A stretch of DNA of 64,000 bases from Haloplanus salinus (GTDB taxonomy: Archaea > Halobacteriota > Halobacteria > Halobacteriales > Haloferacaceae). The translations under genes and the position numbers were made by a program. Under the pieces are notes generated by a model. That model was not told the DNA's origin and ran no database searches. It was given only the letters and a program-made list of their open reading frames with translations. The stretch spans positions 2,794,113 through 2,858,112 of the forward strand of contig NZ_QPHM01000001.1 of the NCBI RefSeq assembly GCF_003336245.1. The letters are read 5' to 3'. Of the stretch, positions 1-64,000 are shown in pieces. Position 1 is the first letter of the stretch. Each line of letters starts with the position of its first letter.

Positions 1-1
1 G

Positions 2-489
2 CCGGCCGGCACCGGCCAGGAGACGCGGATCGTCGTCTTTGCAACCGGTGAGACCGCACTCCGAGCCGAGGAGGTGGCGGACGACGTCCTCAGCCCCGAC
101 GAACTCGAAGATCTCGGGGACGACGACGACGCCGCGAAGGACCTCGCCGACGAAACCGACTTCTTCGTCGCCGAAGCGCCCATGATGCAGGACATCGGCC
201 GGTACTTGGGGACCGTCCTCGGGCCGCGCGGCAAGATGCCGACGCCGCTCCAGCCCGACGACGACGTCGTCGAGACGGTCAACCGCATGAAGAACACGGT
301 TCAGCTTCGGAGCCGTGATCGGCGAACGTTCCACACGCGCGTCGGCGCGGAGGACATGTCCGCCGAGGACATCGCCGACAACATCGACGTGATCGTCCGT
401 CGTCTCGAGGCGGCCCTCGAGAAGGGACCGCTCAACATCGACTCTATCTACGTCAAGACGACCATGGGACCGTCCGTGGAGGTAGAGGC

Positions 490-493
<4 letters not shown>
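2..493 (+). CDS. rpl1: 50S ribosomal protein L1 (5' end outside window)
   Basis: C-terminal 163 residues of archaeal L1, the L1-stalk protein that binds 23S rRNA and also represses its own mRNA in archaea. The reading frame is open from base 2, so about 50 N-terminal residues are missing. The family signature [17 protein letters not shown] and the closing [13 protein letters not shown] segment are clear. It overlaps the next gene by ATGA at 490-493, as in the usual L11-L1-P0-L12 operon. A GTG at 74 lies inside the gene and is not the start. Confidence 0.96.
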
Positions 494-1551
<1,058 letters not shown>

Positions 1552-1566
1552 CTACGGAGAACACCA

Positions 1567-1905
1567 ATGGAATACGTTTACGCAGCACTCATGCTGAACG
1601 AGACCGGCGAAGAGATCAACGAAGACAACGTGACCGCGGTCCTCGAAGCCGCCGGCGTCGACGTGGAGCAGTCCCGCGTCAAAGCGCTGGTCGCCGCCCT
1701 CGAGGACGTCGACATCGAGGAGGCCATCGACACGGCCGCCGCCGCGCCCGCTGCGGGTGGCGCTGCCGGCGGTGCGGCCGACGACGACGACGACGACGAG
1801 GGCGACGAGGCCGCCGACGAGGCCGAGGAGGAGGAAGCCGCCGAAGAGGAAGAGGACGAGGACGAAGAGGCCAGCGGCGAGGGCCTCGGCGAACTCTTCG
1901 GGTAG
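1567..1905 (+). CDS. rpl12: 50S ribosomal protein L12 (P1/P2 type)
   Basis: 112-aa archaeal L12. The N-terminal dimerisation domain (residues 1-60, starting [10 protein letters not shown]) is followed by an Ala/Gly hinge, a long acidic run and the C-terminal peptide EGLGELFG, nearly the same as the P0 tail, so every stalk arm ends in the same GTPase-binding motif. It starts 15 nt after the rpl10 stop, with a GGAG-like ribosome site before the ATG. Last gene of the L1-P0-L12 operon. Confidence 0.97.
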
Positions 1906-1930
1906 GACGGCCTACTCCACGCCGTACGAA

Positions 1931-1941
1931 CCGCATTTTTC
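1931..1941 (+). terminator. Possible T-tract terminator after rpl12
   Basis: A run of five T residues (1936-1940) lies 30 nt after the rpl12 stop in otherwise GC-rich DNA. Archaeal termination often uses short T tracts. It is the only such tract before the next gene. Position and composition are the only support. Confidence 0.3.
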
Positions 1942-2002
1942 ACGGCGCGAACCGCGTAGCGACGCGTGGGTTCAAGAGTGAGGAGGCGGCCACCCTCGCG
2001 GG

Positions 2003-3229
2003 ATGCTCCCCGTGCCGGCCGGCGTTCCGACCGTCGGTCTCACGACGCTCGGCTACGCCCTCCTCGGCGTCGCCCTCGGCACCTGTAGCGGGCTGACGCC
2101 CGGTCTCCACGCCAACAACTTCGCGCTCCTGCTGGCGTCGGTCGTGCCGGTACTGCCCGGCCCCACCGTCGCCCTCGGCGCCGCGATGCTCGCTGCGGGC
2201 GTCGTCCACACCTTCCTCGACGTGGTGCCGGCGCTCGCGCTAGGCGTACCCGACCCGGCGACGGCGGCGGTCACCCTGCCCGGCCATCGGCTCGTCCTCG
2301 ACGGTCGTGGCCGGGAGGCCCTCCGCCTGTCGGCGCTCGGGAGCGGCCTCGCCGTCGTCGTCGCCCTCGTCGTCGCGGTGCCCGTAACCCGCGCCGTCGA
2401 GACCGTCTATCCGACGCTCCGGCGCCACCTGCCGGTGTTGCTCGCGGCCGTCGGCACGTTCCTCGTCGGCACCGAACCCACCTGGCGGCGGCGATTCGGC
2501 GCCGTCGCGACCCTCGGCGTCGCCGCGGGGCTGGGGTGGCTCGTCCTCGATCTGGAGCCGACGGGACCGGTCGCAGCGGGCGGCGTCCTCGCGCCGCTTT
2601 TCGCCGGCCTGTTCGGTGCGCCGGTGCTGATCGAGGCGCTCTCGGGCCGTGGCGTCCCGCCACAGGCCGACCCGACGGTGACGCTCGACCGGCGGACGGT
2701 CCTCGGGACGGCGACGGCCGGCGCCGGGGCGGGGGCGCTCGTCGGTTACCTTCCCGGCGTCTCCGCCGCCGTCGGAACGGTGCTCGTCCTCCCCGCCGTT
2801 CCAGGGCGGTCGGGTGCGCGTGGCTTCCTCGTCGCCTCCAGCGGCGCCAGCACGGCGAACACCGTGTTCGCCCTCTTTGCCCTCCTCGCCCTCGGCACCC
2901 CCCGAACCGGCGTGATGGTCGCGATGGAGCGGGCCGACACCGTCGCGTCGGCGGGCGTCCTGCTCGGAACCGTCTGTCTCGCGGCGGCCGTCGGCTTCGC
3001 GCTCGTCGTCTCCGTCGGCGACGCGTACCTTCGGACGGTCGGCCGCCTCGACTACGGGCGAGTGTGTCTCGCCACGGGTGGCTTGCTCGCCGGCCTCGCT
3101 TACCTGTTCGCCGGGAGTCTCGGCCTCGCCGTCTTCGCGCTCGCGGCCGTCGTCGGCCTCCTGCCACCCGCCCTCGGCGTGCGTCGGGTCCACCTGATGG
3201 CCGTGCTCGCTCCGCCCATCGTGTTGTAG
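2003..3229 (+). CDS. TctA-like (tripartite tricarboxylate transporter permease family) membrane protein
   Basis: 408 residues, almost entirely hydrophobic, with roughly ten membrane spans. Two Gly/Pro-rich motifs, [13 protein letters not shown] near residue 30 and [10 protein letters not shown] near residue 250, match the paired GxxPG signatures of the TctA/DUF112 family. TctA normally works with TctB and a periplasmic binding protein; neither is nearby, so substrate and mechanism are unknown. A related gene follows rpl12 in other haloarchaea, so this neighbourhood looks ancestral. The start at 2003 is the first ATG; a GAGGAGG-like stretch lies about 17 nt before it. Confidence 0.8.
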
Positions 3230-3297
3230 GGGTGACGACGGCCGTTCCCGGCGCCAGAGTCGCCGTGTGGGGCGACCGGGCCGAAACCCGAAAGACA

Positions 3298-3307
3298 ACG
3301 ATTAAAA
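3298..3307 (+). promoter_or_regulatory. TATA box for the zinc-finger gene
   Basis: The stretch CGATTAAAAC ends 24 nt before the ATG at 3331, the spacing expected for a leaderless haloarchaeal transcript. It directly abuts the palindrome at 3306-3321. Confidence 0.6.
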
Positions 3308-3321
3308 CCCGCCGGCGGGTT
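3306..3321. promoter_or_regulatory. 16-bp perfect palindrome between TATA box and start codon
   Basis: AACCCGCC/GGCGGGTT is a perfect two-fold palindrome that overlaps the end of the TATA box and stops 9 nt before the ATG. A protein bound there would block RNA polymerase loading, so an operator is plausible. In transcript form it could instead be a hairpin, but a leaderless mRNA would not contain it. Confidence 0.45.
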
Positions 3322-3330
3322 CGTACGGGT

Positions 3331-3510
3331 ATGAGCCAGACGGAAGGAAAACAGGAGCGCCAGTGCGTCTCCTGTGGGATCAACATCTCCGGAATGAGCG
3401 CCGCCGCGTTCAAATGTCCGGACTGCGGCCAGCAGATCTACCGCTGTGCGAAATGCCGCAAGCAGAGCAACCTCTACGAGTGTCCCGACTGCGGGTTCCG
3501 GGGGCCGTAA
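3331..3510 (+). CDS. Small two-zinc-finger protein (HVO_2753-like)
   Basis: 59-aa protein with four CxxC pairs (C12/C15, C29/C32, C39/C42, C51/C54), enough for two zinc sites. Size, motif spacing and position before aEF-1beta match HVO_2753 of Haloferax volcanii, a structurally characterised zinc-finger protein linked to swarming and biofilm formation. It is read through in a much longer open frame from upstream, but the TATA box at 3298 and the composition fix the ATG at 3331. The next gene starts 2 nt after the stop, so the two are one transcript. Confidence 0.92.
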
Positions 3511-3512
3511 CG

Positions 3513-3779
3513 ATGGGCAAGGTGGCCGCCAAGATGAAGGTCATGCCGCAGAGCCCCGAAATCGACCTCGACGACCTGCAGGACAGGCTCGAAGCGTCGC
3601 TCCCCGAGGGCGCGAAGATCAACGGGTTCGAGCGCGACGAAGTCGCGTTCGGCCTCGTGGCGCTCCTGCCGACGGTCATCGTCCCCGACGACGCGGGCGG
3701 CACCGAGGCTGTCGAGGAGTCGTTCAGCGGCGTCGACGGCGTCGAGAGCGTCGCCGTCGAGAACGTCGGTCGCATCTAA
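3513..3779 (+). CDS. ef1b: Translation elongation factor 1-beta (aEF-1beta)
   Basis: 88-aa guanine-nucleotide exchange factor for aEF-1alpha. The alpha/beta ferredoxin-like fold of the family is recognisable from [16 protein letters not shown] at the start and the [13 protein letters not shown] end. Usual archaeal length. Co-transcribed with the zinc-finger gene (2-nt gap). Confidence 0.95.
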
Positions 3780-3787
3780 CAACGCAC

Positions 3788-3798
3788 CATTTATAATC
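3788..3798 (+). promoter_or_regulatory. TATA box for rpl21e-rpoF
   Basis: CATTTATAATC lies 25-35 nt before the rpl21e ATG at 3823, in an A/T-rich gap between aEF-1beta and rpl21e. It implies a separate transcript with a very short or no leader. Confidence 0.65.
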
Positions 3799-3822
3799 AC
3801 CACCGGAGTAATCAGGTACATA

Positions 3823-4113
3823 ATGCCGAGTTCGAACGGTCCGCTGAAGGGGACGCGCGGCAAGCTCTCGAACGACCCTCGTGAGCGCGGCGCCTCCCCG
3901 CCCCAGCGCGCGATCCAGGAGTACGACATCGGTCAGAAAGTCCACCTCAAGATCGACCCCAGCGTCTCCGAGGGTCGATTCCACCCGCGATTCAACGGCC
4001 ACACCGGCACCGTCGTCGGGACGCAGGGCCGCGCGTTCAAAGTCGAGATCAACGACGGCGGCAAGGACAAGACGCTCATCACGCGTCCGGCGCACCTCAC
4101 GGCCCAGCAGTAG
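3823..4113 (+). CDS. rpl21e: 50S ribosomal protein L21e
   Basis: 96-aa archaeal/eukaryotic L21e. The KOW-like segment with [14 protein letters not shown] and the closing [11 protein letters not shown] are diagnostic. It heads a short operon with rpoF, which begins 6 nt after its stop. Confidence 0.97.
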
Positions 4114-4119
4114 CGCGCG

Positions 4120-4476
4120 ATGACCATATTCAAAGAGAAGCTCGACGACGAGTACGTCACCGTCTCCGAGGTCAAGGAACTCCTCGCCGAGGTCGAAGCC
4201 GAGCGGGCCGCCGACGTGGACCGCGAGATGCGTTACGAACTCGCCCGCGCCATCGAACACGTCAACACGTTCGCCGTCCTCGGCGCCGACGAGTCGCGCG
4301 AACTCGCCGAGGAACTGCTCGAACTCGAGCAAGTCGACGAGGCGGCCGCGTTCAAAATCGCCGACCTGCTCCCACAGGACCGTGACGAACTTCGGTCGGT
4401 GTTCGCCCACGGCCGCTACTCGCTCGACGGCGACGAACTCGACGAGGTTCTGAACGTCGTCGCGAGGTACGCCTGA
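4120..4476 (+). CDS. rpoF: RNA polymerase Rpb4-family subunit (RpoF)
   Basis: 118-aa homologue of Rpb4/RpoF, the partner of RpoE/Rpb7 in the stalk of archaeal RNA polymerase. All-helical and acidic, with the HRDC-like end (LLPQDRDELRSVFAHGRY). Placement directly after rpl21e is the standard archaeal order. In Haloferax the operon continues with a DUF655 gene and the rRNA dimethylase ksgA. Here it stops at rpoF and an unrelated gene follows on the other strand. Confidence 0.93.
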   Translation: MTIFKEKLDDEYVTVSEVKELLAEVEAERAADVDREMRYELARAIEHVNTFAVLGADESRELAEELLELEQVDEAAAFKIADLLPQDRDELRSVFAHGRYSLDGDELDEVLNVVARYA

Positions 4477-4494
4477 GCGTCGTTCCGCGTCAGG

Positions 4495-5079
4495 TCACTT
4501 CTCGGGACCGGCTCCGGCGTCGAGGTCGAACATCGCCTTCTCGAACGTCTCCGCCGTCATCGAGTCGACCGTCTCCGAGGACTGAGCGTCGAGTTCCGCC
4601 GCCCGGTCCTGTAATCGCGCGTACTCGTCGCTGGCCGCCAGTTCGCGCTCGGTCTTCTCGGCCTCCAGCACCGCCAGTTTCTCCGCGACGGCGAACCGCT
4701 CACGGATCTGTTCGTCGTACGTCGAGAGCGTGAGGAGTTCGTCGACGGTTGCGCGGAGTTCGTCGCCGTCTACCGGTTTGGTGAGATACGTGTCGAAGTC
4801 CATCTCGGCGATGTCGAAGTCGGGATCGACGGCCGTCACCATCGCCACCCGAACGTCCAGCCCGCGGGTCCTGATCTCTTCGAGGACGTCTTGGCCGGAG
4901 AGCCCCGGCATCCGGCGGTCGAGCAAGACGACGTCGGCGCTGTCGACCTGATCGAGTGCCTCCTCGCCGCTGTATGCCTTCAGTACGGTGTACTCGTCGC
5001 CAGCGAACGCGAGCGCGTAGACGTCGACGACGTCCCGTTCGTCGTCAACGAGAAGCACGGTCGGCTGCGCTGTTGCCAT
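4495..5079 (-). CDS. HalX-domain response regulator
   Basis: 194-aa two-component response regulator. The receiver domain spans residues 7-120, with acidic pocket D12/D13, phosphoacceptor D54 (VVLLDRRMPG) and K101 (YLTKPVD). Residues 125-190 form a charged helical HalX domain, a haloarchaeal output module of unknown partner. A GTG at 5085 would add two residues, but the ATG at 5079 lies 26-33 nt from a TATA-like box (5105-5112) and is preferred. It is divergent from the RAD55-like ATPase gene. No histidine kinase is in the same operon. Confidence 0.92.
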   Translation of the reverse strand: MATAQPTVLLVDDERDVVDVYALAFAGDEYTVLKAYSGEEALDQVDSADVVLLDRRMPGLSGQDVLEEIRTRGLDVRVAMVTAVDPDFDIAEMDFDTYLTKPVDGDELRATVDELLTLSTYDEQIRERFAVAEKLAVLEAEKTERELAASDEYARLQDRAAELDAQSSETVDSMTAETFEKAMFDLDAGAGPEK

Positions 5080-5104
5080 CGTCACCTCGTCGGTGTCGTG
5101 GTGT

Positions 5105-5112
5105 GTTAAACC
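5105..5112 (-). promoter_or_regulatory. TATA box for the HalX regulator
   Basis: On the minus strand the sequence reads GGTTTAAC, 26-33 nt before the ATG at 5079, consistent with a leaderless transcript. Confidence 0.5.
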
Positions 5113-5305
5113 GTGCGGCTCTGCCCGGCGGCGTAACCGCCCTGCCGCGTCGGGTCCCTAGCATCAGCGCTCTATCCCTCGATTCTGCGTAATCAAAAAG
5201 AATATTACCGGCTCACTATAAGGTCTCATTACCTCATGATCTCCGGTGAGTCGTGCCGTTCGCAGGGAGGCCCCCCGCATCCGTTCGTCCCTGCGAGGGC
5301 TCGTG

Positions 5306-5917
5306 ATGTATGATCTTGGTCCCCCGCTGGACGTCACGGTCGAGCCGGGATCGAACCTGCTTCTCTCGGGACCGGCGCTCACCGGAAAGGAACGGCTCGC
5401 GTTCGATATCCTTGCCACGGGGGTTCGAAACGGCGAAGGGGCGATCGTCGTCAGCAACACCGACGGCGCCAAACGCGTGTTCGAGAAACTGGACGAGCGG
5501 ATCGACTACGCCGACCGGCCCGTCGCCGTCGTCGACTGCGTCACCCGACAACAGGGCGTCAGCGAGGCTCGCGACGAGGCGCAGGTCCGCTACACGTCCT
5601 CGCCGGTCGACATGACCGGGGTCGGAATCAAGTTCTCCGAACTGCTGGAGGAGTTCTACGAGCGACAGGCCATCGAGCGCAACCGCGTCTTTCTGGACTC
5701 GCTGTCGACGCTCCTGATGTATTCGGATCTCCAGACCGTCTTCCGCTTCCTGCACGTCTTCACCGGGCGGGTCCAGAGCGTCGACGGCCTCGGACTCTAC
5801 GCCATCGACTCCACCGCCCACGACGACAAGACGATGAACACCCTCAAGCAACTGTTCGACGGCGTCATCGAGACCCACGAGGACGGCGAACCCACCGCGA
5901 ACCTCCCCGACCGCTGA
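5306..5917 (+). CDS. RAD55/KaiC-like ATPase family protein
   Basis: 203 aa from the ATG at 5306; a GTG at 5246 would add 20 Arg-rich residues not expected in an acidic haloarchaeal protein. P-loop-like motif SGPALTGKER near residue 21 and Walker B-like RVFLDSLSTLL place it in the RecA/RAD55 family common as signalling ATPases in Halobacteria. The residue after the P-loop Lys is Glu rather than Ser/Thr, so ATP hydrolysis is doubtful. It is divergent from the HalX regulator, and an A/T-rich block (5190-5222) between them could serve both. The actual role is unknown. Confidence 0.75.
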   Translation: MYDLGPPLDVTVEPGSNLLLSGPALTGKERLAFDILATGVRNGEGAIVVSNTDGAKRVFEKLDERIDYADRPVAVVDCVTRQQGVSEARDEAQVRYTSSPVDMTGVGIKFSELLEEFYERQAIERNRVFLDSLSTLLMYSDLQTVFRFLHVFTGRVQSVDGLGLYAIDSTAHDDKTMNTLKQLFDGVIETHEDGEPTANLPDR

Positions 5918-5971
5918 GGCGGACCGTCCGACGAGCGTGTCATTCATCTCTCCGGACCGAGTACATCATCC

Positions 5972-6394
5972 ATGACCGACGCTACCGAGGCCGACATCCG
6001 GTCCCTACTCGACGCCGAAACCATCGCCGTCGTCGGCTGTTCGGGCACGTCCGGGAAGGCCGCCCACGACGTGCCCGCGTATCTCCAGCGCCACGGCTAC
6101 GAGATCATCCCGGTCAATCCACACCGCGACGAGGTACTGGGCCGCGAGGCCGCCGCCAGCCTCGCGGACGTGGCCGAGCGCGTCGATCTGGTGGACGTGT
6201 TCCGGCCGAGCGAGGAAGTAAGCGGTATCGTCGACGCGGTGATCGAGCGGGTCGAACGGCGGGCGGACGTGTGGGGGCTCTGGCTTCAGTTGGGAATCCG
6301 TGACGATACGGCGGTCGAACGCGCCCGTGATGCCGGTGTCACCGCGGTTCAGGATCGGTGTCTCAAGGTCGAACACGGCCGACTGCGCGGGTGA
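5972..6394 (+). CDS. CoA-binding domain protein (YccU-like)
   Basis: 140-aa stand-alone CoA_binding_2 domain. The Rossmann motif AVVGCSGTSGKAAHDVPAYL near residue 16 and a VDLVDVFRPSEEV segment are typical. Members bind CoA in vitro, but their role in cells is unknown. Convergent with the DUF5798 gene, only 3 nt between stops. Confidence 0.88.
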   Translation: MTDATEADIRSLLDAETIAVVGCSGTSGKAAHDVPAYLQRHGYEIIPVNPHRDEVLGREAAASLADVAERVDLVDVFRPSEEVSGIVDAVIERVERRADVWGLWLQLGIRDDTAVERARDAGVTAVQDRCLKVEHGRLRG

Positions 6395-6397
6395 GCG

Positions 6398-6691
6398 TCA
6401 CTCGTCGGCCGCCGGTGTGTCCCCGTCCCCGGTCGCGGCCGCCTCGGCGTCGACGACGTGTACCTCGGCGGTGATGGCGTCGACGTCGATCCCCTCGCGT
6501 TCGGCGAGGGCCTCGACGATGGCCCGCTGTTCGGCCAGTTCGTGGTCCATCTCGTCGACCCGCGCTTTCGTCTCGTCGACCGTCTTCCGCGTCTCGACGA
6601 CCTGCTCGCGGAGCTGGTTCAGGCGGGCGTAGACGTCCTCGGCCATGTCGGCGATCTGCTGGAGCTTCTTCGCCGTACTTCCAAGTCCCAT
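6398..6691 (-). CDS. DUF5798 family protein
   Basis: 97-aa haloarchaeal protein beginning MGLGSTAKKLQQIADMAEDV. Residues 15-70 form a predicted coiled coil (LNQLREQVVETRKTVDETK), followed by a short acidic domain and a low-complexity Ala/Asp tail. No enzymatic motif. Function unknown. Confidence 0.8.
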   Translation of the reverse strand: MGLGSTAKKLQQIADMAEDVYARLNQLREQVVETRKTVDETKARVDEMDHELAEQRAIVEALAEREGIDVDAITAEVHVVDAEAAATGDGDTPAADE

Positions 6692-6762
6692 ACGTGTGCC
6701 TTCATCGCCGGCCTTGAGTGTGTTTCGGGGTGTGGCGGCCCCCCGACGCTCGACTACGCGGG

Positions 6763-6770
6763 ATTTATGA
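6763..6770 (+). promoter_or_regulatory. TATA box for the 7TM histidine kinase
   Basis: ATTTATGA lies 28-35 nt before the ATG at 6798, in the gap between divergent genes. Confidence 0.5.
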
Positions 6771-6797
6771 CATCGGGAGTCTCAGGATCGCCCGTCG

Positions 6798-8489
6798 ATG
6801 GAGTCGCTCCGCGCCGCCTATCTGTGTGCCTTCACTGCCGCCGCAGTCGCTTGCTTTGCCGGTCTCCATCGGCTCCAGCGTCTCACCGATCCCGACACCC
6901 GTCGCGGACTCGCCGGGTTGCTCACGCTCACCGGCGTGTGGTCGGCCAGCCACGTCGGCCGGCTCCTCCCGCTCGCACCGGACGTGCAGGCGTGGTTCTA
7001 CCTCGTCGGGCTGGTCGTGGGGCTGGGGACCGTCGGGGCGTGGCTCTACTTCTGTTCGGCGTACACCGGCCGCAGATACCACCGCCAACCGTCGATCCGA
7101 CGGAGCGCCCTCGCCCTCTATCTCGTCATCGTCGGCCTGAAGCTCACCAACCCGCTGCATCACTGGTACTTCACCACCTCCACGACCGCCGTCCCGTTTC
7201 CGCACGCGGTGATCGACCTCGGGACGGTACACTGGGTCGTCACGGCGCTCTCCTACGCGCTGTCGGCGGTCGGGTTCTACCTGCTCTACGAGGTGCTGAG
7301 CGAGTCGAAACTGAACGTGACCGCGCTCGGCACGCTGGTCGGGGCGACGGGTCTTCCGGTCGTCTTCTACGTCCTCAGCTTCGGCACGACTGGACTGCTC
7401 ACGCTCCACTACGAGCCACTCGGCGTGGCCGTCTTCGCCATCGGCACGCTCTACGTCGTCGACGACGACTTCGTGGCGGTGCCGCCGTTCTGGCGAACGC
7501 AAGTCATCGACGCCATCGGCGAGGTGATCATCCTGCTCGACGACGAGTCGCGGATCAGGGACGTCAACCGGCGGGCGACCGATCGATTTCCGGCGCTCGC
7601 CGACGCCGTCGGGGCGCGGCTCTCGACGGTCCGCCCGGACTTGGCCGACGCGGTGGCGACCGGCGAAGACGTCGTCGAGGTCGACGCCGAGAACGGCGAT
7701 TCGCGGCGGTACTACTTCCTGAACACCAGCCCGCTCGTCAGCGGGACCGCCGAGGTGGGACGCGCGCTCATCTGCACGGACGTGACGCGTGTCGAACGAC
7801 AGCGACGGAAACTGAAACGGCAGAACGAGCAGTTCGACGACCTGGCCGCGGCCATCACACACGAGTTCCGGAACACGCTGACCGTCGCGGGCGGCTACTT
7901 CCAGGCCGTCGCCGACGGCCACGCTCGCGACGAATCGTCGGCGGTGGAGGCGTGCCGGCGTGTCGAACGGGCCCACGCGCGGATGGAGCGGATCGTCACC
8001 GACCTGTCGATGCTGGCCCGGCACGGAGGAGCCGTGGAGCGGATGCACGAGTGCGACCTGCAGGGGACCGTCGAGGGCGCGGTCGGCACGGTCGAGCCGG
8101 AGGGGGTGTCGGTCACCGTCGACGGGGACGCGACGATCCTGGCGGACCGGTCACGGCTGGGTCGGCTGTTCGCCAAGGCGGTCGAGTTCGCGGACCTGTA
8201 CGGGGACGATGCGATGGTGGTTCGCGCCGAGCGCGAGCGGCTCACGCTCACGGTCGAAGGGGAACCGCTGTCCGAGGGGTCGATCGACCGCGCCTTCGAG
8301 TACGCGGCCCCCGTCCCCTCCGCGGAGACGGGGACGGTGTTTCCGACCATGCGGATCATCGCGCAGGCCCATGGCTGGACGGTCGACCTCGACGCGACTT
8401 ACCGGGACGGCGTCCGAATCGTCCTCGGCGCCGTCGACATGGAGGCGGGCGCCCGTGCGGCCGGGGGCGACGACGAGGTGTCGTCGTAG
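6798..8489 (+). CDS. 7TM-PAS sensor histidine kinase, ATPase domain degenerate
   Basis: 563 aa. Residues 1-222 hold seven hydrophobic spans (N-terminal 7TM sensor of haloarchaeal kinases), residues ~238-330 a PAS domain, residues ~347-410 the dimerisation domain with phospho-His H355 in ITHEFRNTLTVAGG. The C-terminal ~130 residues occupy the place of the HATPase domain, but the N-box reads LFAKAVEFA without Asn, and the DxGxG box is replaced by VEGEPLSEG. It may accept or remove phosphate rather than autophosphorylate. No cognate regulator is adjacent; the HalX gene at 4495 is the nearest. Confidence 0.85.
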   Translation: MESLRAAYLCAFTAAAVACFAGLHRLQRLTDPDTRRGLAGLLTLTGVWSASHVGRLLPLAPDVQAWFYLVGLVVGLGTVGAWLYFCSAYTGRRYHRQPSIRRSALALYLVIVGLKLTNPLHHWYFTTSTTAVPFPHAVIDLGTVHWVVTALSYALSAVGFYLLYEVLSESKLNVTALGTLVGATGLPVVFYVLSFGTTGLLTLHYEPLGVAVFAIGTLYVVDDDFVAVPPFWRTQVIDAIGEVIILLDDESRIRDVNRRATDRFPALADAVGARLSTVRPDLADAVATGEDVVEVDAENGDSRRYYFLNTSPLVSGTAEVGRALICTDVTRVERQRRKLKRQNEQFDDLAAAITHEFRNTLTVAGGYFQAVADGHARDESSAVEACRRVERAHARMERIVTDLSMLARHGGAVERMHECDLQGTVEGAVGTVEPEGVSVTVDGDATILADRSRLGRLFAKAVEFADLYGDDAMVVRAERERLTLTVEGEPLSEGSIDRAFEYAAPVPSAETGTVFPTMRIIAQAHGWTVDLDATYRDGVRIVLGAVDMEAGARAAGGDDEVSS

Positions 8490-8524
8490 CCACGTGGCGA
8501 ACCGGCTGCTGGCGGTCGATCAGT

Positions 8525-9571
8525 TCAGCTCTCCAACCCGATCCGCGGCACCGCCCGCCGGAGCAGGAGATACGCGGCGATACCGAGGGCGACGTAGCCG
8601 GCGACGAGCGGAGGGTACGTCGCGCCGACGCTGTCGACGGCGAGGCGCGCGACGGTGTTGACCGGACTGTACGGGAGCAGCGTCGACCCACCGAACGCGA
8701 CGAGCACGCCCACGGCGTAGAGGAACTGTGCCGCGCGCCGGTCGGGAGCGAGTACGGCGATGGTCGCCCCCAGCGTCACCACCAACAGGGCGAGTGCGCC
8801 CACCACCGCGAGGAGCGCGAGCGGATGACGGACGGTCGTCCCGTTGAAATCGAGGAGCGCGAGCCAGAGTCCGGCCTGTGCGGGCGCGAGCGCCGCCGCC
8901 GCCCACACCTTGCCGTCAACGATGTCGACGGTCGAGACGGGGGCGACTCGAAGGAGCTCCAGCGTCCCCCGATCCACCTCCTCGGTCACGGAGTCGACGA
9001 CCATCGACCCGCTGATGAAGACGGGGAGAAAGCAGAGAAGCGGCAACAGAACGGTGTAGCTGAACCCGTAGTAGGGCGTCGACCCGACCCGCGGCGGGAG
9101 GTCGAGCGGCGTCGTCGAGAGGGTCGCGGACCGCCGTTCCCGCTCCGTCCGCTCGAACGTGGATAACGCGTCCCGTAACTGGACGACGATCACCGTCGTC
9201 CGGACCGACCCGTCGGGTACCGTGGCCGTCACGAACACCCGCCCCGCGCGCCGGTCCGCGAGGAGGACGGCGCTCACCTCGCCGTTCCGGAACGCCGTGC
9301 GCGCTGCGGCCTGCGAATCGTAGGCCACCCCCGCCATCGACGGCTGCTCGTCGACCACGCGAAGCAGGTCGTCGGCGGCGTCGCCGGTGACGCCTACCGT
9401 CGTCTCGTAGCCCTCGACGCTCCCCGGATCGTACAGGGAGACGAGGCCGACGACGAGAAACGAGGAGAAGGCGGCGATGAACAGTTGGATGAGCAGGGCG
9501 AGGACGATGGTTTTCTCCGACCGCAGCGTCGCTAGCTCCCGCCGGGCGATGGATAGTCGCGGATCAACCAA
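8525..9571 (-). CDS. ABC-2 type permease
   Basis: 348-aa membrane protein with the ABC-2 layout: one N-terminal span (residues ~20-45), a ~130-residue extracytoplasmic domain, then five C-terminal spans, with the conserved VDRGTLELLRVAPVS segment before the second half. It overlaps the PrsW-fusion gene by 8 nt and is the last gene of a three-gene operon. It probably pairs with that permease as a heterodimeric exporter powered by the ATPase at 11456. Substrate unknown. Confidence 0.85.
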   Translation of the reverse strand: MVDPRLSIARRELATLRSEKTIVLALLIQLFIAAFSSFLVVGLVSLYDPGSVEGYETTVGVTGDAADDLLRVVDEQPSMAGVAYDSQAAARTAFRNGEVSAVLLADRRAGRVFVTATVPDGSVRTTVIVVQLRDALSTFERTERERRSATLSTTPLDLPPRVGSTPYYGFSYTVLLPLLCFLPVFISGSMVVDSVTEEVDRGTLELLRVAPVSTVDIVDGKVWAAAALAPAQAGLWLALLDFNGTTVRHPLALLAVVGALALLVVTLGATIAVLAPDRRAAQFLYAVGVLVAFGGSTLLPYSPVNTVARLAVDSVGATYPPLVAGYVALGIAAYLLLRRAVPRIGLES

Positions 9572-11459
9572 GGGTACTCACCACCGTGAGGTTGTAGGCC
9601 GCGTGGACGGCGACGGCGGGCACCAGAGACGCGAGGTAGCTGTTCCGGTCCCGCGTCGCCCCGAGCGCCGCGATGGCCGTCGTGGTCGCGTGGAGCGCGA
9701 GAGGGGCCAGAAGCAGGAGCGCGCCGAGCGCCGGTGTCGCCGCGACCCCTGCCGAGGAGAACGCCGCCCGCCCGAGCGTCAGGTTCGGGAGGCCGACGAA
9801 CTGGACGATGGCGGTGAACTTCTCGCCGAGGAAGAAGCCGAGCCCGGAGAGCGCGCCGAGGGCGAGCGCGGTCCGCCACCCTCGCCGGTCCGCGAACGGA
9901 CCCCGGAACCCCGCGTAGACGTGGAGGCTCTTCGCCACCTCCTCCACGGCCGCGATGGCGACGAGGAGGAGCGGCACCGACACCTCGACGGGGAGGACGA
10001 AGAGGACGGCGATGGCGAGGAGTTCGGCGATGAAGACGAAGGGAATCGAGAGCGCACTCAGGACGGCCACCGACCTCGCCCGCGTGATGCGGCTGTTGAG
10101 CGCGTCGAGGAACTTCAGCGGGACGGGGCGCTGGGTGAACATGTCCTCTTCGCGGTAGACGCCGACGCCGAGGAGAAAGCAGGCGGCGGAGCCGACGTAG
10201 AAGGGACCGGTCGAGAAGACGTACTCCGCGGCCGTCACGCCCGTCCCTTGCAGGTCGTGGACGACGAGCGTCAGCGGCGAGATGAGTGCGATGGGCGTGA
10301 CGTTCGTGAAGATGGCGGGGACGAACGCGTACGAGGTGAGGAAAACGGAGATGGAGACGGTAACGAAGGTGAGCTCTTTGAACGACCGGGCGAACATGGC
10401 GCCGACGAAGGTAGCTGCGAGGTACAGCGTCGCGATGGGGGCGACGGCGGCGACGCTCACCGGCCCGCCGCCGATGGCGATGGCAATGAGGGCCGTGACT
10501 CCGACGAGGGCCGCGAGGTAGGGCACGGTCTTCCCGGCGACGATAGCGGCCGGCGAGACGGGGGCGACCAGGAGAAGTTCGCCCCGCCGGTTGATCCGTT
10601 CGTTCAGGATGGTGCTGCCGTAGGGCTGAATGACGAAGTTCATCGGGATGAAAAAGACGAACGCCAAGACGAGCGCGCCGAAGGGGAAAGGCGGGGAGAT
10701 GTCGGCCGGCGATCCGGAGGTGCCGCCGCCGAGGAGGCCGCCGGCGACGCCACCGAAGCCGGGGACGCCGAGCGGGCCGCCGCCGGTCGACCCGCGCGTA
10801 GCGGCGTCGACCCCGTCGCCGCCACCGTCATCGTCGCCGCCGCCGGGACCGGTTTCTGCCCCGTCGTCGTCGCTCGGTCCGGCGTCCCCGCTGGTGGCGG
10901 CGCCGCCGTCGCTCCCACTCCCGCCCCCGCCCCCGCCCCCGGCCGCGCCCGCGACGGCCTCCCCGGGTAGCCGCTCGACGTACTGGAGGGTCACGACGAC
11001 CGGAAACGCGGCCGACTGGTTCGGCTCCTCGCGCATCCGTTCGAGGTTGTGACGGCGGACGGCGGAGCGAAACGCCGACAGCGCGGCCCGCGCCTTCTTC
11101 GAGTCGGCGACGTAGATCCGGTCGTCGTCGACGACGACTTCCACGTCGACGCCCAGTCGACCGACGTCCGGCGGCCGTGTCGCAAGCGCCGGACTCTCCC
11201 GCACGACGTCGGCGTACGGACTGTCGTCGCCGACGCCGATTCGGTACACGTCGCGGTCGAGGGCGACGCCGCCGGTGGCCATCGCCGCCCCGCCGACGGC
11301 GCCGGTGAGGAGGAGCGCCACGAAGCCGAGGATCGCCGTCCGCCGGTCGACGACGCCGACGCTCCGTCCCGTCTCCCAGCGAGCGATGCGGGCGACGGAG
11401 CGGGCGCCCCCGCGGGCGGTTCGGACCGCCGACCGGAGGCGTTCGCGAACCCCGCTCAC
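9564..11459 (-). CDS. ABC-2 permease fused to PrsW-type intramembrane metalloprotease
   Basis: 631 aa with two modules. Residues ~40-430 are an ABC-2 permease: a first span, a large extracytoplasmic domain containing a Gly/Ser/Asp-rich linker near 190-260, and then the membrane core with INRRGELLLVAPVSP. Residues ~460-631 are a polytopic PrsW protease with the putative metal ligands E506/E507 in VEEVAKSL, E546 in FFLGEKF, H590 and H619 in VHAAYN. PrsW enzymes cleave membrane proteins such as anti-sigma factors. Fusion to a transporter suggests processing or clearing of the exported substrate, which is an inference. It overlaps both neighbours (ATGA at 11456-11459). Confidence 0.88.
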   Translation of the reverse strand: MSGVRERLRSAVRTARGGARSVARIARWETGRSVGVVDRRTAILGFVALLLTGAVGGAAMATGGVALDRDVYRIGVGDDSPYADVVRESPALATRPPDVGRLGVDVEVVVDDDRIYVADSKKARAALSAFRSAVRRHNLERMREEPNQSAAFPVVVTLQYVERLPGEAVAGAAGGGGGGGSGSDGGAATSGDAGPSDDDGAETGPGGGDDDGGGDGVDAATRGSTGGGPLGVPGFGGVAGGLLGGGTSGSPADISPPFPFGALVLAFVFFIPMNFVIQPYGSTILNERINRRGELLLVAPVSPAAIVAGKTVPYLAALVGVTALIAIAIGGGPVSVAAVAPIATLYLAATFVGAMFARSFKELTFVTVSISVFLTSYAFVPAIFTNVTPIALISPLTLVVHDLQGTGVTAAEYVFSTGPFYVGSAACFLLGVGVYREEDMFTQRPVPLKFLDALNSRITRARSVAVLSALSIPFVFIAELLAIAVLFVLPVEVSVPLLLVAIAAVEEVAKSLHVYAGFRGPFADRRGWRTALALGALSGLGFFLGEKFTAIVQFVGLPNLTLGRAAFSSAGVAATPALGALLLLAPLALHATTTAIAALGATRDRNSYLASLVPAVAVHAAYNLTVVSTLG

Positions 11460-12346
11460 GACCCACCCCGCGGGTCCGGATCGGCGTCCGCCGCCAGGTC
11501 GAGGAAGATATCTTCGAGGCTGGGCTCGTGGGTTCGGATGTCGATCACGTCGCCGCCCGCGGCGGCGGCTCGGTCGCGCACGTCCTCCACCGCGTCCATG
11601 TCGTCGACGGCGACGACGTGGCGGTCCCCTTCCCGCGTCGCGTCGTCGAGGGGGACGGACGTGAACACGCGATACTCGGTGGTGCCGTACTCGTCACGAA
11701 TTTCCGGGACGGTGCCGCGAGCGACGATTTCGCCCCGATTCATGATGGCGACGCGATCACAGACGCTCTCGACGTGATAGAGGTTGTGCGCGCTGAAGAG
11801 GACGGTCTTGCCCGCGTCGCGGAGTTCGCGGACGAACTCGAGGACGTAGTTGGTGGTCAGCGGGTCGAGACCGCTCGCGGGTTCGTCGTAGACCAACACG
11901 TCGGGGTCGTTCACCAGCGACCGTGCGATGGCGACCTTGCGTTTCATGCCCTTGGACACGTCGCCGAGTCGGCGGTCACGGTGGTCGAGGTCGAGGCGGT
12001 CGAGCGTCCGCTCGATCCGTTCGGTCGCCGTCGCGTCGGGGACGTCGTAGAGGTCGGCGAAGAAGTCGAGATACGAGCGGGCGGTCATGTCCTCGTAGAG
12101 TGGCGACTCCTCGGGGAGGAAACCGAGGGAGCGCCGCATCTCCGGATCGCTAGCGTCGAAGCCAGCGACGGTGGCTATCCCCGCGCTCGGGTCGACGAGG
12201 CCGGCGATCATCTTCAGCGTCGTCGTCTTGCCCGCGCCGTTGGGACCGACGACCCCGAAGATTTCGCCGCGGTCCACGCCGAACGTACTGTCGACGACCG
12301 CGGGGAAGTCGCCGTAGGTCTTGCGGAGGCCTTCGACCTCGATCAT
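11456..12346 (-). CDS. ABC transporter ATP-binding protein (NatA/CcmA-like)
   Basis: 296-aa nucleotide-binding subunit: Walker A GPNGAGKT near residue 36, signature LGDVSKGMKRKVAIARSL near 140, Walker B VLVYDEPASGLDP, then the switch His (FSAHN). The last ~80 residues form the accessory domain typical of exporters of this class. First gene of the operon with the PrsW fusion and the second permease. A TATA box at 12372-12380 supports this start. Confidence 0.94.
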   Translation of the reverse strand: MIEVEGLRKTYGDFPAVVDSTFGVDRGEIFGVVGPNGAGKTTTLKMIAGLVDPSAGIATVAGFDASDPEMRRSLGFLPEESPLYEDMTARSYLDFFADLYDVPDATATERIERTLDRLDLDHRDRRLGDVSKGMKRKVAIARSLVNDPDVLVYDEPASGLDPLTTNYVLEFVRELRDAGKTVLFSAHNLYHVESVCDRVAIMNRGEIVARGTVPEIRDEYGTTEYRVFTSVPLDDATREGDRHVVAVDDMDAVEDVRDRAAAAGGDVIDIRTHEPSLEDIFLDLAADADPDPRGGS

Positions 12347-12371
12347 CCGGTCGGATCGACGGCGGGCGGGC

Positions 12372-12380
12372 GGTTAAACA
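12372..12380 (-). promoter_or_regulatory. TATA box for the ABC-PrsW operon
   Basis: Minus strand reads TGTTTAACC, 26-34 nt before the ATG at 12346, the expected leaderless spacing. Confidence 0.55.
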
Positions 12381-12411
12381 CACGCCCCACAGAATCACTC
12401 GTGATAGGGAG

Positions 12412-13146
12412 TCAGGGCCCCTCGACGACGTCGATCCGTTCGCGGAGCCAGGTAGCCGCTGCGGCGACGGCGTCGGGGTCGGTGCCGGTCAGCTTGATGC
12501 GGTTGCGCGTCTCGGTGCTCGGATAGCTGCCGACGGTCACGTCGAAGCGGTCACGGACACCGGCGACTGCCTCGATCATCGATCCTTCGGGCTGGGGGGT
12601 GTAGAGCGTCGTCGAGACGGCGTCGCCGTCGAACTCGCCGTCCACGAGGCCGAACAGCGCCCGTACCTCCGCCGGAACGCCGGGGAAGGCGTAGACGTTC
12701 TCCAAGACGCAGCCGGGGCAGAGGCCCTCGGGATTGATCAGGGGGCGACTCCCCTCGGGGAGCGCCGCCCACGCGTCCACGTCGATATCGAGGTCGTGGG
12801 CCTCCACGAGGTCCGGGTTCCGGTCTCGGTAGGCCGCCACGGTGTCGATCACGTCCTCACGGACCGCGGGGTGGACGACGAGTTCGCGGCCGAAGGCGTC
12901 GGCGATGGCGTCGGCGGTCACGTCGTCGTGCGTGCCGCCGAGGCCGCCGGTGACGATCACGGCGTCGAACGCCGCCCGCCACGACCCGACCGTCTCGCGG
13001 ATGGCTTCGTGGTCGTCAGGTAGGGTGAGCACCCGGGCGACCGTCGCGCCCGTGTCGGTGAGTCGCGACGCCAGCCACGTCGCGTTCGCGTTCGCCGTAT
13101 CGCCCGACAGTACCTCGTCGCCGACGGTGAGGATGGCGACCTCCAT
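12412..13146 (-). CDS. CinA N-terminal-like (molybdopterin-binding fold) protein
   Basis: 244 aa starting MEVAILTVGDEVLSGDTANAN, the start of the MoaB/Mog-fold domain of CinA. VTGGLGGTHDDVT is the family's nucleotide-contact loop. The C-terminal amidase domain of bacterial CinA is absent, as usual in archaea. Related enzymes hydrolyse ADP-ribose or pyrophosphate bonds; here the substrate is unproven. It has its own TATA box (13169-13177) and follows the first palindromic element. Confidence 0.88.
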   Translation of the reverse strand: MEVAILTVGDEVLSGDTANANATWLASRLTDTGATVARVLTLPDDHEAIRETVGSWRAAFDAVIVTGGLGGTHDDVTADAIADAFGRELVVHPAVREDVIDTVAAYRDRNPDLVEAHDLDIDVDAWAALPEGSRPLINPEGLCPGCVLENVYAFPGVPAEVRALFGLVDGEFDGDAVSTTLYTPQPEGSMIEAVAGVRDRFDVTVGSYPSTETRNRIKLTGTDPDAVAAAATWLRERIDVVEGP

Positions 13147-13168
13147 CGGTGGCTCTGCGGGCGGGGCG

Positions 13169-13177
13169 GATAAAAAG
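13169..13177 (-). promoter_or_regulatory. TATA box for the CinA-like gene
   Basis: Minus strand CTTTTTATC, 23-31 nt before the ATG at 13146. It lies between the gene and the palindromic element at 13188, so that element is upstream of this promoter. Confidence 0.6.
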
Positions 13178-13187
13178 AGTCCGCGTC

Positions 13188-13270
13188 GTACGGTTCATTG
13201 TAAGTCATTGCCGGTGGTTCGCCGAACCGTCCGGCGAACCACCGGCGAACGGTTACAGTAATCCGTATCA
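13188..13270 (-). repeat. Palindromic dispersed element, copy 1
   Basis: 83-bp imperfect palindrome. The core is a perfect 14-bp inverted repeat GCCGGTGGTTCGCC (13210-13223) / GGCGAACCACCGGC (13232-13245). Outer arms carry GGTTCATTGTA on one side and TAATCCGTATCA on the other. On the minus strand it begins inside the stop codon of the 3-hydroxyacyl-CoA dehydrogenase gene. Copy 2 at 19297-19380 is the same sequence in the opposite chromosomal direction but in the same position relative to its upstream gene. Confidence 0.85.
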
Positions 13271-14128
13271 GTCGTACTCGTAGAAGCCCTTCCCCGTCTT
13301 CCGGCCCAGGTCGCCCGCGTCGACCTTTCGCTTGAGGAGGTACGGCGGCTTGTAGCGGTCGCCGAGTTCCGCCGCGAGCGTCTGGCTGGCGTCGAGACAG
13401 ACGTCGAGACCGATGTGGTCGGCGAGTTCGAGCGGTCCCATCGGGACGTTCGTCCCCAGTTTGAGTCCCGCGTCCATGTCGGCCTTCGAGGCGACGCCCT
13501 CGTCGTAGGCGCGGATGCCCTCGTTGATCCAGGGCATCAGCACGCGGTTGACGACGAATCCGGGTTTGTCGTCGGACTCCCACGTCGTCTTGCCGAAGTC
13601 CTCCGCGAGGGCGTGCGAGCACTCGACGGCCGCGTCGGTCGTCTTCTCGCCGACGACGAGTTCGAGGCCCTCCATGATCGGTGCGGGATTCATGAAATGC
13701 AGGCCGACGACGAGTTCCGGCCGGTCGGTGGCCGACGCGATGGTCGTGATCGAAAGCGTCGACGTGTTGGTCGCGAGGATCACGCCGTCGTCGACGGTCT
13801 CGTCCAAGTCCGCGAAGATATCCTGTTTGATCTCCATGTTCTCGACGGCCGCCTCGATGACGTAGTCACAGTCGGCGAGAGCCGAGAGATCGGTCGTGCC
13901 GGTGATGCGGGAGACGGCGGCGTCGGCCTCCTCGCGCGACAACTGCTCTTTCTCGACGAACCGTGAGAGGCTGTCGTCGATGCGGTCGAAGCCGTCCGCG
14001 ACGAGGGCGTCCTCGACGTCGCGCATCACCACCTCGTAGCCGGCGGTGGCGGCCACCTGTGCGATTCCGCTACCCATCGTCCCGGCGCCGACGACCCCGA
14101 CGGTGTCGATCTGATCGAATCCTCGCAT
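13268..14128 (-). CDS. hbd: 3-hydroxyacyl-CoA (3-hydroxybutyryl-CoA) dehydrogenase
   Basis: 286-aa NAD-dependent enzyme of fatty-acid beta-oxidation or the C4 acyl-CoA pathway. The Rossmann motif VGVVGAGTMGSGIAQ is at residues 11-25, the catalytic His lies in LVVGLHFMNPAP, and the helical C-terminal domain ends GRKTGKGFYEYD. Usual length for the short single-domain type. An open frame extends 37 codons upstream, but the ATG at 14128 matches family N-termini, with a TATA-like stretch ~25 nt before it. Its stop codon is part of the palindromic element. Confidence 0.93.
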   Translation of the reverse strand: MRGFDQIDTVGVVGAGTMGSGIAQVAATAGYEVVMRDVEDALVADGFDRIDDSLSRFVEKEQLSREEADAAVSRITGTTDLSALADCDYVIEAAVENMEIKQDIFADLDETVDDGVILATNTSTLSITTIASATDRPELVVGLHFMNPAPIMEGLELVVGEKTTDAAVECSHALAEDFGKTTWESDDKPGFVVNRVLMPWINEGIRAYDEGVASKADMDAGLKLGTNVPMGPLELADHIGLDVCLDASQTLAAELGDRYKPPYLLKRKVDAGDLGRKTGKGFYEYD

Positions 14129-14209
14129 GACCGTCCTTGCGCGGCGGTAGGTTGTAAGAGTAGCGACCGGTCCGAACGAGTGATGATGCGGCGGACGTTC
14201 GATTCCGGT

Positions 14210-14671
14210 ATGGGACCCGACTTCGACGACTTCGATCACGCGTCACACGTGCGGGCGGCGGTCGACCTCGCCCGCGAGGCCGCCGCCCGCGGCGACGAAC
14301 CGTTCGGCTCCGTCCTCGTCCGCGACGACGCCGTCGTCATGCGCGAGTCGAACCGCATCAACACGGCCGACGACTTCCGCCGACATCCGGAACTCCACCT
14401 CGCCCATCGTGCTTGCCGGGAGTACGACCCCGGCGAGCGCGCCGAGATGGTCATGTACACCAGCACCGAACCCTGTCCGATGTGTGCCGGCGGAATGGTC
14501 CGCGCCGGCTTCGGGCGGGTCGTCTACAGCGTGAGCGGCGAGGAGGTGGCGACGTTCACCGGGCGGGAGCCGACAGTCCGCTCCGCGGCGATCCTGGACG
14601 GCGTGACCGAGGTGGTCGGCCCCGTGCTGAACGGGGAGGGGCGTGCGGTCCACCGCGAGTTCGACTGGTGA
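14210..14671 (+). CDS. Nucleoside/tRNA-type deaminase (CDA superfamily)
   Basis: 153-aa zinc deaminase from the ATG at 14210; in-frame ATGs at 14180-14186 could add up to ten residues. The active site is present as H59-P-E61 (a variant of HAE) and PCPMCAGG with C89/C92. N-terminal EAAARGDEPFGSVLV resembles guanine deaminase and TadA-like enzymes. The base substrate (guanine, cytosine or adenine in tRNA) cannot be decided from motifs. Divergent from hbd, with the two promoters sharing ~80 nt. Confidence 0.85.
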   Translation: MGPDFDDFDHASHVRAAVDLAREAAARGDEPFGSVLVRDDAVVMRESNRINTADDFRRHPELHLAHRACREYDPGERAEMVMYTSTEPCPMCAGGMVRAGFGRVVYSVSGEEVATFTGREPTVRSAAILDGVTEVVGPVLNGEGRAVHREFDW

Positions 14672-14940
14672 CGGCAATCAGTCGAAGCGGCGTCCCGACG
14701 CCGTCACACACGGGGGCGCGCCGCCGACCGATCCGACGAGCAGCGCCGACGCGATGAGTGCCCGCAGCGTTATTCGGAGTCCGTCATATCGGTACGCGTC
14801 GCAGTCCGGCGCCACATGGTAAGACGTTGCCGCGAACTATCAATGACCGAACTGGAACTGGGATCGGCGCCGGCAGCGCTCGGGTGACGGTTCCCGGCGG
14901 CTCCGAACGGCGTCGCGTCCCGACTTACCGCCGACCACAC
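14672..14940. other. Intergenic, no gene seen
   Basis: About 270 bp between the deaminase and the aldolase promoter. Open frames here are short, Arg-rich and unlike haloarchaeal proteins. No palindrome or repeat noted. Confidence 0.5.
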
Positions 14941-14949
14941 GCTTTATGT
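14941..14949 (+). promoter_or_regulatory. TATA box for the aldolase-FBPase operon
   Basis: GCTTTATGT lies 27-35 nt before the aldolase ATG at 14976, matching leaderless transcription and arguing against the earlier in-frame ATG at 14946. Confidence 0.6.
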
Positions 14950-14975
14950 GGTATTTCGCCGGTACGTCTACACAC

Positions 14976-15788
14976 ATGATTCACGGTGCTGACGACGCGA
15001 TCACCCGCGACGGCAAGGCGCTGATTCTCGCGTACGACCACGGGCTCGAACACGGCCCGGTCGACTTCGAGCCGGTGCCGGCGACGACCGACCCGTCGAC
15101 CGTGTTCGACGTAGGGACCCACGACGCGGTGACGGCCGTGGCGGTCCAGAAGGGCGTCGCCGAGGCGTACTACCCCTCCTACGAGGACGACGTGACGCTG
15201 CTGGCGAAGCTCAACGGCACGAGTAACCTCTGGATGGGCGAACCCGACTCCGCGGTCAACTGGTCGGCCGACTACGCGGCCGAACTCGGTGCCGACGCCA
15301 TCGGCTTCACGCTCTACGGCGGCTCCAACCACGAAGTCGAGATGGCCGAGGAGTTCCGGCAGGCCCAGGAGCAGGCCCGCGAACACGACATGGGCGTCGT
15401 GATGTGGTCGTACCCGCGCGGCCAGGGGCTGAAAGACGACACGAGCCCGGACACCATCGCCTACGCGTCCCGGCTCGGCCTCGAACTCGGCGCCGACATC
15501 GCGAAGGTGAAGTATCCCGGCTCCGCGGACGCCATGCATTGGGCCGTTCGGAGCGCCGGCGACATGAAGGTGGTCATGAGCGGTGGTTCCAAGACCAGCG
15601 ACGAGGCGTTCCTCTCGACGGTGCGCGAGGCGATGGACGCCGGCGCCTCGGGGCTGGCGGTCGGGCGTAACGTCTTCCAGCGCGAGAACCCCGAAGCCAT
15701 CCTCGACGGCCTCGAAGCCGTCATCTTCGACGACGCGTCGGTCGACGAGGCACTGTCGGCGAGCGCGGGGCTCGAAGCGAGCGACTGA
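14976..15788 (+). CDS. Class I fructose-bisphosphate aldolase (archaeal FbaB/DhnA type)
   Basis: 270-aa Schiff-base aldolase. LILAYDHGLEHGP near the start is the archaeal class I signature, and the Schiff-base Lys is in ADIAKVKYPGS. A (beta/alpha)8 barrel with phosphate-binding VMSGGSKT and GLAVGRNVFQ near the end. It interconverts fructose-1,6-bisphosphate with triose phosphates in gluconeogenesis. Its TGA overlaps the ATG of the FBPase gene, so both enzymes are made from one transcript. Confidence 0.95.
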   Translation: MIHGADDAITRDGKALILAYDHGLEHGPVDFEPVPATTDPSTVFDVGTHDAVTAVAVQKGVAEAYYPSYEDDVTLLAKLNGTSNLWMGEPDSAVNWSADYAAELGADAIGFTLYGGSNHEVEMAEEFRQAQEQAREHDMGVVMWSYPRGQGLKDDTSPDTIAYASRLGLELGADIAKVKYPGSADAMHWAVRSAGDMKVVMSGGSKTSDEAFLSTVREAMDAGASGLAVGRNVFQRENPEAILDGLEAVIFDDASVDEALSASAGLEASD

Positions 15789-16636
15789 TGACCGGGACCG
15801 ACACCGTCGCGGCGATCCGCGCGGCCGTCGCGGGCGCCACCCCCGACATCCGGGCGGGGCTGCCCGGCCGCCGCGAGCAGGCAGGCACGGAGAACCCCTC
15901 CGGCGAGCGGCGGCTGGCCGCCGACGAGTACGCCGACGAGTTGCTTGCGGAGCGTCTCGGCGCCGTCGACGGCGTCGGTACCTACGCCAGCGAGGAACGC
16001 GAGGCCGTCGTCGACACGGGCGAGGGCTACGCCGTCGCCGTCGATCCGCTCGACGGCTCCTCGAATCTCAAGCCCAACAACGTCATGGGCACCATCGTCG
16101 GCGTCTACGACGCCGACCTCCCCGCGAGCGGGCGCGACCTGGTCGCCGCGGGCTACGTCCTCTACGGACCGATCACGACGATGGCGTTCGCTCACGAGGG
16201 GTCGGTCACGGAGTATCTGATCGAGAACGGCGAGCCGACGGTCCTGAACGGGGACGTGACCCTTCCGGACGACCCGACGGTGTACGGCTTCGGCGGTCGC
16301 GTTCCGGACTGGCCCGCCGACGTGGCGGCCTACGTCGACGAGGTCGAGTCGGCGCTCAAACTCCGCTACGGGGGCGCGATGATCGGCGACGTGAATCAGG
16401 TGCTCACCTACGGCGGCGTGTTCGCCTACCCCGCCCTGCAGTCGGCGCCCGAGGGCAAGCTCCGCCTCCAGTTCGAGTGTAACCCCGTCGGCTACGTCAT
16501 CGAGTGCGCCGGCGGCCGGAGTTCGGACGGATCGGGATCCGTGCTCGACGTCGATCCCACTGCGCTCCACCAGCGCACGCCGGTGTATCTCGGCAACGAG
16601 GGGTTGATCGACCGACTGGAAGCCGCACTCGACTGA
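15788..16636 (+). CDS. fbp: Fructose-1,6-bisphosphatase, class I
   Basis: 282-aa FBPase. The metal-binding motif VDPLDGSSNLKPN near residue 85 and C-terminal EGKLRLQFECNPVGYVIE are class I signatures. Removes the 1-phosphate of fructose-1,6-bisphosphate, the committed step of gluconeogenesis, directly downstream of the aldolase with a 1-nt overlap. Confidence 0.95.
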   Translation: MTGTDTVAAIRAAVAGATPDIRAGLPGRREQAGTENPSGERRLAADEYADELLAERLGAVDGVGTYASEEREAVVDTGEGYAVAVDPLDGSSNLKPNNVMGTIVGVYDADLPASGRDLVAAGYVLYGPITTMAFAHEGSVTEYLIENGEPTVLNGDVTLPDDPTVYGFGGRVPDWPADVAAYVDEVESALKLRYGGAMIGDVNQVLTYGGVFAYPALQSAPEGKLRLQFECNPVGYVIECAGGRSSDGSGSVLDVDPTALHQRTPVYLGNEGLIDRLEAALD

Positions 16637-16740
16637 GACGGGTCGGCGTCGCCCCGGCCCCGGTTCGACGGGCGGTAAACGACTCATTTACTCGCCGTAC
16701 GCGCCGTATACTCACGTAGAGAGCCGCCGACCGGTCGTCC

Positions 16741-17130
16741 ATGTCGACCGATACGGCTAGCTCCCAATCGACGGAGACGACGTGGGCCACCCTCGGCGGG
16801 ACTCGCCTCGACGCTCTCGTGGCGGGGACGACGGCCCACGCCTCGTCGCTCTGGCTCGTCGCGGTGGTGACGCTCGTCGCCGACGGCGCCCTCACCGTCT
16901 ACGGCATCCGGCTCGGCCTGACCGAGGTCAACCCCGTCGCGGCGGGGCTCATCGCCGACGTCGGTATCGTGCCCGCACTCGCCATCCTGAAGGGGAGCGC
17001 CGTCGCCGTGGCCGGCGCCGGGTGGGTCGTGATGCCCGCGGACTACCGCGGCCTCGTCCCCGCGGGCCTCGTGCTCCCGTGGGCGTTCGCCTCCGTCGTG
17101 AACGCCGTCGCCATCGGCCTCGCCCTGTAG
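16741..17130 (+). CDS. DUF5658-like membrane protein
   Basis: 129 aa with three predicted spans (residues ~38-58, ~70-95, ~103-128). The segment TVYGIRLGLTEVNPVAAG resembles the conserved core of haloarchaeal DUF5658. Function unknown. A TATA-like GTATAC at ~16707 precedes it. The next gene begins 30 nt downstream. Confidence 0.7.
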   Translation: MSTDTASSQSTETTWATLGGTRLDALVAGTTAHASSLWLVAVVTLVADGALTVYGIRLGLTEVNPVAAGLIADVGIVPALAILKGSAVAVAGAGWVVMPADYRGLVPAGLVLPWAFASVVNAVAIGLAL

Positions 17131-17160
17131 ATTCTTGTCTCGGGCACCCCACCGCCCACC

Positions 17161-17988
17161 ATGGCTCGCCGCACCGTCCTGTTCTCGCCGGGCGACCGCC
17201 CCGAGATGTGTCGCAAGGCGCCGGCGACCGGCGCCGACACGGTGGTCTTCGACCTGGAAGACGCCGTAGCGCCCGCCCGGAAGACCGACGCGCGGAGGGC
17301 CGTCGTCGACCTGCTCTCGGACCCCGCCTTCGACCCCGCCGTCGAAGTGGCCGTCCGCGTCGCCGACCCCGCGACCGACCTCGACGCGCTGGCCGACGCC
17401 GGCCGCCTCGACGCGGTGCTGGTTCCGAAGGCCGACGCCGACACGCTCGCTCGGGTGGTCACCGCCCTCGACGCCCGTGGCTTGTCCGTCCCGCTCCTCG
17501 CCCTGATCGAGACGGCGACCGGCGTCCTCGACGCCCGTGAGGTGGCGGCCCACCCGGCCGTCGACGCGTGCTGTTTCGGCGCGGAGGACCTCGCGGCCGA
17601 CCTCGGCGCCACCCGAACCACGGAAGGGACGGAGGTGCTCTACGCCCGCGAACGCGTCGTGGTGGCGGCGCGGGCGGCTGGCGTCGACGTCGTGGACACG
17701 GTGTATACGGACCTCGAGGACCACGAGGGGCTTCGGGAGGAGACACGATTCGCCGCGACGCTCGGCTACGACGGGAAGATGGTCGTTCACCCCGACCAAG
17801 TGGGGGTCGTCCACGACGCCCTCGCCCCCGACCCCGAAGCGGTGGCGTGGGCGGAACGCGTAGTCGCGGCGCGTGACGAGGTCGACACGGCGGAACGCGG
17901 CGTCTTCGAGGTGGACGGCGAGATGATCGACGCGCCGCTGATCGCGCGGGCGGAGCGGATCTTGGACCGCGTCCCGGACGACGCGTAA
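17161..17988 (+). CDS. HpcH/HpaI aldolase family (CitE-like CoA-ester lyase)
   Basis: 275-aa TIM-barrel lyase starting RTVLFSPGDRPEMCRKAP, with VFDLEDAVAP (Mg ligand region), LALIETATGVLDA (conserved Glu) and FGAEDLAADLGA. Members cleave malyl-CoA, citramalyl-CoA or citryl-CoA. Lack of citrate lyase alpha and gamma subunits nearby favours a malyl- or methylmalyl-CoA lyase/thioesterase role. It lies 48 nt before glutamate dehydrogenase. Confidence 0.85.
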   Translation: MARRTVLFSPGDRPEMCRKAPATGADTVVFDLEDAVAPARKTDARRAVVDLLSDPAFDPAVEVAVRVADPATDLDALADAGRLDAVLVPKADADTLARVVTALDARGLSVPLLALIETATGVLDAREVAAHPAVDACCFGAEDLAADLGATRTTEGTEVLYARERVVVAARAAGVDVVDTVYTDLEDHEGLREETRFAATLGYDGKMVVHPDQVGVVHDALAPDPEAVAWAERVVAARDEVDTAERGVFEVDGEMIDAPLIARAERILDRVPDDA

Positions 17989-18036
17989 CGCCGCCGTCGA
18001 AAGGCCTGTATCCTTAGGGGGCGAACCGGCTGCAGA

Positions 18037-19293
18037 ATGGCGGAGATCAACCCGTTCGAGAGCCTCCAGGAACAGATCGACGATGCGGCCGCCTACGCCG
18101 ACGTCGGTGACGACGTGATCGAGCGGCTCAAACGCCCCGAACGCGTGCTGTCGACGACCCTCTCGGTCGACATGGACGACGGGTCGATCGAGCAGTTTCG
18201 GGCCTACCGGTCGCAGTTCAACGGCGACCGTGGGCCGTACAAGGGCGGCATCCGTTATCATCCTGGCGTCACCCGTGACGAGGTGAAGGCGCTCTCCGGA
18301 TGGATGGTGTACAAGTGCGCCGTGGTCGACATCCCCTACGGCGGCGCGAAAGGTGGTATCGCGTTCGACCCACGGAACTACTCCGAGAGCGAACTCGAAC
18401 GGATCACGCGGGCGTTCGCCGTCGAACTCCGACCGCTCGTCGGCGAGGACCGCGACATTCCTGCGCCGGACGTGAACACGGGTCAGCGGGAGATGAACTG
18501 GATCAAGGACACCTACGAGACGCTCGAACGGACGACCGAACCCGGCGTGGTCACGGGGAAGGCACCGTCTTCGGGCGGAAGCGCGGGCCGCGTCGAGGCG
18601 ACCGGTCGCTCCGTGATGCTCACCGCCCGCGAGGCGTTCGACTACCTCGGCCGCGGCATCGAGGGTGCGACGGTCGCCGTCCAAGGGTTCGGCAACGCCG
18701 GGTCGGTCGCGGCGCGGCTGGTGGCCGAGCAGGGCGCGACGGTCGTCGCCGTCAGCGACTCCAGAGGCGCCGTCTACGATGCCGACGGCCTGAACGTGAC
18801 GGCAGTGAAAGACCACAAGCGCGAGACGGGATCGGTCACCGGCTACCGGGGCGCCGCGGAGGAACTGACCAACGAGGAACTCCTGACGGCGGAGGTGGAC
18901 CTGCTGGTGCCCGCGGCGCTGGAGAACGCGGTCACCGTCGACGTCGCGCGCGACGTCCGCGCCGACGTGATCGTCGAGGCGGCCAACGGCCCGCTGACGC
19001 CCGACGCCGACGACGCACTCACCGACCGCGACGTGTACGTCTTTCCGGATATCCTCGCCAACGCGGGCGGGGTCACCGTCTCGTATTTCGAGTGGGTGCA
19101 GAACCGCCAGCGGTTCTCGTGGACCGAGGAGCGCGTCAACGACGAACTCGAACGGGTGATCACCGAGGCGTTCGGCCGCCTCGTCGAGACGTTCGAGGCG
19201 TCGGACGTACCGAACTTCCGGACCGCGGCCTACGTCGTCGCCATCGAGCGGGTGGCGAGGGCGTTCGACGACGCCGGCGGGAACTGGCCCTGA
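18037..19293 (+). CDS. gdhB: Glutamate dehydrogenase (Glu/Leu/Phe/Val family)
   Basis: 418-aa hexameric-type GDH. Glutamate site [20 protein letters not shown] and catalytic Lys in [13 protein letters not shown](P)-binding motif [14 protein letters not shown] near residue 213. Links 2-oxoglutarate and ammonia to glutamate. A TATA-like GTATCCTTA sits ~25 nt before the ATG. The palindromic element begins 3 nt after the stop codon. Coenzyme preference cannot be read safely from the sequence. Confidence 0.95.
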
Positions 19294-19296
19294 TAC

Positions 19297-19380
19297 TGAT
19301 ACGGATTATTGTAGCTGTGTACCGGTGATCCGCCGAGACGGGTCGGCGGACCACCGGCAACGACGTACAATGAACCGCAT
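19297..19380 (+). repeat. Palindromic dispersed element, copy 2
   Basis: 84-bp element, reverse complement of copy 1 with about 15 differences. Core arms GCCGGTGGTCCGCC and GGCGGATCACCGGT (read on the minus strand) enclose a short loop; outer ends TGATACGGATTATTGTA and TACAATGAACCGCAT are mutually related. It starts 3 nt after the gdhB stop and ends 47 nt before pyrB. Several core differences fall on both arms and keep the pairing, which hints at selection for the fold. Confidence 0.85.
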
Positions 19381-19427
19381 GACCGGTCCCGGGGGATTCA
19401 AGACGCCGCGGGTGGCTCACACACGTA

Positions 19428-20342
19428 ATGTTGCAGGACCACCTCATCAGTGCGGCCCACCTCTCACGGGACGACATCGAGGCGGTGCTCGACCACGCGG
19501 CAGCGGTCGACGCCGACCCCGAACTCGTCCGTGACCGCCACGACGGGCGCGTCCTCGCGCTGTGTTTCTTCGAACCGAGCACGCGGACGAAAATGAGCTT
19601 CGAGTCGGCGATGAAACGCTTGGGCGGGGAGACGATCGACATGGGATCGGTGGAGTCCTCGTCGGTCAAAAAAGGCGAGAGCCTCGCGGACACCGTGCGA
19701 GTGATCGAGGGCTACGCCGACGCTATCGTCCTCCGCCACCCAAGCGAAGGGTCGGCGAAACTCGCCTCGGAGTTCGTGGACGTGCCCCTCGTCAACGCCG
19801 GCGACGGCGCGGGCCAGCATCCGAGTCAGACGTTGCTCGACCTCTACACCATCCGCGAGAACGCGGGGCTCGACGATATCACGGTCGGCATCATGGGCGA
19901 TCTGAAGTACGGCCGGACGGTCCACTCGCTGGCGCACGCGCTCACCAACTTCGACGTGCGCCAACACTTCGTCAGCCCGGAGAGCCTGCGCCTGCCCCGG
20001 AACGTCCGCTACGACCTGCACGAGGCGGGGGCGAAGGTGCGCGAGCATACCGATCTGGACGCGGTGCTTCCCGACCTCGACGTACTCTACGTCACCCGCA
20101 TCCAGCGGGAACGCTTCCCCGAGGAGCGGGAGTACCGCGAAGTCGCGGGCGAGTACCGCATCGACAACGCGACCCTGGCGGACGCGGCCGGCGATCTGAC
20201 CGTGATGCACCCGCTCCCGCGCGTCGACGAAATCGCACCCGAGGTGGACGAGACGACGCGTGCGAAATATTTCGAGCAGGCCCACAACGGCGTCCCGGTT
20301 CGGATGGCCCTGCTCGACCGACTGCTTGGAGGCGCGCAATGA
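19428..20342 (+). CDS. pyrB: Aspartate carbamoyltransferase catalytic subunit
   Basis: 304-aa ATCase catalytic chain. Carbamoyl-phosphate motif [13 protein letters not shown] near residue 45, the [14 protein letters not shown] loop, and [12 protein letters not shown]. Second step of pyrimidine synthesis. Its stop overlaps the pyrI start by ATGA. Confidence 0.97.
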
Positions 20343-20824
20343 CCGACAAGGAACTCCGCGTCAGTAAGATTCGCGACGGCACCGTCATCGACCACGTCAC
20401 CGCCGGGCAGGCGCTCAACGTCCTCGCTATTCTCGGCATCGACGGCAGCGGCGGCGAGAGCGTCAGCATCGGCATGAACGTCCCCAGCGACAAGGTGGGA
20501 CAGAAGGACGTGGTGAAAGTCGAGGGGCGCGAACTCAGCCAGTCCGAGGTGGACGTGCTCTCCCTCATCGCTCCGAGGGCGACCATCAACATCATCCGCG
20601 ATTTCGACGTCGTCGAGAAGAACCGCGTGGAACGGACGGACACCGTCAGAGGCATTCTCGTCTGCCCCAACCACAACTGCATCACGAACGCCGACGAACC
20701 CATTCGGACGGAGTTCGAGGTACTCTCCGACGGCGTCAGGTGTGCGTACTGTGATACCATCATCCGCGAGGGCGACGTGGCCGAACACATCGACGCCCGT
20801 GGATCGGGCGAAACCGCTTTGTGA
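20339..20824 (+). CDS. pyrI: Aspartate carbamoyltransferase regulatory subunit
   Basis: 161 aa. N-terminal allosteric domain with [18 protein letters not shown]-terminal zinc domain with CPNHNC and CAYC (four Cys). Binds the catalytic trimers and nucleotide effectors. The start is fixed by the 4-nt overlap with pyrB, although the frame stays open upstream. Confidence 0.97.
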
Positions 20825-20845
20825 CCGGTGGTCCTACGGAAGTGT

Positions 20846-20950
20846 ATGTCCGGAAAGACGAAGTTCATCTTGGTGCTCGCACTGATCGCAATCGGCTACG
20901 TCGTCATGTCCGGCGACAAGGAACCGGTCGAAGTCGACGTCGAGGAGTAG
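20846..20950 (+). CDS. 34-aa single-span membrane protein
   Basis: ATG at 20846, TAG at 20948. One hydrophobic helix (residues 7-19, FILVLALIAIGYV) between a basic start (MSGKTK) and an acidic end (EPVEVDVEE), as in many haloarchaeal micro-membrane proteins. It begins 21 nt after the pyrI stop, on the same strand, so it may be the third cistron; a weak TATA-like GCTTTGTG lies ~26 nt upstream. Function unknown. Confidence 0.6.
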   Translation: MSGKTKFILVLALIAIGYVVMSGDKEPVEVDVEE

Positions 20951-21059
20951 CCGACGGCCGCCCTCCGACCGCAGATTCTATCGTCGCCACGACGCCGCGA
21001 GTCGCGTCGCCCGCCGACGCAGCCGAACCACTTACCACCACACGCGCCTACTGCCGAAC

Positions 21060-21919
<860 letters not shown>

Positions 21920-21923
<4 letters not shown>

Positions 21924-22021
21924 AGCGGCCCGTACGACAGCGCCCAGATAACGACGAAGCCGGCCGAGAACACGAAAACGGCGAACAACGCGAGCACGTA
22001 CAGCAGCCGCCCAGTCGACAT
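21920..22021 (-). CDS. 33-aa single-span membrane protein
   Basis: Starts MSTGRLLYVLALF and ends ALSYGPL. Residues 6-28 form one membrane helix. A strong TATA box (22043-22053) sits 22-32 nt before the ATG, the leaderless geometry, which supports a real gene. Its TAG overlaps the stop codon of the convergent 287-aa gene. No known function. Confidence 0.65.
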
Positions 22022-22042
22022 GGGGACCGTAGGGACGGGGAG

Positions 22043-22053
22043 TGTATATATTC
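22043..22053 (-). promoter_or_regulatory. TATA box for the 33-aa membrane protein
   Basis: TGTATATATTC (plus strand), the longest A/T run in this area, 22-32 nt upstream of the ATG at 22021. Confidence 0.65.
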
Positions 22054-22128
22054 GCCCCTCGGTGGGTCGTCGGCCGTCGTGACGGGTGGCCCGCCACGGC
22101 GGGTCGGCGACCCCCGGAACCGACCGCA

Positions 22129-23202
22129 TCAGAACAGGTCGTCGAACGCGTCGCCCGCGACGCCCGGCCCGGTTGGGACGGCGACCGTGCCCGACTCGAC
22201 GGGCGCCGGATCGGGGACCAGATCGGAGTCGAGGGCGCCCGCAGTCGCCAGCCCGCAGGGGCGCACGTCCGGAATCGCGGCGGCGACGTGGACCGCCGCC
22301 GTCCGGGCCGGCGCGGCGTCGATAGTCGTGGTGACGAGGGGATCGACGCCCGCGCCGAGCGCCCGCCGGGCGACGGCGTGGGCGCGTGCCGGTCCACCGA
22401 GCGCCATCGGTTTCAGGACGAGTACGTCCGCGGCCTCCGCGTCCAGTACGTCACGTACCGAAACCGTCGCCAGCGTCTCGTCGAGGGCGATACCCACCCC
22501 TCGTCCTCTGAGCGCCGCGTGGCCCGACAGGTCGTCGGCGGAAAGCGGCTGCTCGAGATACGAGAGATCGAGCGTCGCGAACGCCTCGACGGCCTCCTCG
22601 GCCGTCCCGCGGTCCCACGCGGCGTTGGCGTCGGCACGGAGGGGGACGTCGTCGCCGACGGCTTCCCGGACCGCCCGCAGGCGCGCCACGTCCCGGTCCA
22701 GGTCGCCGGCGCCGACTTTCACCTTCAGACACGAGAAGCCGTCGTCGACCGCCTCCCGGGCCGCGGTGACCGTCTCCGTCACCGATCCGTCGCCGACCGT
22801 GCCGTTCACCGGCACCGCCGTCGCGGGGTCGTCGGCGAGGAGGGCGGCGAGCGGGCGTCCCTCGCGTCGCCCGCGCGCGTCGAGCACCGCCGACTCGACG
22901 GCGTGGCGGGCCGCGGGCGCGTCGGCCAGCGCGTCGGTCAGTGACGTGGGTGTGTCCGCGAGCGGGGCGTGCGGGTCGGCGCCGACGGCCGCCCGAAGCG
23001 CCGCGTCCCCCGCGTCGGCGGCGCCGTCGAGCGCCACCCGACAGTCCGCGAGCGACTCGGTCCACCCCTGGAGCGGCGTCGCCTCGCCGACGCCGTAGGC
23101 CCCGGCGTCCAGCCGAATCAGGTCGCCCTCGCGGCGGCCGATGGTCCCCTTGGCGGTCCCGAGCGGTCGTGCGAGCGTCAGCGAGAATTCGCGCCGGTCC
23201 AT
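22129..23202 (-). CDS. menC: o-Succinylbenzoate synthase (enolase superfamily)
   Basis: 357-aa enolase-superfamily enzyme. KxK motif in CLKVKVGAGDLDRD, metal ligands in RADANAAWD, DETLATV and the VLKPMALGG Lys match muconate-lactonizing/MenC enzymes. Its position 4 nt after menA points to menaquinone synthesis (dehydration of SHCHC). Dipeptide epimerase activity is the usual alternative for this subgroup. The frame is open 42 codons upstream into menA, but MDRREFSLTLARPLG is the family start. Confidence 0.87.
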   Translation of the reverse strand: MDRREFSLTLARPLGTAKGTIGRREGDLIRLDAGAYGVGEATPLQGWTESLADCRVALDGAADAGDAALRAAVGADPHAPLADTPTSLTDALADAPAARHAVESAVLDARGRREGRPLAALLADDPATAVPVNGTVGDGSVTETVTAAREAVDDGFSCLKVKVGAGDLDRDVARLRAVREAVGDDVPLRADANAAWDRGTAEEAVEAFATLDLSYLEQPLSADDLSGHAALRGRGVGIALDETLATVSVRDVLDAEAADVLVLKPMALGGPARAHAVARRALGAGVDPLVTTTIDAAPARTAAVHVAAAIPDVRPCGLATAGALDSDLVPDPAPVESGTVAVPTGPGVAGDAFDDLF

Positions 23203-23206
23203 CGAC

Positions 23207-24145
23207 TCACAGCCCGACGGCCAGCCCCACGGCGAAACAGAGCGCGTGGGCCGCGAGCAGTTTGCCGGTCCGTTCGAGCGCGGGGTTGAGCGCCTCGCCC
23301 TCGGTCCGCGTACAGACCGTACGGGCAACGGCGACGGCGAGAGGCGCCGTCAGAAGCGGGAACAGGACGGCGGCCGAGGCGGGGCCGACGACCCACAGGC
23401 CGACCGGGACGAGGTACGCGAGCGCGAGGAGCGCGACGTACTGGACGCGACTCCAGCGATAGCCGATGCGGACCGCGAGGGTGCGCTTGCCAGCCTCGGC
23501 GTCCGTCTCCATGTCGCGGACGTTGTTCACGACGAGGATGTTCGTCGAGAGGGCGGCGACGGGGAGGCTGGCGACGAGAGCGACCGGTGGGAGCGTTCCG
23601 GGCGGAATCCCCGTCGGGACGGGGTCGGCGAGGACGGCCGCGGCCTGTACGTAGTAGGTGCCCGTCACGGCGACGACGCCGAAAAAGAGGAAGACGAAGG
23701 CGTCGCCGAGGCCGTGGTAGCCGAGGGGGTACGGGCCGCCCGTGTAGGCGAATCCGGCGGCGACCGACAGGAGGCCGACGACGAGGATGGGGAGACCGCC
23801 GACGTACACCAGCGTCGTGCCGACGAGGATGGCCGCCGCGAAGGTGAGGTAGGTGGCGCGTTTCACCGATTCGGCGGCGATGAGTCCGGACTGCGTGACG
23901 CGGGTGAACCCTTCCCGGTCCTCCGTATCGGCGCCTTTCACCGCATCGTAGTAGTCGTTGGCGAAGTTGGTGCCGATCTGGATGAGGGCGGCGCCGACGA
24001 AGGCCGCGAGCGCGGCGGGTGCGTGGTCGACGCCCGCGCCGACGGCGAGGCCGGTGCCGACGGCGACGGGCGCCACGGTGGCCGGGAGCGTCTGGGGACG
24101 GGCGGCCATCAGCCACGCTTTCGAGCGACTGATCTCCGTGTTCAT
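23207..24145 (-). CDS. menA: 1,4-Dihydroxy-2-naphthoate polyprenyltransferase
   Basis: 312-aa UbiA-family integral membrane prenyltransferase with about nine spans. Aspartate motifs [14 protein letters not shown] and [14 protein letters not shown] bind the Mg-prenyl diphosphate. Starts [15 protein letters not shown] like MenA. It attaches the isoprenoid tail to DHNA. First gene of the menA-menC unit, with a TATA box at 24169. Confidence 0.92.
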
Positions 24146-24168
24146 TACCTATCGCTCGTGGTTCCACG

Positions 24169-24178
24169 GCGTAAAGCC
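24169..24178 (-). promoter_or_regulatory. TATA box for menA-menC
   Basis: Minus strand GGCTTTACGC, 24-33 nt before the ATG at 24145. Confidence 0.5.
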
Positions 24179-24274
24179 CCCCGGTCCGTGGCTACGAACG
24201 TGTCACCCCGAAATCCGGCGATTTGATCACTGACTACCCTTCAGCACCCCCTCCTGAGGGAGGGATGCGGAGCA

Positions 24275-24580
24275 ATGGGAACGAGTGACAAGCGGACGGC
24301 GCTCGATCTGATGCGCCGACGGATAGTGGACGGACTGGGAGCGATAGGCGTCTCGGCGGCCGACGCGGGGTACGGAACGACGGCGGTCCTCAGCGATCGG
24401 GAGACGGTCGGGAACGGTCGGCTCGTCGCGGGCGAACTCCACATGCGCGTCGGGTTCGAGGAGCACTACGCGAACTGGTCGGCCGACGAGGGGTCGAACC
24501 TCGACGGCGAGGTAACGGTGGCCCCCAGCGGGACGCTCAACAGCGACGCCGTGGGACTGCCGACGCAGGAACCGATCAAC
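24275..24580 (+). pseudogene. Truncated SipW-type secreted protein (N-terminal stub)
   Basis: From the ATG, ~100 codons look like the start of haloarchaeal SipW-cognate secreted proteins: a twin-Arg-like basic region (MRRRIVDGL), a short hydrophobic stretch with GLGAIGVSAADAGYGT, the TAVLSDRET junction, then GELHMRVGFEEHYANWSADE and a GLPTQEPI segment. After about residue 100 the frame runs into the antisense of pitA, so the rest (normally another 100-plus residues) is lost. A GGGAGG hairpin (CCCTCC-TGAG-GGAGGG, 24249-24264) precedes it. No sipW peptidase gene is nearby. The match rests on recalled family pattern, not on alignment. Confidence 0.65.
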
Positions 24581-25756
24581 TCACCACACGAGCGCGAACA
24601 GGAGGCGGAACGTCAGGTAGGCGCCGACCGTCGAGAGCAGCGGCACCACGTTCTGCATCAGGACGACGCGCCCGGTCGTCTCGGGGTTGAACAGATCGGC
24701 GGCGCTCGGCACCGATTCGGGGTCCTCCTCGCCGATATCGGGGGCCTCCTCGCCGGGTTCGTCGGCGGTCAGCGCGCCGACGGAGACGTTCGGCTTCTTC
24801 TCGCCGCGCACGCCCTCAGAGACGGTGATCGAGCGGGTAGCCCGTCCCCAGCCCAGGCCGACGATGGACATGGTCGCGATGATGACGAAGGAGGCGGGGA
24901 TGCCGATGGCGGAGAGACCGATGACGATGCCGGAGGAGATGACGGCGACGACGATGGCCGCCGTGAGGGGGAGGTCGGTGATGTCGTTGCCGAGGGTATC
25001 GAGCGTCCGGCGGGCGATGGTGAGGGCGCCGACGGTGACGGAGCCACAGCCGAGCAGGATCAGGAGATTGAGGTCGACGCCGGCGCCGTACAGCGGTGCG
25101 ATGGCGTTGGCGATGTTCGAGGTGCCGGAGGAAAACGCCATCAGGCACCCGATGCTGAGCACGACGACGGTGCCGACGGCCTCGCGGCGGGTCGTGTTCG
25201 GCCCGAGTTCGGGCGTCGGGACGCCGCCCGAGTTGTCGAGGGCCAGCAGCGAGCCGTCGGTCTGCTCGATGGCGACCCAGCGATTGATCGTCGGGTAGAA
25301 GTACCGGCCGACGACGCCGGAGACCCAGAAGCCGACGAGGGGAGCGACGATCCACCAGACTGCGATCTCGCCCATGACGGCCCAGTTGAGTTCGCCCGCG
25401 GCGACGCCGAGGCCGGCGATGGCGCCGACGGCCGTCATCGACGTGGATGCGGGGACGCCGGCGTAGTTGCCGACGAACAGCGCGCCGCCGATGAAAAAGA
25501 GGACGACGATGCTACTTTCGACGGTGAACACGCCGGGGTCGGTCACCAGCTCGCGGCCGAGGGTGTTGACGACGCGTCGGCCGATGGTCCACGCACCGAC
25601 GAAAAAGAACACGGACATGAGCACGCCGGCGAACAGTTTGGAGACGACGCCGGCGCCGACCGCGGGACCGAACGCCGGCCCGGTGTTCGAGCCGCCGATA
25701 TTGAACCCGACGAACAGCGCGACGGCGAAGCCGACGAGCAGGAGGCCGCCGATCAT
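24581..25756 (-). CDS. pitA: Inorganic phosphate transporter, PiT family
   Basis: 391-aa membrane protein with the duplicated PiT core: FVGFNIGGSNTGPAFGPAVG near the start and GTSNIANAIAPLYG in the second half carry the family's (G)xN(xx)N signature. A ~40-residue cytoplasmic segment precedes the last span. Low-affinity phosphate/cation symport. The gene 44 nt upstream encodes a coiled-coil membrane protein that may act with it, as Pit genes often have a PhoU-like partner. Confidence 0.93.
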   Translation of the reverse strand: MIGGLLLVGFAVALFVGFNIGGSNTGPAFGPAVGAGVVSKLFAGVLMSVFFFVGAWTIGRRVVNTLGRELVTDPGVFTVESSIVVLFFIGGALFVGNYAGVPASTSMTAVGAIAGLGVAAGELNWAVMGEIAVWWIVAPLVGFWVSGVVGRYFYPTINRWVAIEQTDGSLLALDNSGGVPTPELGPNTTRREAVGTVVVLSIGCLMAFSSGTSNIANAIAPLYGAGVDLNLLILLGCGSVTVGALTIARRTLDTLGNDITDLPLTAAIVVAVISSGIVIGLSAIGIPASFVIIATMSIVGLGWGRATRSITVSEGVRGEKKPNVSVGALTADEPGEEAPDIGEEDPESVPSAADLFNPETTGRVVLMQNVVPLLSTVGAYLTFRLLFALVW

Positions 25757-25799
25757 GCCTGGCCGCCGCGTGTCGTCCGTCCGTCGATCGGTGCGCCGC

Positions 25800-26330
25800 T
25801 CATCGTTCCGCCTCCTCGTCGTCCTCGTCGTTGCCGTTCGTCGTCAGTTCGCGCTGCATCTCGTCGATTTCGTCGGTTCGCGGCCGTCGGTCGACGCGTT
25901 CGTTCACCTGCTCTAACTGCTGGATGATGTCGTCCATCTCCTCGCCGATGGTTCGCTCGACGTTCTCGGTGACCTCCTCCGTCACCGTCTGCTCGACCTT
26001 CTCGGTGACTTCTTCGGTGACCTCCTCGGCTACCGTCTGCTCGACGCTTTCCGTGACTTCCTCGGCTACCGTCTGCTCGACGCTTTCCGTGACTTCCTCG
26101 GTCACCTCTTCGGTAATCGTCTCCTCGACTTTCTCGGTCACCTCGCGGGTCATCCACTCGGGATCGAAGCGCGCCATCTTCCACACGACGTGAATCGCGT
26201 AGGAGACCAACGCCCCGATACCGAACGCCACCCCGACGCCCGTACCCACGACGAGAATGAGCGCGACGGAGAGCAGGATGACCACGCCGTAGGCCAAGTC
26301 GACCAGAAAGTCAACACGATTCGGATTCAT
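25800..26330 (-). CDS. Two-span membrane protein with long repetitive coiled coil
   Basis: 176 aa. Residues 10-48 contain two hydrophobic helices. Residues 58-150 are a heptad-rich coiled coil made of E-V-T-E-x-V-E repeats, including two exact 12-residue units (36 bp at DNA level). The acidic tail ends DDEEAER. It precedes pitA in the same direction, so a scaffold or regulatory role for phosphate transport is possible. No recognised family. Confidence 0.75.
   Translation of the reverse strand: MNPNRVDFLVDLAYGVVILLSVALILVVGTGVGVAFGIGALVSYAIHVVWKMARFDPEWMTREVTEKVEETITEEVTEEVTESVEQTVAEEVTESVEQTVAEEVTEEVTEKVEQTVTEEVTENVERTIGEEMDDIIQQLEQVNERVDRRPRTDEIDEMQRELTTNGNDEDDEEAER
26025..26096 (-). repeat. 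Two identical 36-bp units in the coiled-coil gene
   Basis: Bases 26025-26060 and 26061-26096 are identical, encoding the 12-residue unit with core ESVEQTVAEEV twice. Neighbouring units are diverged versions. Exact identity at synonymous sites points to recent duplication. Confidence 0.9.
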
Positions 26331-26363
26331 CGATCACCACGTCCACGGAGTTGCATCCCCGCA

Positions 26364-26372
26364 CATATACTA
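26364..26372 (-). promoter_or_regulatory. TATA box for the coiled-coil/pitA unit
   Basis: Minus strand TAGTATATG, 34-42 nt before the ATG at 26330. A run of nine C follows at 26435-26443; nothing else is seen up to the menB stop. Confidence 0.5.
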
Positions 26373-26535
26373 CCTCCTGTTCCGCTCCGTGAGGGGCCGT
26401 CGCTACCGCCCGTCGTCGATTCGAGACGGTCTTTCCCCCCCCCGGCGATCGGCGGCCGACAGCGCCGTCCCACCGACTGCGACCGTCCACCGGGTCGGTC
26501 AGGCGACCCGCCGGCCGCGACGCCCGATGCGCCGG

Positions 26536-27471
26536 TCAGTAGTGCCACGGCACGTCCGAGAAGTCTGGCTGTCGGCCGTCGAGGAAGGCGTCCCGTCCCT
26601 CGCTCGCCTCGTCGGTCATGTACGCCAACCGGGTCGCCTCGCCCGAGAACACCTGTTGGCCGACCATCCCGTCGTCCGCGAGGTTGAACGCGTACTTCAG
26701 CATCCGCATCGCCGTCGGACTCTTGCCCGTCATCGTCTCGGCCCACCCGAGGGCGACGGTCTCCAACTCCTCGTGGGGCACCGCCTCGTTCACCATGCCC
26801 ATCTCGGCGGCTTCGGCGGCGTCGTACGTCTTCCCGAGAAAGAATATTTCGCGCGCCTTCTTCTGTCCCACCTGCCGGGCGAGGTAGGCGGAGCCGAAGC
26901 CGCCGTCGAAGGAGGCCACGTCGGGGTCGGTCTGGAGGAACTTCGCGTGCTCCTCGCTCGCGAGCGTCAGATCACAGATGACGTGGAGGGAGTGGCCGCC
27001 GCCGACGGCCCACCCCGGCACGACGGCGACGACGGGTTTCGGCATGAATCGGATGAGCCGCTGTACTTCGAGGATGTGGAGGCGGCCGACGGTCGGCGCG
27101 TCGGTGTCGAGTTCGGTATCCTCGGTTTCGGCGCCGGCGGCGTCCGCGTCCGCATCCGCGTCGTCGTGGTACTCGTACCCCGACTCGCCGCGGATGGCCT
27201 GATCGCCGCCGGCCGAGAAGGCCCAGCCCCCGTCCTTCGGCGACGGGCCGTTGCCGGTCAGGAGGACCGCGCCCACGTCGGCCTGCTGGCGGGCGTGGTC
27301 CAGCGCCGCGTAGAGTTCGTCGACGGTCTTGGGGCGAAAGGCGTTGCGCACCTCGGGGCGGTCGATGGCGACCCGAACGGCGGGGACGTCGTCCGCGCGG
27401 TGGTAGGTCACGTCGTTGAAGGCGTCGGTGACGGCCGTCCACCGGTCGGGGTCGAAGCAGTCGGAAACCAT
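26536..27471 (-). CDS. menB: 1,4-Dihydroxy-2-naphthoyl-CoA synthase
   Basis: 311-aa crotonase-fold enzyme. Oxyanion-hole motifs FSAGGDQAIRG and VPGWAVGGGHSLHV, and the C-terminal RQPDFSDVPW typical of MenB. It closes the second ring of the naphthoquinone from OSB-CoA. Residues ~104-125 are an Asp/Ala-rich insertion (ADADADAAGAE) in the loop that is flexible in bacterial MenB. A TATA-like stretch (27494-27500) lies before the ATG, so it has its own promoter. Confidence 0.94.
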   Translation of the reverse strand: MVSDCFDPDRWTAVTDAFNDVTYHRADDVPAVRVAIDRPEVRNAFRPKTVDELYAALDHARQQADVGAVLLTGNGPSPKDGGWAFSAGGDQAIRGESGYEYHDDADADADAAGAETEDTELDTDAPTVGRLHILEVQRLIRFMPKPVVAVVPGWAVGGGHSLHVICDLTLASEEHAKFLQTDPDVASFDGGFGSAYLARQVGQKKAREIFFLGKTYDAAEAAEMGMVNEAVPHEELETVALGWAETMTGKSPTAMRMLKYAFNLADDGMVGQQVFSGEATRLAYMTDEASEGRDAFLDGRQPDFSDVPWHY

Positions 27472-27508
27472 ACCGGATTCGGGGGCGGTGCCCGCAAAAA
27501 GGTGCAGG

Positions 27509-27622
27509 TCACACCCGATCCAGCCACCGCGCGACGGGACCGACCGGGCTGGTGAGCCACGCGACGAGATACAGGACAGCAGCGGGGACGATACCGACCC
27601 GTTCCCAGTCCGCAGCGGGCAT
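27509..27622 (-). CDS. Possible 37-aa single-span membrane protein
   Basis: ATG at 27622, TGA at 27509. Translates to MPAADWERVGIVPAAVLYL followed by VAWLTSPVGPVARW and a charged end: one plausible membrane helix. It is upstream of menB on the same strand but ends at the menB TATA box. No promoter of its own is clear, so chance is possible. Confidence 0.35.
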   Translation of the reverse strand: MPAADWERVGIVPAAVLYLVAWLTSPVGPVARWLDRV

Positions 27623-27690
27623 CGGTTCCGACTACCGTCGCCGCGACCCCGAATCCCGCCGTTTCGAGCCGCGGCGCGATGCTACGATTG

Positions 27691-27700
27691 AAATAATTAG
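27691..27700 (+). promoter_or_regulatory. TATA box for the GCS-family gene
   Basis: AAATAATTAG, 18-27 nt before the ATG at 27718. Confidence 0.5.
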
Positions 27701-27717
27701 ACGACCAACACGAGGAC

Positions 27718-29280
27718 ATGCCGAGCGACCTGGCGTTGCGGGTGGCGGGACTCCTCGATATCGACGCCACGGCGTTTCAGGAGCAGGCGCGGGCAGAGGC
27801 CGAGATGATCAAACGCGAACTCCGGAACGGAACGTTCGACAACCATCGGTCGGTCATCGGGTTGGAGTACGAGTTCTACGCCGTCGACGACGTTCGGTGG
27901 CGGCGGGCGGACGACGCGGGAACCGAGCTCGCGCGCGTCCCGCGACGACTGCTGGAGCTCATTCGGTTCGAGAAGGAACTCGGGCTCCACAACGCGGAGC
28001 TGACGGTCAGTCCGAGGCCGCTGAACGCCGAGGGCCTGCGGGCACAGGCCGCCGGCGTCCGTTCGAGCGTCCTCTCGGCACTGCAGACGACGCACGCGGA
28101 GGGGATGCGACTCGTCAGCGACGGCCTGTGGACGATTCCACCGATCGGCGAGACGGCGGAGGCGTATCTGACCGACAGCAGGGACGCCCGGGGCCTCTCG
28201 CTCGCGACCAATATGGCCGACGACGAGCGGTATCACGCGATGGCGAACGGGCCGAACGCGCCGCGGCCGTTCACCATCGACGCGCCACACGTCAGCCTCG
28301 AAGCCGACACGGTGATGCCCGGGAGCCTCACGGCGTCGATCCAGCCACACTACCAGGTCGCGTACGCGAACGACCTGCCGAGCTACCACAACTACGCTCT
28401 CCGCGTCGCCGGCCCGTTGCTCGCGCTCGCCGTCAACTCCCCGTTCTTTCCCCCCGACCTCTACGACGACGGGAGCGTGTCGGCCGCCGTCGTCGCCGAT
28501 GCCCACGCGGAGAACCGGATTCCGGTGTTCGAGTCGGTGGCGAACGCCGGGAGTGCGGAGAAAGTCCGCTTCCCGCGTGACCTCCGGTCCGGCGAGGAGG
28601 CCGTCGACCGTATCGCGAACGACCCGACGATCATCCCGACTCCGGTCGAGCGCGGCCTCCAGTTCGACGACCAGTTCGCCACGTTCGCGGCGAAACACGG
28701 CTCCTTCTGGCGCTGGATCCGCCCCGTCTTCGGCGGGGCCGACCGCGCCGAAGCCAACGTTCGGGTCGAATTCCGCCCGCTCCCCGCCCAGCCGACGATC
28801 CGGGACTCGCTGGCGTTCGTGGCGGCGTTCGCCGGGCTGATGGAGAGTCTCCCGCGACACGACCATCCCGTGATCGGGCAAGACTGGGCGGTCGCCCAGC
28901 GCAACTTCGACGTCGCCGTCCGCGAGGGGCTCGACGGCCGCCAGCGGTGGATCACCAGCGACGGCACGACGACGACCGACCCCGCGGTCCTGTACGACGA
29001 ACTCCTCGGCTACGCCGTCGACGGCCTCCGCAGCGCCGGCTGTACGGCTCGGGACGCAGCGGCTCGCGTTGCCCCGCTCCGGTCGCGGTTCGTGTCCGGC
29101 GTGACGCCGGCTGGGTGGAAGCGTGCTGCGGTCCGCACGCGACTGGCCGCCGGCGACGGGCTGGACGCGGCGATTCACGCGATGCAGCGCGCCTACATCG
29201 GGTTACAGACCGACACGCTCGTCGACGGGTCGTTCGCCGACTGGCCGGAGCCGTCCGCGGCGGTCGGACGGGTCGCGTGA
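27718..29280 (+). CDS. Glutamate-cysteine ligase family (GCS2-like) protein
   Basis: 520 aa. SVIGLEYEFYAVDD near residue 45 matches the conserved Glu-rich start of the GCS2/carboxylate-amine ligase fold. ELTVSPRPLN, SIQPHYQV and ANVRVEFRPLPAQPT give the remaining substrate and metal loops. Haloarchaea use gamma-glutamylcysteine as main thiol, so this could make it, but length exceeds the characterised enzyme and another amine acceptor is possible. Transcribed alone, divergent from menB. Confidence 0.72.
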   Translation: MPSDLALRVAGLLDIDATAFQEQARAEAEMIKRELRNGTFDNHRSVIGLEYEFYAVDDVRWRRADDAGTELARVPRRLLELIRFEKELGLHNAELTVSPRPLNAEGLRAQAAGVRSSVLSALQTTHAEGMRLVSDGLWTIPPIGETAEAYLTDSRDARGLSLATNMADDERYHAMANGPNAPRPFTIDAPHVSLEADTVMPGSLTASIQPHYQVAYANDLPSYHNYALRVAGPLLALAVNSPFFPPDLYDDGSVSAAVVADAHAENRIPVFESVANAGSAEKVRFPRDLRSGEEAVDRIANDPTIIPTPVERGLQFDDQFATFAAKHGSFWRWIRPVFGGADRAEANVRVEFRPLPAQPTIRDSLAFVAAFAGLMESLPRHDHPVIGQDWAVAQRNFDVAVREGLDGRQRWITSDGTTTTDPAVLYDELLGYAVDGLRSAGCTARDAAARVAPLRSRFVSGVTPAGWKRAAVRTRLAAGDGLDAAIHAMQRAYIGLQTDTLVDGSFADWPEPSAAVGRVA

Positions 29281-29322
29281 GCCGCCGCCGGCGACGACGG
29301 GCGTTCCAGTCGGTGGGCGCCG

Positions 29323-30147
29323 TCAGTCGGACGCCGCCGAGACGCTCGTCGCCGGTTCCTCGTGCTGGACGAAGCCGGCGATCAGGTAGCTGACGGTGTA
29401 TCCCGCGTACCGATTGTAGCCGTGGAAGAACACGGCGGCGCCGAAGACGAGGACGGTCACGAGCAACGAAACGAACCCGACGTGGCCGAGAAACGCCGCG
29501 TACAGCGGGTCGAACCGGATCGATCCGGCAGCGAGCAACAGGGCGAAGCCGCCGTAGCCGACCGCAAGGGCCGGAATGAGCAGCGCCATGCTACGACAGA
29601 GAAAGTACGTCGTCACCAGGATCCGGATCGGACCGACGTTTTTCGACCAGAGTTCGGCGAGCGTCGCTTGGAACACGCGCTTGCCGTCCGCCCGGGAGAA
29701 CGGCAGGTCACTCGTATCGAGGCCCGTATCCGTCGTAAGGTCGGCCGGATCGGGGTCCACAACGGTCGTGACGCTCTCGGTCGTCGCGACGGTGCCCGAC
29801 ACGTCCGTGTTGAACCGCTCGTCGTACAGCGTGACGAACTCCGTCATCAGCGTGACCGCCTCCGCGGACCCCGCGTCGGCGGCCAGCGCGTTGAGCCGGT
29901 CCCGCATGCGCTCGGTCGGTCGATAGGCACCGGGCATCCACCGCTCGAAGCTCTCGGAGGCGATATGCAGCGTCATGCCGACGCCGAACGAGAGGCCGAC
30001 CACGAGGACGAGCACCCAGCCGGCGTCGAGCCCGAAGACGCTCGGTGGCGCGACCGGCAGGACGAACGCCACGGCGAACAGCCCGGGAATCAGGACGCTA
30101 AAGAAGGTGAACTGGTTGAACACCCGGACGCCACGGGCGTAGCTCAT
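29323..30147 (-). CDS. Uncharacterised four-span membrane protein
   Basis: 274 aa starting MSYARGVRVFNQFTFFSV. Hydrophobic spans near residues 15-38, 40-60, ~195-222 and ~228-255 flank a ~120-residue soluble region rich in Asp/Thr. The ATG overlaps the stop codon of the upstream hydrolase gene (ATGA, 30144-30147), so the pair is co-translated. No recognised family. Confidence 0.7.
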   Translation of the reverse strand: MSYARGVRVFNQFTFFSVLIPGLFAVAFVLPVAPPSVFGLDAGWVLVLVVGLSFGVGMTLHIASESFERWMPGAYRPTERMRDRLNALAADAGSAEAVTLMTEFVTLYDERFNTDVSGTVATTESVTTVVDPDPADLTTDTGLDTSDLPFSRADGKRVFQATLAELWSKNVGPIRILVTTYFLCRSMALLIPALAVGYGGFALLLAAGSIRFDPLYAAFLGHVGFVSLLVTVLVFGAAVFFHGYNRYAGYTVSYLIAGFVQHEEPATSVSAASD

Positions 30148-30932
30148 TCGAGCGTGGAGAGGCGGCCGCGTTTCTCCGCCCGATAGCCGAGCATCTCCTC
30201 GTAGCCGTCCCTCGAAGTCAAGACGGGATAGAACGGCTCGCTCGCACGGATCGGGTGATCGTCCCGGCTGGCGAACTGCTCGCCGGCGTCGACGCGCGTG
30301 AAGTTCTCCCCCTCGAACGTGCAGTCGACGCAGTCGATGGTGTCGGTGATCTCGTACACCTCCGGATCGGCCCATCGAAACTCGGCCTCGATCGCACCCA
30401 GCGCCGCGAGGAAGTTTCGGATGACCGTCCGAGCGTTGTCCACTGCCGACTGCGTTCCGCGGAGCCCACACTCGACGGAGACGCCGTCGACGAACTCGAT
30501 GAGCGCCCCCCGTCCGGCCCGGTTTCGAACGTCGACGGCGATGTCGACGCCCGTCGCCGCCACCAGCCGTCGGTCGTTCTCCGGGAGAAAGAGCGCGAAC
30601 GGACGGCCGTCCGAGAGCGTCGAGTGGACGTCGAGGACCCGGCAGTCCCGCACGTCCGCCAACAGTTCGGCGGCAAGACGTCGCTCGTGGGATCTGCCGT
30701 CCGGATCACCCGGGAACGATCGGTTCAGGTCGTCGTCGAGATACTGCTGCGGGCCGTCCGGCGCCGTCATCGCGCGCTCGTTCGCCACGACGAACCGCAC
30801 GTCGCCGGTGATCGAGAGGCCACGATCGAGCAACGCCTCCATCGCCGCTTTCCCACACTGCTCTCTTCCGTGGAGACAGGTGACGATGGCGATTGGCTCC
30901 CCGCCTCGTTCGCCTAGGTGTTCGACGCGCAT
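30144..30932 (-). CDS. Succinylglutamate desuccinylase/aspartoacylase family hydrolase
   Basis: 262 aa. Zinc-hydrolase motifs: CLHGREQCGKAA (variant of HGNE), YLDDDLNRSFPG (DxNR), LDVHSTLSDG (third zinc ligand) and SVECGL (catalytic Glu). Typical of the AstE/AspA branch of M14 peptidases. With no arginine succinyltransferase pathway in view, the acyl-amino-acid substrate is unknown. An ATG at 30953 would add seven residues. Confidence 0.83.
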   Translation of the reverse strand: MRVEHLGERGGEPIAIVTCLHGREQCGKAAMEALLDRGLSITGDVRFVVANERAMTAPDGPQQYLDDDLNRSFPGDPDGRSHERRLAAELLADVRDCRVLDVHSTLSDGRPFALFLPENDRRLVAATGVDIAVDVRNRAGRGALIEFVDGVSVECGLRGTQSAVDNARTVIRNFLAALGAIEAEFRWADPEVYEITDTIDCVDCTFEGENFTRVDAGEQFASRDDHPIRASEPFYPVLTSRDGYEEMLGYRAEKRGRLSTLE

Positions 30933-31003
30933 GCTCTCTCGGATCCCCGTCACCGCCTACCGAATCTTTCACACGTGTGTCAATAGGTCTTGTGACGGGT
31001 CGA

Positions 31004-32770
31004 CTACTCGACGAGTTCGGCGACCGTCGCCTCGACCAGTCGCTCCCGCGTGCGCTGGCTCGCCTCCCCGTCCGTCCGCACCTCGATCACGTCCGTCCCG
31101 TCGCTCGCCACGGAGTCGGCGTAGGCGTCGCGGAACGACGCGCGGTCGTCGACGGCGGTGTAGTCGAGACCGTAGAGCGCACCCGTCGGCTCGAAATCGA
31201 TGCCGTGGGGCGTCCGGAACGACTCGGTGAAGGGCGGGTCGAACGACTCGATGGGGAGGCGATGGAAGATGCCGCCGCCGTCGTTGTCGATCAGGACGAT
31301 CGTCGCCGCGACGCCACACCGCAACGCGGAGAGCAGGCCGTTGCCGTCGTGGTAGTACGCGAGGTCGCCGATCACGAGCGTCAGGTGGTCGGTCGTCGCG
31401 CTCCCGGCGCCGAGGGCGGTGGAGACGACGCCGTCGATGCCCGACGCGCCGCGGTTGCCGAGGACGGTGTAGCCGGCGTCGGTCGGCGGCATGTAGCGGT
31501 CGGCGTCGCGGACGGGGTTCGAGTTCGAGACGACGACCGTCGACGGTTCGGGCGCGAGGTCGGCCACGTCCGCGAGGATCGCCCCCTCGAAGTAGCCGCC
31601 CGCCCCGTCACCGGTGGCGTCGGCGACGACCTCGCGGTGGGTTCGGTCCGCGGCCGCCCAGCGGTCGCGCCACCCCGCGTCGCCGCCCCCGCGCACGACT
31701 TCGGCGAGGCGAGCGGCGAGGCGGGACGGATCGGCGACGACGAGATCCGAAGCGGTGAACTCCGCCTCCCGCCACTCGCCGGCGGGGTCGACGACGAACG
31801 TCCGGGCGTCGACCCGTGCGAGATACTTCCGGAGGCGCTTGGAGGTGGGCGAGGCGCCGATCCGCAGGACCGCTTCCGGCGCGGGCCAGTCGTCGGTCAC
31901 ACGTGGGTCGAGATAGCCGTCGTAGCCGCCGACGGTGGTCGTCACGCGGGTGTGGCCGCCGAAGCGCAGGCCGGAGAGCGGGTCGGCGACGATTGGGAAC
32001 CCGGTGGCGTGGGCGAGGGCGGTGACGGCCTGTGGATCGACGCCCGGCGGGTCGGCGGGGCCGGCGACGATCAGGCCGCGGTCGACGGTGAGCGCCTCGG
32101 CCAGCCGTTGGAGGTCGGCCCGGTCGAGCTGTGGGACGCCGGCCGTCGTCCGCACGAACGGGCGGTCGCCGCCACGTCCGGCGGCGGCGAGGGGCTCGAG
32201 ATCCGCCGGCACGTCGTCCGGCACGGGCGTCGGCTCCAGCGGCTTGCGAAACGGGCAGTTGAGGTGGACCGGCCCGGACGGGGTGCCCGTCGCTTCGGCG
32301 AGGGCACGGGCCACGTCCGTCCGGAGCGAGCGGAGTTTCCGCCCGTCCGCTTCGGGTTCGGGGAGGTCCTTGTACCAGCGGGCGGCGTCCCCATACAGTT
32401 TCTCCTGGTCGACGGTCTGGTTGGCGCCGCTGTCGCGGAGTTCGGGCGGGCGGTCGGCGGTGAGCAGGAGGAGGGGAACGCGTCCGCGGTCCGCCTCGAT
32501 CACCGCGGGATGGTAGTTCGCGGTCGCGGTGCCGGAGGTACAGATCAGGGGCGTTACCTCGCCGGTTCGGCGGGCACGGCCGAGCGCGAAGTAGGCGGCC
32601 GAGCGCTCGTCGAGGACGGAGTGGACGTGCAGGTCGTCGTGTTCCGTGACGGCAGTGACGAGCGGCGTCGAGCGACTGCCGGGGGAGACCACGACGCTCT
32701 CGACGCCGCTCCGAACGAGTTCGCTGACTATCGCCCGCCCCCAGAGGACGTTGCGGTTCGGCGCGCTCAT
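31004..32770 (-). CDS. menD: SEPHCHC synthase (2-succinyl-5-enolpyruvyl-6-hydroxy-3-cyclohexene-1-carboxylate synthase)
   Basis: 588-aa ThDP-dependent enzyme. N-terminal SPGSRSTPLVTAV, the E-containing DERSAAYFALG (ThDP-activating Glu), CTSGTATANYHPAVIEA, and C-terminal ThDP motif VIGDLAYYHDGNGLL are MenD-specific. Uses isochorismate and 2-oxoglutarate. ATG overlaps the menF stop by 4 nt. Confidence 0.95.
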   Translation of the reverse strand: MSAPNRNVLWGRAIVSELVRSGVESVVVSPGSRSTPLVTAVTEHDDLHVHSVLDERSAAYFALGRARRTGEVTPLICTSGTATANYHPAVIEADRGRVPLLLLTADRPPELRDSGANQTVDQEKLYGDAARWYKDLPEPEADGRKLRSLRTDVARALAEATGTPSGPVHLNCPFRKPLEPTPVPDDVPADLEPLAAAGRGGDRPFVRTTAGVPQLDRADLQRLAEALTVDRGLIVAGPADPPGVDPQAVTALAHATGFPIVADPLSGLRFGGHTRVTTTVGGYDGYLDPRVTDDWPAPEAVLRIGASPTSKRLRKYLARVDARTFVVDPAGEWREAEFTASDLVVADPSRLAARLAEVVRGGGDAGWRDRWAAADRTHREVVADATGDGAGGYFEGAILADVADLAPEPSTVVVSNSNPVRDADRYMPPTDAGYTVLGNRGASGIDGVVSTALGAGSATTDHLTLVIGDLAYYHDGNGLLSALRCGVAATIVLIDNDGGGIFHRLPIESFDPPFTESFRTPHGIDFEPTGALYGLDYTAVDDRASFRDAYADSVASDGTDVIEVRTDGEASQRTRERLVEATVAELVE

Positions 32771-34113
32771 GCGCGTTCCAGTTCGTCGAGGATCGGTCGA
32801 TACTTCAACTGCACCTCGTCCCACTCACGGTCGGGATCGGAGTCGGCGACGACGCCGACGCCGGCAAAGAGCGTCGTCTCGGCGTCGCGGGCGAGCGCCG
32901 AGCGGATGGCGACGGCGAAGGTGCCGTTGCCGGCGGCGTCGATCCAGCCGACGGGCGCGGCGTACCAGCCCCGGTCGAACGGCTCCGTCTCGCGGATGGT
33001 CGCGAGCGCGCGTTCGGGGGGAAGACCGCCGACGGCGGGCGTCGGATGCAGCGCCTCCACCAAGTCGAGGACGTGCGTGTCGCCCCCGAGCGTGGCGGTG
33101 ATAGGGGTGAAGAGGTGTTGGACGGTCGCCAGTCGTCTGACCCGACATTGGCCGGCGGAAATCGACGACGTAAACGGGGCGAGCTGTTCGCGAATGGTGT
33201 CCGCGACGAGTTCGTGTTCGTGCAGGTTCTTCCCGTCCGCGAGCAGTTCCTCGGCGAGCCAATCGTCCTCGGCGGGCGTGTCGCCACGACCGGTCGTGCC
33301 CGCGAGCGCGTCGGTGGTGACCGTGCGACCGTGGCGGCTGACCAGCCGTTCGGGCGTCGCGCCGAAGAAGGCCGGCCGGCCGGCGGACGCGTCGGCCGCC
33401 GGCTCCACGAGAAATCGATAGCAGTCCGGGTACGTCTCGCCGAGCCGCGCGAGCACGTCGGGCACCGAGAGCGGGCGGTCGAGCGTTACGTCGAGCGCCT
33501 GCGCGAGGACGACCTTCCGAAGGTCGCCGGCCTGGATGCGTGAGACGGCAGCCTCGACGGAGTCGCGCCACGCCTCGCGCCGGGTCGTCCGCGTCCGTGA
33601 GACGATCTCCGGTGGCGGTGTCGGGGCGGGTTCGTCGAGCGCCTCGAACCGGTCGCGCGCCACGCCGAGGCGCTCCTCGACCGCCTCGGCGCTCGCGTCC
33701 GGGCCGGCGGCGTTGACGGTCAGCCACGTTCCACGGTCGGTGTCGGTCACCTGGACGCGCGGGAGGACGAACTGTGCCCCTGGGAAGCCGTCCCAGGTGT
33801 CGTCGTCGGTCCCCTCGTCGTGGAAGGCGAAGCCGCCGAACAGGCGGGGACAGGCAGCCTCGGTGCCGGCGTGTACGTCGCCCGATCGGAGGACCCGGTC
33901 GATCCGCTCTTTGATCGCGGCGAACCGGTTCCGGCCCTCGGCGGTGAGGGTCGCGGCGGCACCGCCCGCGACCACCGTCGCCTCGTCGGGCGCGGTCCAG
34001 AACGTTCGGGGAGCGGGCATGGCGTCGAGCGCAGCGCGGAGGGACGGAACCGACGTTCGGACCGACCGACTGACGAGACGCGGGCCTGCCTCGTCACTTC
34101 GCGGGATACCCAT
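32767..34113 (-). CDS. menF: Isochorismate synthase
   Basis: 448-aa chorismate-binding enzyme. AGTTGRG, LLADGKNLHEHELV and GWIDAAGNGTFAVAIRSA carry the conserved Lys/Glu/Mg-binding residues of MenF/EntC. Commits chorismate to menaquinone. Head of the menF-menD transcript; a TATA box at 34137-34145 fits the ATG at 34113. MenE and MenH are not in the window. Confidence 0.94.
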   Translation of the reverse strand: MGIPRSDEAGPRLVSRSVRTSVPSLRAALDAMPAPRTFWTAPDEATVVAGGAAATLTAEGRNRFAAIKERIDRVLRSGDVHAGTEAACPRLFGGFAFHDEGTDDDTWDGFPGAQFVLPRVQVTDTDRGTWLTVNAAGPDASAEAVEERLGVARDRFEALDEPAPTPPPEIVSRTRTTRREAWRDSVEAAVSRIQAGDLRKVVLAQALDVTLDRPLSVPDVLARLGETYPDCYRFLVEPAADASAGRPAFFGATPERLVSRHGRTVTTDALAGTTGRGDTPAEDDWLAEELLADGKNLHEHELVADTIREQLAPFTSSISAGQCRVRRLATVQHLFTPITATLGGDTHVLDLVEALHPTPAVGGLPPERALATIRETEPFDRGWYAAPVGWIDAAGNGTFAVAIRSALARDAETTLFAGVGVVADSDPDREWDEVQLKYRPILDELERA

Positions 34114-34136
34114 TGTACGTCATGAGAGCGCCGCAC

Positions 34137-34145
34137 TCTTTTACC
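34137..34145 (-). promoter_or_regulatory. TATA box for menF-menD
   Basis: Minus strand GGTAAAAGA, 24-32 nt before the menF ATG. Confidence 0.55.
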
Positions 34146-34191
34146 TAACTATTGGGCTCGTGCCGACCGGGACGACCCGACGGGGCTCGGA

Positions 34192-34788
34192 TCAGCCGTC
34201 GTACCGCTCCTCACGCCACGGGTTCGCGCTCACGGAGTAGCCACGGCGCTCCCAGAACCCGCGTTCCGGCTCGGTCAGGAACTCCACTCCGGTCACCCAC
34301 TTCGCCCCCTTGTAGGCGTACTTGTGTGGCGTGACGACCCGGACGGGGCCGCCGTGGTCGCGCGCCAGTGGCTCGCCGTCGAACTCGTAGGCAAAGAGGG
34401 TGCCGGGCCGTAGACAGTCCTCGAGGGGGACGTTCGTCGTGTAGTCGTCCGCGGCGGCGAACATGACCTGTTCCGCGTCCGGGTCGACGCCGACGTGGTC
34501 GGCGAGCGTCGCGAAGGGCACGCCGGTGAACGCGCAGTCGAACTTGCTCCAGCCGGTCACGCAGTGGAAGTCCTGGCGCTGCGTCTCGACGCCCAGTGCC
34601 TGGAATTCGTCCCAGTCGAGCGTGACCGGCGTCTCCACCGCGCCGCTCACGGAGAGCGCCCACTCGTCGCGCTCGACCCGCGGGACCGATCCCTTCGAGA
34701 GGACCGGAAACGACTCCGTGCGGTGCTGTCCCGGCGGCAGACGCTCGTCGCCGAACTCACGATAGACGTCCGTGACGTCCCTGTCCAT
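34192..34788 (-). CDS. Sulfite-oxidase-like molybdopterin oxidoreductase
   Basis: 198-aa single-domain Moco protein of the SUOX/YedY fold. The Mo-ligand Cys is in DFHCVTGWSKFDC, and VVTPHKYAYKGAKWVTGVEFL is the conserved end of the domain. No signal peptide or haem domain, so it is probably cytoplasmic with an unknown acceptor. It ends 78 nt from menF but uses its own upstream region. Confidence 0.88.
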   Translation of the reverse strand: MDRDVTDVYREFGDERLPPGQHRTESFPVLSKGSVPRVERDEWALSVSGAVETPVTLDWDEFQALGVETQRQDFHCVTGWSKFDCAFTGVPFATLADHVGVDPDAEQVMFAAADDYTTNVPLEDCLRPGTLFAYEFDGEPLARDHGGPVRVVTPHKYAYKGAKWVTGVEFLTEPERGFWERRGYSVSANPWREERYDG

Positions 34789-34920
34789 ACCCGTCGTGAA
34801 CGTTCGACCGACCTATGGCTGTCGGTCGAATATACGATTCCCGAACTCCAGTTTGTCCTCACCGGGAATTTACTCGATCGATCGAAGGGACAGTTATCAA
34901 AATACGAATCCGGCCCACAG

Positions 34921-34930
34921 AATTTAAATA
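34921..34930 (+). promoter_or_regulatory. TATA box for the RHH gene
   Basis: AATTTAAATA, 29-38 nt before the ATG at 34959, inside an A/T-rich stretch (34830-34960) that separates it from the sulfite-oxidase-like gene. Confidence 0.65.
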
Positions 34931-34958
34931 CGCCCCTTCCAAAGCGTCGAACGTTCAA

Positions 34959-35171
34959 ATGCCGAACGTGGAAATAACCGTCCCGGAACACCTGGAGATG
35001 CAGATCGCCCAACTGATCGAACAGGGTGAGTTCGTCAACCGGGAGGAGGCGATCCAGGAACTGCTCTCGACGGGACTGCGCGCCTACAAGACGAGCGGAC
35101 CGATCGAGGAGGAGGAACCGGGCTTCGAGGACGAGGGGATGATGGGACACGAAGACGAGTACGTCTTCTAG
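34959..35171 (+). CDS. Ribbon-helix-helix (CopG-like, DUF7120) protein
   Basis: 70 aa. N-terminal MPNVEITVPEHLEMQ beta strand followed by two helices (GEFVNREEAIQELLSTGL) forms an RHH DNA-binding fold. The acidic tail ends EDEYVF. The 34-residue RHH core is intact, so it probably dimerises and binds DNA, perhaps its own A/T-rich promoter. An open frame upstream is not coding. Confidence 0.85.
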   Translation: MPNVEITVPEHLEMQIAQLIEQGEFVNREEAIQELLSTGLRAYKTSGPIEEEEPGFEDEGMMGHEDEYVF

Positions 35172-35268
35172 CCGCGACGCGCGTGGGCCCGCCCGACGCA
35201 TCGCTCGGCCGTCGTCGTGCGAGACGGACGCAACAATGCTTAACCGGGCTACCTCCGTATACGGACGT

Positions 35269-35547
35269 ATGCACAAGGAGGAACTCCTCGAACTACACGA
35301 GCAGATGGTGGCGATCATGAGCTACTTCCGAAGCCAGGAGTCGGTCGACGAGAGCATCTTCGATCCGTACGAATCCCTGAGCGTCGACCCTTCGCACGTC
35401 CACAAGTCGAAAAGCGAGCACAAACACGCCGTGTTCGTCCTCGGGAACGCGCTCGCGACGGCGATGAGCGAAGACGAGTTTTCCGACGCCGGCCGGGTCG
35501 GCAAGCGAATGGCCGAACTCGCCGAGGACGCCGAGAACAAACTCTGA
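35269..35547 (+). CDS. UPF0058 family protein
   Basis: 92-aa helical protein beginning MHKEELLELHEQMVAIMSYF, the UPF0058 signature; residues 35-60 contain SVDPSHVHKSKSEHKHAVF. Widespread in Euryarchaeota, function unknown. A TATA-like ATGCTTAAC (35236-35244) about 25-33 nt upstream supports this ATG over one 33 nt earlier. Confidence 0.88.
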   Translation: MHKEELLELHEQMVAIMSYFRSQESVDESIFDPYESLSVDPSHVHKSKSEHKHAVFVLGNALATAMSEDEFSDAGRVGKRMAELAEDAENKL

Positions 35548-35723
35548 AACGGCGTCCCGTGCCCGTTCACCGGTAGCTCGTCGGGGCGGTCCGTCGGCGG
35601 CGACGCGGGGGAAACCGCACGAGGCGGCCCGGACTCCGTCGACCGACGCCGCATACGCGTCGGCGATCCCGCTTCGCTCCGGTGCCCGTCGGATTCATTA
35701 TCGGCGACGCGTGAACGGAAGGC

Positions 35724-37388
35724 ATGCTCGGCCTCCCGGATGCGGCGACGCTCTTTCGCCTGGCGCTTCTCCTGTCGATCCTCGTCGCCCTCGTGGTCGT
35801 CGTCGCCCTCGACCGTCCGCGTGGCCGTTGGGGGCGAACCCTCCGTTCGCGGTTCGTCCTCGGCGTGCCGTGGGGGACGCTCGTCTCCGTCGCGCTGGTG
35901 CTCGCGGTCTACCTGTTCGTCCAGGGTGGCTGGGCGAACTGGTACCGCCCCGTCACCATCCCCTTCCGTGCGTGGTCGTACGTCTACCCGCTGGGGATGG
36001 CGGCGGCGGCGTTCTCCCACTCCGGCGCCGGTCACCTGATCGGCAACCTCGTCGGGACGCTCGTGCTCGCCCCCGTCGCCGAGTACGCGTGGGGACACTA
36101 TCCGCGGACACGTGGCGTTCAGACGTTTACCGCGCCGCTGAGGAACCCGTACGTCCGAGCGGTCGTCGTCTTTCCGGCGGCCGTCGTCGGCGCCGGCCTC
36201 TTTACCGCGCTGTTCGCGATCGGTCCCGTCATCGGCTTCTCCGGCGTCGTCTTCGCGTTCGCGGGCTTCGCGCTGGTGCGCTATCCGATCGCGACGGTGG
36301 TCGCGGTCACCGCCGGCAACGCCCTCCGGACGCTCTACGGCGCACTCCGACAGCCGACGCTGTCGGCGAGCGCCGGCCCCTCCTACTCCTCGCCGTGGTG
36401 GGCCGACATCGCCATCCAGGGCCACGCCATCGGCCTCCTCGGGGGGTTCCTCCTGGGCGTGTGGCTGGCCCGTGCTCGGGGCGACGACCGTCCGTCCGCA
36501 ACGCGGGTCGCCGTGGGGGTCGCGCTGTTCGGGGTCGCCAAGTCGCTGTGGGCGGTCTACTGGTATCGTGGCGGCGAGACGTACGTCCTCTATCGCGCTG
36601 CCGGGGTGGCGCTCGTCGTCTCGCTGGCGACGCTCGTGGCGGCGACGGTGGCGACGTCCGACCGCCCGCTCCTGTCGACGCCGGACGAACCGGCGTCGGT
36701 CAGAGCCGTCCCCCGTTGGCAGGTCGGCGCGACGATCCTTCTGCTCTGTACGGCCGCGCTCGCCGGCCCCGCCGTCCCCGTCAACCTGACGACGACGGCG
36801 AGTGGCGACCTCCCCGGCGGGAGCGATCCGATCGAGGTACGGGGCTACGAAGTGACGTACGCCGAGGACGTGCCAAACGGGATGGTGTCGGTGATCGACG
36901 TGGAGGCGTTCGGCGAGACGACGCAGGTCAACACCTCCGGGGTGATCGTCCGCAACCGCGAGCGGAACATCTGGATGACCGCCGTCTCGAAGGGTCGACT
37001 CGACTTCGACGGGGAGACGAGCGTGCTCGTCGGCGGCCCCGGCTGGCGCGAGACGGTGCACGTCCAGCGCCGCGGCTGGAACGCCATCGGCGGCGGCACC
37101 GTTTATAAAGTGTCCCTCGCCTACGGCGACCGAAACGTGACCGCGTACACCTCGCCGTCCGTCCAGGCCGACCTCGTGATCTCCGGCCGAAACGTCTCCG
37201 TCGAGGCCGCGCCCGAGGGGTTCCTGATCAACGTCTCGGTGGGGAACCGATCCGATACGACACCCATCCCCGCGGTCAACGGGACGGCGTCCGCCGGCGG
37301 CTTGGACTTCATCAACGATGGGGGACAGCTGTACGCAGCCAGCGGCGCGACGCGGGTTCGGGTCGCTCGACAGGAGACCTACGAGTGA
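35724..37388 (+). CDS. Rhomboid-family intramembrane serine protease with C-terminal extracytoplasmic domain
   Basis: 554 aa. Residues ~10-370 contain the membrane core: HSGAGHLIGNLVGT (conserved His/Asn of TM2), nucleophile S173 in GFSGVVFAF, and H234 in GHAIGLLGGF. After a last span near residue 340, ~190 residues rich in Thr/Val/Asn (with many N-x-S/T sites) are predicted outside the membrane. The tail is unusual and may bind substrates or be an adhesive domain. TATA-like TCATTATC ~25-32 nt before the ATG. Confidence 0.88.
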   Translation: MLGLPDAATLFRLALLLSILVALVVVVALDRPRGRWGRTLRSRFVLGVPWGTLVSVALVLAVYLFVQGGWANWYRPVTIPFRAWSYVYPLGMAAAAFSHSGAGHLIGNLVGTLVLAPVAEYAWGHYPRTRGVQTFTAPLRNPYVRAVVVFPAAVVGAGLFTALFAIGPVIGFSGVVFAFAGFALVRYPIATVVAVTAGNALRTLYGALRQPTLSASAGPSYSSPWWADIAIQGHAIGLLGGFLLGVWLARARGDDRPSATRVAVGVALFGVAKSLWAVYWYRGGETYVLYRAAGVALVVSLATLVAATVATSDRPLLSTPDEPASVRAVPRWQVGATILLLCTAALAGPAVPVNLTTTASGDLPGGSDPIEVRGYEVTYAEDVPNGMVSVIDVEAFGETTQVNTSGVIVRNRERNIWMTAVSKGRLDFDGETSVLVGGPGWRETVHVQRRGWNAIGGGTVYKVSLAYGDRNVTAYTSPSVQADLVISGRNVSVEAAPEGFLINVSVGNRSDTTPIPAVNGTASAGGLDFINDGGQLYAASGATRVRVARQETYE

Positions 37389-37542
37389 CCCGGGCGGAGG
37401 GAGCCGCCAGCGACGCCGGGAACGCGGACGTCCGCGAGACGGCCGCGACGAGGAGTCGCACCGCGTCCTCGTGACCCGGTCTCGGAGCGTCGTCGGTCAC
37501 GGGCGGGCTCCGATCGACGTCACCCACCGGCGGAGAGTAACC

Positions 37543-38169
37543 CTACGACCACACGATCCGAAAGATTTCGGTGTCGATCTCCCGTCGGTCGGCGGCGTGG
37601 TGATCGAACTGCCGGTCGAGGTCGAACTGTGCGGCGAAGGCGTGTGTCACTTCGCCGCCGTTGTCGGCGGCGAAGGCCTCGACGAACTCCCGGCTCCCGG
37701 CGTTGTGGACCGAGTAGGAGACGTCCGCCACGTCGGCGGCGGTGGCGAGAAAGGCGCGATCGGCGTGCTCGTTGCCGTCCTGGGCGCCGAACGGCGGATT
37801 CATCACGACCGTCGTGGGGCCGTCGGGACGCAGGGGGACACGCGTCGCGTCGCCCTGCACCCAGTGGATCTCCGTTCGAGTCCCCACCCGTCGCCGATTC
37901 TCGCGGGCGATTCCGAGGGCGTCGCGGTCGATTTCGACGCCGACCGCCCGTTTCGGTCCACGGAGCGCCGCGCCGAGCGTGAACATCCCCGTCCCCGCAC
38001 CCAGGTCGACGACGGTTCGTCCCTCTACGTCGCCGTTCAGGTCGGCGACGTGGACGACGTGGGCCGCCAACTCCGGCGGCGTCGGATACTGTTCGAGGGC
38101 AGCCAGCGGGTTCTCGAAGCCGGCGACGACGGCCAACTGGCCGGCGAGTCCGGCCTTCGTCGCCGTCAT
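37543..38169 (-). CDS. METTL5-like N6-adenine methyltransferase
   Basis: 208-aa class I SAM methyltransferase. SAM motif VVDLGAGTGMFTLGA near residue 55, and catalytic motif VVMNPPFGAQ near 118 (NPPF, N6-adenine type). N-terminal FENPLAALEQYPTPPELAAH matches the METTL5 branch, which methylates small-subunit rRNA in eukaryotes. The ATG overlaps the stop of a 24-codon upstream ORF (38166-38240). Confidence 0.88.
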   Translation of the reverse strand: MTATKAGLAGQLAVVAGFENPLAALEQYPTPPELAAHVVHVADLNGDVEGRTVVDLGAGTGMFTLGAALRGPKRAVGVEIDRDALGIARENRRRVGTRTEIHWVQGDATRVPLRPDGPTTVVMNPPFGAQDGNEHADRAFLATAADVADVSYSVHNAGSREFVEAFAADNGGEVTHAFAAQFDLDRQFDHHAADRREIDTEIFRIVWS

Positions 38170-38240
38170 CGCGCCACCGCCTTCCCCCACTGCGTCCCTC
38201 CGTCCGTCGCCACGTCCGCGCGGAGCTCTGTGGGCATCAT
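38166..38240 (-). CDS. 24-aa leader ORF coupled to the METTL5-like gene
   Basis: ATG at 38240, TGA at 38168-38166 sharing ATGA with the methylase start. A TATA-like element (38258-38274) lies 18-34 nt upstream, so the transcript probably begins at this ATG. The peptide starts MMPTELRADVATDG. It may be only a translational launch pad for the downstream gene. Confidence 0.4.
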   Translation of the reverse strand: MMPTELRADVATDGGTQWGKAVAR

Positions 38241-38257
38241 CCTCGGCGTAGAATATT

Positions 38258-38274
38258 CTTTGGTTATACTAAAG
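38258..38274 (-). promoter_or_regulatory. TATA element within an imperfect palindrome
   Basis: CTTTGGTTATACTAAAG is a 17-bp near-palindrome centred on TTATA, in the only A/T-rich stretch of the gap 38241-38297. It is positioned to start transcription at ~38240. Symmetry around a TATA box suggests a repressor site. Confidence 0.45.
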
Positions 38275-38297
38275 TCTTTGTGAATGCACAGTAGTAA

Positions 38298-38942
38298 TCA
38301 ACTCACCGCGAAATTCAGGTGTATCGACGCCGTACTCCCTCCGGGGGTCACACGCTCCATTACCCCCATTCCCTTCGGTCGGGCGGCGCAGTCCCAGAGG
38401 CCACGTTTCGCGTCGCGCGCTTCCCGCTCCAGCGACGCGTAGCGGTTGCGCTCCCGGAACGGTGAGTCGTAGAGGCGGGCGTGGCCGCGTTCGAGGAGGG
38501 CGGCGTTGAACGACGATCCGTCGACGACGACGTACACGAGGAGACGGTCGTAGCCGCCGCGCCGGCCCGCCGTGGCGTCGAACTGGAGGGTCACACGGCG
38601 GTCGGCGAGTCGGTCGACGGCGAACGCGCTCGCCCGCTTCCCGTGGCGGCGCAGACACGACCGCCCCGCCTCGGTGTCGGGTACCCCCTCGAACTCCGCG
38701 GGGTCGCTCTCGGCGTGAACCTCCGGCGTGTCGACCCCGAGGAGTCGCACCGTGTCCTCGCGGCCGTCGGGGAAGCGCACGTCCAGCGTGTCGCCGTCGA
38801 CCACGTCGGTCACGCGGACGGTCGGGTCGGACCCCGGCGCCGACGTCGGCGTCGACGACGTGGTGTCTACCCCGATCCCGAAACAGCCGGCGCTCACCGC
38901 GAGAACCGAGCACAGGACGAGGGCGGCGTCGCGTCGGCGCAC
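38298..38942 (-). CDS. Secreted thermonuclease-like lipoprotein (SNase family)
   Basis: 214 aa from GTG. Residues 5-20 are a signal with lipobox VSAGC (C20), then a Thr/Ser/Pro linker. Residues ~35-190 are a staphylococcal-nuclease domain: DVVDGDTLDVRFPDG, VRLLGVDTPEVHAE, LLVYVVVDGSSFNAALLERG and AKRGLWDC. Catalytic Asp/Arg/Glu residues appear present. The GTG fits the TATA box at 38967-38975; an ATG at 39002 lies inside argS and would spoil the signal peptide. Confidence 0.87.
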   Translation of the reverse strand: MRRRDAALVLCSVLAVSAGCFGIGVDTTSSTPTSAPGSDPTVRVTDVVDGDTLDVRFPDGREDTVRLLGVDTPEVHAESDPAEFEGVPDTEAGRSCLRRHGKRASAFAVDRLADRRVTLQFDATAGRRGGYDRLLVYVVVDGSSFNAALLERGHARLYDSPFRERNRYASLEREARDAKRGLWDCAARPKGMGVMERVTPGGSTASIHLNFAVS

Positions 38943-38966
38943 GACGTGAACGTCGTGTGACCGCGA

Positions 38967-38975
38967 CTTAATACT
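38967..38975 (-). promoter_or_regulatory. TATA box for the nuclease
   Basis: Minus strand AGTATTAAG, 25-33 nt before the GTG at 38942 and overlapping the last codon of argS. Confidence 0.55.
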
Positions 38976-40869
38976 ACATCTCGGCCAGCGTCTCGATGCC
39001 AAGCAGACCGAGGCCGTTCTCGAACACCTGCGCCGTGGCGTCGGTGAGGACGAGGCGCTCCGCCGCCGCCGACTCCGAGTCGAGCACCCGGTTCTTGTGA
39101 TAGAAGGAGTTGAACACGTGCGCGAGTTCGAGGAGGTAGTGCGCCAGCGGCGCGGCGTCGTAGCGCTCCTCGCACCGGTCGAGAACGAGCGGGTAGCGTC
39201 CGAGGTGGTAGATCAGGTCGTAGTCCGTGTCGTTGAACGCCGCCGGGTCCACGTCGTCGACGGCCGGAACCGACGCCGCCGAGTCGAGGATGCTGTAGGC
39301 TCGGGTCGTGGCGTACTGGACGTACGGCCCGGTGTCGCCCTCCAGCGAGACGGCCTCGTCGATATCGAAGGTGATGTCTTTCCCCCGGTTGGCGCCGACC
39401 ATGCCGTATTTGACCGTCGCGAGCGCGATTTTCCGCGCGATGGCGTCGACGCCGTCCTCGTCGACGTTGCGGCCCTTCTCGTGAACGATAGCCCGTGCGC
39501 GCTCCCGGGCGGCGTCGAGCACCTCCCGCACCGTGACGATCTGTCCCCCGCGGGTCGACATGCTTCCCTCGGGCAGGCTGATCATCCCGTAGTCGATGTG
39601 TTCGAGATGGACGTCGGTGTAGCCCATCTTCCGGGCCGCGACGAACAACTGCTGGAAGTAGCGGTTCTGCTCGCTCGCGACGACGTACACCGACTGGTCG
39701 GCGTCGAACTCCCGCGTGCGGTACTCGATGGTCGCCAGATCGCGGGTGCCGTAGACCGTCGAGCCGTCCGATTTGACGATGTAGAAGGCGTCGAAGTCGG
39801 CCTCCTCGACGCTCCCGGCTTCGTCCAGCATCTCGCGGGCGCGGTCGAGCGACGGATCCACGTCGGCGCGGTCCGGGTCGCCCGCGTCCTCGTCGTCGCC
39901 GTAGATGGGGATGAACACCGAGCCGTCGGGACCGCGCATCGCCACGTCGTTCTCCAGCGCCTTCTCGATGACGACGTCGTTCCACCCCTCGCGGGCGTAG
40001 AAGCTCTCACCCAACCAGAGATCGAAGTCGACACCGAGTTCGGCGTAGATGGCCTCGAAGCGCTCGATGCTCGCCTCGCGGAACCCTTCCCAGAGGTCGA
40101 CCGCCTCCGCGTCGCCGTCCTCGAGGCGCGCGAACCACGCCTTGCCGTCGTCGGTGTGGTACGCCCGCTCCGCGGCGACGGCGTCCTCGAACTCGTCGGT
40201 CAACGCGCCGAACTCCGCTACGTCCTCCAGCACCCCGTCCCGCCGTTCGAACTGCTGGTAGAGTTCGAGCAGGTGAGCGATGGGGTCGTCCTCGAAGGCC
40301 GTCTCGTCGCCGTACTCGACGTACTCGTGGAGGAGGTTGCCGAACTGCGTCCCCCAGTCCCCGAGGTGGTTGTCGCGGGTCACGTCGTGACCGCGCTCCT
40401 CCAAGATGTTCATCAGCGCGTCGCTGAGGATGGTGTTCCGGAGGTGGCCGACGTGGAGGGGCTTGGCGATGTTGGGCGAGGAGACGTCCGCGACGATCCG
40501 GTCGGGATCGGCCCGGTCACGGGCGCCGTACGACGACCCGTCGGCGTCGATTTCGCCGAGCGTCAACCGGGCCATCGCCGCCGCGTCGAGATGGTAGTTG
40601 ATGTGGCCGCTCTCGACGGTGACACGCGCGACGCCTTCGGGGAGGCCGTAGTCGCGGTGGGCGTCGGCGATCGTGTGGGCGACGTCCATCGGGTTCTCGC
40701 CGGCAGCAGCGCCGATCGCGAAGGAGACGGCGGACGAGAACTCCCCTTTCTCCTCGTCGTCGAAGGCCTCCAGTTCGACGTCCGACGGCGCCACGTCGTG
40801 GTCGTAGCCCGCGTCGCCGACGGCGACGCGGAGGCCATCGACGAGCCCGCGTCTCGTAGCTGAGAGCAT
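38974..40869 (-). CDS. argS: Arginyl-tRNA synthetase
   Basis: 631-aa class Ia synthetase. N-terminal additional domain, HIGH motif as PLHVGHLRNTILSDA near residue 140, the LPEGSMSTRGGQIV loop in place of KMSKS, and a C-terminal anticodon-binding domain with YLLELAHVFNSFYHKNRVL. Acidic insertion at ~330-345. TATA-like AGGTTTATG ~25-33 nt before the ATG. Two tRNA-Arg genes follow upstream within 2.5 kb. Confidence 0.96.
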   Translation of the reverse strand: MLSATRRGLVDGLRVAVGDAGYDHDVAPSDVELEAFDDEEKGEFSSAVSFAIGAAAGENPMDVAHTIADAHRDYGLPEGVARVTVESGHINYHLDAAAMARLTLGEIDADGSSYGARDRADPDRIVADVSSPNIAKPLHVGHLRNTILSDALMNILEERGHDVTRDNHLGDWGTQFGNLLHEYVEYGDETAFEDDPIAHLLELYQQFERRDGVLEDVAEFGALTDEFEDAVAAERAYHTDDGKAWFARLEDGDAEAVDLWEGFREASIERFEAIYAELGVDFDLWLGESFYAREGWNDVVIEKALENDVAMRGPDGSVFIPIYGDDEDAGDPDRADVDPSLDRAREMLDEAGSVEEADFDAFYIVKSDGSTVYGTRDLATIEYRTREFDADQSVYVVASEQNRYFQQLFVAARKMGYTDVHLEHIDYGMISLPEGSMSTRGGQIVTVREVLDAARERARAIVHEKGRNVDEDGVDAIARKIALATVKYGMVGANRGKDITFDIDEAVSLEGDTGPYVQYATTRAYSILDSAASVPAVDDVDPAAFNDTDYDLIYHLGRYPLVLDRCEERYDAAPLAHYLLELAHVFNSFYHKNRVLDSESAAAERLVLTDATAQVFENGLGLLGIETLAEM

Positions 40870-40924
40870 CGTTGCTCCGCTTTCGCCCCTACGCCCGCAT
40901 AAACCTCACTACATCGCCACCGGG

Positions 40925-41203
40925 CTACGTATGGCGCCGTGGCGGGTGTTCGGCCGCGTACTCGTCGAGCAGCTCCCGAGCACGCCACAGGTGACGGGCC
41001 CGCTGCTCGTGCGTTCGTTCGGCGATCCGCCGGAGTTTGTACCGCAGGCGACAGAGGCTGCCCGGGTCGAGCGGATACTCCTCGTGGCGCGTCCGCGCCC
41101 AGAAACTCGCCGCGAGCCGATCCAGTCGCTCCTCCTCGCCGGTGTCCGGCGGGGCCTCGATCGCCTTCAGAAGCTGTCGGTTCACCGCACGGAGCGTACG
41201 CAT
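40925..41203 (-). CDS. Conserved small helical protein
   Basis: 92 aa starting MRTLRAVNRQLLKAI. Predicted all-helical and basic (many Arg), unusual for this proteome, which suggests nucleic-acid or ribosome contact. No Cys motifs or membrane spans. The TATA box at 41229-41238 fits the ATG at 41203; an upstream extension of the frame is rejected. Function unknown. Confidence 0.7.
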   Translation of the reverse strand: MRTLRAVNRQLLKAIEAPPDTGEEERLDRLAASFWARTRHEEYPLDPGSLCRLRYKLRRIAERTHEQRARHLWRARELLDEYAAEHPPRRHT

Positions 41204-41228
41204 CGTGATTCCGTCTTGGTGGCCGAGG

Positions 41229-41238
41229 CTAAAATAGG
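41229..41238 (-). promoter_or_regulatory. TATA box for the 92-aa protein
   Basis: Minus strand CCTATTTTAG, 26-35 nt before the ATG at 41203. Confidence 0.55.
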
Positions 41239-41325
41239 TTGAGTGTGCGGCGGCTCGGTCGCCGTCGCTCGGCGTCGTGGCGTCTCCGGAGCGACCTGAC
41301 GGGGTCGGGTCACGACCGAAGTGAG

Positions 41326-41398
41326 CGTCCCGACGGCGATTTGAACGCCGGTCCCTGGCTCCGGAAGCCAAGAGGATAGTCCACTACCCTATCGGGAC
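41326..41398 (-). tRNA. tRNA-Arg (anticodon CCG)
   Basis: 73 nt. Acceptor stem GTCCCGA/TCGGGAC pairs over 7 bp. Anticodon arm has loop TTCCGGA, giving CCG (reads CGG). T arm CGGCG-TTCAAAT-CGCCG. Discriminator G, no encoded CCA, no intron. TATA box 41425-41434 upstream. Confidence 0.92.
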
Positions 41399-41424
41399 TC
41401 GCGTTTTCGGCTTTGCCGGAGCGA

Positions 41425-41434
41425 CGTATATACC
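41425..41434 (-). promoter_or_regulatory. TATA box for tRNA-Arg(CCG)
   Basis: Minus strand GGTATATACG, 27-36 nt before the tRNA 5' end. It overlaps the last base of the upstream coding region. Confidence 0.6.
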
Positions 41435-42948
41435 TATTGGTCGTCGTCGGGGCGCACCGGTCGACGGCTGTCGGTATGCCCTCCACCGACGGGAGCACGC
41501 GCCGCCGGGCGATACCACGGCGGGGAGACGAAGGTCGCGTTGCTCGGCGTGATCCGTACGGTGGTGGTCCGCTTGACGGGCACGGAGTCGAGGGACACGA
41601 CCGTCCGAGCGTACCGTATCTCGTGGACGAGTCCCCGCTCGTCGACGATGAGGGTTCCCCCGTCCGCGCCGAACGCCGGCGAGGCGTTCCGAATCTCGAT
41701 TCGGAAGTACGTCGTCCCGTCGCGCTCGACGGTGCCGGTGACCGCCGTCCCCGTCCCGGATAGCGCGCGGCGGAGGATCGACGCAGTTCGGCCGGCGAAG
41801 GGGTCGGCATCGGGCGCGGGACCGACGACGCGGTGACCCGGGTCGGACGGCGATCGATTGTCCGCGGGAGGCGACTCGAAGCGAACGGTGCCGTCCGCGT
41901 CGGTGTTCGGCCCCACGCGGGCGATCCGTGCCGTTCCGTTGGCGTACGTCGAGGCGTTCGCAACTCCGGGCGGCGACCGGCGGAACGTCCCGGCTACCCG
42001 GACCGTCGAGCGGTACCGGGACGCCGTCTCGACGACGGTCCACTCCCACGCGACGGCGGTCCGCAGTCCGTCGACGGCTTCGCGGCTCGTGATCGAGAGT
42101 CGGTACGATCGGCCCGAGAGCGCCGACCGGTGGGCGGCCGCCAACACCGACGCGTTCTCCACCCCGTCGACGCCGACGCCGGGTGGATACGACGTTTCGA
42201 GAACGATCTGTCGCCCCGAGGCGGAGTCCTCGATCGGGTCGTCGCCCCCGTCCGACGAGCGACCATCCGTCGGCGTCTCGGACGGCTCCGCGGCCGTCGA
42301 CGCGTTCCCGACGCCCGGCGCCTCGCCGACCGGTGCCGATCCGGGCGAGTCGTCGGCGGGCACGCCGGCCCAAGTCGCGAGCGCGGCGACGACGACGACG
42401 GCACACACGAGGCCGAGGGCGACGGCCACGGCCGAGCGGGCTGACGGTGTGGCGAGCGTTCGACGGTCACCACCTCGGTCGTCGTCCGAGGCGCCGTCGG
42501 TCGGCCGGCCGGGAGCGTCGTCGGGGTCCCCACGCTCCGACGTTCCGTCCGGCGAAGCCACGGGAGCGCGTCGGGCTTCCTGCTCGTCGGCGGTACGAAG
42601 CCCCTCGGCGGGCGTGCCCGTGTGGGCGTCCGTCACTCCCACGGCTTCGGCCGACCGATCGAAGAAGCGACGACAGAGTCGACCCCGATCGTCCGACGCC
42701 ACGGCGTAGCGCATCATCTCCAGGAGGTCCGCGGACGACAGAGCCACCACGCCGTCGGTCGCCGTCACCCCAGGCGGGGCGACGCGTCGCGAATCCGCCC
42801 CGTCGATCGGTGGGCGCACCGAGACCACGGTACCGACACGCTCGGCTTCCCACCCGCGAGCGTCGTACACCGCGGCGACGAACGACGCGCGCTCTTCGGG
42901 GTCGAGGTCGTCGACGGCCGTCTCGAACCCACTGGGGGACCGGGACAC
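41434..42948 (-). CDS. Single-span surface protein with cytoplasmic N-terminal domain
   Basis: 504 aa. Residues 1-100 are a small acidic cytoplasmic domain (ERASFVAAVYDARGWEAERV, resembling the start of Mrr/restriction-endonuclease-like folds), then a disordered acidic linker, one membrane helix at ~172-193 (AVALGLVCAVVVVAALATWA), and ~310 residues outside with Asn-x-Ser/Thr sites and beta-rich segments (YRLSITSREAVDG, TYFRIEIRNASPAFG) reminiscent of LolA-like haloarchaeal lipoprotein domains. Function unknown. TATA-like TTTTATT upstream of the ATG. Confidence 0.75.
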   Translation of the reverse strand: MSRSPSGFETAVDDLDPEERASFVAAVYDARGWEAERVGTVVSVRPPIDGADSRRVAPPGVTATDGVVALSSADLLEMMRYAVASDDRGRLCRRFFDRSAEAVGVTDAHTGTPAEGLRTADEQEARRAPVASPDGTSERGDPDDAPGRPTDGASDDDRGGDRRTLATPSARSAVAVALGLVCAVVVVAALATWAGVPADDSPGSAPVGEAPGVGNASTAAEPSETPTDGRSSDGGDDPIEDSASGRQIVLETSYPPGVGVDGVENASVLAAAHRSALSGRSYRLSITSREAVDGLRTAVAWEWTVVETASRYRSTVRVAGTFRRSPPGVANASTYANGTARIARVGPNTDADGTVRFESPPADNRSPSDPGHRVVGPAPDADPFAGRTASILRRALSGTGTAVTGTVERDGTTYFRIEIRNASPAFGADGGTLIVDERGLVHEIRYARTVVSLDSVPVKRTTTVRITPSNATFVSPPWYRPAARAPVGGGHTDSRRPVRPDDDQ

Positions 42949-43055
42949 GTCACCTGATTGGAACTGTCGAATAAAACCCTTCGCCCTGCCGTCAGCGGGC
43001 CGATTCCGAGGGGGGCTACGCCACGCCCGTGAGGCTGAACGAACTGACTCCGAAG

Positions 43056-43077
43056 CGGGCGTGGCGGGAGTCGAACC
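43056..43077 (-). repeat. Copy of the 3' end of tRNA-Arg(CCT)
   Basis: 22 bp matching the acceptor/T-arm of the tRNA at 43159-43180 with one mismatch, in the same orientation, 103 bp downstream of it. Such tRNA 3'-end duplications are typical attachment-site scars of integrases, but no integrase gene or element lies between the copies. Confidence 0.6.
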
Positions 43078-43158
43078 GGACCGAGACTCGCTTCGCTCGT
43101 CCCGCAGGGTTCGAATCTCCGGTAGTCGTTTTCGACCCCGTTTCGATCGATCAGAAAA

Positions 43159-43231
43159 CGGGCGTGGCGGGATTCGAACCCGCGATCGAGAGGTTAGGAA
43201 CCTCTCGCCCTATCCGCTAGGCCACACGCCC
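43159..43231 (-). tRNA. tRNA-Arg (anticodon CCT)
   Basis: 73 nt. Acceptor GGGCGTG/CACGCCC, anticodon stem AGAGG/CCTCT with loop TTCCTAA (CCT, reads AGG), T arm GCGGG-TTCGAAT-CCCGC, discriminator G. No intron, no encoded CCA. A/T-rich TATA-like block at 43251-43261 upstream. Confidence 0.95.
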
Positions 43232-43335
43232 TGCCGGCCGTAGACGGGATGTGGATAAAAAAGTCGGTATCCCCGATCGCAGATTTCGATAGGTACACCA
43301 GAGTGTTTTCCCCGTCAGGGGGCCTACCTCCGACT

Positions 43336-43782
43336 ATGGGAAAACGACTGACGGAGCCGGACCGACGCCGACTGCTCGCACTGATCGGTAGCGGACTCAC
43401 GGCCGGGCTGGCCGGCTGTAGTGGTGGCAGCGGTGGCGACGGTAGTGACGACGGCGGTGGTGAAGCGACGGCGACCGAGACGCCGACGGCGACGGCGACC
43501 GAGACGCCGACGGCGACGGCGACGACGACCGGCGGCGACGACACCGTCCCCGCCGAGTACGAAACGGCGACGAGCCTCGGCGGCACCCAGCGCAACCCCG
43601 ACGCGCTCTCCACACAATCCGCGGTGAACTACCAGGAGGAACCGAAGGGTGGCCAGCAGTGTTCGAACTGCCAGTTCTACATCGAGGACAAGAACGGCGA
43701 CGGGATGGGGGCGTGCAGCATCGTCGCCGGCAACGTTGCGCCCGAGGCCTACTGCGTGAGCTACGCGGAGTATTCGGGCTAG
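43336..43782 (+). CDS. High-potential iron-sulfur protein (HiPIP)-like lipoprotein
   Basis: 148 aa. Twin-Arg signal (DRRRLLALIGSG) with lipobox LAGC (C28), then a Gly/Asp spacer and two Thr-rich repeats (ATETPTATATETPTATA). The C-terminal ~50 residues carry C109, C112, C127 and C140 in QCSNCQFY...GACSIV...AYCVSYA, the [4Fe-4S] ligand pattern of HiPIPs. An extracytoplasmic electron carrier; position before the nos genes suggests, but does not prove, service to N2O reduction. Confidence 0.9.
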   Translation: MGKRLTEPDRRRLLALIGSGLTAGLAGCSGGSGGDGSDDGGGEATATETPTATATETPTATATTTGGDDTVPAEYETATSLGGTQRNPDALSTQSAVNYQEEPKGGQQCSNCQFYIEDKNGDGMGACSIVAGNVAPEAYCVSYAEYSG

Positions 43783-43799
43783 ACGACCACACCAGACCA

Positions 43800-43808
43800 A
43801 GTAAATAC
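43800..43808 (+). promoter_or_regulatory. TATA box for nosDFY
   Basis: AGTAAATAC, 23-31 nt before the nosD ATG at 43831. Confidence 0.6.
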
Positions 43809-43830
43809 GCCCCCGGCCAACGGTTCGTCG

Positions 43831-45756
43831 ATGAAAGCCGGGGAGACGCGGACGTGGCAGTTCGTGGCGGTCACCTGTTCGATCCTCCTGCTCGTCGCGA
43901 CGGGCGGGGCGTTCGCTGCCGACCTCGGAGCGGCACGTCCCGATCCGGTCCCGTACACGGAGACGGTCAAACTCGGAGCTACCGCCGAGGCCGAACAGAC
44001 CGCCGAGGCCGCGGGCGCCGCCATCCCACGCGTGGAAATCTTCTACTCCCAGTACCGGTACGTGGTGGGCTACACGGGGGTCGCGTCGGCGATCGCGGCG
44101 CTCGACGAACCCGGGCGCGAACGGCAGTTCGGCTACCCGCTCGCCGTCTACGCCTCCGATTACGCCGGCCGGTCGCCGGCGTGTCCGGGCGGGCGACTCA
44201 CCAGCGCCACCAACCCCGACTGGGTGTCGGTGACGGAAGCGCAGTTCGTCGTCGGAAGCCGGGCGACGATGGCCGGCGAGCCGGTCGTCGTTCCCTTCTC
44301 CGACGCGGGCGACGCGCGGGCCTTCGCCGGGGCGTGTGGCGGCCGGGTCGTCGACTGGGAGACGCTGCGTCGGAGCCCGCCCGCCGTGCCGAACGTGGCG
44401 AGCGTGGAGTCGGACATCGACGGGAGACACGCCCGCGCCGATCGTCGCGCCGCCGCCGCGGCGTCGCTTCTCGACCGCGAGGCGTCCGTGGTGGTGGGCC
44501 GCGACGCGCCGACGATCGATGCGGCGGTGGCCGCTGCGCCGCCGAACACGACCGTCGTCGTGCCGCCGGGCACGTACCCCGAACGCGTCACGGTCGCGAA
44601 GCCGCTCACCCTTCGCGGCCGGAACGCGACGATAGACGGTGGGGGTGAGGGGACCGTGATCGACGTGCGGGCGGACGACGTGGCGGTGACCGGGCTGACG
44701 ATCCGCGGCGTCGGCAACGCCACCCGCGCCGAGAACGTGTCCGAGAGCGGCGACTGGGACGCCCCGATCCGGCAGGGGTACGGCGAGGGCGACGCGGGCG
44801 TCGCCGCGGTGAACGTCTCGGGGACGTACGTCCACGACGTCACGGTCCACACGCCGGCCAACGGCGTGTTGCTCCGTGGCGTGCCGAGTGCCGTCGTCTC
44901 CGACCTCCGGGTGGAAGGCGCCGCGGAGTGGCTCGACGGCTTCATGGGCGTCATGGCGATGCACGAGCCGGTCGTCGTACAGAACTCGCGGGTCACGGGC
45001 GGCCGCGACGGCGTCTACCTCCACCGCGCTCACGGCACCGTCGTCCGGAACAACACCTTCCTGGACCAGCGGTTTGGGGTTCACCTCATGTACACCTCCG
45101 AGACGCTGATCGCGGACAACGTCGCCCGCGGGCAGGAAGCAAGCGGCGTGGTCGTGATGACGCGACCGACGGCGAACGCCATCGTCGGCAACGACGTACG
45201 CCACGCCGACGGCGGCATCTTCGTCGGCGGGTCGCGGAGCTACGTCGCCCGTAACGTCGTCGTCGGCGCCGACCGCGGGATGGTGGCCTACGCCACCCGG
45301 TCGCGGTACGAACACAACGTCCTCTACGGAAACGCGGTGGGCCTTGCCGCCTCGACGGTCGTCCCCTCGAACCGCGTCGTGGCAAACGACTTCGTTGGCA
45401 ACGAGCGTCACGCCACCGCGGGCCCCGGGCCCCTCCGGATCTACACTGCGGACGGCCGCGGCAACTACTGGGAGGGCGCGTACGACACGACCCTCGCGGC
45501 GGACGGGTCGCCGACGCTGGATCGCGCCTACTCGCCGACGGACGAACTCGACCGGCGCCTCCACCGGACCGACGCCGCGGTGACGCTCGGCGCCGCGCCG
45601 TCCGTCCGCGGCCTGCGGGCGTTCCGCGGGACGACGCCCGGCTTCCGCAAGGCGAGCATCGTCGACCTCGCGCCGCTCCGGCGGCCGGCGAACCCCGACC
45701 TGCTCGCGGAGGCTCGAAACGAGACTGCCGTCGACGTGGAGGGGCGGGCCGCGTGA
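43831..45756 (+). CDS. nosD: NosD: N2O reductase maturation protein with NosL-like N-terminal domain
   Basis: 641 aa. Signal peptide residues ~9-30. Residues ~68-178 include VVGSRATMAGEPVVVPFSDAG, alignable with the second half of NosL in this same window, but lacking its CxxCGM copper motif. Residues ~205-560 are right-handed beta-helix repeats of the NosD family (VVVPPGTYPERVTVAKPLTL, NTFLDQRFGVHLMYTSETL). Needed for Cu-site assembly in NosZ together with NosFY. Stop overlaps the nosF start. Confidence 0.92.
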   Translation: MKAGETRTWQFVAVTCSILLLVATGGAFAADLGAARPDPVPYTETVKLGATAEAEQTAEAAGAAIPRVEIFYSQYRYVVGYTGVASAIAALDEPGRERQFGYPLAVYASDYAGRSPACPGGRLTSATNPDWVSVTEAQFVVGSRATMAGEPVVVPFSDAGDARAFAGACGGRVVDWETLRRSPPAVPNVASVESDIDGRHARADRRAAAAASLLDREASVVVGRDAPTIDAAVAAAPPNTTVVVPPGTYPERVTVAKPLTLRGRNATIDGGGEGTVIDVRADDVAVTGLTIRGVGNATRAENVSESGDWDAPIRQGYGEGDAGVAAVNVSGTYVHDVTVHTPANGVLLRGVPSAVVSDLRVEGAAEWLDGFMGVMAMHEPVVVQNSRVTGGRDGVYLHRAHGTVVRNNTFLDQRFGVHLMYTSETLIADNVARGQEASGVVVMTRPTANAIVGNDVRHADGGIFVGGSRSYVARNVVVGADRGMVAYATRSRYEHNVLYGNAVGLAASTVVPSNRVVANDFVGNERHATAGPGPLRIYTADGRGNYWEGAYDTTLAADGSPTLDRAYSPTDELDRRLHRTDAAVTLGAAPSVRGLRAFRGTTPGFRKASIVDLAPLRRPANPDLLAEARNETAVDVEGRAA

Positions 45757-46478
45757 CCGAGCAGGAGTCGTATCTGCGTGCGAACGAGGTGGACCGCACC
45801 TTCGGCGACGTGACGGCGCTCGCCGACGTCTCCATCGAGATACCCGGCGGGAGCGTCGTGGCGCTGATCGGCCCGAACGGCTCGGGCAAGACCACGCTCC
45901 TGCGGGTCCTCACCGGGCTCCTCGCCCCGACCGACGGCGACGTGACCTACGAGGGGCCGTCGGCGGCCCGCCCGCTCGGCTACCTGCCACAGGAGCCGGC
46001 GTTCCGGCCGGGCTATACGACGGCCGAGACGGCCGCCTTCTACGCCCGCCTCGTCGACGACGACCCGGCGGAACTGCTCGAACGGGTCGGGCTCGGGAGC
46101 GTCCCGAACCGCCGCGTCGAGGCGCTTTCGGGTGGCATGACGCGCCTGCTCGGGATCGCACAGGCGCTCGCCGGCGACCCGCCGGTGCTCGCGCTCGACG
46201 AACCGGCCAGCGGGCTGGATCCGGTGATGAGCCGGCGGGTGTTCGATATCCTCGAGTCGCTGGCGGCGGACGGCCACGCCGTCGTCGTCACGTCACACGA
46301 CCTGCCGCTGGTCGAGCGGTCGGCCGACCTGGTCGTCGTCCTCGACCGTGGATCGGTCGTCGCGGCCGACACGCCCGCGGCGCTCCGTGACCGCACGGGC
46401 GGCCCGCTCCACGAGACGTTCACGAGCCTCGTCGAGGCCGACGACGTCGTCTCGGTCCGCACGGAGGCGACGCGGTGA
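45753..46478 (+). CDS. nosF: NosF: ABC ATPase for NosZ maturation
   Basis: 241-aa ATPase. Walker A GPNGSGKTTLLR, signature EALSGGMTRLLGIAQAL, Walker B VLALDEPASGLDP. GTG start overlapping the nosD stop (GTGA). Pairs with NosY in the membrane and NosD outside. The NatA-like fold alone would be ambiguous; the operon identifies it. Confidence 0.93.
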   Translation: MTEQESYLRANEVDRTFGDVTALADVSIEIPGGSVVALIGPNGSGKTTLLRVLTGLLAPTDGDVTYEGPSAARPLGYLPQEPAFRPGYTTAETAAFYARLVDDDPAELLERVGLGSVPNRRVEALSGGMTRLLGIAQALAGDPPVLALDEPASGLDPVMSRRVFDILESLAADGHAVVVTSHDLPLVERSADLVVVLDRGSVVAADTPAALRDRTGGPLHETFTSLVEADDVVSVRTEATR

Positions 46479-47296
46479 CGGGGCGTCTCGACTCGTTCTG
46501 GGTCGTCTTCGCCCGCGAGGTTCGCGGTGCCGCCCGGAGCCGGACGTACCTCCTTCTAGCGCTCGCGCTGACGCTCGTCGTCTTCGGCCTCGCGGGGGCC
46601 GGCGACGGGCCGTCGGCGGGCTACGTCCCGACGGTGGTGGACGTGTTGCTCGTCGTCGAGGTGCTCGTACCGGCCGTCGCCTTCGCCGTCGGCTACCGGG
46701 CGATCACCGACGATGCGGTCCGGGGGACGCTCGACGTCCTCGCCACGTACCCGCTCCCACCGTGGGCGTACGTCCTCGGCGTCTACGCCGGCCGCGCCGT
46801 CGCGCTTCTGTCGGTCGTGCTGGTGCCACTTTCCCTTCTCGGCGTCGTCGTCGCCGTGAGTGCCGCCCCCGCGACGACGGTGTTCGCCACCCACCGCGGC
46901 GTCGACTCGCCGCTACTGTTCGTCCGGTTTCTGGCGCTCACGGCCGGCTTCGCGCTCACGGCCCTCGCTATCGCCATCGCCATCTCCGCGCTCGCCGACT
47001 CCCGCCGGCGGGCCATCCTCCTCGCGCTCGTCGGGCTGTTGGTCGTGGTCGTCGGCGCCGACGTGACCGTCCTGCAGGCGCTGACGGGTGGCCACGTCGA
47101 CGCCGACTTCGGCACGCTCCTCGGTGTCTCGCCCGCGAGCGCCTACCGCGGGCTGGTGTTCGAGACGGTGCTCTACGTCGCGTTCTCCGAGCGTGCCGGC
47201 TTCGTCGCGGTGCCCGTCGCCGCCGCCGGCCTCCTCGCGTGGAGCCTCGCTGCCCTGCTCGTCGCGACCCTCGCCGTCGGCAGTCGGCGCGCCTAG
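46475..47296 (+). CDS. nosY: NosY: ABC permease for NosZ maturation
   Basis: 273 aa, about six membrane spans, ABC-2 type; GYRAITDDAVRGTLDVLATYPL is typical of NosY. GTG start overlaps the nosF stop. Its stop codon overlaps that of the convergent winged-helix gene. Confidence 0.92.
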   Translation: MTGRLDSFWVVFAREVRGAARSRTYLLLALALTLVVFGLAGAGDGPSAGYVPTVVDVLLVVEVLVPAVAFAVGYRAITDDAVRGTLDVLATYPLPPWAYVLGVYAGRAVALLSVVLVPLSLLGVVVAVSAAPATTVFATHRGVDSPLLFVRFLALTAGFALTALAIAIAISALADSRRRAILLALVGLLVVVVGADVTVLQALTGGHVDADFGTLLGVSPASAYRGLVFETVLYVAFSERAGFVAVPVAAAGLLAWSLAALLVATLAVGSRRA

Positions 47297-47811
47297 TCGT
47301 CCGCGTCGGCGACGCCGTACCCCACGCCGTCGGCGTGGGCGGCAGGCCACCCCGCGATCGGGGGCGACACCACCCGAACGAGGCGGTCGGTCCCGTCGGG
47401 GCGGGCGAGCGTCACCTCGATCCGTCCGCGGTCGCCGCGGCTCGTCTCGACGATGCCGGCAGCCGACAGCGAGTCGAGCTGCCAGGAGACCGTACTCCGT
47501 GCGAGGTCGAGACGGTCGGCGAGCGTCGCCGCCGGGAGTCGTCCCTCGTCGATGAGAAGTGTGAGTATCTCGCCCGCCGTCTCCCGACGGTAGAGCGCGA
47601 GTGTCCGGCGCTCCCAGGCGTCGTACTCGGGGGTGAAGTAGTGGGTCCGTCCCCGGATTCGCTCGGCGACGACGGCGTCCTGCCGACCGAGGCGATGGAG
47701 ATGATACTGCGCCTGCCCGGTCGCGACGTCGAGGTTCCGAGTGAGAGCATTGAAATGAACGCCGGGGTTGTCCCGGACGTGTTCGCGCACTTGCTGACGA
47801 ACGTCGGTCAT
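47293..47811 (-). CDS. Winged-helix transcriptional regulator (two wHTH segments)
   Basis: 172 aa. Residues 1-60 (VRDNPGVHFNALTRNLDVAT) and 80-135 (ETAGEILTLLIDEGRLPAAT, DLARSTVSWQLDSL) each form an ArsR/MarR-like wHTH, a layout frequent among haloarchaeal regulators of respiratory genes. Located between nosY and nosL and convergent with nosDFY, so it may control N2O-respiration genes. No metal or ligand motif. Confidence 0.82.
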   Translation of the reverse strand: MTDVRQQVREHVRDNPGVHFNALTRNLDVATGQAQYHLHRLGRQDAVVAERIRGRTHYFTPEYDAWERRTLALYRRETAGEILTLLIDEGRLPAATLADRLDLARSTVSWQLDSLSAAGIVETSRGDRGRIEVTLARPDGTDRLVRVVSPPIAGWPAAHADGVGYGVADADD

Positions 47812-47820
47812 GTCAGATAG

Positions 47821-47843
47821 TATTGTACTGCATAGGCAATTCT
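47821..47843 (-). promoter_or_regulatory. Candidate promoter/operator of the winged-helix gene
   Basis: ATTG and CAAT (47822-47825, 47837-47840) flank an 11-bp spacer in the A/T-richest part of the gap, 11-29 nt upstream of the ATG. Symmetry suggests autoregulation; weak. Confidence 0.3.
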
Positions 47844-47876
47844 AACGCGACGATTCCCGGCTGCTGGGAACGGCGA

Positions 47877-48446
47877 TCAGCCCTGTGCGACGAGTTGTCG
47901 GGAGACGTCCTCCGCGGCGATGACGTCGCCGCCGTAGGTCGACGCGAACTCGGCAGCCGCGTCGCCGTCGCCGAAGGGGACGATGGCGGGCCCCATCGCT
48001 CCCTCTACCTCCGACCCGACCACCACGTCCAAACCCTCGGTAGCCGCGAAGTGGTCGGCGGCGAGGTGCGCCGAGACGACCTGCGCGCCACCCTCCTGAC
48101 GGACCCGATAGTCGACGACGGCGTAGTCGGTGAGATACGTTACCCGGGGTCGCCAGCCACGGCTCTCGGTCGCGAATCGGTGCCGGAAGGTACACACCGT
48201 GCTACAGAAGCGGGCGGGCGGGTCGTGTCCCTCCGGGCTGTTGTCGCGGTAGTACGTCTGCCCGGACGGACCCGGCTGCTGGTTGATGACCATACCGCAC
48301 TGGTCGCAGCTCAGCGGCTCGTCCAAGGAGATGGGCGCCGGTCGATCCGACGACCCCAGACAGCCGGCAAGCCCGACGCCGGCCGCAGCCGCCGTGCCGA
48401 GGAGGACGCGGCGGCGCGACGTGTCACGAAGCGGGTGGCCGTCCAT
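47877..48446 (-). CDS. nosL: NosL: copper chaperone lipoprotein
   Basis: 189 aa. Twin-Arg signal (TSRRRVLLG) with lipobox LAGC (C29). Copper motif C47-D-Q-C50-G-M52, then CSTVCTF and the NosL C-terminal VVVGSEVEGAMGPAIVPFGD. Delivers Cu(I) to NosZ. A TATA-like stretch (minus ACTAAACC, ~48466-48473) gives it its own promoter. Confidence 0.93.
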   Translation of the reverse strand: MDGHPLRDTSRRRVLLGTAAAAGVGLAGCLGSSDRPAPISLDEPLSCDQCGMVINQQPGPSGQTYYRDNSPEGHDPPARFCSTVCTFRHRFATESRGWRPRVTYLTDYAVVDYRVRQEGGAQVVSAHLAADHFAATEGLDVVVGSEVEGAMGPAIVPFGDGDAAAEFASTYGGDVIAAEDVSRQLVAQG

Positions 48447-48559
48447 ACCTCGCGTACGAAGCCGCCGGGTTTAGTCGCCGTGGTGTGAGCGTCGAACGGT
48501 CGCGCCGCCGCGGCGCTGGGAGTAAGAACGATGGCCCGATCGGACATCGGATCCGGCGG

Positions 48560-48940
48560 CTACTCCTCGTCCTCGGAGACGAACGCGACGGTGCAGTCGG
48601 CGTTCAACAGGACGAGTTGGGAGACACTCCCCATCAGGGCCTTGCCGATGGGCGTCTGCTTGTGCGGGCCGAGGACGACGTAGCTGGCGTCCCGCTTGTC
48701 GGCTTCGCTGAGGATGCGTGGCGCCGGATCGCCGAGCGCCCCCGCCGCGGAGACGTTCTCGGGGTCGTCGAGTGCTAGTCGGATGGCGTCCCCCGCTACC
48801 TCCTCGGCTTCCTCCCGGGTCTCCGTCTCCGGCAGGACGTGCAACACCACTAAGTCCTCGCCGAACGCCTGCGCGAGTTCGTAACCACGCTGGACCACAG
48901 CTTTACTCTCCACGCCGTCGACCGCAGCCAGGATTGACAT
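48560..48940 (-). CDS. Universal stress protein, single domain
   Basis: 126-aa UspA fold starting MSILAAVDG. The nucleotide-loop region reads VVLGPHKQTPIGKALMGSVSQ, a slight variant of GxxGxxxxxxGS, so ATP binding is likely but altered. It has a strong TATA box (48962-48975). Monocistronic. Confidence 0.87.
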   Translation of the reverse strand: MSILAAVDGVESKAVVQRGYELAQAFGEDLVVLHVLPETETREEAEEVAGDAIRLALDDPENVSAAGALGDPAPRILSEADKRDASYVVLGPHKQTPIGKALMGSVSQLVLLNADCTVAFVSEDEE

Positions 48941-48961
48941 AGCATACGGCTGTCGTATCGG

Positions 48962-48975
48962 CGTTTAAATAAACG
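48962..48975 (-). promoter_or_regulatory. TATA box for the single-domain USP
   Basis: CGTTTAAATAAACG is nearly palindromic and lies 22-35 nt before the ATG at 48940. Confidence 0.6.
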
Positions 48976-49194
48976 TTGGTGATAATTGTTAGTGATGGAA
49001 AACGGGGATCGGCGACAGACCGCAGCAGGCCGTCGATCGGCCGGCAGCGGCTACTTCCGTCGATCCGGCGTCGTATCAGCTAGCAAACTACTGGTCGAAC
49101 CCCTATTCGCATCGATACTGGTCACGCCCCGACACCACCGGCGGCGACGCCCACCCGAACGTATAGGTGACTCCCGGCCGCGGGACGAGGTACG

Positions 49195-50130
49195 ATGGAT
49201 CGGGTCGTCAGCCTCGGGAGCATCAACGTCGACCACGTTCGGCGAGCGTCCGACGCCGAACTCGCGTCGTTCGCGGAGCGCTACGACTGGTTCCCGGCGC
49301 AGGGAGACACCGTTCGCGTCGAAAGGCTCCCCGACGACGTCGCCCTCGACGCCGACGAGAGACGTCACGGCGGCAAGGGGGCGAACCAGGCCGTGGCGGC
49401 GGCGGCCGCCGGCGCCGCCACGACGATGCTCGGCGCGGTCGGGACGGACCACGACCGGTTCGGCGTCCTCCCCGCCCTCGTCGACGCCGGCGTCGACGCC
49501 GAACGGGTCGGCGTCGTCGACGCCCCGACCGGCGCGGCTCACGTCTTCGTCGATCCGAGCGGCGACAACCGAATCGTCGTCGACCCCGGCGCCAACGCGG
49601 CCGTCGACGACGCGTACGTCGACGCCAACTACGACGCCGTCCGCGACGCGGACTGTCTCCTCCTCCAGAACGAAATTCCGGTCGAACCGGTCGCGGCCTT
49701 GCTCGACGACCTGACGGCCGAGCCGACGCGGCCGACGGTGATCCTCGACCCCGCGCCGCCGGCGGGCACCGACCCGTTGCTCGCCCGCGAGGCCGTCGAC
49801 TATCTCACGCCGAACGAGGGCGAGTACGCGGCGCTCGCCGACGCTCTGGACGCGTACGGGGGCGTCGTCGTGCGCAAACGTGGCGGGGATCCGGTGATCG
49901 TAGCGGCCGACGACCGGTTCACCGTCGACCCACCGGCCGTCGACGCCGCCGAAACCACCGGCGCCGGCGACGTGTTCAACGGCTTCCTCGCGGCGCGTCT
50001 CGCCGCCGGCGCGTCGCTTCGGGACGCCGTCGAGACGGCGGTGGTCGCCGCATCGATGGCGACGCGGACGGCCGGCGCCCGGGAGGGGATTCCGACCCTC
50101 GACGAGGTGCGGGCGTTCCGGGCGGAGTGA
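49195..50130 (+). CDS. PfkB-family carbohydrate kinase (ribokinase-like)
   Basis: 311 aa. GGKGANQAVAAAAAG near residue 60 and TTGAGDVFNGFLAARL near 255 are the two PfkB signatures; the catalytic Asp is in the second. LDPAPPAG and TPNEGEYAAL are ribokinase-like. Ribose, nucleoside or another sugar is possible. TATA-like CGTATAGG ~30 nt upstream. Confidence 0.87.
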   Translation: MDRVVSLGSINVDHVRRASDAELASFAERYDWFPAQGDTVRVERLPDDVALDADERRHGGKGANQAVAAAAAGAATTMLGAVGTDHDRFGVLPALVDAGVDAERVGVVDAPTGAAHVFVDPSGDNRIVVDPGANAAVDDAYVDANYDAVRDADCLLLQNEIPVEPVAALLDDLTAEPTRPTVILDPAPPAGTDPLLAREAVDYLTPNEGEYAALADALDAYGGVVVRKRGGDPVIVAADDRFTVDPPAVDAAETTGAGDVFNGFLAARLAAGASLRDAVETAVVAASMATRTAGAREGIPTLDEVRAFRAE

Positions 50131-50451
50131 TACCGTCTGCGGGAACCGTTCCGGAAGACGCGCCGCCTCCGGGTGGCGAGTGTCTCGATCGACCCCCCGC
50201 TACCCGGGGGCGGTACGAGCGTGGGACAAGTACGGATGCCGACGCCGCGAACCGCCGACGAATGGCGAGGGACGCCGAGGAGTCGGGAGCGTCGCTGACC
50301 GCCGCCCTCGTCTCGCCCACGTGCGGCCGAGCGACTCGTCGAGTTCGTCGAACGGGGTCGGTCCGGACACGGCGGCCGGCCCCACGCAGTTCGGCATCGA
50401 AACTCACGCCCGCCGTTCCTGATAGTCGAGGGATGTACTGGTCGGTACTGA
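50131..50451. other. Intergenic, no gene seen
   Basis: 321 bp between convergent genes. A small CCCCCG...CGGGGG inverted repeat (about 50190-50208) could fold after the kinase stop. All open frames are Arg/Ser-rich and non-haloarchaeal in composition. Confidence 0.5.
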
Positions 50452-51096
50452 TCAGATGCCGTCGTCCAGATACGTCATCGCCTCCTCGTCGGTCACCTGG
50501 CCGAAGCGGTCGTAGAAGGCGCCGACGGCGCCGAAGGAGCCGGGCGTCCGCAGGACGATCACCGCGTCGGCGACGGATTCGAGTTCCGACACCGTGTCCG
50601 GCGGACCGACGGGGACGGCCAGAACGACCCGTTCGGCGCCACCCTCTCGGACGAGTCGCAGGGCGGCGATGGCGGTCGATCCCGTGGCGACGCCGTCGTC
50701 GACGACGACGACCCGCTTCCCGGTCGGATCGAGGGGGTCGCGACCACCACGGTACCGCGACGCCTTCTCGCGGGTCGCCCGAAGCTCGTGGTCGCGCTCC
50801 CGTTCGACGTAGCCGTCGCTCACGCCGAGCGAGGCGATCGCGTCGTCGTCGAGCCAGACGCTCCCATCGCTCGCGACGGCGCCGATGGCGTACTCCGGGT
50901 TGCCTGGGGCGCCGATTTTCGACGCGATCACGACGTCGAGGGGGGCGTCGAGCGCGTCCGCCACCACCCGGCCGAGCGGGAGGCCGCCGCGCGGAATCGC
51001 CAGTACGAGGTCCGCATCGACCCCCCGGTCGACGAGTTCGGCCGCCAACCGTTCCCCCGCGTCGGTTCGATCGGCGAACCGGTTGCTGTTCGACAT
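50452..51096 (-). CDS. Type I phosphoribosyltransferase
   Basis: 214 aa. The PRPP loop VVVVDDGVATGSTAIAALR near residue 125 is intact; N-terminal DLVLAIPRGGLPLGRVVAD and SKIGAPGNPEYAIGAV resemble the ComF/YgjF-like PRTase branch. Base substrate unknown. TATA box 51119-51128 supports the ATG at 51096 despite a longer open frame. Confidence 0.85.
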   Translation of the reverse strand: MSNSNRFADRTDAGERLAAELVDRGVDADLVLAIPRGGLPLGRVVADALDAPLDVVIASKIGAPGNPEYAIGAVASDGSVWLDDDAIASLGVSDGYVERERDHELRATREKASRYRGGRDPLDPTGKRVVVVDDGVATGSTAIAALRLVREGGAERVVLAVPVGPPDTVSELESVADAVIVLRTPGSFGAVGAFYDRFGQVTDEEAMTYLDDGI

Positions 51097-51118
51097 GTGA
51101 CACCATACGTCGCCCGCA

Positions 51119-51128
51119 TTCAAATAAC
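51119..51128 (-). promoter_or_regulatory. TATA box for the PRTase
   Basis: Minus strand GTTATTTGAA, 23-32 nt before the ATG at 51096. Confidence 0.55.
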
Positions 51129-51241
51129 CGGAGTTCGTTTCCGTCCGGCGGGAACGACCCTCGGCGTCCGTTCGCTCCCCCGAGGTCGCCGGTGATGCCG
51201 ACGACCGTGGCGCCGGCGTCACCACGGCCGAATCGGGCGAC

Positions 51242-51895
51242 TCAGCCTCGAAAGAGGCCGAGCACCTCGTCGACGACGTCGGACTCCGCGCCGACGACGT
51301 AACGCTCGCCGGCTTCGAGTTCGGTCTCGCCGCCGGCGATACAGCAGCGGTCCTGTCCCGAGATGACGAGACTCCCTCGGGGCAGGTTGATGTCGGCGAG
51401 CGTCCGTCCCGCGACGGGCGCGCCGGGGGCGACTTCGACGTCGAGGATTTCGAGGTCGTGGTGGTCGCCCACGATGGTCCGCACCTCGTCACCGGAGAGG
51501 ATGTCGGCGGCGGCCGCGGCGCTCAACTCCTGGGGCAGGATCGTCGCGTCGGTGATCTCCTCGTACGCGTTCTCGGTCCCCGCGTCGGTTCTGGCGAGCG
51601 TCCGGATGCTCGGCGCGACCCGTCTAGCCGCGAGGCAGATCGCGAGGTTCGTCCCGGCCTCGTCCGTCAGCGCGGCGATGGCGTCCGCCCGCTCCGGATC
51701 GGCCTGTTCGAGAACGGCGGGCGACGTGGCGTCTCCCTCGATGACCATCGCGACGCGTTCGTCCACCGCGTGGTCCGATCGCTCCGCTTCCTTCTCGATC
51801 AAGACGACGTCGTGGCCGCGGGCGGCGAGTTCACGCGCCGTTCGGAAGCCGACGCGCCCGCCGCCCGCGACGATGATGCGCTTGGTGTGTGACAT
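51242..51895 (-). CDS. trkA: TrkA-type K+ channel regulatory protein (RCK domain)
   Basis: 217 aa. TrkA-N domain with NAD motif IIVAGGGRVGFRTAREL and VIEGDATSPAVLEQA; C-terminal TrkA-C domain (residues ~140-215) with RTLADINLPRGSLV. Gates K+ uptake in response to NAD(H) or nucleotides; no trkH nearby. The frame is open to an ATG at 52015, which sits behind a TATA-like AAATTTTATT, so a 40-residue Arg-rich extension or a 120-nt leader are both possible. Confidence 0.88.
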   Translation of the reverse strand: MSHTKRIIVAGGGRVGFRTARELAARGHDVVLIEKEAERSDHAVDERVAMVIEGDATSPAVLEQADPERADAIAALTDEAGTNLAICLAARRVAPSIRTLARTDAGTENAYEEITDATILPQELSAAAAADILSGDEVRTIVGDHHDLEILDVEVAPGAPVAGRTLADINLPRGSLVISGQDRCCIAGGETELEAGERYVVGAESDVVDEVLGLFRG

Positions 51896-52314
51896 GGTGG
51901 GCCCGACAGCGTGGTGTTCGTGATCGCGCTCACGTTGGATTCGGCGCCGACGCCCCGTTAACCGTGTCCCCGTTCCCGGACGATAGGAACGGGGCCGCAC
52001 TCCGTTACGCGTCATTCGTATTGAGTATCCAATAAAATTTGCGTCCGTCGCCGTCGGACGCGGTATCCTCCCTCACTTTGGGCCACCTCGAACTGCTCCG
52101 TCCCTGCACAGTCGACTTCTGGGTGGGTCTCGCCACCGAGGGCAACGTCTCCCTCCGCCGGTGGGTCTACACGGCCGCCCGGGTCGAGGGCCTCTTTCTC
52201 GTGCCACGGGTGGTGCGCCGGTCGCGCTCCGGGACGCCGGCGAGACGCGTCCCGGCGACGACGGCCCCTGTACGAAGCCGGTTTCGGGAGGTCGTCGAAG
52301 CCGATGGCAGCGGT
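51896..52314. other. Unassigned region next to the dehydrogenase scar
   Basis: 419 bp between trkA and the E1/E2 pseudogene. It holds an A/T-rich stretch (52016-52040) that can serve trkA. The plus strand has an unbroken frame from 52039 containing CTVDFWVGLATEGNVSLRRW, not recognised and starting at TTG. No E3 (dihydrolipoamide dehydrogenase) remnant could be recognised. Confidence 0.4.
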
Positions 52315-53441
52315 CTACTCCGCGGCGTACCTCCCGGCGTCCTCGACCCGTTCGGCGAGCGTGCCGAGGAAGCGGGCGGCGTCGGCACCGTCGACGACTC
52401 GGTGGTCGAAGCTCAGATCGAGGGGAAGCGTCTCGCGGAACGCCACGCCGTCGTCGTCGGGTTGCGCCCGCTTCCGGACCCGGCTCACGCCGAGGATGGC
52501 GACTTCCGGCGGGTTGATGATCGGCGTGAACCCGTCGTCGACGCGGGCGTGAGCGTCCTCGCGCATCTCCGCCATCGCGTCGTCGTCGACGCCGTGGTCG
52601 CGGAGGTGGCCCTCCATGCGCTCGATGGAGTCGCGATCCATCGTGGCTGCCTGATCCTCGTCGGAGCGGTAGCTCTGCGGGTCGCCCACGAGATGCCCCA
52701 TCCGGCGGTGGACCTGGATCGAGAGGACGGTAGGGCCGTTGCCGTCGCGAGCGCGGCCGACCGCCTCGGCGGCCGCCTCGTAGACGGCGACGGCGTCGTC
52801 GCGGCCGACGTGGACCCCCGGCATGTCGAAGCCGTCGGCGCGGTTCGAGGCGAACTCCACGTCCGTCACGCGCTCTTGGGGCGTGCTGATCGCCCAGTCG
52901 TTGTCTTCGACGACGAACACGACGGGCAGGTCGTGGACGGCGGCGAGGTTCAGGGATTCGAGAAACCCACCCTGATCGACGGCGCCCTCGCCGAGATAGG
53001 CGACGGCGACGCTGTCGGTGTTGCGCTTTTTGGCCGCGAGGCCGGACCGGCCGCGGGCGGACACCCCTGTGCGATGATGCCGCTACACGCGAAGTTCACG
53101 CCGGAGTCGAAGAGGTGCATGTGACCACTCTTCCCCCGTCCGAGTCCCGTCTCGCGACCGAAGATTTCGGCCGTCATCCGGTCTAGGTCGACGCCCTTCG
53201 CGATGGCGACGTGGTGGGGGCAGTGGGGCGCCGTTACCACGTCGTCGCGCAGGTGGTGACAGACACCGACGGCGGCCGCCTCCTGGCCCGCGGCGAGGTG
53301 GAGTTCGCCGGGAATCGGCCCGGCGGAAACGTCGAACTTCGGCTGCTCGCCCTCCAGATACTCCTCCTGCAACCGCTCTTCGTAGTACCGCGCCGTCACC
53401 ATGTCGGCGTACATCTTCCGAAGTCGCCGTTCGAATGTCAT
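52315..53441 (-). pseudogene. Frameshifted fusion of E1-alpha (2-oxoacid/acetoin dehydrogenase) with E2 C-terminus
   Basis: From the ATG at 53441, ~132 codons read as ThDP-dependent E1-alpha (MYADMVTARYYEERL, GRGKSGHMHLFD, NFACSGIIAQG). One base is missing at 53044-53045, and E1-alpha continues in the next frame (AAKKRNTDSVAVAYLGEGAV, VVEDNDWAISTPQERV) to about 52531. The remaining ~71 codons are the end of an E2 acyltransferase: FTPIINPPEVAILG and the active-site LSFDHRVVDGADAA. The end of E1-alpha, all of E1-beta and most of E2 are therefore deleted. A dead gene, or a sequencing slip plus a real fusion. Confidence 0.88.
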
Positions 53442-53513
53442 GCTGCCTAAATATCGGGACTAACACATACAATTGTGTAGGTTGGGTGAAACGGTACGGC
53501 GGGGCGACCGGGT

Positions 53514-53909
53514 TCAGGACTGGATGCCGGCGAGGTGGGTACCACCGTCGACGGAGTCCCGCCGGGTGACGGTGAGTTCGAAGCCGGCATCGGCGTCCGC
53601 GTCGACGAGAATCTCGTCGACCGCGCGCATGTACTCCTTCGCGTGCTTGCCGTCGGGACAGAGCCGGGTCCGCTCGGCGAGCAGTCCAGTCTCGGTGAGC
53701 GTGTCGAGTTTGCGATACGTCGTCGACAGCGGGAGGTCGCAGGCGTCGGCGAGCTCGCTCGCCGACAGCGACGCTTCACCCGTCGCATCGAGGACGGCAC
53801 GGCAGTCGCCGTCGTGGAGCGCGTGCAACATCGTCTGGACCTCGTCGGCGTCGGCGACGGTCGTTTCGTCGGGCGAGCGTTCGACGCGGGGTGGAGTGGC
53901 GATGGCCAT
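53514..53909 (-). CDS. ArsR-like winged-helix regulator
   Basis: 131 aa from MAIATPPRVE. Residues 30-95 form a wHTH (DGDCRAVLDATGEASLSASE, CDLPLSTTYRKLDTLTETGL). The rest, with FELTVTRRD, is a small beta unit. Divergent from the Bat-type gene at 54034 with a ~124-nt shared gap, so cross-regulation is possible. An ATG at 53954 would add 15 residues. Confidence 0.82.
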   Translation of the reverse strand: MAIATPPRVERSPDETTVADADEVQTMLHALHDGDCRAVLDATGEASLSASELADACDLPLSTTYRKLDTLTETGLLAERTRLCPDGKHAKEYMRAVDEILVDADADAGFELTVTRRDSVDGGTHLAGIQS

Positions 53910-54033
53910 CGTCGGTCGCTCGGACGAACGGGGGCGACCACAACCAGTCTGCACCCACGATACTGAGGGAGGTTTATCGGTAGATCACGTTGCGGAAGGT
54001 ACACTTAGGAACGCCGGCCGCGTGGACCGTAGC

Positions 54034-54687
54034 ATGAGTTCGGGGATTCGGGCTGAACTTCGAGTCGACGTGGATGGGCGCTGTCCCGTCGTCGAGGCGG
54101 CGGCGGCGGCCGGTTCGCCGACGTCTTCCATCGCCAGAGCCGTCGATCCGTCGGGGACGGGGCGGGTGACCGCGGAGTTCATGCTCGACGACACAGCGGG
54201 CGCGGAGTTGGCCGACGACGAGCACGTGGACGCAGTGTTCACGTACGGAACGAAGACAGTCTATCGACTCACCCACGGCCGCGACGGAGGCTGTCCCTGC
54301 GAGCGCATCGAACGGTTCGACTGTCCCGTCGTCGACGCTCACGTCCGCGATGGACTGCTGTATCTGGTCTTTCATGCGGCGGATATGGAACAGCTACAGG
54401 ACATCATCGGGACGCTCCGGGCGGAGTACCCACGGGTCGACATCCGTCGCCTCCTCCGGTCGGAAGGCGAGGACGAGGACAACGACCTCGTCCTCGTCGA
54501 CCGAGGCCGCCTCACCGCCCGGCAGCGAGAGGTGCTCGAAACCGCGCACCGGATGGGGTACTTCGAACGCCCGAAGGGAGCGAACGCGGGGGACGTCGCC
54601 GACGCCCTCGACATCTCGCGGTCGACGTTCGCGGAGCATCTGTCGGCCGCGCAGACGAAACTGTTCGACGCGATTCTGGAGGACTGA
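54034..54687 (+). CDS. Bat-type HTH transcriptional regulator
   Basis: 217 aa. C-terminal ~55 residues are the bacterio-opsin-activator HTH (LTARQREVLETAHRMGYFE, DVADALDISRSTFAEHL). The N-terminal ~150 residues are a sensor-like domain with CPCERIERFDCPVVDAH; C91 and C93 could bind a ligand. The frame is open far upstream, but the ATG at 54034 fits the TATA-like ACACTTAGG at 54001-54009. Confidence 0.87.
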   Translation: MSSGIRAELRVDVDGRCPVVEAAAAAGSPTSSIARAVDPSGTGRVTAEFMLDDTAGAELADDEHVDAVFTYGTKTVYRLTHGRDGGCPCERIERFDCPVVDAHVRDGLLYLVFHAADMEQLQDIIGTLRAEYPRVDIRRLLRSEGEDEDNDLVLVDRGRLTARQREVLETAHRMGYFERPKGANAGDVADALDISRSTFAEHLSAAQTKLFDAILED

Positions 54688-54967
54688 TCCACGTCGATTC
54701 GGCGCCCGCTCAGTTCGTCGGGATCGAGTTCGAAGAGTCACACGTCGAGTTCGTCCCTCGTCCGGTCCCACATCTCGAACAGCGGGCGTTTGGCCGCGCC
54801 GAACGGGCGTCGGTTTCGGCGTCCGTCATCGCGGTCCGTTGCTCGACGGCCATGCGTGTCGTCTGCCGAGGGATGGCGTGGCGGCGATTTATACTCGTCC
54901 ACCCGTGGTTCGCGGCAGCGCGGGCGAGGCTGGCGGTGTGGCGGGACGGGAGCGCCGCGCCGCCCGC
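54688..54967. other. Gap with an orphan minus-strand TATA box
   Basis: 280 bp. Minus-strand GTATAAATC (54886-54894) looks like a promoter. Below it an ATG at 54853 opens a 47-codon frame to 54710 (MAVEQRTAMTDAETDA...), while a different frame ends FEMWDRTRDELDV with haloarchaeal-looking composition. Possibly a small gene broken by a frameshift. No assignment. Confidence 0.3.
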
Positions 54968-55114
54968 TCACCGGCAGGAGAACGCGCTCACCGACACCGT
55001 CGTCCCACAGACCACACACCCGTGGTCGAGTAAGGCGTCTCTCATTGGCTCGTTCACCGACATGTCCTCGCCGCAGTCGGGACAGTGGAACCGGAGGTTG
55101 CCGCCACCACTCAT
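54968..55114 (-). CDS. Small zinc-ribbon protein (DUF7560-like)
   Basis: 48 aa. Two CxxC pairs, FHCPDCGED and GCVVCGTTV, form one zinc ribbon; the middle NEPMRDALLDHG is typical of the family. TATA box at 55139-55147. Function unknown. Confidence 0.82.
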   Translation of the reverse strand: MSGGGNLRFHCPDCGEDMSVNEPMRDALLDHGCVVCGTTVSVSAFSCR

Positions 55115-55138
55115 CGTGTATAGTCGTACAGTGACCAG

Positions 55139-55147
55139 CGATATATG
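55139..55147 (-). promoter_or_regulatory. TATA box for the zinc-ribbon gene
   Basis: Minus strand CATATATCG, 25-33 nt before the ATG at 55114. Confidence 0.6.
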
Positions 55148-55196
55148 AACCCCTATCGTTCCAGCCCGCTGGGAACACCGTTCGCGTCGGCGAATG

Positions 55197-56024
55197 TCAT
55201 CCAAGCGAGATGTCGAGATACAGCATCACGATCACCCCGAGCACCGTTCCCAGCGTCGCGACGCGTTCGTGCCCCCGTGTGTGCGTCTCGGGGACGATTT
55301 CGTCGCTGATGACGAACAGCATCGCCCCCGCAGCGAAACCCATCGCGTAGGGAAGCAGCGCCGACACCGCACCGACGGCGTACGCTCCCAGCACCGCGAG
55401 CGGGATTTCGACCACCCCCGACCGGATGCCGGCGAAAACGGCGTACGCGCGCCGGTCGAGGCCGGCGTTGATCGCCGCCACCGAGACGGCCAACCCCTCC
55501 GGTACGTTCTGGATGCCGATGGCGAGCATCAGCGGGATGGCCGCCCCGAGATCGCCGCTCCCGAACCCGACGCCGACGGCGAGACCTTCCGGTATGTTGT
55601 GGAGGGTGATCGCGAGGACGAACAGCACGACTCCGGCGAGCCGTTCGTCGCCGATCGGGAGACTCTCCCCCGGCGCCGCGGCGTCGGGCCGGCGCTGCCC
55701 GGTGACGAGGTAGTGTGCGTGCGGGATCAGGACGTCCGAGCGGTCCAACATCAGCGCCCCGAGCGCCACACCCACCAAGACGGGCAGGGGATTCCCGTTC
55801 GAGTACGTCTCGATTCCGGGGATAATGAGGCTGGTGAAGGCCGCTGCGAGCATGACGCCGGCGGCGAACCCGAGCGCCGCGTCGAGTCCACGCTCCGACG
55901 GGTCGCGCCAGACGAACACGAGCGACGCCCCCAGCAGGTTGAGCGCCGCGATGACGAGGCCGCCGACGAGTCCGTGAATCACCGGATTCGTACCGAACAG
56001 CCCCGTGAACCCGTCGACTACCAC
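55197..56024 (-). CDS. ZIP-family metal transporter
   Basis: 275 aa, eight spans. Metal-site helices LAITLHNIPEGLAVGVG and AIGIQNVPEGLAVSVA (the binuclear centre, with Gln replacing His in the second) are clear. The cytosolic loop after span 3 is His-poor. Imports or exports Zn2+/Fe2+/Mn2+. GTG start at 56024; a nine-codon ORF (ATG 56048) ends over this start. No TATA box close to the GTG. Confidence 0.9.
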   Translation of the reverse strand: MVVDGFTGLFGTNPVIHGLVGGLVIAALNLLGASLVFVWRDPSERGLDAALGFAAGVMLAAAFTSLIIPGIETYSNGNPLPVLVGVALGALMLDRSDVLIPHAHYLVTGQRRPDAAAPGESLPIGDERLAGVVLFVLAITLHNIPEGLAVGVGFGSGDLGAAIPLMLAIGIQNVPEGLAVSVAAINAGLDRRAYAVFAGIRSGVVEIPLAVLGAYAVGAVSALLPYAMGFAAGAMLFVISDEIVPETHTRGHERVATLGTVLGVIVMLYLDISLG

Positions 56025-56114
56025 CCCAGCGGCGCCTCCTCGAACATGACTCTGTGTCCCGATTCAGCGCCACCGGTATTGAACGTTGTGCGGCTACCGG
56101 GCGGCGCGCCGCGT

Positions 56115-57638
56115 TCAGTCCGTGCCGAGGCGCCGTACTGCCTCGTCGACGTCGCGAACGTCGTCCGCCTGGGTCTCGTTGATCTCCGCGACCCGTTCGA
56201 CCTCCACGGAGACGCGTTCGGCCTGGTCGACGAGGTCGTCGATCATGCCCGCGACCTCCTCGGTCGACGCCGCTCCGTCGTCCGTCGCCGTCGACACCTC
56301 CCGAATCCCGCGCGAGGCGTCCCGGACGGCGTCGACGATGTCCTCGAGTTTCGACATCGCCGACTCGATCCGTTCCATCCCGCGGTCGATCTCCTCGGTC
56401 GTCGCCTCCAGGCTGTCGACCGTGTCGGCCGTCTCCGCCTTGATGTCCGTCACCATCTCCTCGATGTCGCTCGCGTGCCGCTGTGACTCGCCGGCGAGTC
56501 CCTTGACCTCGTCGGCGACGACGGCGAACCCGTCGCCGGCCTCGCCGGCCCGCGCCGCCTCGATGGACGCGTTCAGCGCCAGCAGGTTCGTCTGATCCGC
56601 GATGTCGTTTATGACCTCGACGACCTCGTCGATCTCGTCGATCCGACCCTCCAGGGCGTCCACGTCGCCGGCCACGTCCCGGGAGGCCTCGCTCACCCGT
56701 TCCATGACCGCGATCGATTCGGTCGCCGCCTCCTGCCCTTCGGCGGCCAGTTCCGCCGCGCGCTCGCTCCGGGTCGCCACCTCGTCCGCCGTCGACGCGA
56801 TCTCCTCGACCGTCGCGCTCATGTTCGACACCTCGCTCGCCACCTCCGACATCGACTCGACCTGTTCGTCGGTCCGTTCGTCGATCGACGTGGTTCGCTC
56901 CGCCACCCGTTCGACCGAGTCGCGCAGTTCGCCGACCGGCGCGGCGAGATCGGTCTCGACGTCGGTCATGAGTCGCTCGCGCTCCTCGATCGTCGCCTCC
57001 AGCTTCCGACTGTAGGAGTGGATGTAGGTGTCCGCCACCACCTGCATGTCGAGGTTGATGGCCCGCAGCGTCGCGAGCAGTTCCGCTTCGGCCGCGTCGC
57101 GCGCCTCGCCGACGGCCCGTTCGACCGTCACCCCGTCCGCCGTCCCCGCTCCCGTCGGCAGCCGATCGAGCAGCCGGTCCTCCATTCGATCGAGCAGGAG
57201 TGGCACGAGGAGGTCGTAGTAGACGCCGTACTGGCCGATGTAATGGTTCATCGGCATCTCCAGCAGGTCGTGGAGCTTCCCGATCCGTGCGCGGTTGCTG
57301 AAATACTCCAGCCCGTAGTCGCCGGCGGCCAGCGATATCAGGTAAGCCGACTGCGTCCGTTTCAGCTGCTCGACGCCCTTCTCCGAGCGCCCGATGACCT
57401 CGACCGTCTCCTCGTAGCTCGTGAGGTTGTCGTAGAAGTCGTCGGCGATGTCGTCCGCGTGCGTGCGAAACAGCGCCTCGAGTTCCGACAGCCGGCGGGC
57501 GTCGGCGTCGTCGAAGCCGACGAACTCCTTTCGCCACTCGACCTCCGTCTCGTCGATCCCACACTCCCGCATGAGGTCGTCGACGGACAGCTGCTCGTTC
57601 AGCCCCCCCTGCCCGAACTCGGCCGCGAAATCCTGCAT
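56115..57638 (-). CDS. hemAT: HemAT: globin-coupled aerotaxis transducer
   Basis: 507 aa. Residues ~30-190 are a globin sensor with proximal His H123 in RIGKLHDLLEMP; then a coiled-coil and the methyl-accepting signalling domain with the hairpin tip NLLALNASIEAARAGE near residue 320. No membrane span, as in soluble haloarchaeal HemAT. Senses O2 and signals through CheA/CheW. TATA box 57661-57668 favours the ATG at 57638 over 57647. Confidence 0.93.
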   Translation of the reverse strand: MQDFAAEFGQGGLNEQLSVDDLMRECGIDETEVEWRKEFVGFDDADARRLSELEALFRTHADDIADDFYDNLTSYEETVEVIGRSEKGVEQLKRTQSAYLISLAAGDYGLEYFSNRARIGKLHDLLEMPMNHYIGQYGVYYDLLVPLLLDRMEDRLLDRLPTGAGTADGVTVERAVGEARDAAEAELLATLRAINLDMQVVADTYIHSYSRKLEATIEERERLMTDVETDLAAPVGELRDSVERVAERTTSIDERTDEQVESMSEVASEVSNMSATVEEIASTADEVATRSERAAELAAEGQEAATESIAVMERVSEASRDVAGDVDALEGRIDEIDEVVEVINDIADQTNLLALNASIEAARAGEAGDGFAVVADEVKGLAGESQRHASDIEEMVTDIKAETADTVDSLEATTEEIDRGMERIESAMSKLEDIVDAVRDASRGIREVSTATDDGAASTEEVAGMIDDLVDQAERVSVEVERVAEINETQADDVRDVDEAVRRLGTD

Positions 57639-57660
57639 GGGCGGCATCGACCGGTCGACG

Positions 57661-57668
57661 AAATAAAT
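57661..57668 (-). promoter_or_regulatory. TATA box for hemAT
   Basis: AAATAAAT, 23-30 nt before the ATG at 57638. Confidence 0.6.
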
Positions 57669-57719
57669 CCTCCCGTCAGTCTCCCACGTCTGATAATCGG
57701 CTCTCCGGCGCCGACCGCG

Positions 57720-58595
57720 TCACGACTCCGCTACCACCCGAGTCGTCAGCACGGGAACCGGCGCCGTCCGGACGAGGGACTCCGCGACGCTTCCGAGGAC
57801 GTACCGATCGAACCCCGTTCGTCCGTGCGTGCCGACGACCACCAAGTCGACGTCGTGGTCGGTGACGTACGACCGGATCACGCGCGGGATCGATCCACCG
57901 AACTCGACCGCCGTCGTGGGGTCGATGCCGGCTGCGTTCGCTCGCTCCGCCGCCGTGTCGACGATTTCGGTGGCACTCTCTTCGAGCGCGTCCGCCTGAA
58001 TGTCTGCGCGCACGTCGACGCCGAGGGTCGTCACGTCGACGACCGAAAGCAGGTGGACGGCGGCCGAGGCGGCGTCAGCCACCTCGAAGCCGACATCGAG
58101 GGCCGCGCCCGCGGAGTCGCTCCCGTCGGTCGGGATTAGCACCGTCCGGTACGGATACCGGACCGTCACGTCGTCGTCCGGGCGGATCGTCAGGACGGGG
58201 ACGTCCGACCGCCTGACGACCCGTTCGGTCGTACTCCCGAGCAGGAAGCGTTCTAAGCCGCGCCGACCGTGGGTCGGCATGATCACGAGGTCGATGTCGT
58301 ACGTCTCGGCGTAGTCGACGATGGTGCGGTACGGCTCACCCTGTAGCACTTCGGTGACGGTGGGAACGCCCCGGTCGCGCCCTCGGGTTGCCGCCTCCCG
58401 GACCGTCTCCGCGCCGGCCCGTTCGAGTGCGTCGACGATCCGTCCCTGAATCTGCGTGACGCTCTCCCGGGTCGTATCCGCTACGTTGAGAACGTGAACC
58501 GTCGCGTCGTGGGCCTCGGCCACGTCGAGGACGTGCTCGAAGACGGCGGCCGCCCCGTCACCCCCGTCGGTTGGAAAGAGCAGCTTGTCGAACAT
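57720..58595 (-). CDS. Universal stress protein, tandem two-domain
   Basis: 291 aa with two USP domains (1-145 and 148-291). Each ends in an ATP-binding loop: MPTHGRRGLERFLLGSTTE and VGTHGRTGFDRYVLGSVAE. Start MFDKLLFPTDGG. TATA-like TTTTTTGTC at 58617-58626. An open frame extends upstream but is not coding. Confidence 0.9.
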   Translation of the reverse strand: MFDKLLFPTDGGDGAAAVFEHVLDVAEAHDATVHVLNVADTTRESVTQIQGRIVDALERAGAETVREAATRGRDRGVPTVTEVLQGEPYRTIVDYAETYDIDLVIMPTHGRRGLERFLLGSTTERVVRRSDVPVLTIRPDDDVTVRYPYRTVLIPTDGSDSAGAALDVGFEVADAASAAVHLLSVVDVTTLGVDVRADIQADALEESATEIVDTAAERANAAGIDPTTAVEFGGSIPRVIRSYVTDHDVDLVVVGTHGRTGFDRYVLGSVAESLVRTAPVPVLTTRVVAES

Positions 58596-58691
58596 ACGAC
58601 ACCTTACGCGCGGCCGGGACAAAAAACGGGGCGCCGACCGTGACCGTCCCCGAACGCCACGAACGTCGAATTTCGGAGCGCACCCTGACAA

Positions 58692-58700
58692 GAGTTAACA
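58692..58700 (+). promoter_or_regulatory. TATA box for the 51-aa zinc protein
   Basis: GAGTTAACA, 27-35 nt before the ATG at 58727. Confidence 0.5.
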
Positions 58701-58726
58701 ACCTCCGGCGGCAACGAGTAGACGAT

Positions 58727-58882
58727 ATGCCAACGCCATCCGATCCGGCTCCGTGTGATCAGGACGAACAGCTCTACGAGTGTCCGGAGTGTGGAAAACG
58801 ACTCTGTAGCGCGGCGTCGCCCACCGCGTGTCCCGGCTGTGGCGGCGCCCTGCAGAACCTCAGCCGTCCGCGACCCGAGTAG
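58727..58882 (+). CDS. Rubrerythrin-like zinc-ribbon small protein
   Basis: 51 aa. YECPECGKRL and ACPGCGG form a zinc/iron ribbon as in haloarchaeal rubrerythrin-like short proteins; ends ALQNLSRPRPE. Divergent from the two-domain USP. Function unknown. Confidence 0.8.
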   Translation: MPTPSDPAPCDQDEQLYECPECGKRLCSAASPTACPGCGGALQNLSRPRPE

Positions 58883-59012
58883 CGGGGGCGGGTCGGCACG
58901 GGCGCACGCTGACCCGACCGTCTTCCCCCTGCCGCCGACGGTGTTCGACGACCGGGTTCGTCGGCCGTCGCCGAACCGATCACCCGCCGTTCGGCTAGCT
59001 CTTTCCCGCCCC

Positions 59013-59021
59013 CATATAAAC
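59013..59021 (+). promoter_or_regulatory. TATA box for the micro-ORF/49-aa pair
   Basis: CATATAAAC, 27-35 nt before the ATG at 59048, so the RNA probably starts at the micro-ORF. Confidence 0.55.
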
Positions 59022-59047
59022 AGGTTATACGAATAAGCTGCAGATCA

Positions 59048-59080
59048 ATGGAGTCAGGACCCCTCCATCCTATCGTATGA
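59048..59080 (+). CDS. 10-aa micro-ORF overlapping the next start
   Basis: ATG at 59048 to TGA at 59078-59080, peptide MESGPLHPIV. The TGA overlaps the ATG at 59077 (ATGA), which would couple translation. The leaderless position behind a TATA box is the main support. Confidence 0.35.
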   Translation: MESGPLHPIV

Positions 59081-59226
59081 AACAGCGAAACCACGCCGCC
59101 GGCCGACACAGCGCTCCCGAATCGAAATTCTACCTCCCCGCCGGGGTCCCCTCGTCGTCACTCGCCGATCGGATCGAGGGCCTCTGGGCGACGCTGTTCG
59201 AACATCAGATCGGCCCTTCGGAGTAG
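59077..59226 (+). CDS. 49-aa small protein
   Basis: ATG at 59077, TAG at 59224-59226. Basic, His/Arg-rich start (MKQRNHAAGRHSAPESKF) then an amphipathic segment (SSLADRIEGLWATLFEHQIG). No metal or membrane motif. Third-position G/C is high, as in real genes here. Unknown function, not certain. Confidence 0.45.
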   Translation: MKQRNHAAGRHSAPESKFYLPAGVPSSSLADRIEGLWATLFEHQIGPSE

Positions 59227-59436
59227 CCGCGACCGGGCACGTCGACCCGTTCCGGTCGACCCGCCGCCGACACGCGGTCCGTACGGCAGCCGCCGATCCG
59301 GACCGCGAGCCGGACCGACCCAGTTAAGCCGCCGCGCGGTCATCGTTGTCAGCAGGTAGCGAACGTGGCGACGTCACGTTCCAAAACGCCTCACATATGC
59401 GCTCCGGGACACCAACGCCGCTGCCCTCACGGAACG

Positions 59437-60102
59437 ATGGCCGACGTTAAGGCGGTCGTCCGCGTCGAACACCCCGACATCGTACTCACCGAGACGGTCG
59501 TTCACGACCGAAGTTCGACGGTCGAATCGGTGTCGGAAGCGGGCACCGATCCGACGTCTGGGAAGTTCTTCTACCACATCGAGTCGTCCGACTTCCTCCG
59601 GCTCGAAGACGGGCTTCGGAACGATCGGACGATCGGCGACTTCGAACGGGTCAGCGAAACTGGAGACGAGAAGGCGATCTATCGTGTCGAGTATACGGAC
59701 GAGGCGAAGGTCCTCTCCCCGATAATCTCGTCCGCGAACGGCGTCATCCTCGATATGGAGAACGACGGGAGCGCGTGGCTGCTGACGGTGTGGATGCCCG
59801 AGCGAACTGACCTGGTCCAGCTCTGGGACTACGCACAGGAGAACGACGTCGAAATCGAGTTACTGCGCGTGAACGAGTACGCCAGCCTGGGGAGTACGGA
59901 CGCCGGGTTGACCGACAGCCAGCGTGAAGCCCTCCTCGTCGCGGTCGACGCGGGATACTTCGAGGAGCCACGCGACGCGACGCTCGGCGACGTCGCCGCC
60001 GATCTGGGTATCTCGCAACCCGCGGCCAGTGGGCTCCTCCGGCGCGGCATCAAACGGCTCATCGTGTCGTCGCTGATGGACGACAGCGATACGCCGGACT
60101 GA
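59437..60102 (+). CDS. Bat-type HTH transcriptional regulator
   Basis: 221 aa starting MADVKAVVRVEHPDI. N-terminal ~150-residue Bat sensor domain (VRVEHPDIVLTETVVHDR, GKFFYHIESSDF), C-terminal HTH (LTDSQREALLVAVDAGYFE, DVAADLGISQPAASGLL). Paralogous in layout to the gene at 54034. Convergent with rnhA, 3 nt between stops. Confidence 0.87.
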   Translation: MADVKAVVRVEHPDIVLTETVVHDRSSTVESVSEAGTDPTSGKFFYHIESSDFLRLEDGLRNDRTIGDFERVSETGDEKAIYRVEYTDEAKVLSPIISSANGVILDMENDGSAWLLTVWMPERTDLVQLWDYAQENDVEIELLRVNEYASLGSTDAGLTDSQREALLVAVDAGYFEEPRDATLGDVAADLGISQPAASGLLRRGIKRLIVSSLMDDSDTPD

Positions 60103-60105
60103 TGA

Positions 60106-60759
60106 CTACGCCGACCCGAACGCCGCGATATCGGCCCCTACCGTCGCCAGTGCGTCGGCGGGGTTCGGGTCGCTGTCGACCAGATGTGTGTGCCGATGAT
60201 CCGGAACGCTCGACAGGGCCGTCGCGACGGCCTCGCTGTACCCCTCCACACCCGGTTCGGTCGGGTCGTCGCCGCCCCAGACGTCCCGAATCACGGCCAT
60301 CGAATCGATTCGCACTTCCAGCCGCGTCGGCTCGTAGCGAGTCAACAGTTCGGAGAGCCCGAGATGGAGGGCGGCGTACTCCGCAGTGTTGTTTCCCGTC
60401 CGCGAGCCGACGGGTCGGCCGAGACGGGCGAGGTCCGTCCCGTCGGCGTCGACGATGACCGCACCCGCACCCGCGGGGCCGGGATTGCCGCGCGAACTGC
60501 CGTCGACGTAGAGGACGAAGGCGCCGTCAGCCGGCTCGGGAACGGGTGGTCGGGCGATCCCCGACGCCAACAGACGCTCCAGTGCGCGACGCACCTCGGC
60601 CGACGTGGTGCCGGGGTCGAAGAGGCCGCCGTAGCCGGGGACGGCCCCGTCGATGGCGTCGGTGGCGGCCGCCATCTCGTAACCGACACCCGCGAGTACC
60701 TCGTCGACGAGCGTGGCGAGCGGCGAGAGGTGTTCGGCCGGGAGACGGTCGTCGGTCAC
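60106..60759 (-). CDS. rnhA: Ribonuclease HI
   Basis: 217 aa. C-terminal ~140 residues are RNase H: LYVDGSSRGNPGPAGAG (first Asp), NNTAEYAALHLGL (Glu), RIDSMAVIRDVWG (Asp) and SDPNPADALA (last Asp). The ~75-residue N-terminal domain is the usual haloarchaeal extension. GTG start at 60759, preceded by GGAGG ten bases away; the nearest TATA box (60851-60858) gives a leader of about 70 nt. Confidence 0.9.
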   Translation of the reverse strand: MTDDRLPAEHLSPLATLVDEVLAGVGYEMAAATDAIDGAVPGYGGLFDPGTTSAEVRRALERLLASGIARPPVPEPADGAFVLYVDGSSRGNPGPAGAGAVIVDADGTDLARLGRPVGSRTGNNTAEYAALHLGLSELLTRYEPTRLEVRIDSMAVIRDVWGGDDPTEPGVEGYSEAVATALSSVPDHRHTHLVDSDPNPADALATVGADIAAFGSA

Positions 60760-60850
60760 GTCGTCTTTCCCTCCGGGTCTCGGGGACGGAGCCTCACGTC
60801 GCCGCCCCCCGTCGAGTACACCACTGCATGTCCGTTCTCGGTGCGCGGGC

Positions 60851-60858
60851 GATATAAC
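60851..60858 (-). promoter_or_regulatory. TATA box for rnhA
   Basis: Minus strand GTTATATC. It would start RNA near 60828, where an 11-codon ORF (MQWCTRRGAAT) begins; rnhA follows 33 nt after that ORF. Confidence 0.5.
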
Positions 60859-60916
60859 CCCTTTCGGTGGCGTCGGTGAGCCGGCGTCGACCTCGTCGGC
60901 GAACGCACACCCGCAG

Positions 60917-62764
60917 TCACGTCGCGTCGAGATTCGGGAGCCGGATCACGACCGTCGTGCCGTTCTCGACGGTAAACGAGAGCTCACCGCCGAGTTTGTC
61001 GACACCCCACTTCAGTTCCCAGAGGCCCAGCCCGCGGCTGTGCTGTAACGGCGTCTCCCGTTCGGTCGCCAGCGGCTCCAGTTCGGCCGCGGGAATGCCC
61101 GGTCCGTCGTCGCCGATTTCGAGGGTACACCCACTCTCGTGGGACGCGACGGAGACGGTGACGCGATCCTCGGCGTACGTGACCGCATTCTCCAGCGGGC
61201 TCCGGAGCACGGCGGTGAGGATCTCGGCGTCGGTCTCGACCGTCACCGCGTCGGGGGCCGAAACCTCGATGGTAACGCCGTCGGTCTCGACCGCACACAG
61301 CACCACGTCGATGCGGTCGGCGAGGTCGACCGTCGACGGCTGGGGGTTCTTCGAGAGGAGGTGGTCGATGTGGCGTGCACGCGTCCCCAGCGTCGCCAAC
61401 GTCTCGGTCGCGGCGAGGATCGCCTCGCGGTGTTCGGTGTCGTCGAGGGTCTCGGCGTGGCCGCCGATGACGTCGAGTTGGTTCCGGAGGTTGTGGCGGA
61501 GGATTCGGTTGAGGACTTCGAGTCGGGTGATGAACTGTTGCAGGTCGCGATGCATCGTCGCGACCGACTCGCCGACGCGACCCGGGACGTCGGCCTCCAA
61601 GACGTCTTCGTCGAACGCCTGGCGAGAGAGCGCCTCGGCCTGATCGGAGATCGTCTGGATGTAGGCTTTGGTGTTGGCGAACGCCGACTGCACCTCCCCG
61701 ACCTCGTCGATCCGGTTCCCGCGAGCGATGTCGACGCCGAGGTCACCCTCGGCAATCGCGTCGGCCTGCCCCGCCAGCCGCTTGATCGACCGAATCGGAC
61801 CCAGCTGGATGACGGCGCCGATGAGCAGAAAGCCGGTCATCACGATCCCGACCACCAGCCAGAGGTCACGCTGCACCCGGTCGGTCACCGCGAGAGCCTT
61901 CGAGCGCGGCACTTCCTTCACGACCACCCAGTCGACCTTCTCACCGGGAACGCTGTGGTAGCCTTTCACTTCCGTATCGGTGAGTACGGCCCCGTCGATC
62001 TCGGTCGTCGGATCGGCCCGGAGGACCGTCCGCCCGATGGTCGTGTTCGCCCGGTCGCCCCCGTAGGGGGTGATACCGTCGGACTCGTTCGCGTCGAACA
62101 GGACGTAGGCGGAGAATCCACCGAGAACGAGCGTGTCGGTGCCGTCGATCGCGCTCGTGAAGCGTTCGGCCCGCACGCTCGTCTCGTACTCGGCGACGAG
62201 TACGTGCTCCCCGTCCGGCATCGGCGACGCCAGCGCGACGAAGGTCTCGTCGCCGTCCGTATACACCAGCGAGAGGATGACGTCGTCGGTGTCCTCGAAG
62301 TTGAACCCGACCGTCGACTTCCAGTTGATGTCGGTTACCGACAGCGGTCGACCGACGAACTGCGTGTCGGTGCTGGCGACGATAGGTTCGGTCGTTCCGT
62401 CGGAGTCGGTGTGGGGGCTTCGTTCGACGACCGAGAGCGACGCCGTCTCCGGCGAGAGGGCGTCGAGTTCGGTCGTCAGGGTGGCCTGCGTTCGGTCGTC
62501 GGCGACCGGCGTCAACCCGTCGTGGTTCGAGAGCGTCCGCACTACCTGTCGTTTGCCGTCGATCCACTGGCCGAGCGCACGCGCTTCGAGTTCGGCGTTC
62601 GTCTCCACCGACTGGAGCTGATTGTCACGAACGCGGTCGGAGACCTGAACCACGGTGACCGTCGTCAGCGCCGTGATCACGAGGACGATGAGCAGCGAGA
62701 CGCCGAGCAGCTTCAACGCGTAGCGCGAGCGGACGGGGTCGGGAAGGGCGGATTCGAGACTCAT
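60917..62764 (-). CDS. Sensor histidine kinase with extracytoplasmic sensor and HAMP domain
   Basis: 615 aa. Span at ~18-40, a ~240-residue extracytoplasmic dCache-like sensor, a second span at ~290-315, HAMP (IKRLAGQADAIAEGDLG), coiled coil, then HisKA with H424 in LRHNLRNQLDVIGG, N-box LENAVTYAE, G1 box IGDDGPGIP and GLGLWELKWG: fully canonical. The ATG at 62764 is preferred over 62803 because the TATA-like ATAATATC is at ~62818. No adjacent response regulator. Confidence 0.9.
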   Translation of the reverse strand: MSLESALPDPVRSRYALKLLGVSLLIVLVITALTTVTVVQVSDRVRDNQLQSVETNAELEARALGQWIDGKRQVVRTLSNHDGLTPVADDRTQATLTTELDALSPETASLSVVERSPHTDSDGTTEPIVASTDTQFVGRPLSVTDINWKSTVGFNFEDTDDVILSLVYTDGDETFVALASPMPDGEHVLVAEYETSVRAERFTSAIDGTDTLVLGGFSAYVLFDANESDGITPYGGDRANTTIGRTVLRADPTTEIDGAVLTDTEVKGYHSVPGEKVDWVVVKEVPRSKALAVTDRVQRDLWLVVGIVMTGFLLIGAVIQLGPIRSIKRLAGQADAIAEGDLGVDIARGNRIDEVGEVQSAFANTKAYIQTISDQAEALSRQAFDEDVLEADVPGRVGESVATMHRDLQQFITRLEVLNRILRHNLRNQLDVIGGHAETLDDTEHREAILAATETLATLGTRARHIDHLLSKNPQPSTVDLADRIDVVLCAVETDGVTIEVSAPDAVTVETDAEILTAVLRSPLENAVTYAEDRVTVSVASHESGCTLEIGDDGPGIPAAELEPLATERETPLQHSRGLGLWELKWGVDKLGGELSFTVENGTTVVIRLPNLDAT

Positions 62765-62871
62765 CGGTGCGGTTTGGCTCCGATCCCAGTCATATGCGAC
62801 CATACCGCACGAGGGTCATAATATCGTCGGTGCTGCGCTCCGTGAGGCGCTGGATCGGCGACGGCACCGGC

Positions 62872-62913
62872 GGGTCGCGGATCGCGGATCGCGGATCGCA
62901 GATCGCGGATCGA
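62872..62913. repeat. Heptamer tandem repeat (GGATCGC)
   Basis: Five to six direct copies of GGATCGC, some with one change, in the gap between the histidine kinase and msrA. Non-coding; a 7-bp period does not fit codons. Confidence 0.8.
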
Positions 62914-62979
62914 TCGGCGCTCCCACCGTTACGACGAGTTCGCGGGTGATCCTGACGGGCGCCCGTGTTCGCGGCTGGC

Positions 62980-63606
62980 TCACTCCGAAACGTGCCGGTC
63001 GGACGCCGGTCGGTCCGTATCGACATCTACAGCATGACCCGCGACGTAGCCGTTCAGTTTTGCCGCGATGGGGGAGTCACGGATCCCCTCGGCGTCGTAC
63101 CCTGCCTCCTCGAAGACGCTCAAGAACGACGATTTCGACCGTAGTCTGTACTTCTGGTGGTAGTCTTCGGCGGGGTAGAACCGCGAGAGTTGTTCGATAC
63201 GCGTCTCGACGCTCTCGGCGGTTTCGCCGACCGCCGAGAGCACGGTTTCGACGGCCGCCCGTCGGGTGTCCGTCGACGCGAATACGACGTTCTGATACTG
63301 CGGTTTCGCTGGTTGCGTCTGTGGATCGTGCTGCCGGAAGACAGCTTCGAGCAAGTCACGGTACGTCACCGCGTCCGGGTCGAAATCGACCTGTAGCACC
63401 TCCGTGTGATCGCCCAGCGAGTGATACGATGGGTCGAGTTTCGTTCCCCCCGCGTATCCGACGCGTGTGCGAACCACGCCGTCGACGGCACCGAACCGCG
63501 CGTCCGGCCCCCAGAAACACCCGAGTCCGAACGTCGCCGTGTCGGTCGTCGCTCTGTCGGCCGCTTGCGCGTCGTAATCGCGGACGAGGGCTGGAGTTAG
63601 CGTCAT
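62980..63606 (-). CDS. msrA: Peptide-methionine (S)-S-oxide reductase
   Basis: 208 aa. Active-site GLGCFWGPDARF with C30; VRTRVGYAGGTKLDPSYHSLGDHTEV split by known family spacing, and FYPAEDYHQKY near the end. Repairs oxidised methionine. The frame is open 27 codons further up, but MTLTPALVRD is taken as start. Confidence 0.93.
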   Translation of the reverse strand: MTLTPALVRDYDAQAADRATTDTATFGLGCFWGPDARFGAVDGVVRTRVGYAGGTKLDPSYHSLGDHTEVLQVDFDPDAVTYRDLLEAVFRQHDPQTQPAKPQYQNVVFASTDTRRAAVETVLSAVGETAESVETRIEQLSRFYPAEDYHQKYRLRSKSSFLSVFEEAGYDAEGIRDSPIAAKLNGYVAGHAVDVDTDRPASDRHVSE

Positions 63607-63893
63607 GGGATTGAACCGTCTGTAGAGTCCGCGGACCGTCCGTCCTGGACTGTGTCGCATCTCACCACGTATTAGCCGTGCACACACTAAGGTTAGGCGC
63701 TAGCCCGTTGCGCGTTAGGGACGGCCCGGTGCATAGAGGGTGCGAGTCGATCGGACAGGGTGACGGGATGCGTACCGAGACGACGGTTACACCGTCGCGG
63801 AAATTCGAAGGGACGGTCCACGGGTTCAGCCGTGGGGCGCCTCCTCGCAGCCGTGTGCGGCCCCGGTTTCGGCGGGCTGTGACGACCCCGGCG
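63607..63893. other. Intergenic, no gene seen
   Basis: About 290 bp between divergent genes. Open frames on both strands are short and Arg-rich. No repeat recognised. Confidence 0.5.
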
Positions 63894-63903
63894 CTCTTTA
63901 TCA
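63894..63903 (+). promoter_or_regulatory. TATA box for the last gene
   Basis: CTCTTTATCA, 20-29 nt before the ATG at 63923. Confidence 0.5.
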
Positions 63904-63922
63904 TCGCGGCCGAGAAACGCGT

Positions 63923-64000
63923 ATGAGTTCTGCTCCCGTCGAGACGGTCCTCGTTGCGGGCGCGACCGGCGGAACGGGTCGTGCAGTAATGCGTCTCGCG
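63923..64000 (+). CDS. NAD(P)-binding Rossmann/SDR-like protein (3' end outside window)
   Basis: First 26 codons only. VLVAGATGGTGRAVMRLA is the GxxGGxG dinucleotide motif of NmrA-like and atypical SDR proteins. Nothing more can be said about substrate. Confidence 0.8.
   Translation, partial: MSSAPVETVLVAGATGGTGRAVMRLA

Follow-up and report, generated by a model that had tools for sequence, protein, structure and literature searches.

Anatomy of the Locus

The window, a 64-kb stretch of Haloplanus salinus DNA, belongs to a haloarchaeal-type genome of 3.55 Mb that is assembled in 4 contigs and is 99.93% complete. Its minus strand carries pieces of two genes of the 2-oxoacid dehydrogenase family (Table 1). 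Two open reading frames (ORFs) match adjacent parts of the E1_dh profile (Pfam PF00676), the ORF at 52950-53441 covering profile positions 18-115 and the ORF at 52315-53064 positions 114-288, and they therefore represent one E1-alpha gene read in two frames. Alignment with three congeners reveals, in addition to the single-base loss between the frames, an in-frame loss of 3 bp at E1-alpha codons 65-66. The second ORF (249 aa) is uninterrupted by stops and retains the TPP-binding stretch. It continues into the end of an E2 acyltransferase gene, from about codon 166 to the stop at 52315 (its last 83 codons), including the DHRVVDG motif. Positions 162-227 of the 232 in the 2-oxoacid_dh (E2) profile are matched by this ORF and are all that remains of the E2 domain. 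The E2 relic is 94% identical to the end of the E2 of the congener G007.

Table 1. Features of the relic and its upstream region (window coordinates).
Feature	Position	Strand	Evidence
E1-alpha relic (2-oxoacid dehydrogenase E1 component alpha), codons 1-303 of 349, in two frames	52538..53441 (end approximate)	-	PF00676 in both ORFs; alignment to G007, G001 and G003 orthologues
Frameshift, one base lost relative to all three congeners	53045..53046	-	Alignment
Deletion junction, marked by a single copy of the 5-bp word CGACG that both parents have at their break sites	52533..52537	-	Alignment
E2 acyltransferase C-terminus relic with DHRVVDG, continuing the frame of the E1-alpha part	52315..52532	-	PF00198, E=1.8e-21
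Operator-like inverted repeat CACA-N6-TGTG (CACAATTGTATGTG) upstream of E1-alpha	53464..53477	-	Alignment; similar in intact congeners
HTH regulator, intact	53514..53954	-	Pfam HTH_20 / HTH_IclR; same neighbour in G007, G001 and G003

A prior sequence-only reading had described E1-alpha motifs in two frames followed by an E2 tail with DHRVVDG, a description borne out by the Pfam matches and the congener alignment. The base loss that it placed at 53044-53045 is real and lies one position away, between 53046 and 53045. The switch from E1-alpha to E2, estimated at about 52530, falls at 52537-52533 when both parents are compared. The break in E1-alpha had been put in the middle of the gene and is actually late.

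The inverted repeat upstream of E1-alpha is the single match to CACA-N6-TGTG in the window, with none in shuffled sequences. From its position, the adjacent HTH gene is possibly an orphan regulator of a lost operon. Other genes have also disappeared next to the relic. G001 and G004 both have a sodium/calcium exchanger gene that is lost here (window 52230-52311), leaving at most a weak vestige. The cydAB genes, present in the same two genomes, are lost as well (window 51181-51241), and a 29-bp vestige of the small gene downstream of them is left. Another cydA is retained in the genome at C1:1444141.

Intact Parent Operons in Congeners

In a DNA search of 12 genomes of the genus, G007, G001, and G003 each gave one match to the E1-alpha part and another, collinear but apart from it, to the E2 part, with G007 showing 91% and 77% DNA identity to the respective parts of the relic. 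In the operon of these three genomes, E1-alpha and E1-beta are followed by a lipoyl-domain gene of its own (~85 codons) and then by an E2 catalytic domain (~245 codons), and the genes overlap head to tail. E2 is split in this intact operon (L027:6248-7230, L028:6232-7205), so that a stand-alone lipoyl-domain gene accompanies an acyltransferase devoid of a lipoyl domain. The relic and the intact operons occupy a syntenic site, with a ZIP transporter, HTH regulators, and hpt as common flanks. Comparison with related genomes, which the sequence-only reading had proposed, thus provides a syntenic intact parent in three congeners, and its central claim of a deletion joining E1-alpha to the end of E2, together with a frameshift, proves essentially right. 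Across the 12 genomes the operon is intact in three, a relic in two, and without a close match at this level in seven. A paralogous cluster with a different arrangement is found in G005.

Synteny also bears on the idea that the two pieces arrived already united in a chimeric fragment, inserted or horizontally transferred, and were not joined by deletion in place. No support for such an event was found, both sides of the relic are syntenic with G007, G001, and G003, and the E1-alpha and E2 pieces are both closest to one and the same congener, G007. Given this two-sided synteny, acquisition of a chimera by horizontal transfer was rejected, and an origin of this kind is scarcely credible.

Outside the genus, almost all of ~60 haloarchaeal loci preserve the order E1-alpha, E1-beta, lipoyl. 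E2 follows immediately in some of them, and none has an E1-alpha/E2 fusion. One locus (L100) ends at a contig edge and was excluded from the judgement of operon order. Many other haloarchaea have E1-alpha, E1-beta, and the lipoyl gene with no recognisable E2 adjacent. In Haloparvum sedimenti and Halobacterium bonnevillei, E1-beta appears to lie in two frames (L045:7073-8079, L081:4809-5794). The operon may be decaying in these two species too, or the breaks may be sequencing errors.

The Deletion Junction

Relative to G007, exactly 1866 bp (622 codons) are missing from the relic, and the syntenic intact operons account for this as a single loss, in agreement with the one deletion of "roughly 2 kb" proposed from the sequence. 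At the break sites G007 E1-alpha reads ...GTCGACGACGCCATC and G007 E2 reads ...GGCGTCGACGGGTTC, while the relic reads ...GTCGACGACGGGTTC. The short direct repeat that was to be looked for at the junction is therefore present as CGACG, and a short identical word at both break sites with one copy kept is the signature of a microhomology deletion. Random breakpoints in E1-alpha and E2 would overlap by at least 5 bp with a chance of 0.013 (1.3%), and taken alone the CGACG overlap is only suggestive of microhomology-mediated deletion. End joining at short repeats has been described in Haloferax volcanii (PMC7776575, PMC7521656), making such a mechanism plausible here. Since the deleted length is divisible by three, neither order of frameshift and deletion leaves a trace.

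Decay of the Relic

Rates of change were compared over the sites on which G001 and G003, the outgroups, agree. In E1-alpha, 15 amino-acid changes are specific to the relic lineage and 0 to G007, and those of the relic include replacements of conserved residues (R75C and G106S). By codon position (1/2/3), E1-alpha changes number 13, 6, and 16 in the relic and 0, 0, and 7 in G007. The flanking genes, used as a control, show 37 amino-acid changes in the relic lineage and 25 in that of G007 (Fisher p=0.0045 when the E2 tail is counted with the relic), and most of the surplus is therefore confined to the relic. One of the control genes, an HTH gene on the plus strand that ends at 54687, has likewise changed quickly in the relic lineage (20 vs. 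6), which somewhat weakens the contrast between relic and flanks.

This decay is difficult to reconcile with an assembly or base-calling artefact, in which the operon would really be intact and at least one of the frameshift and the deletion would be a sequencing error. The frameshift does involve a single base among consecutive C and G residues, where errors typically occur. A clean loss of 1866 bp at a 5-bp word, however, would be unusual as an error, the deleted piece is on none of the four contigs of this nearly complete genome, and the surplus of amino-acid replacements, together with the additional loss of 3 bp, marks real decay. An artefact is accordingly very improbable.

Fate of the Deleted Genes and Uniqueness of the Fused Frame

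A search of the genome for the deleted DNA gave no full-length match, only short matches to paralogues. The sole E1-beta is a 44%-identical paralogue in an intact pyruvate-dehydrogenase-type operon (C1:1574148-1577627), which presumably covers the pyruvate dehydrogenase need of the cell. There are two Biotin_lipoyl matches in the genome, neither of them at the relic locus. Translocation of the missing genes was considered and rejected, as no match exceeds the paralogue level. A functional 2-oxoacid dehydrogenase complex needs a continuous TPP-binding E1-alpha, an E1-beta, a lipoyl domain, and a complete E2 acyltransferase domain. At this locus E1-alpha is in two frames and truncated, and the other three are missing or incomplete. 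A catalytic complex cannot assemble in the absence of E1-beta and the lipoyl domain.

The in-frame deletion and the stop-free second ORF speak against a dead remnant and make a translated one conceivable. Stops are rare in DNA this rich in G+C, and by chance a third of all deletions preserve the frame. An in-frame junction and 249 codons spanning both the TPP-binding stretch and DHRVVDG would also be consistent with a real E1-alpha/E2 fusion enzyme, or with a fusion protein of 249 aa in a new role, starting at the GTG at 53064. Such a protein would nevertheless be cut off from the start and promoter of the gene by the frameshift, it would have neither E1-beta nor the lipoyl domain and only a third of the E2 fold, and its sequence evolves with an excess of replacements. 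Among the matches listed from 170 genomes of the family, no other genome has the fused architecture, and the other matches to the 249-aa ORF span either the E1-alpha part or the E2 part. A conserved fusion enzyme was rejected on this ground, and fusion proteins in general are even less probable here than an artefact. Two outcomes that the sequence-only reading had named as fatal to its proposal did not materialize: its downstream 71 residues match only the E2 family, not E1-alpha alone, and the same fusion free of the frameshift does not recur among the listed matches from the family.

An Independent Relic in the Genus

At the same site in G004 (L030:7213-7560), the start of E1-alpha is joined to mid-E2 at an 11-bp repeat, CTACGAGGAGC, which is present in both genes of G007. 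Beyond the junction, the E2 part of this relic has undergone a further internal deletion, and the reading frame changes. The chance of an overlap of at least 10 bp at random breakpoints is 0.00014. The break points differ from those of the Haloplanus salinus relic, which indicates an independent deletion. It is conceivable, though rather unlikely, that this operon acts as a hotspot for deletions in the genus, E1-alpha having been joined to E2 via short repeats independently in no fewer than two lineages (G000 and G004). Such repeats would recur in G+C-rich coding sequences, and loss of the operon would then tend to leave E1-alpha/E2 chimeras.

Origin of the Relic and Comparison with Known Systems

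The locus is very probably a pseudogene, the remnant of a second 2-oxoacid dehydrogenase operon killed by deletion, with a deletion scar and a frameshift. It combines an intact syntenic parent in close relatives with a disrupted frame and relaxed constraint, as is characteristic of deletion pseudogenes. The parent operon would have comprised E1-alpha, E1-beta, a stand-alone lipoyl domain, and the E2 catalytic domain. One deletion of ~1.87 kb took the end of E1-alpha, E1-beta and the lipoyl gene in their entirety, and E2 up to two thirds of its length, most likely via end joining or replication slippage at the short common sequence. A separate loss of one base broke the E1-alpha frame, and the remnant is now drifting, probably devoid of residual function.

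This is otherwise an ordinary and well-documented kind of gene decay, of mild interest for its parallel deletions. Loss of a haloarchaeal operon can be traced here to the exact base, within a genus whose members have the operon intact, as a relic, or apparently not at all, and the case warns annotators that the 249-aa ORF is not to be called a fusion enzyme.

Three gene clusters for 2-oxoacid dehydrogenase complexes are known in Haloferax volcanii (PMC3235422). The E1-alpha and E2 relics belong to the same family as these haloarchaeal operons, whereas the locus described here consists of two incomplete, frame-broken pieces only. With respect to mechanism, the event is inferred from the junction alone, and its 5-bp word is short (11 bp in G004). 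It resembles deletion pseudogenes formed at short repeats, for which microhomology-mediated end joining is described in Haloferax volcanii (PMC7776575, PMC7521656), in that DNA was deleted between short identical words, of which one was retained.
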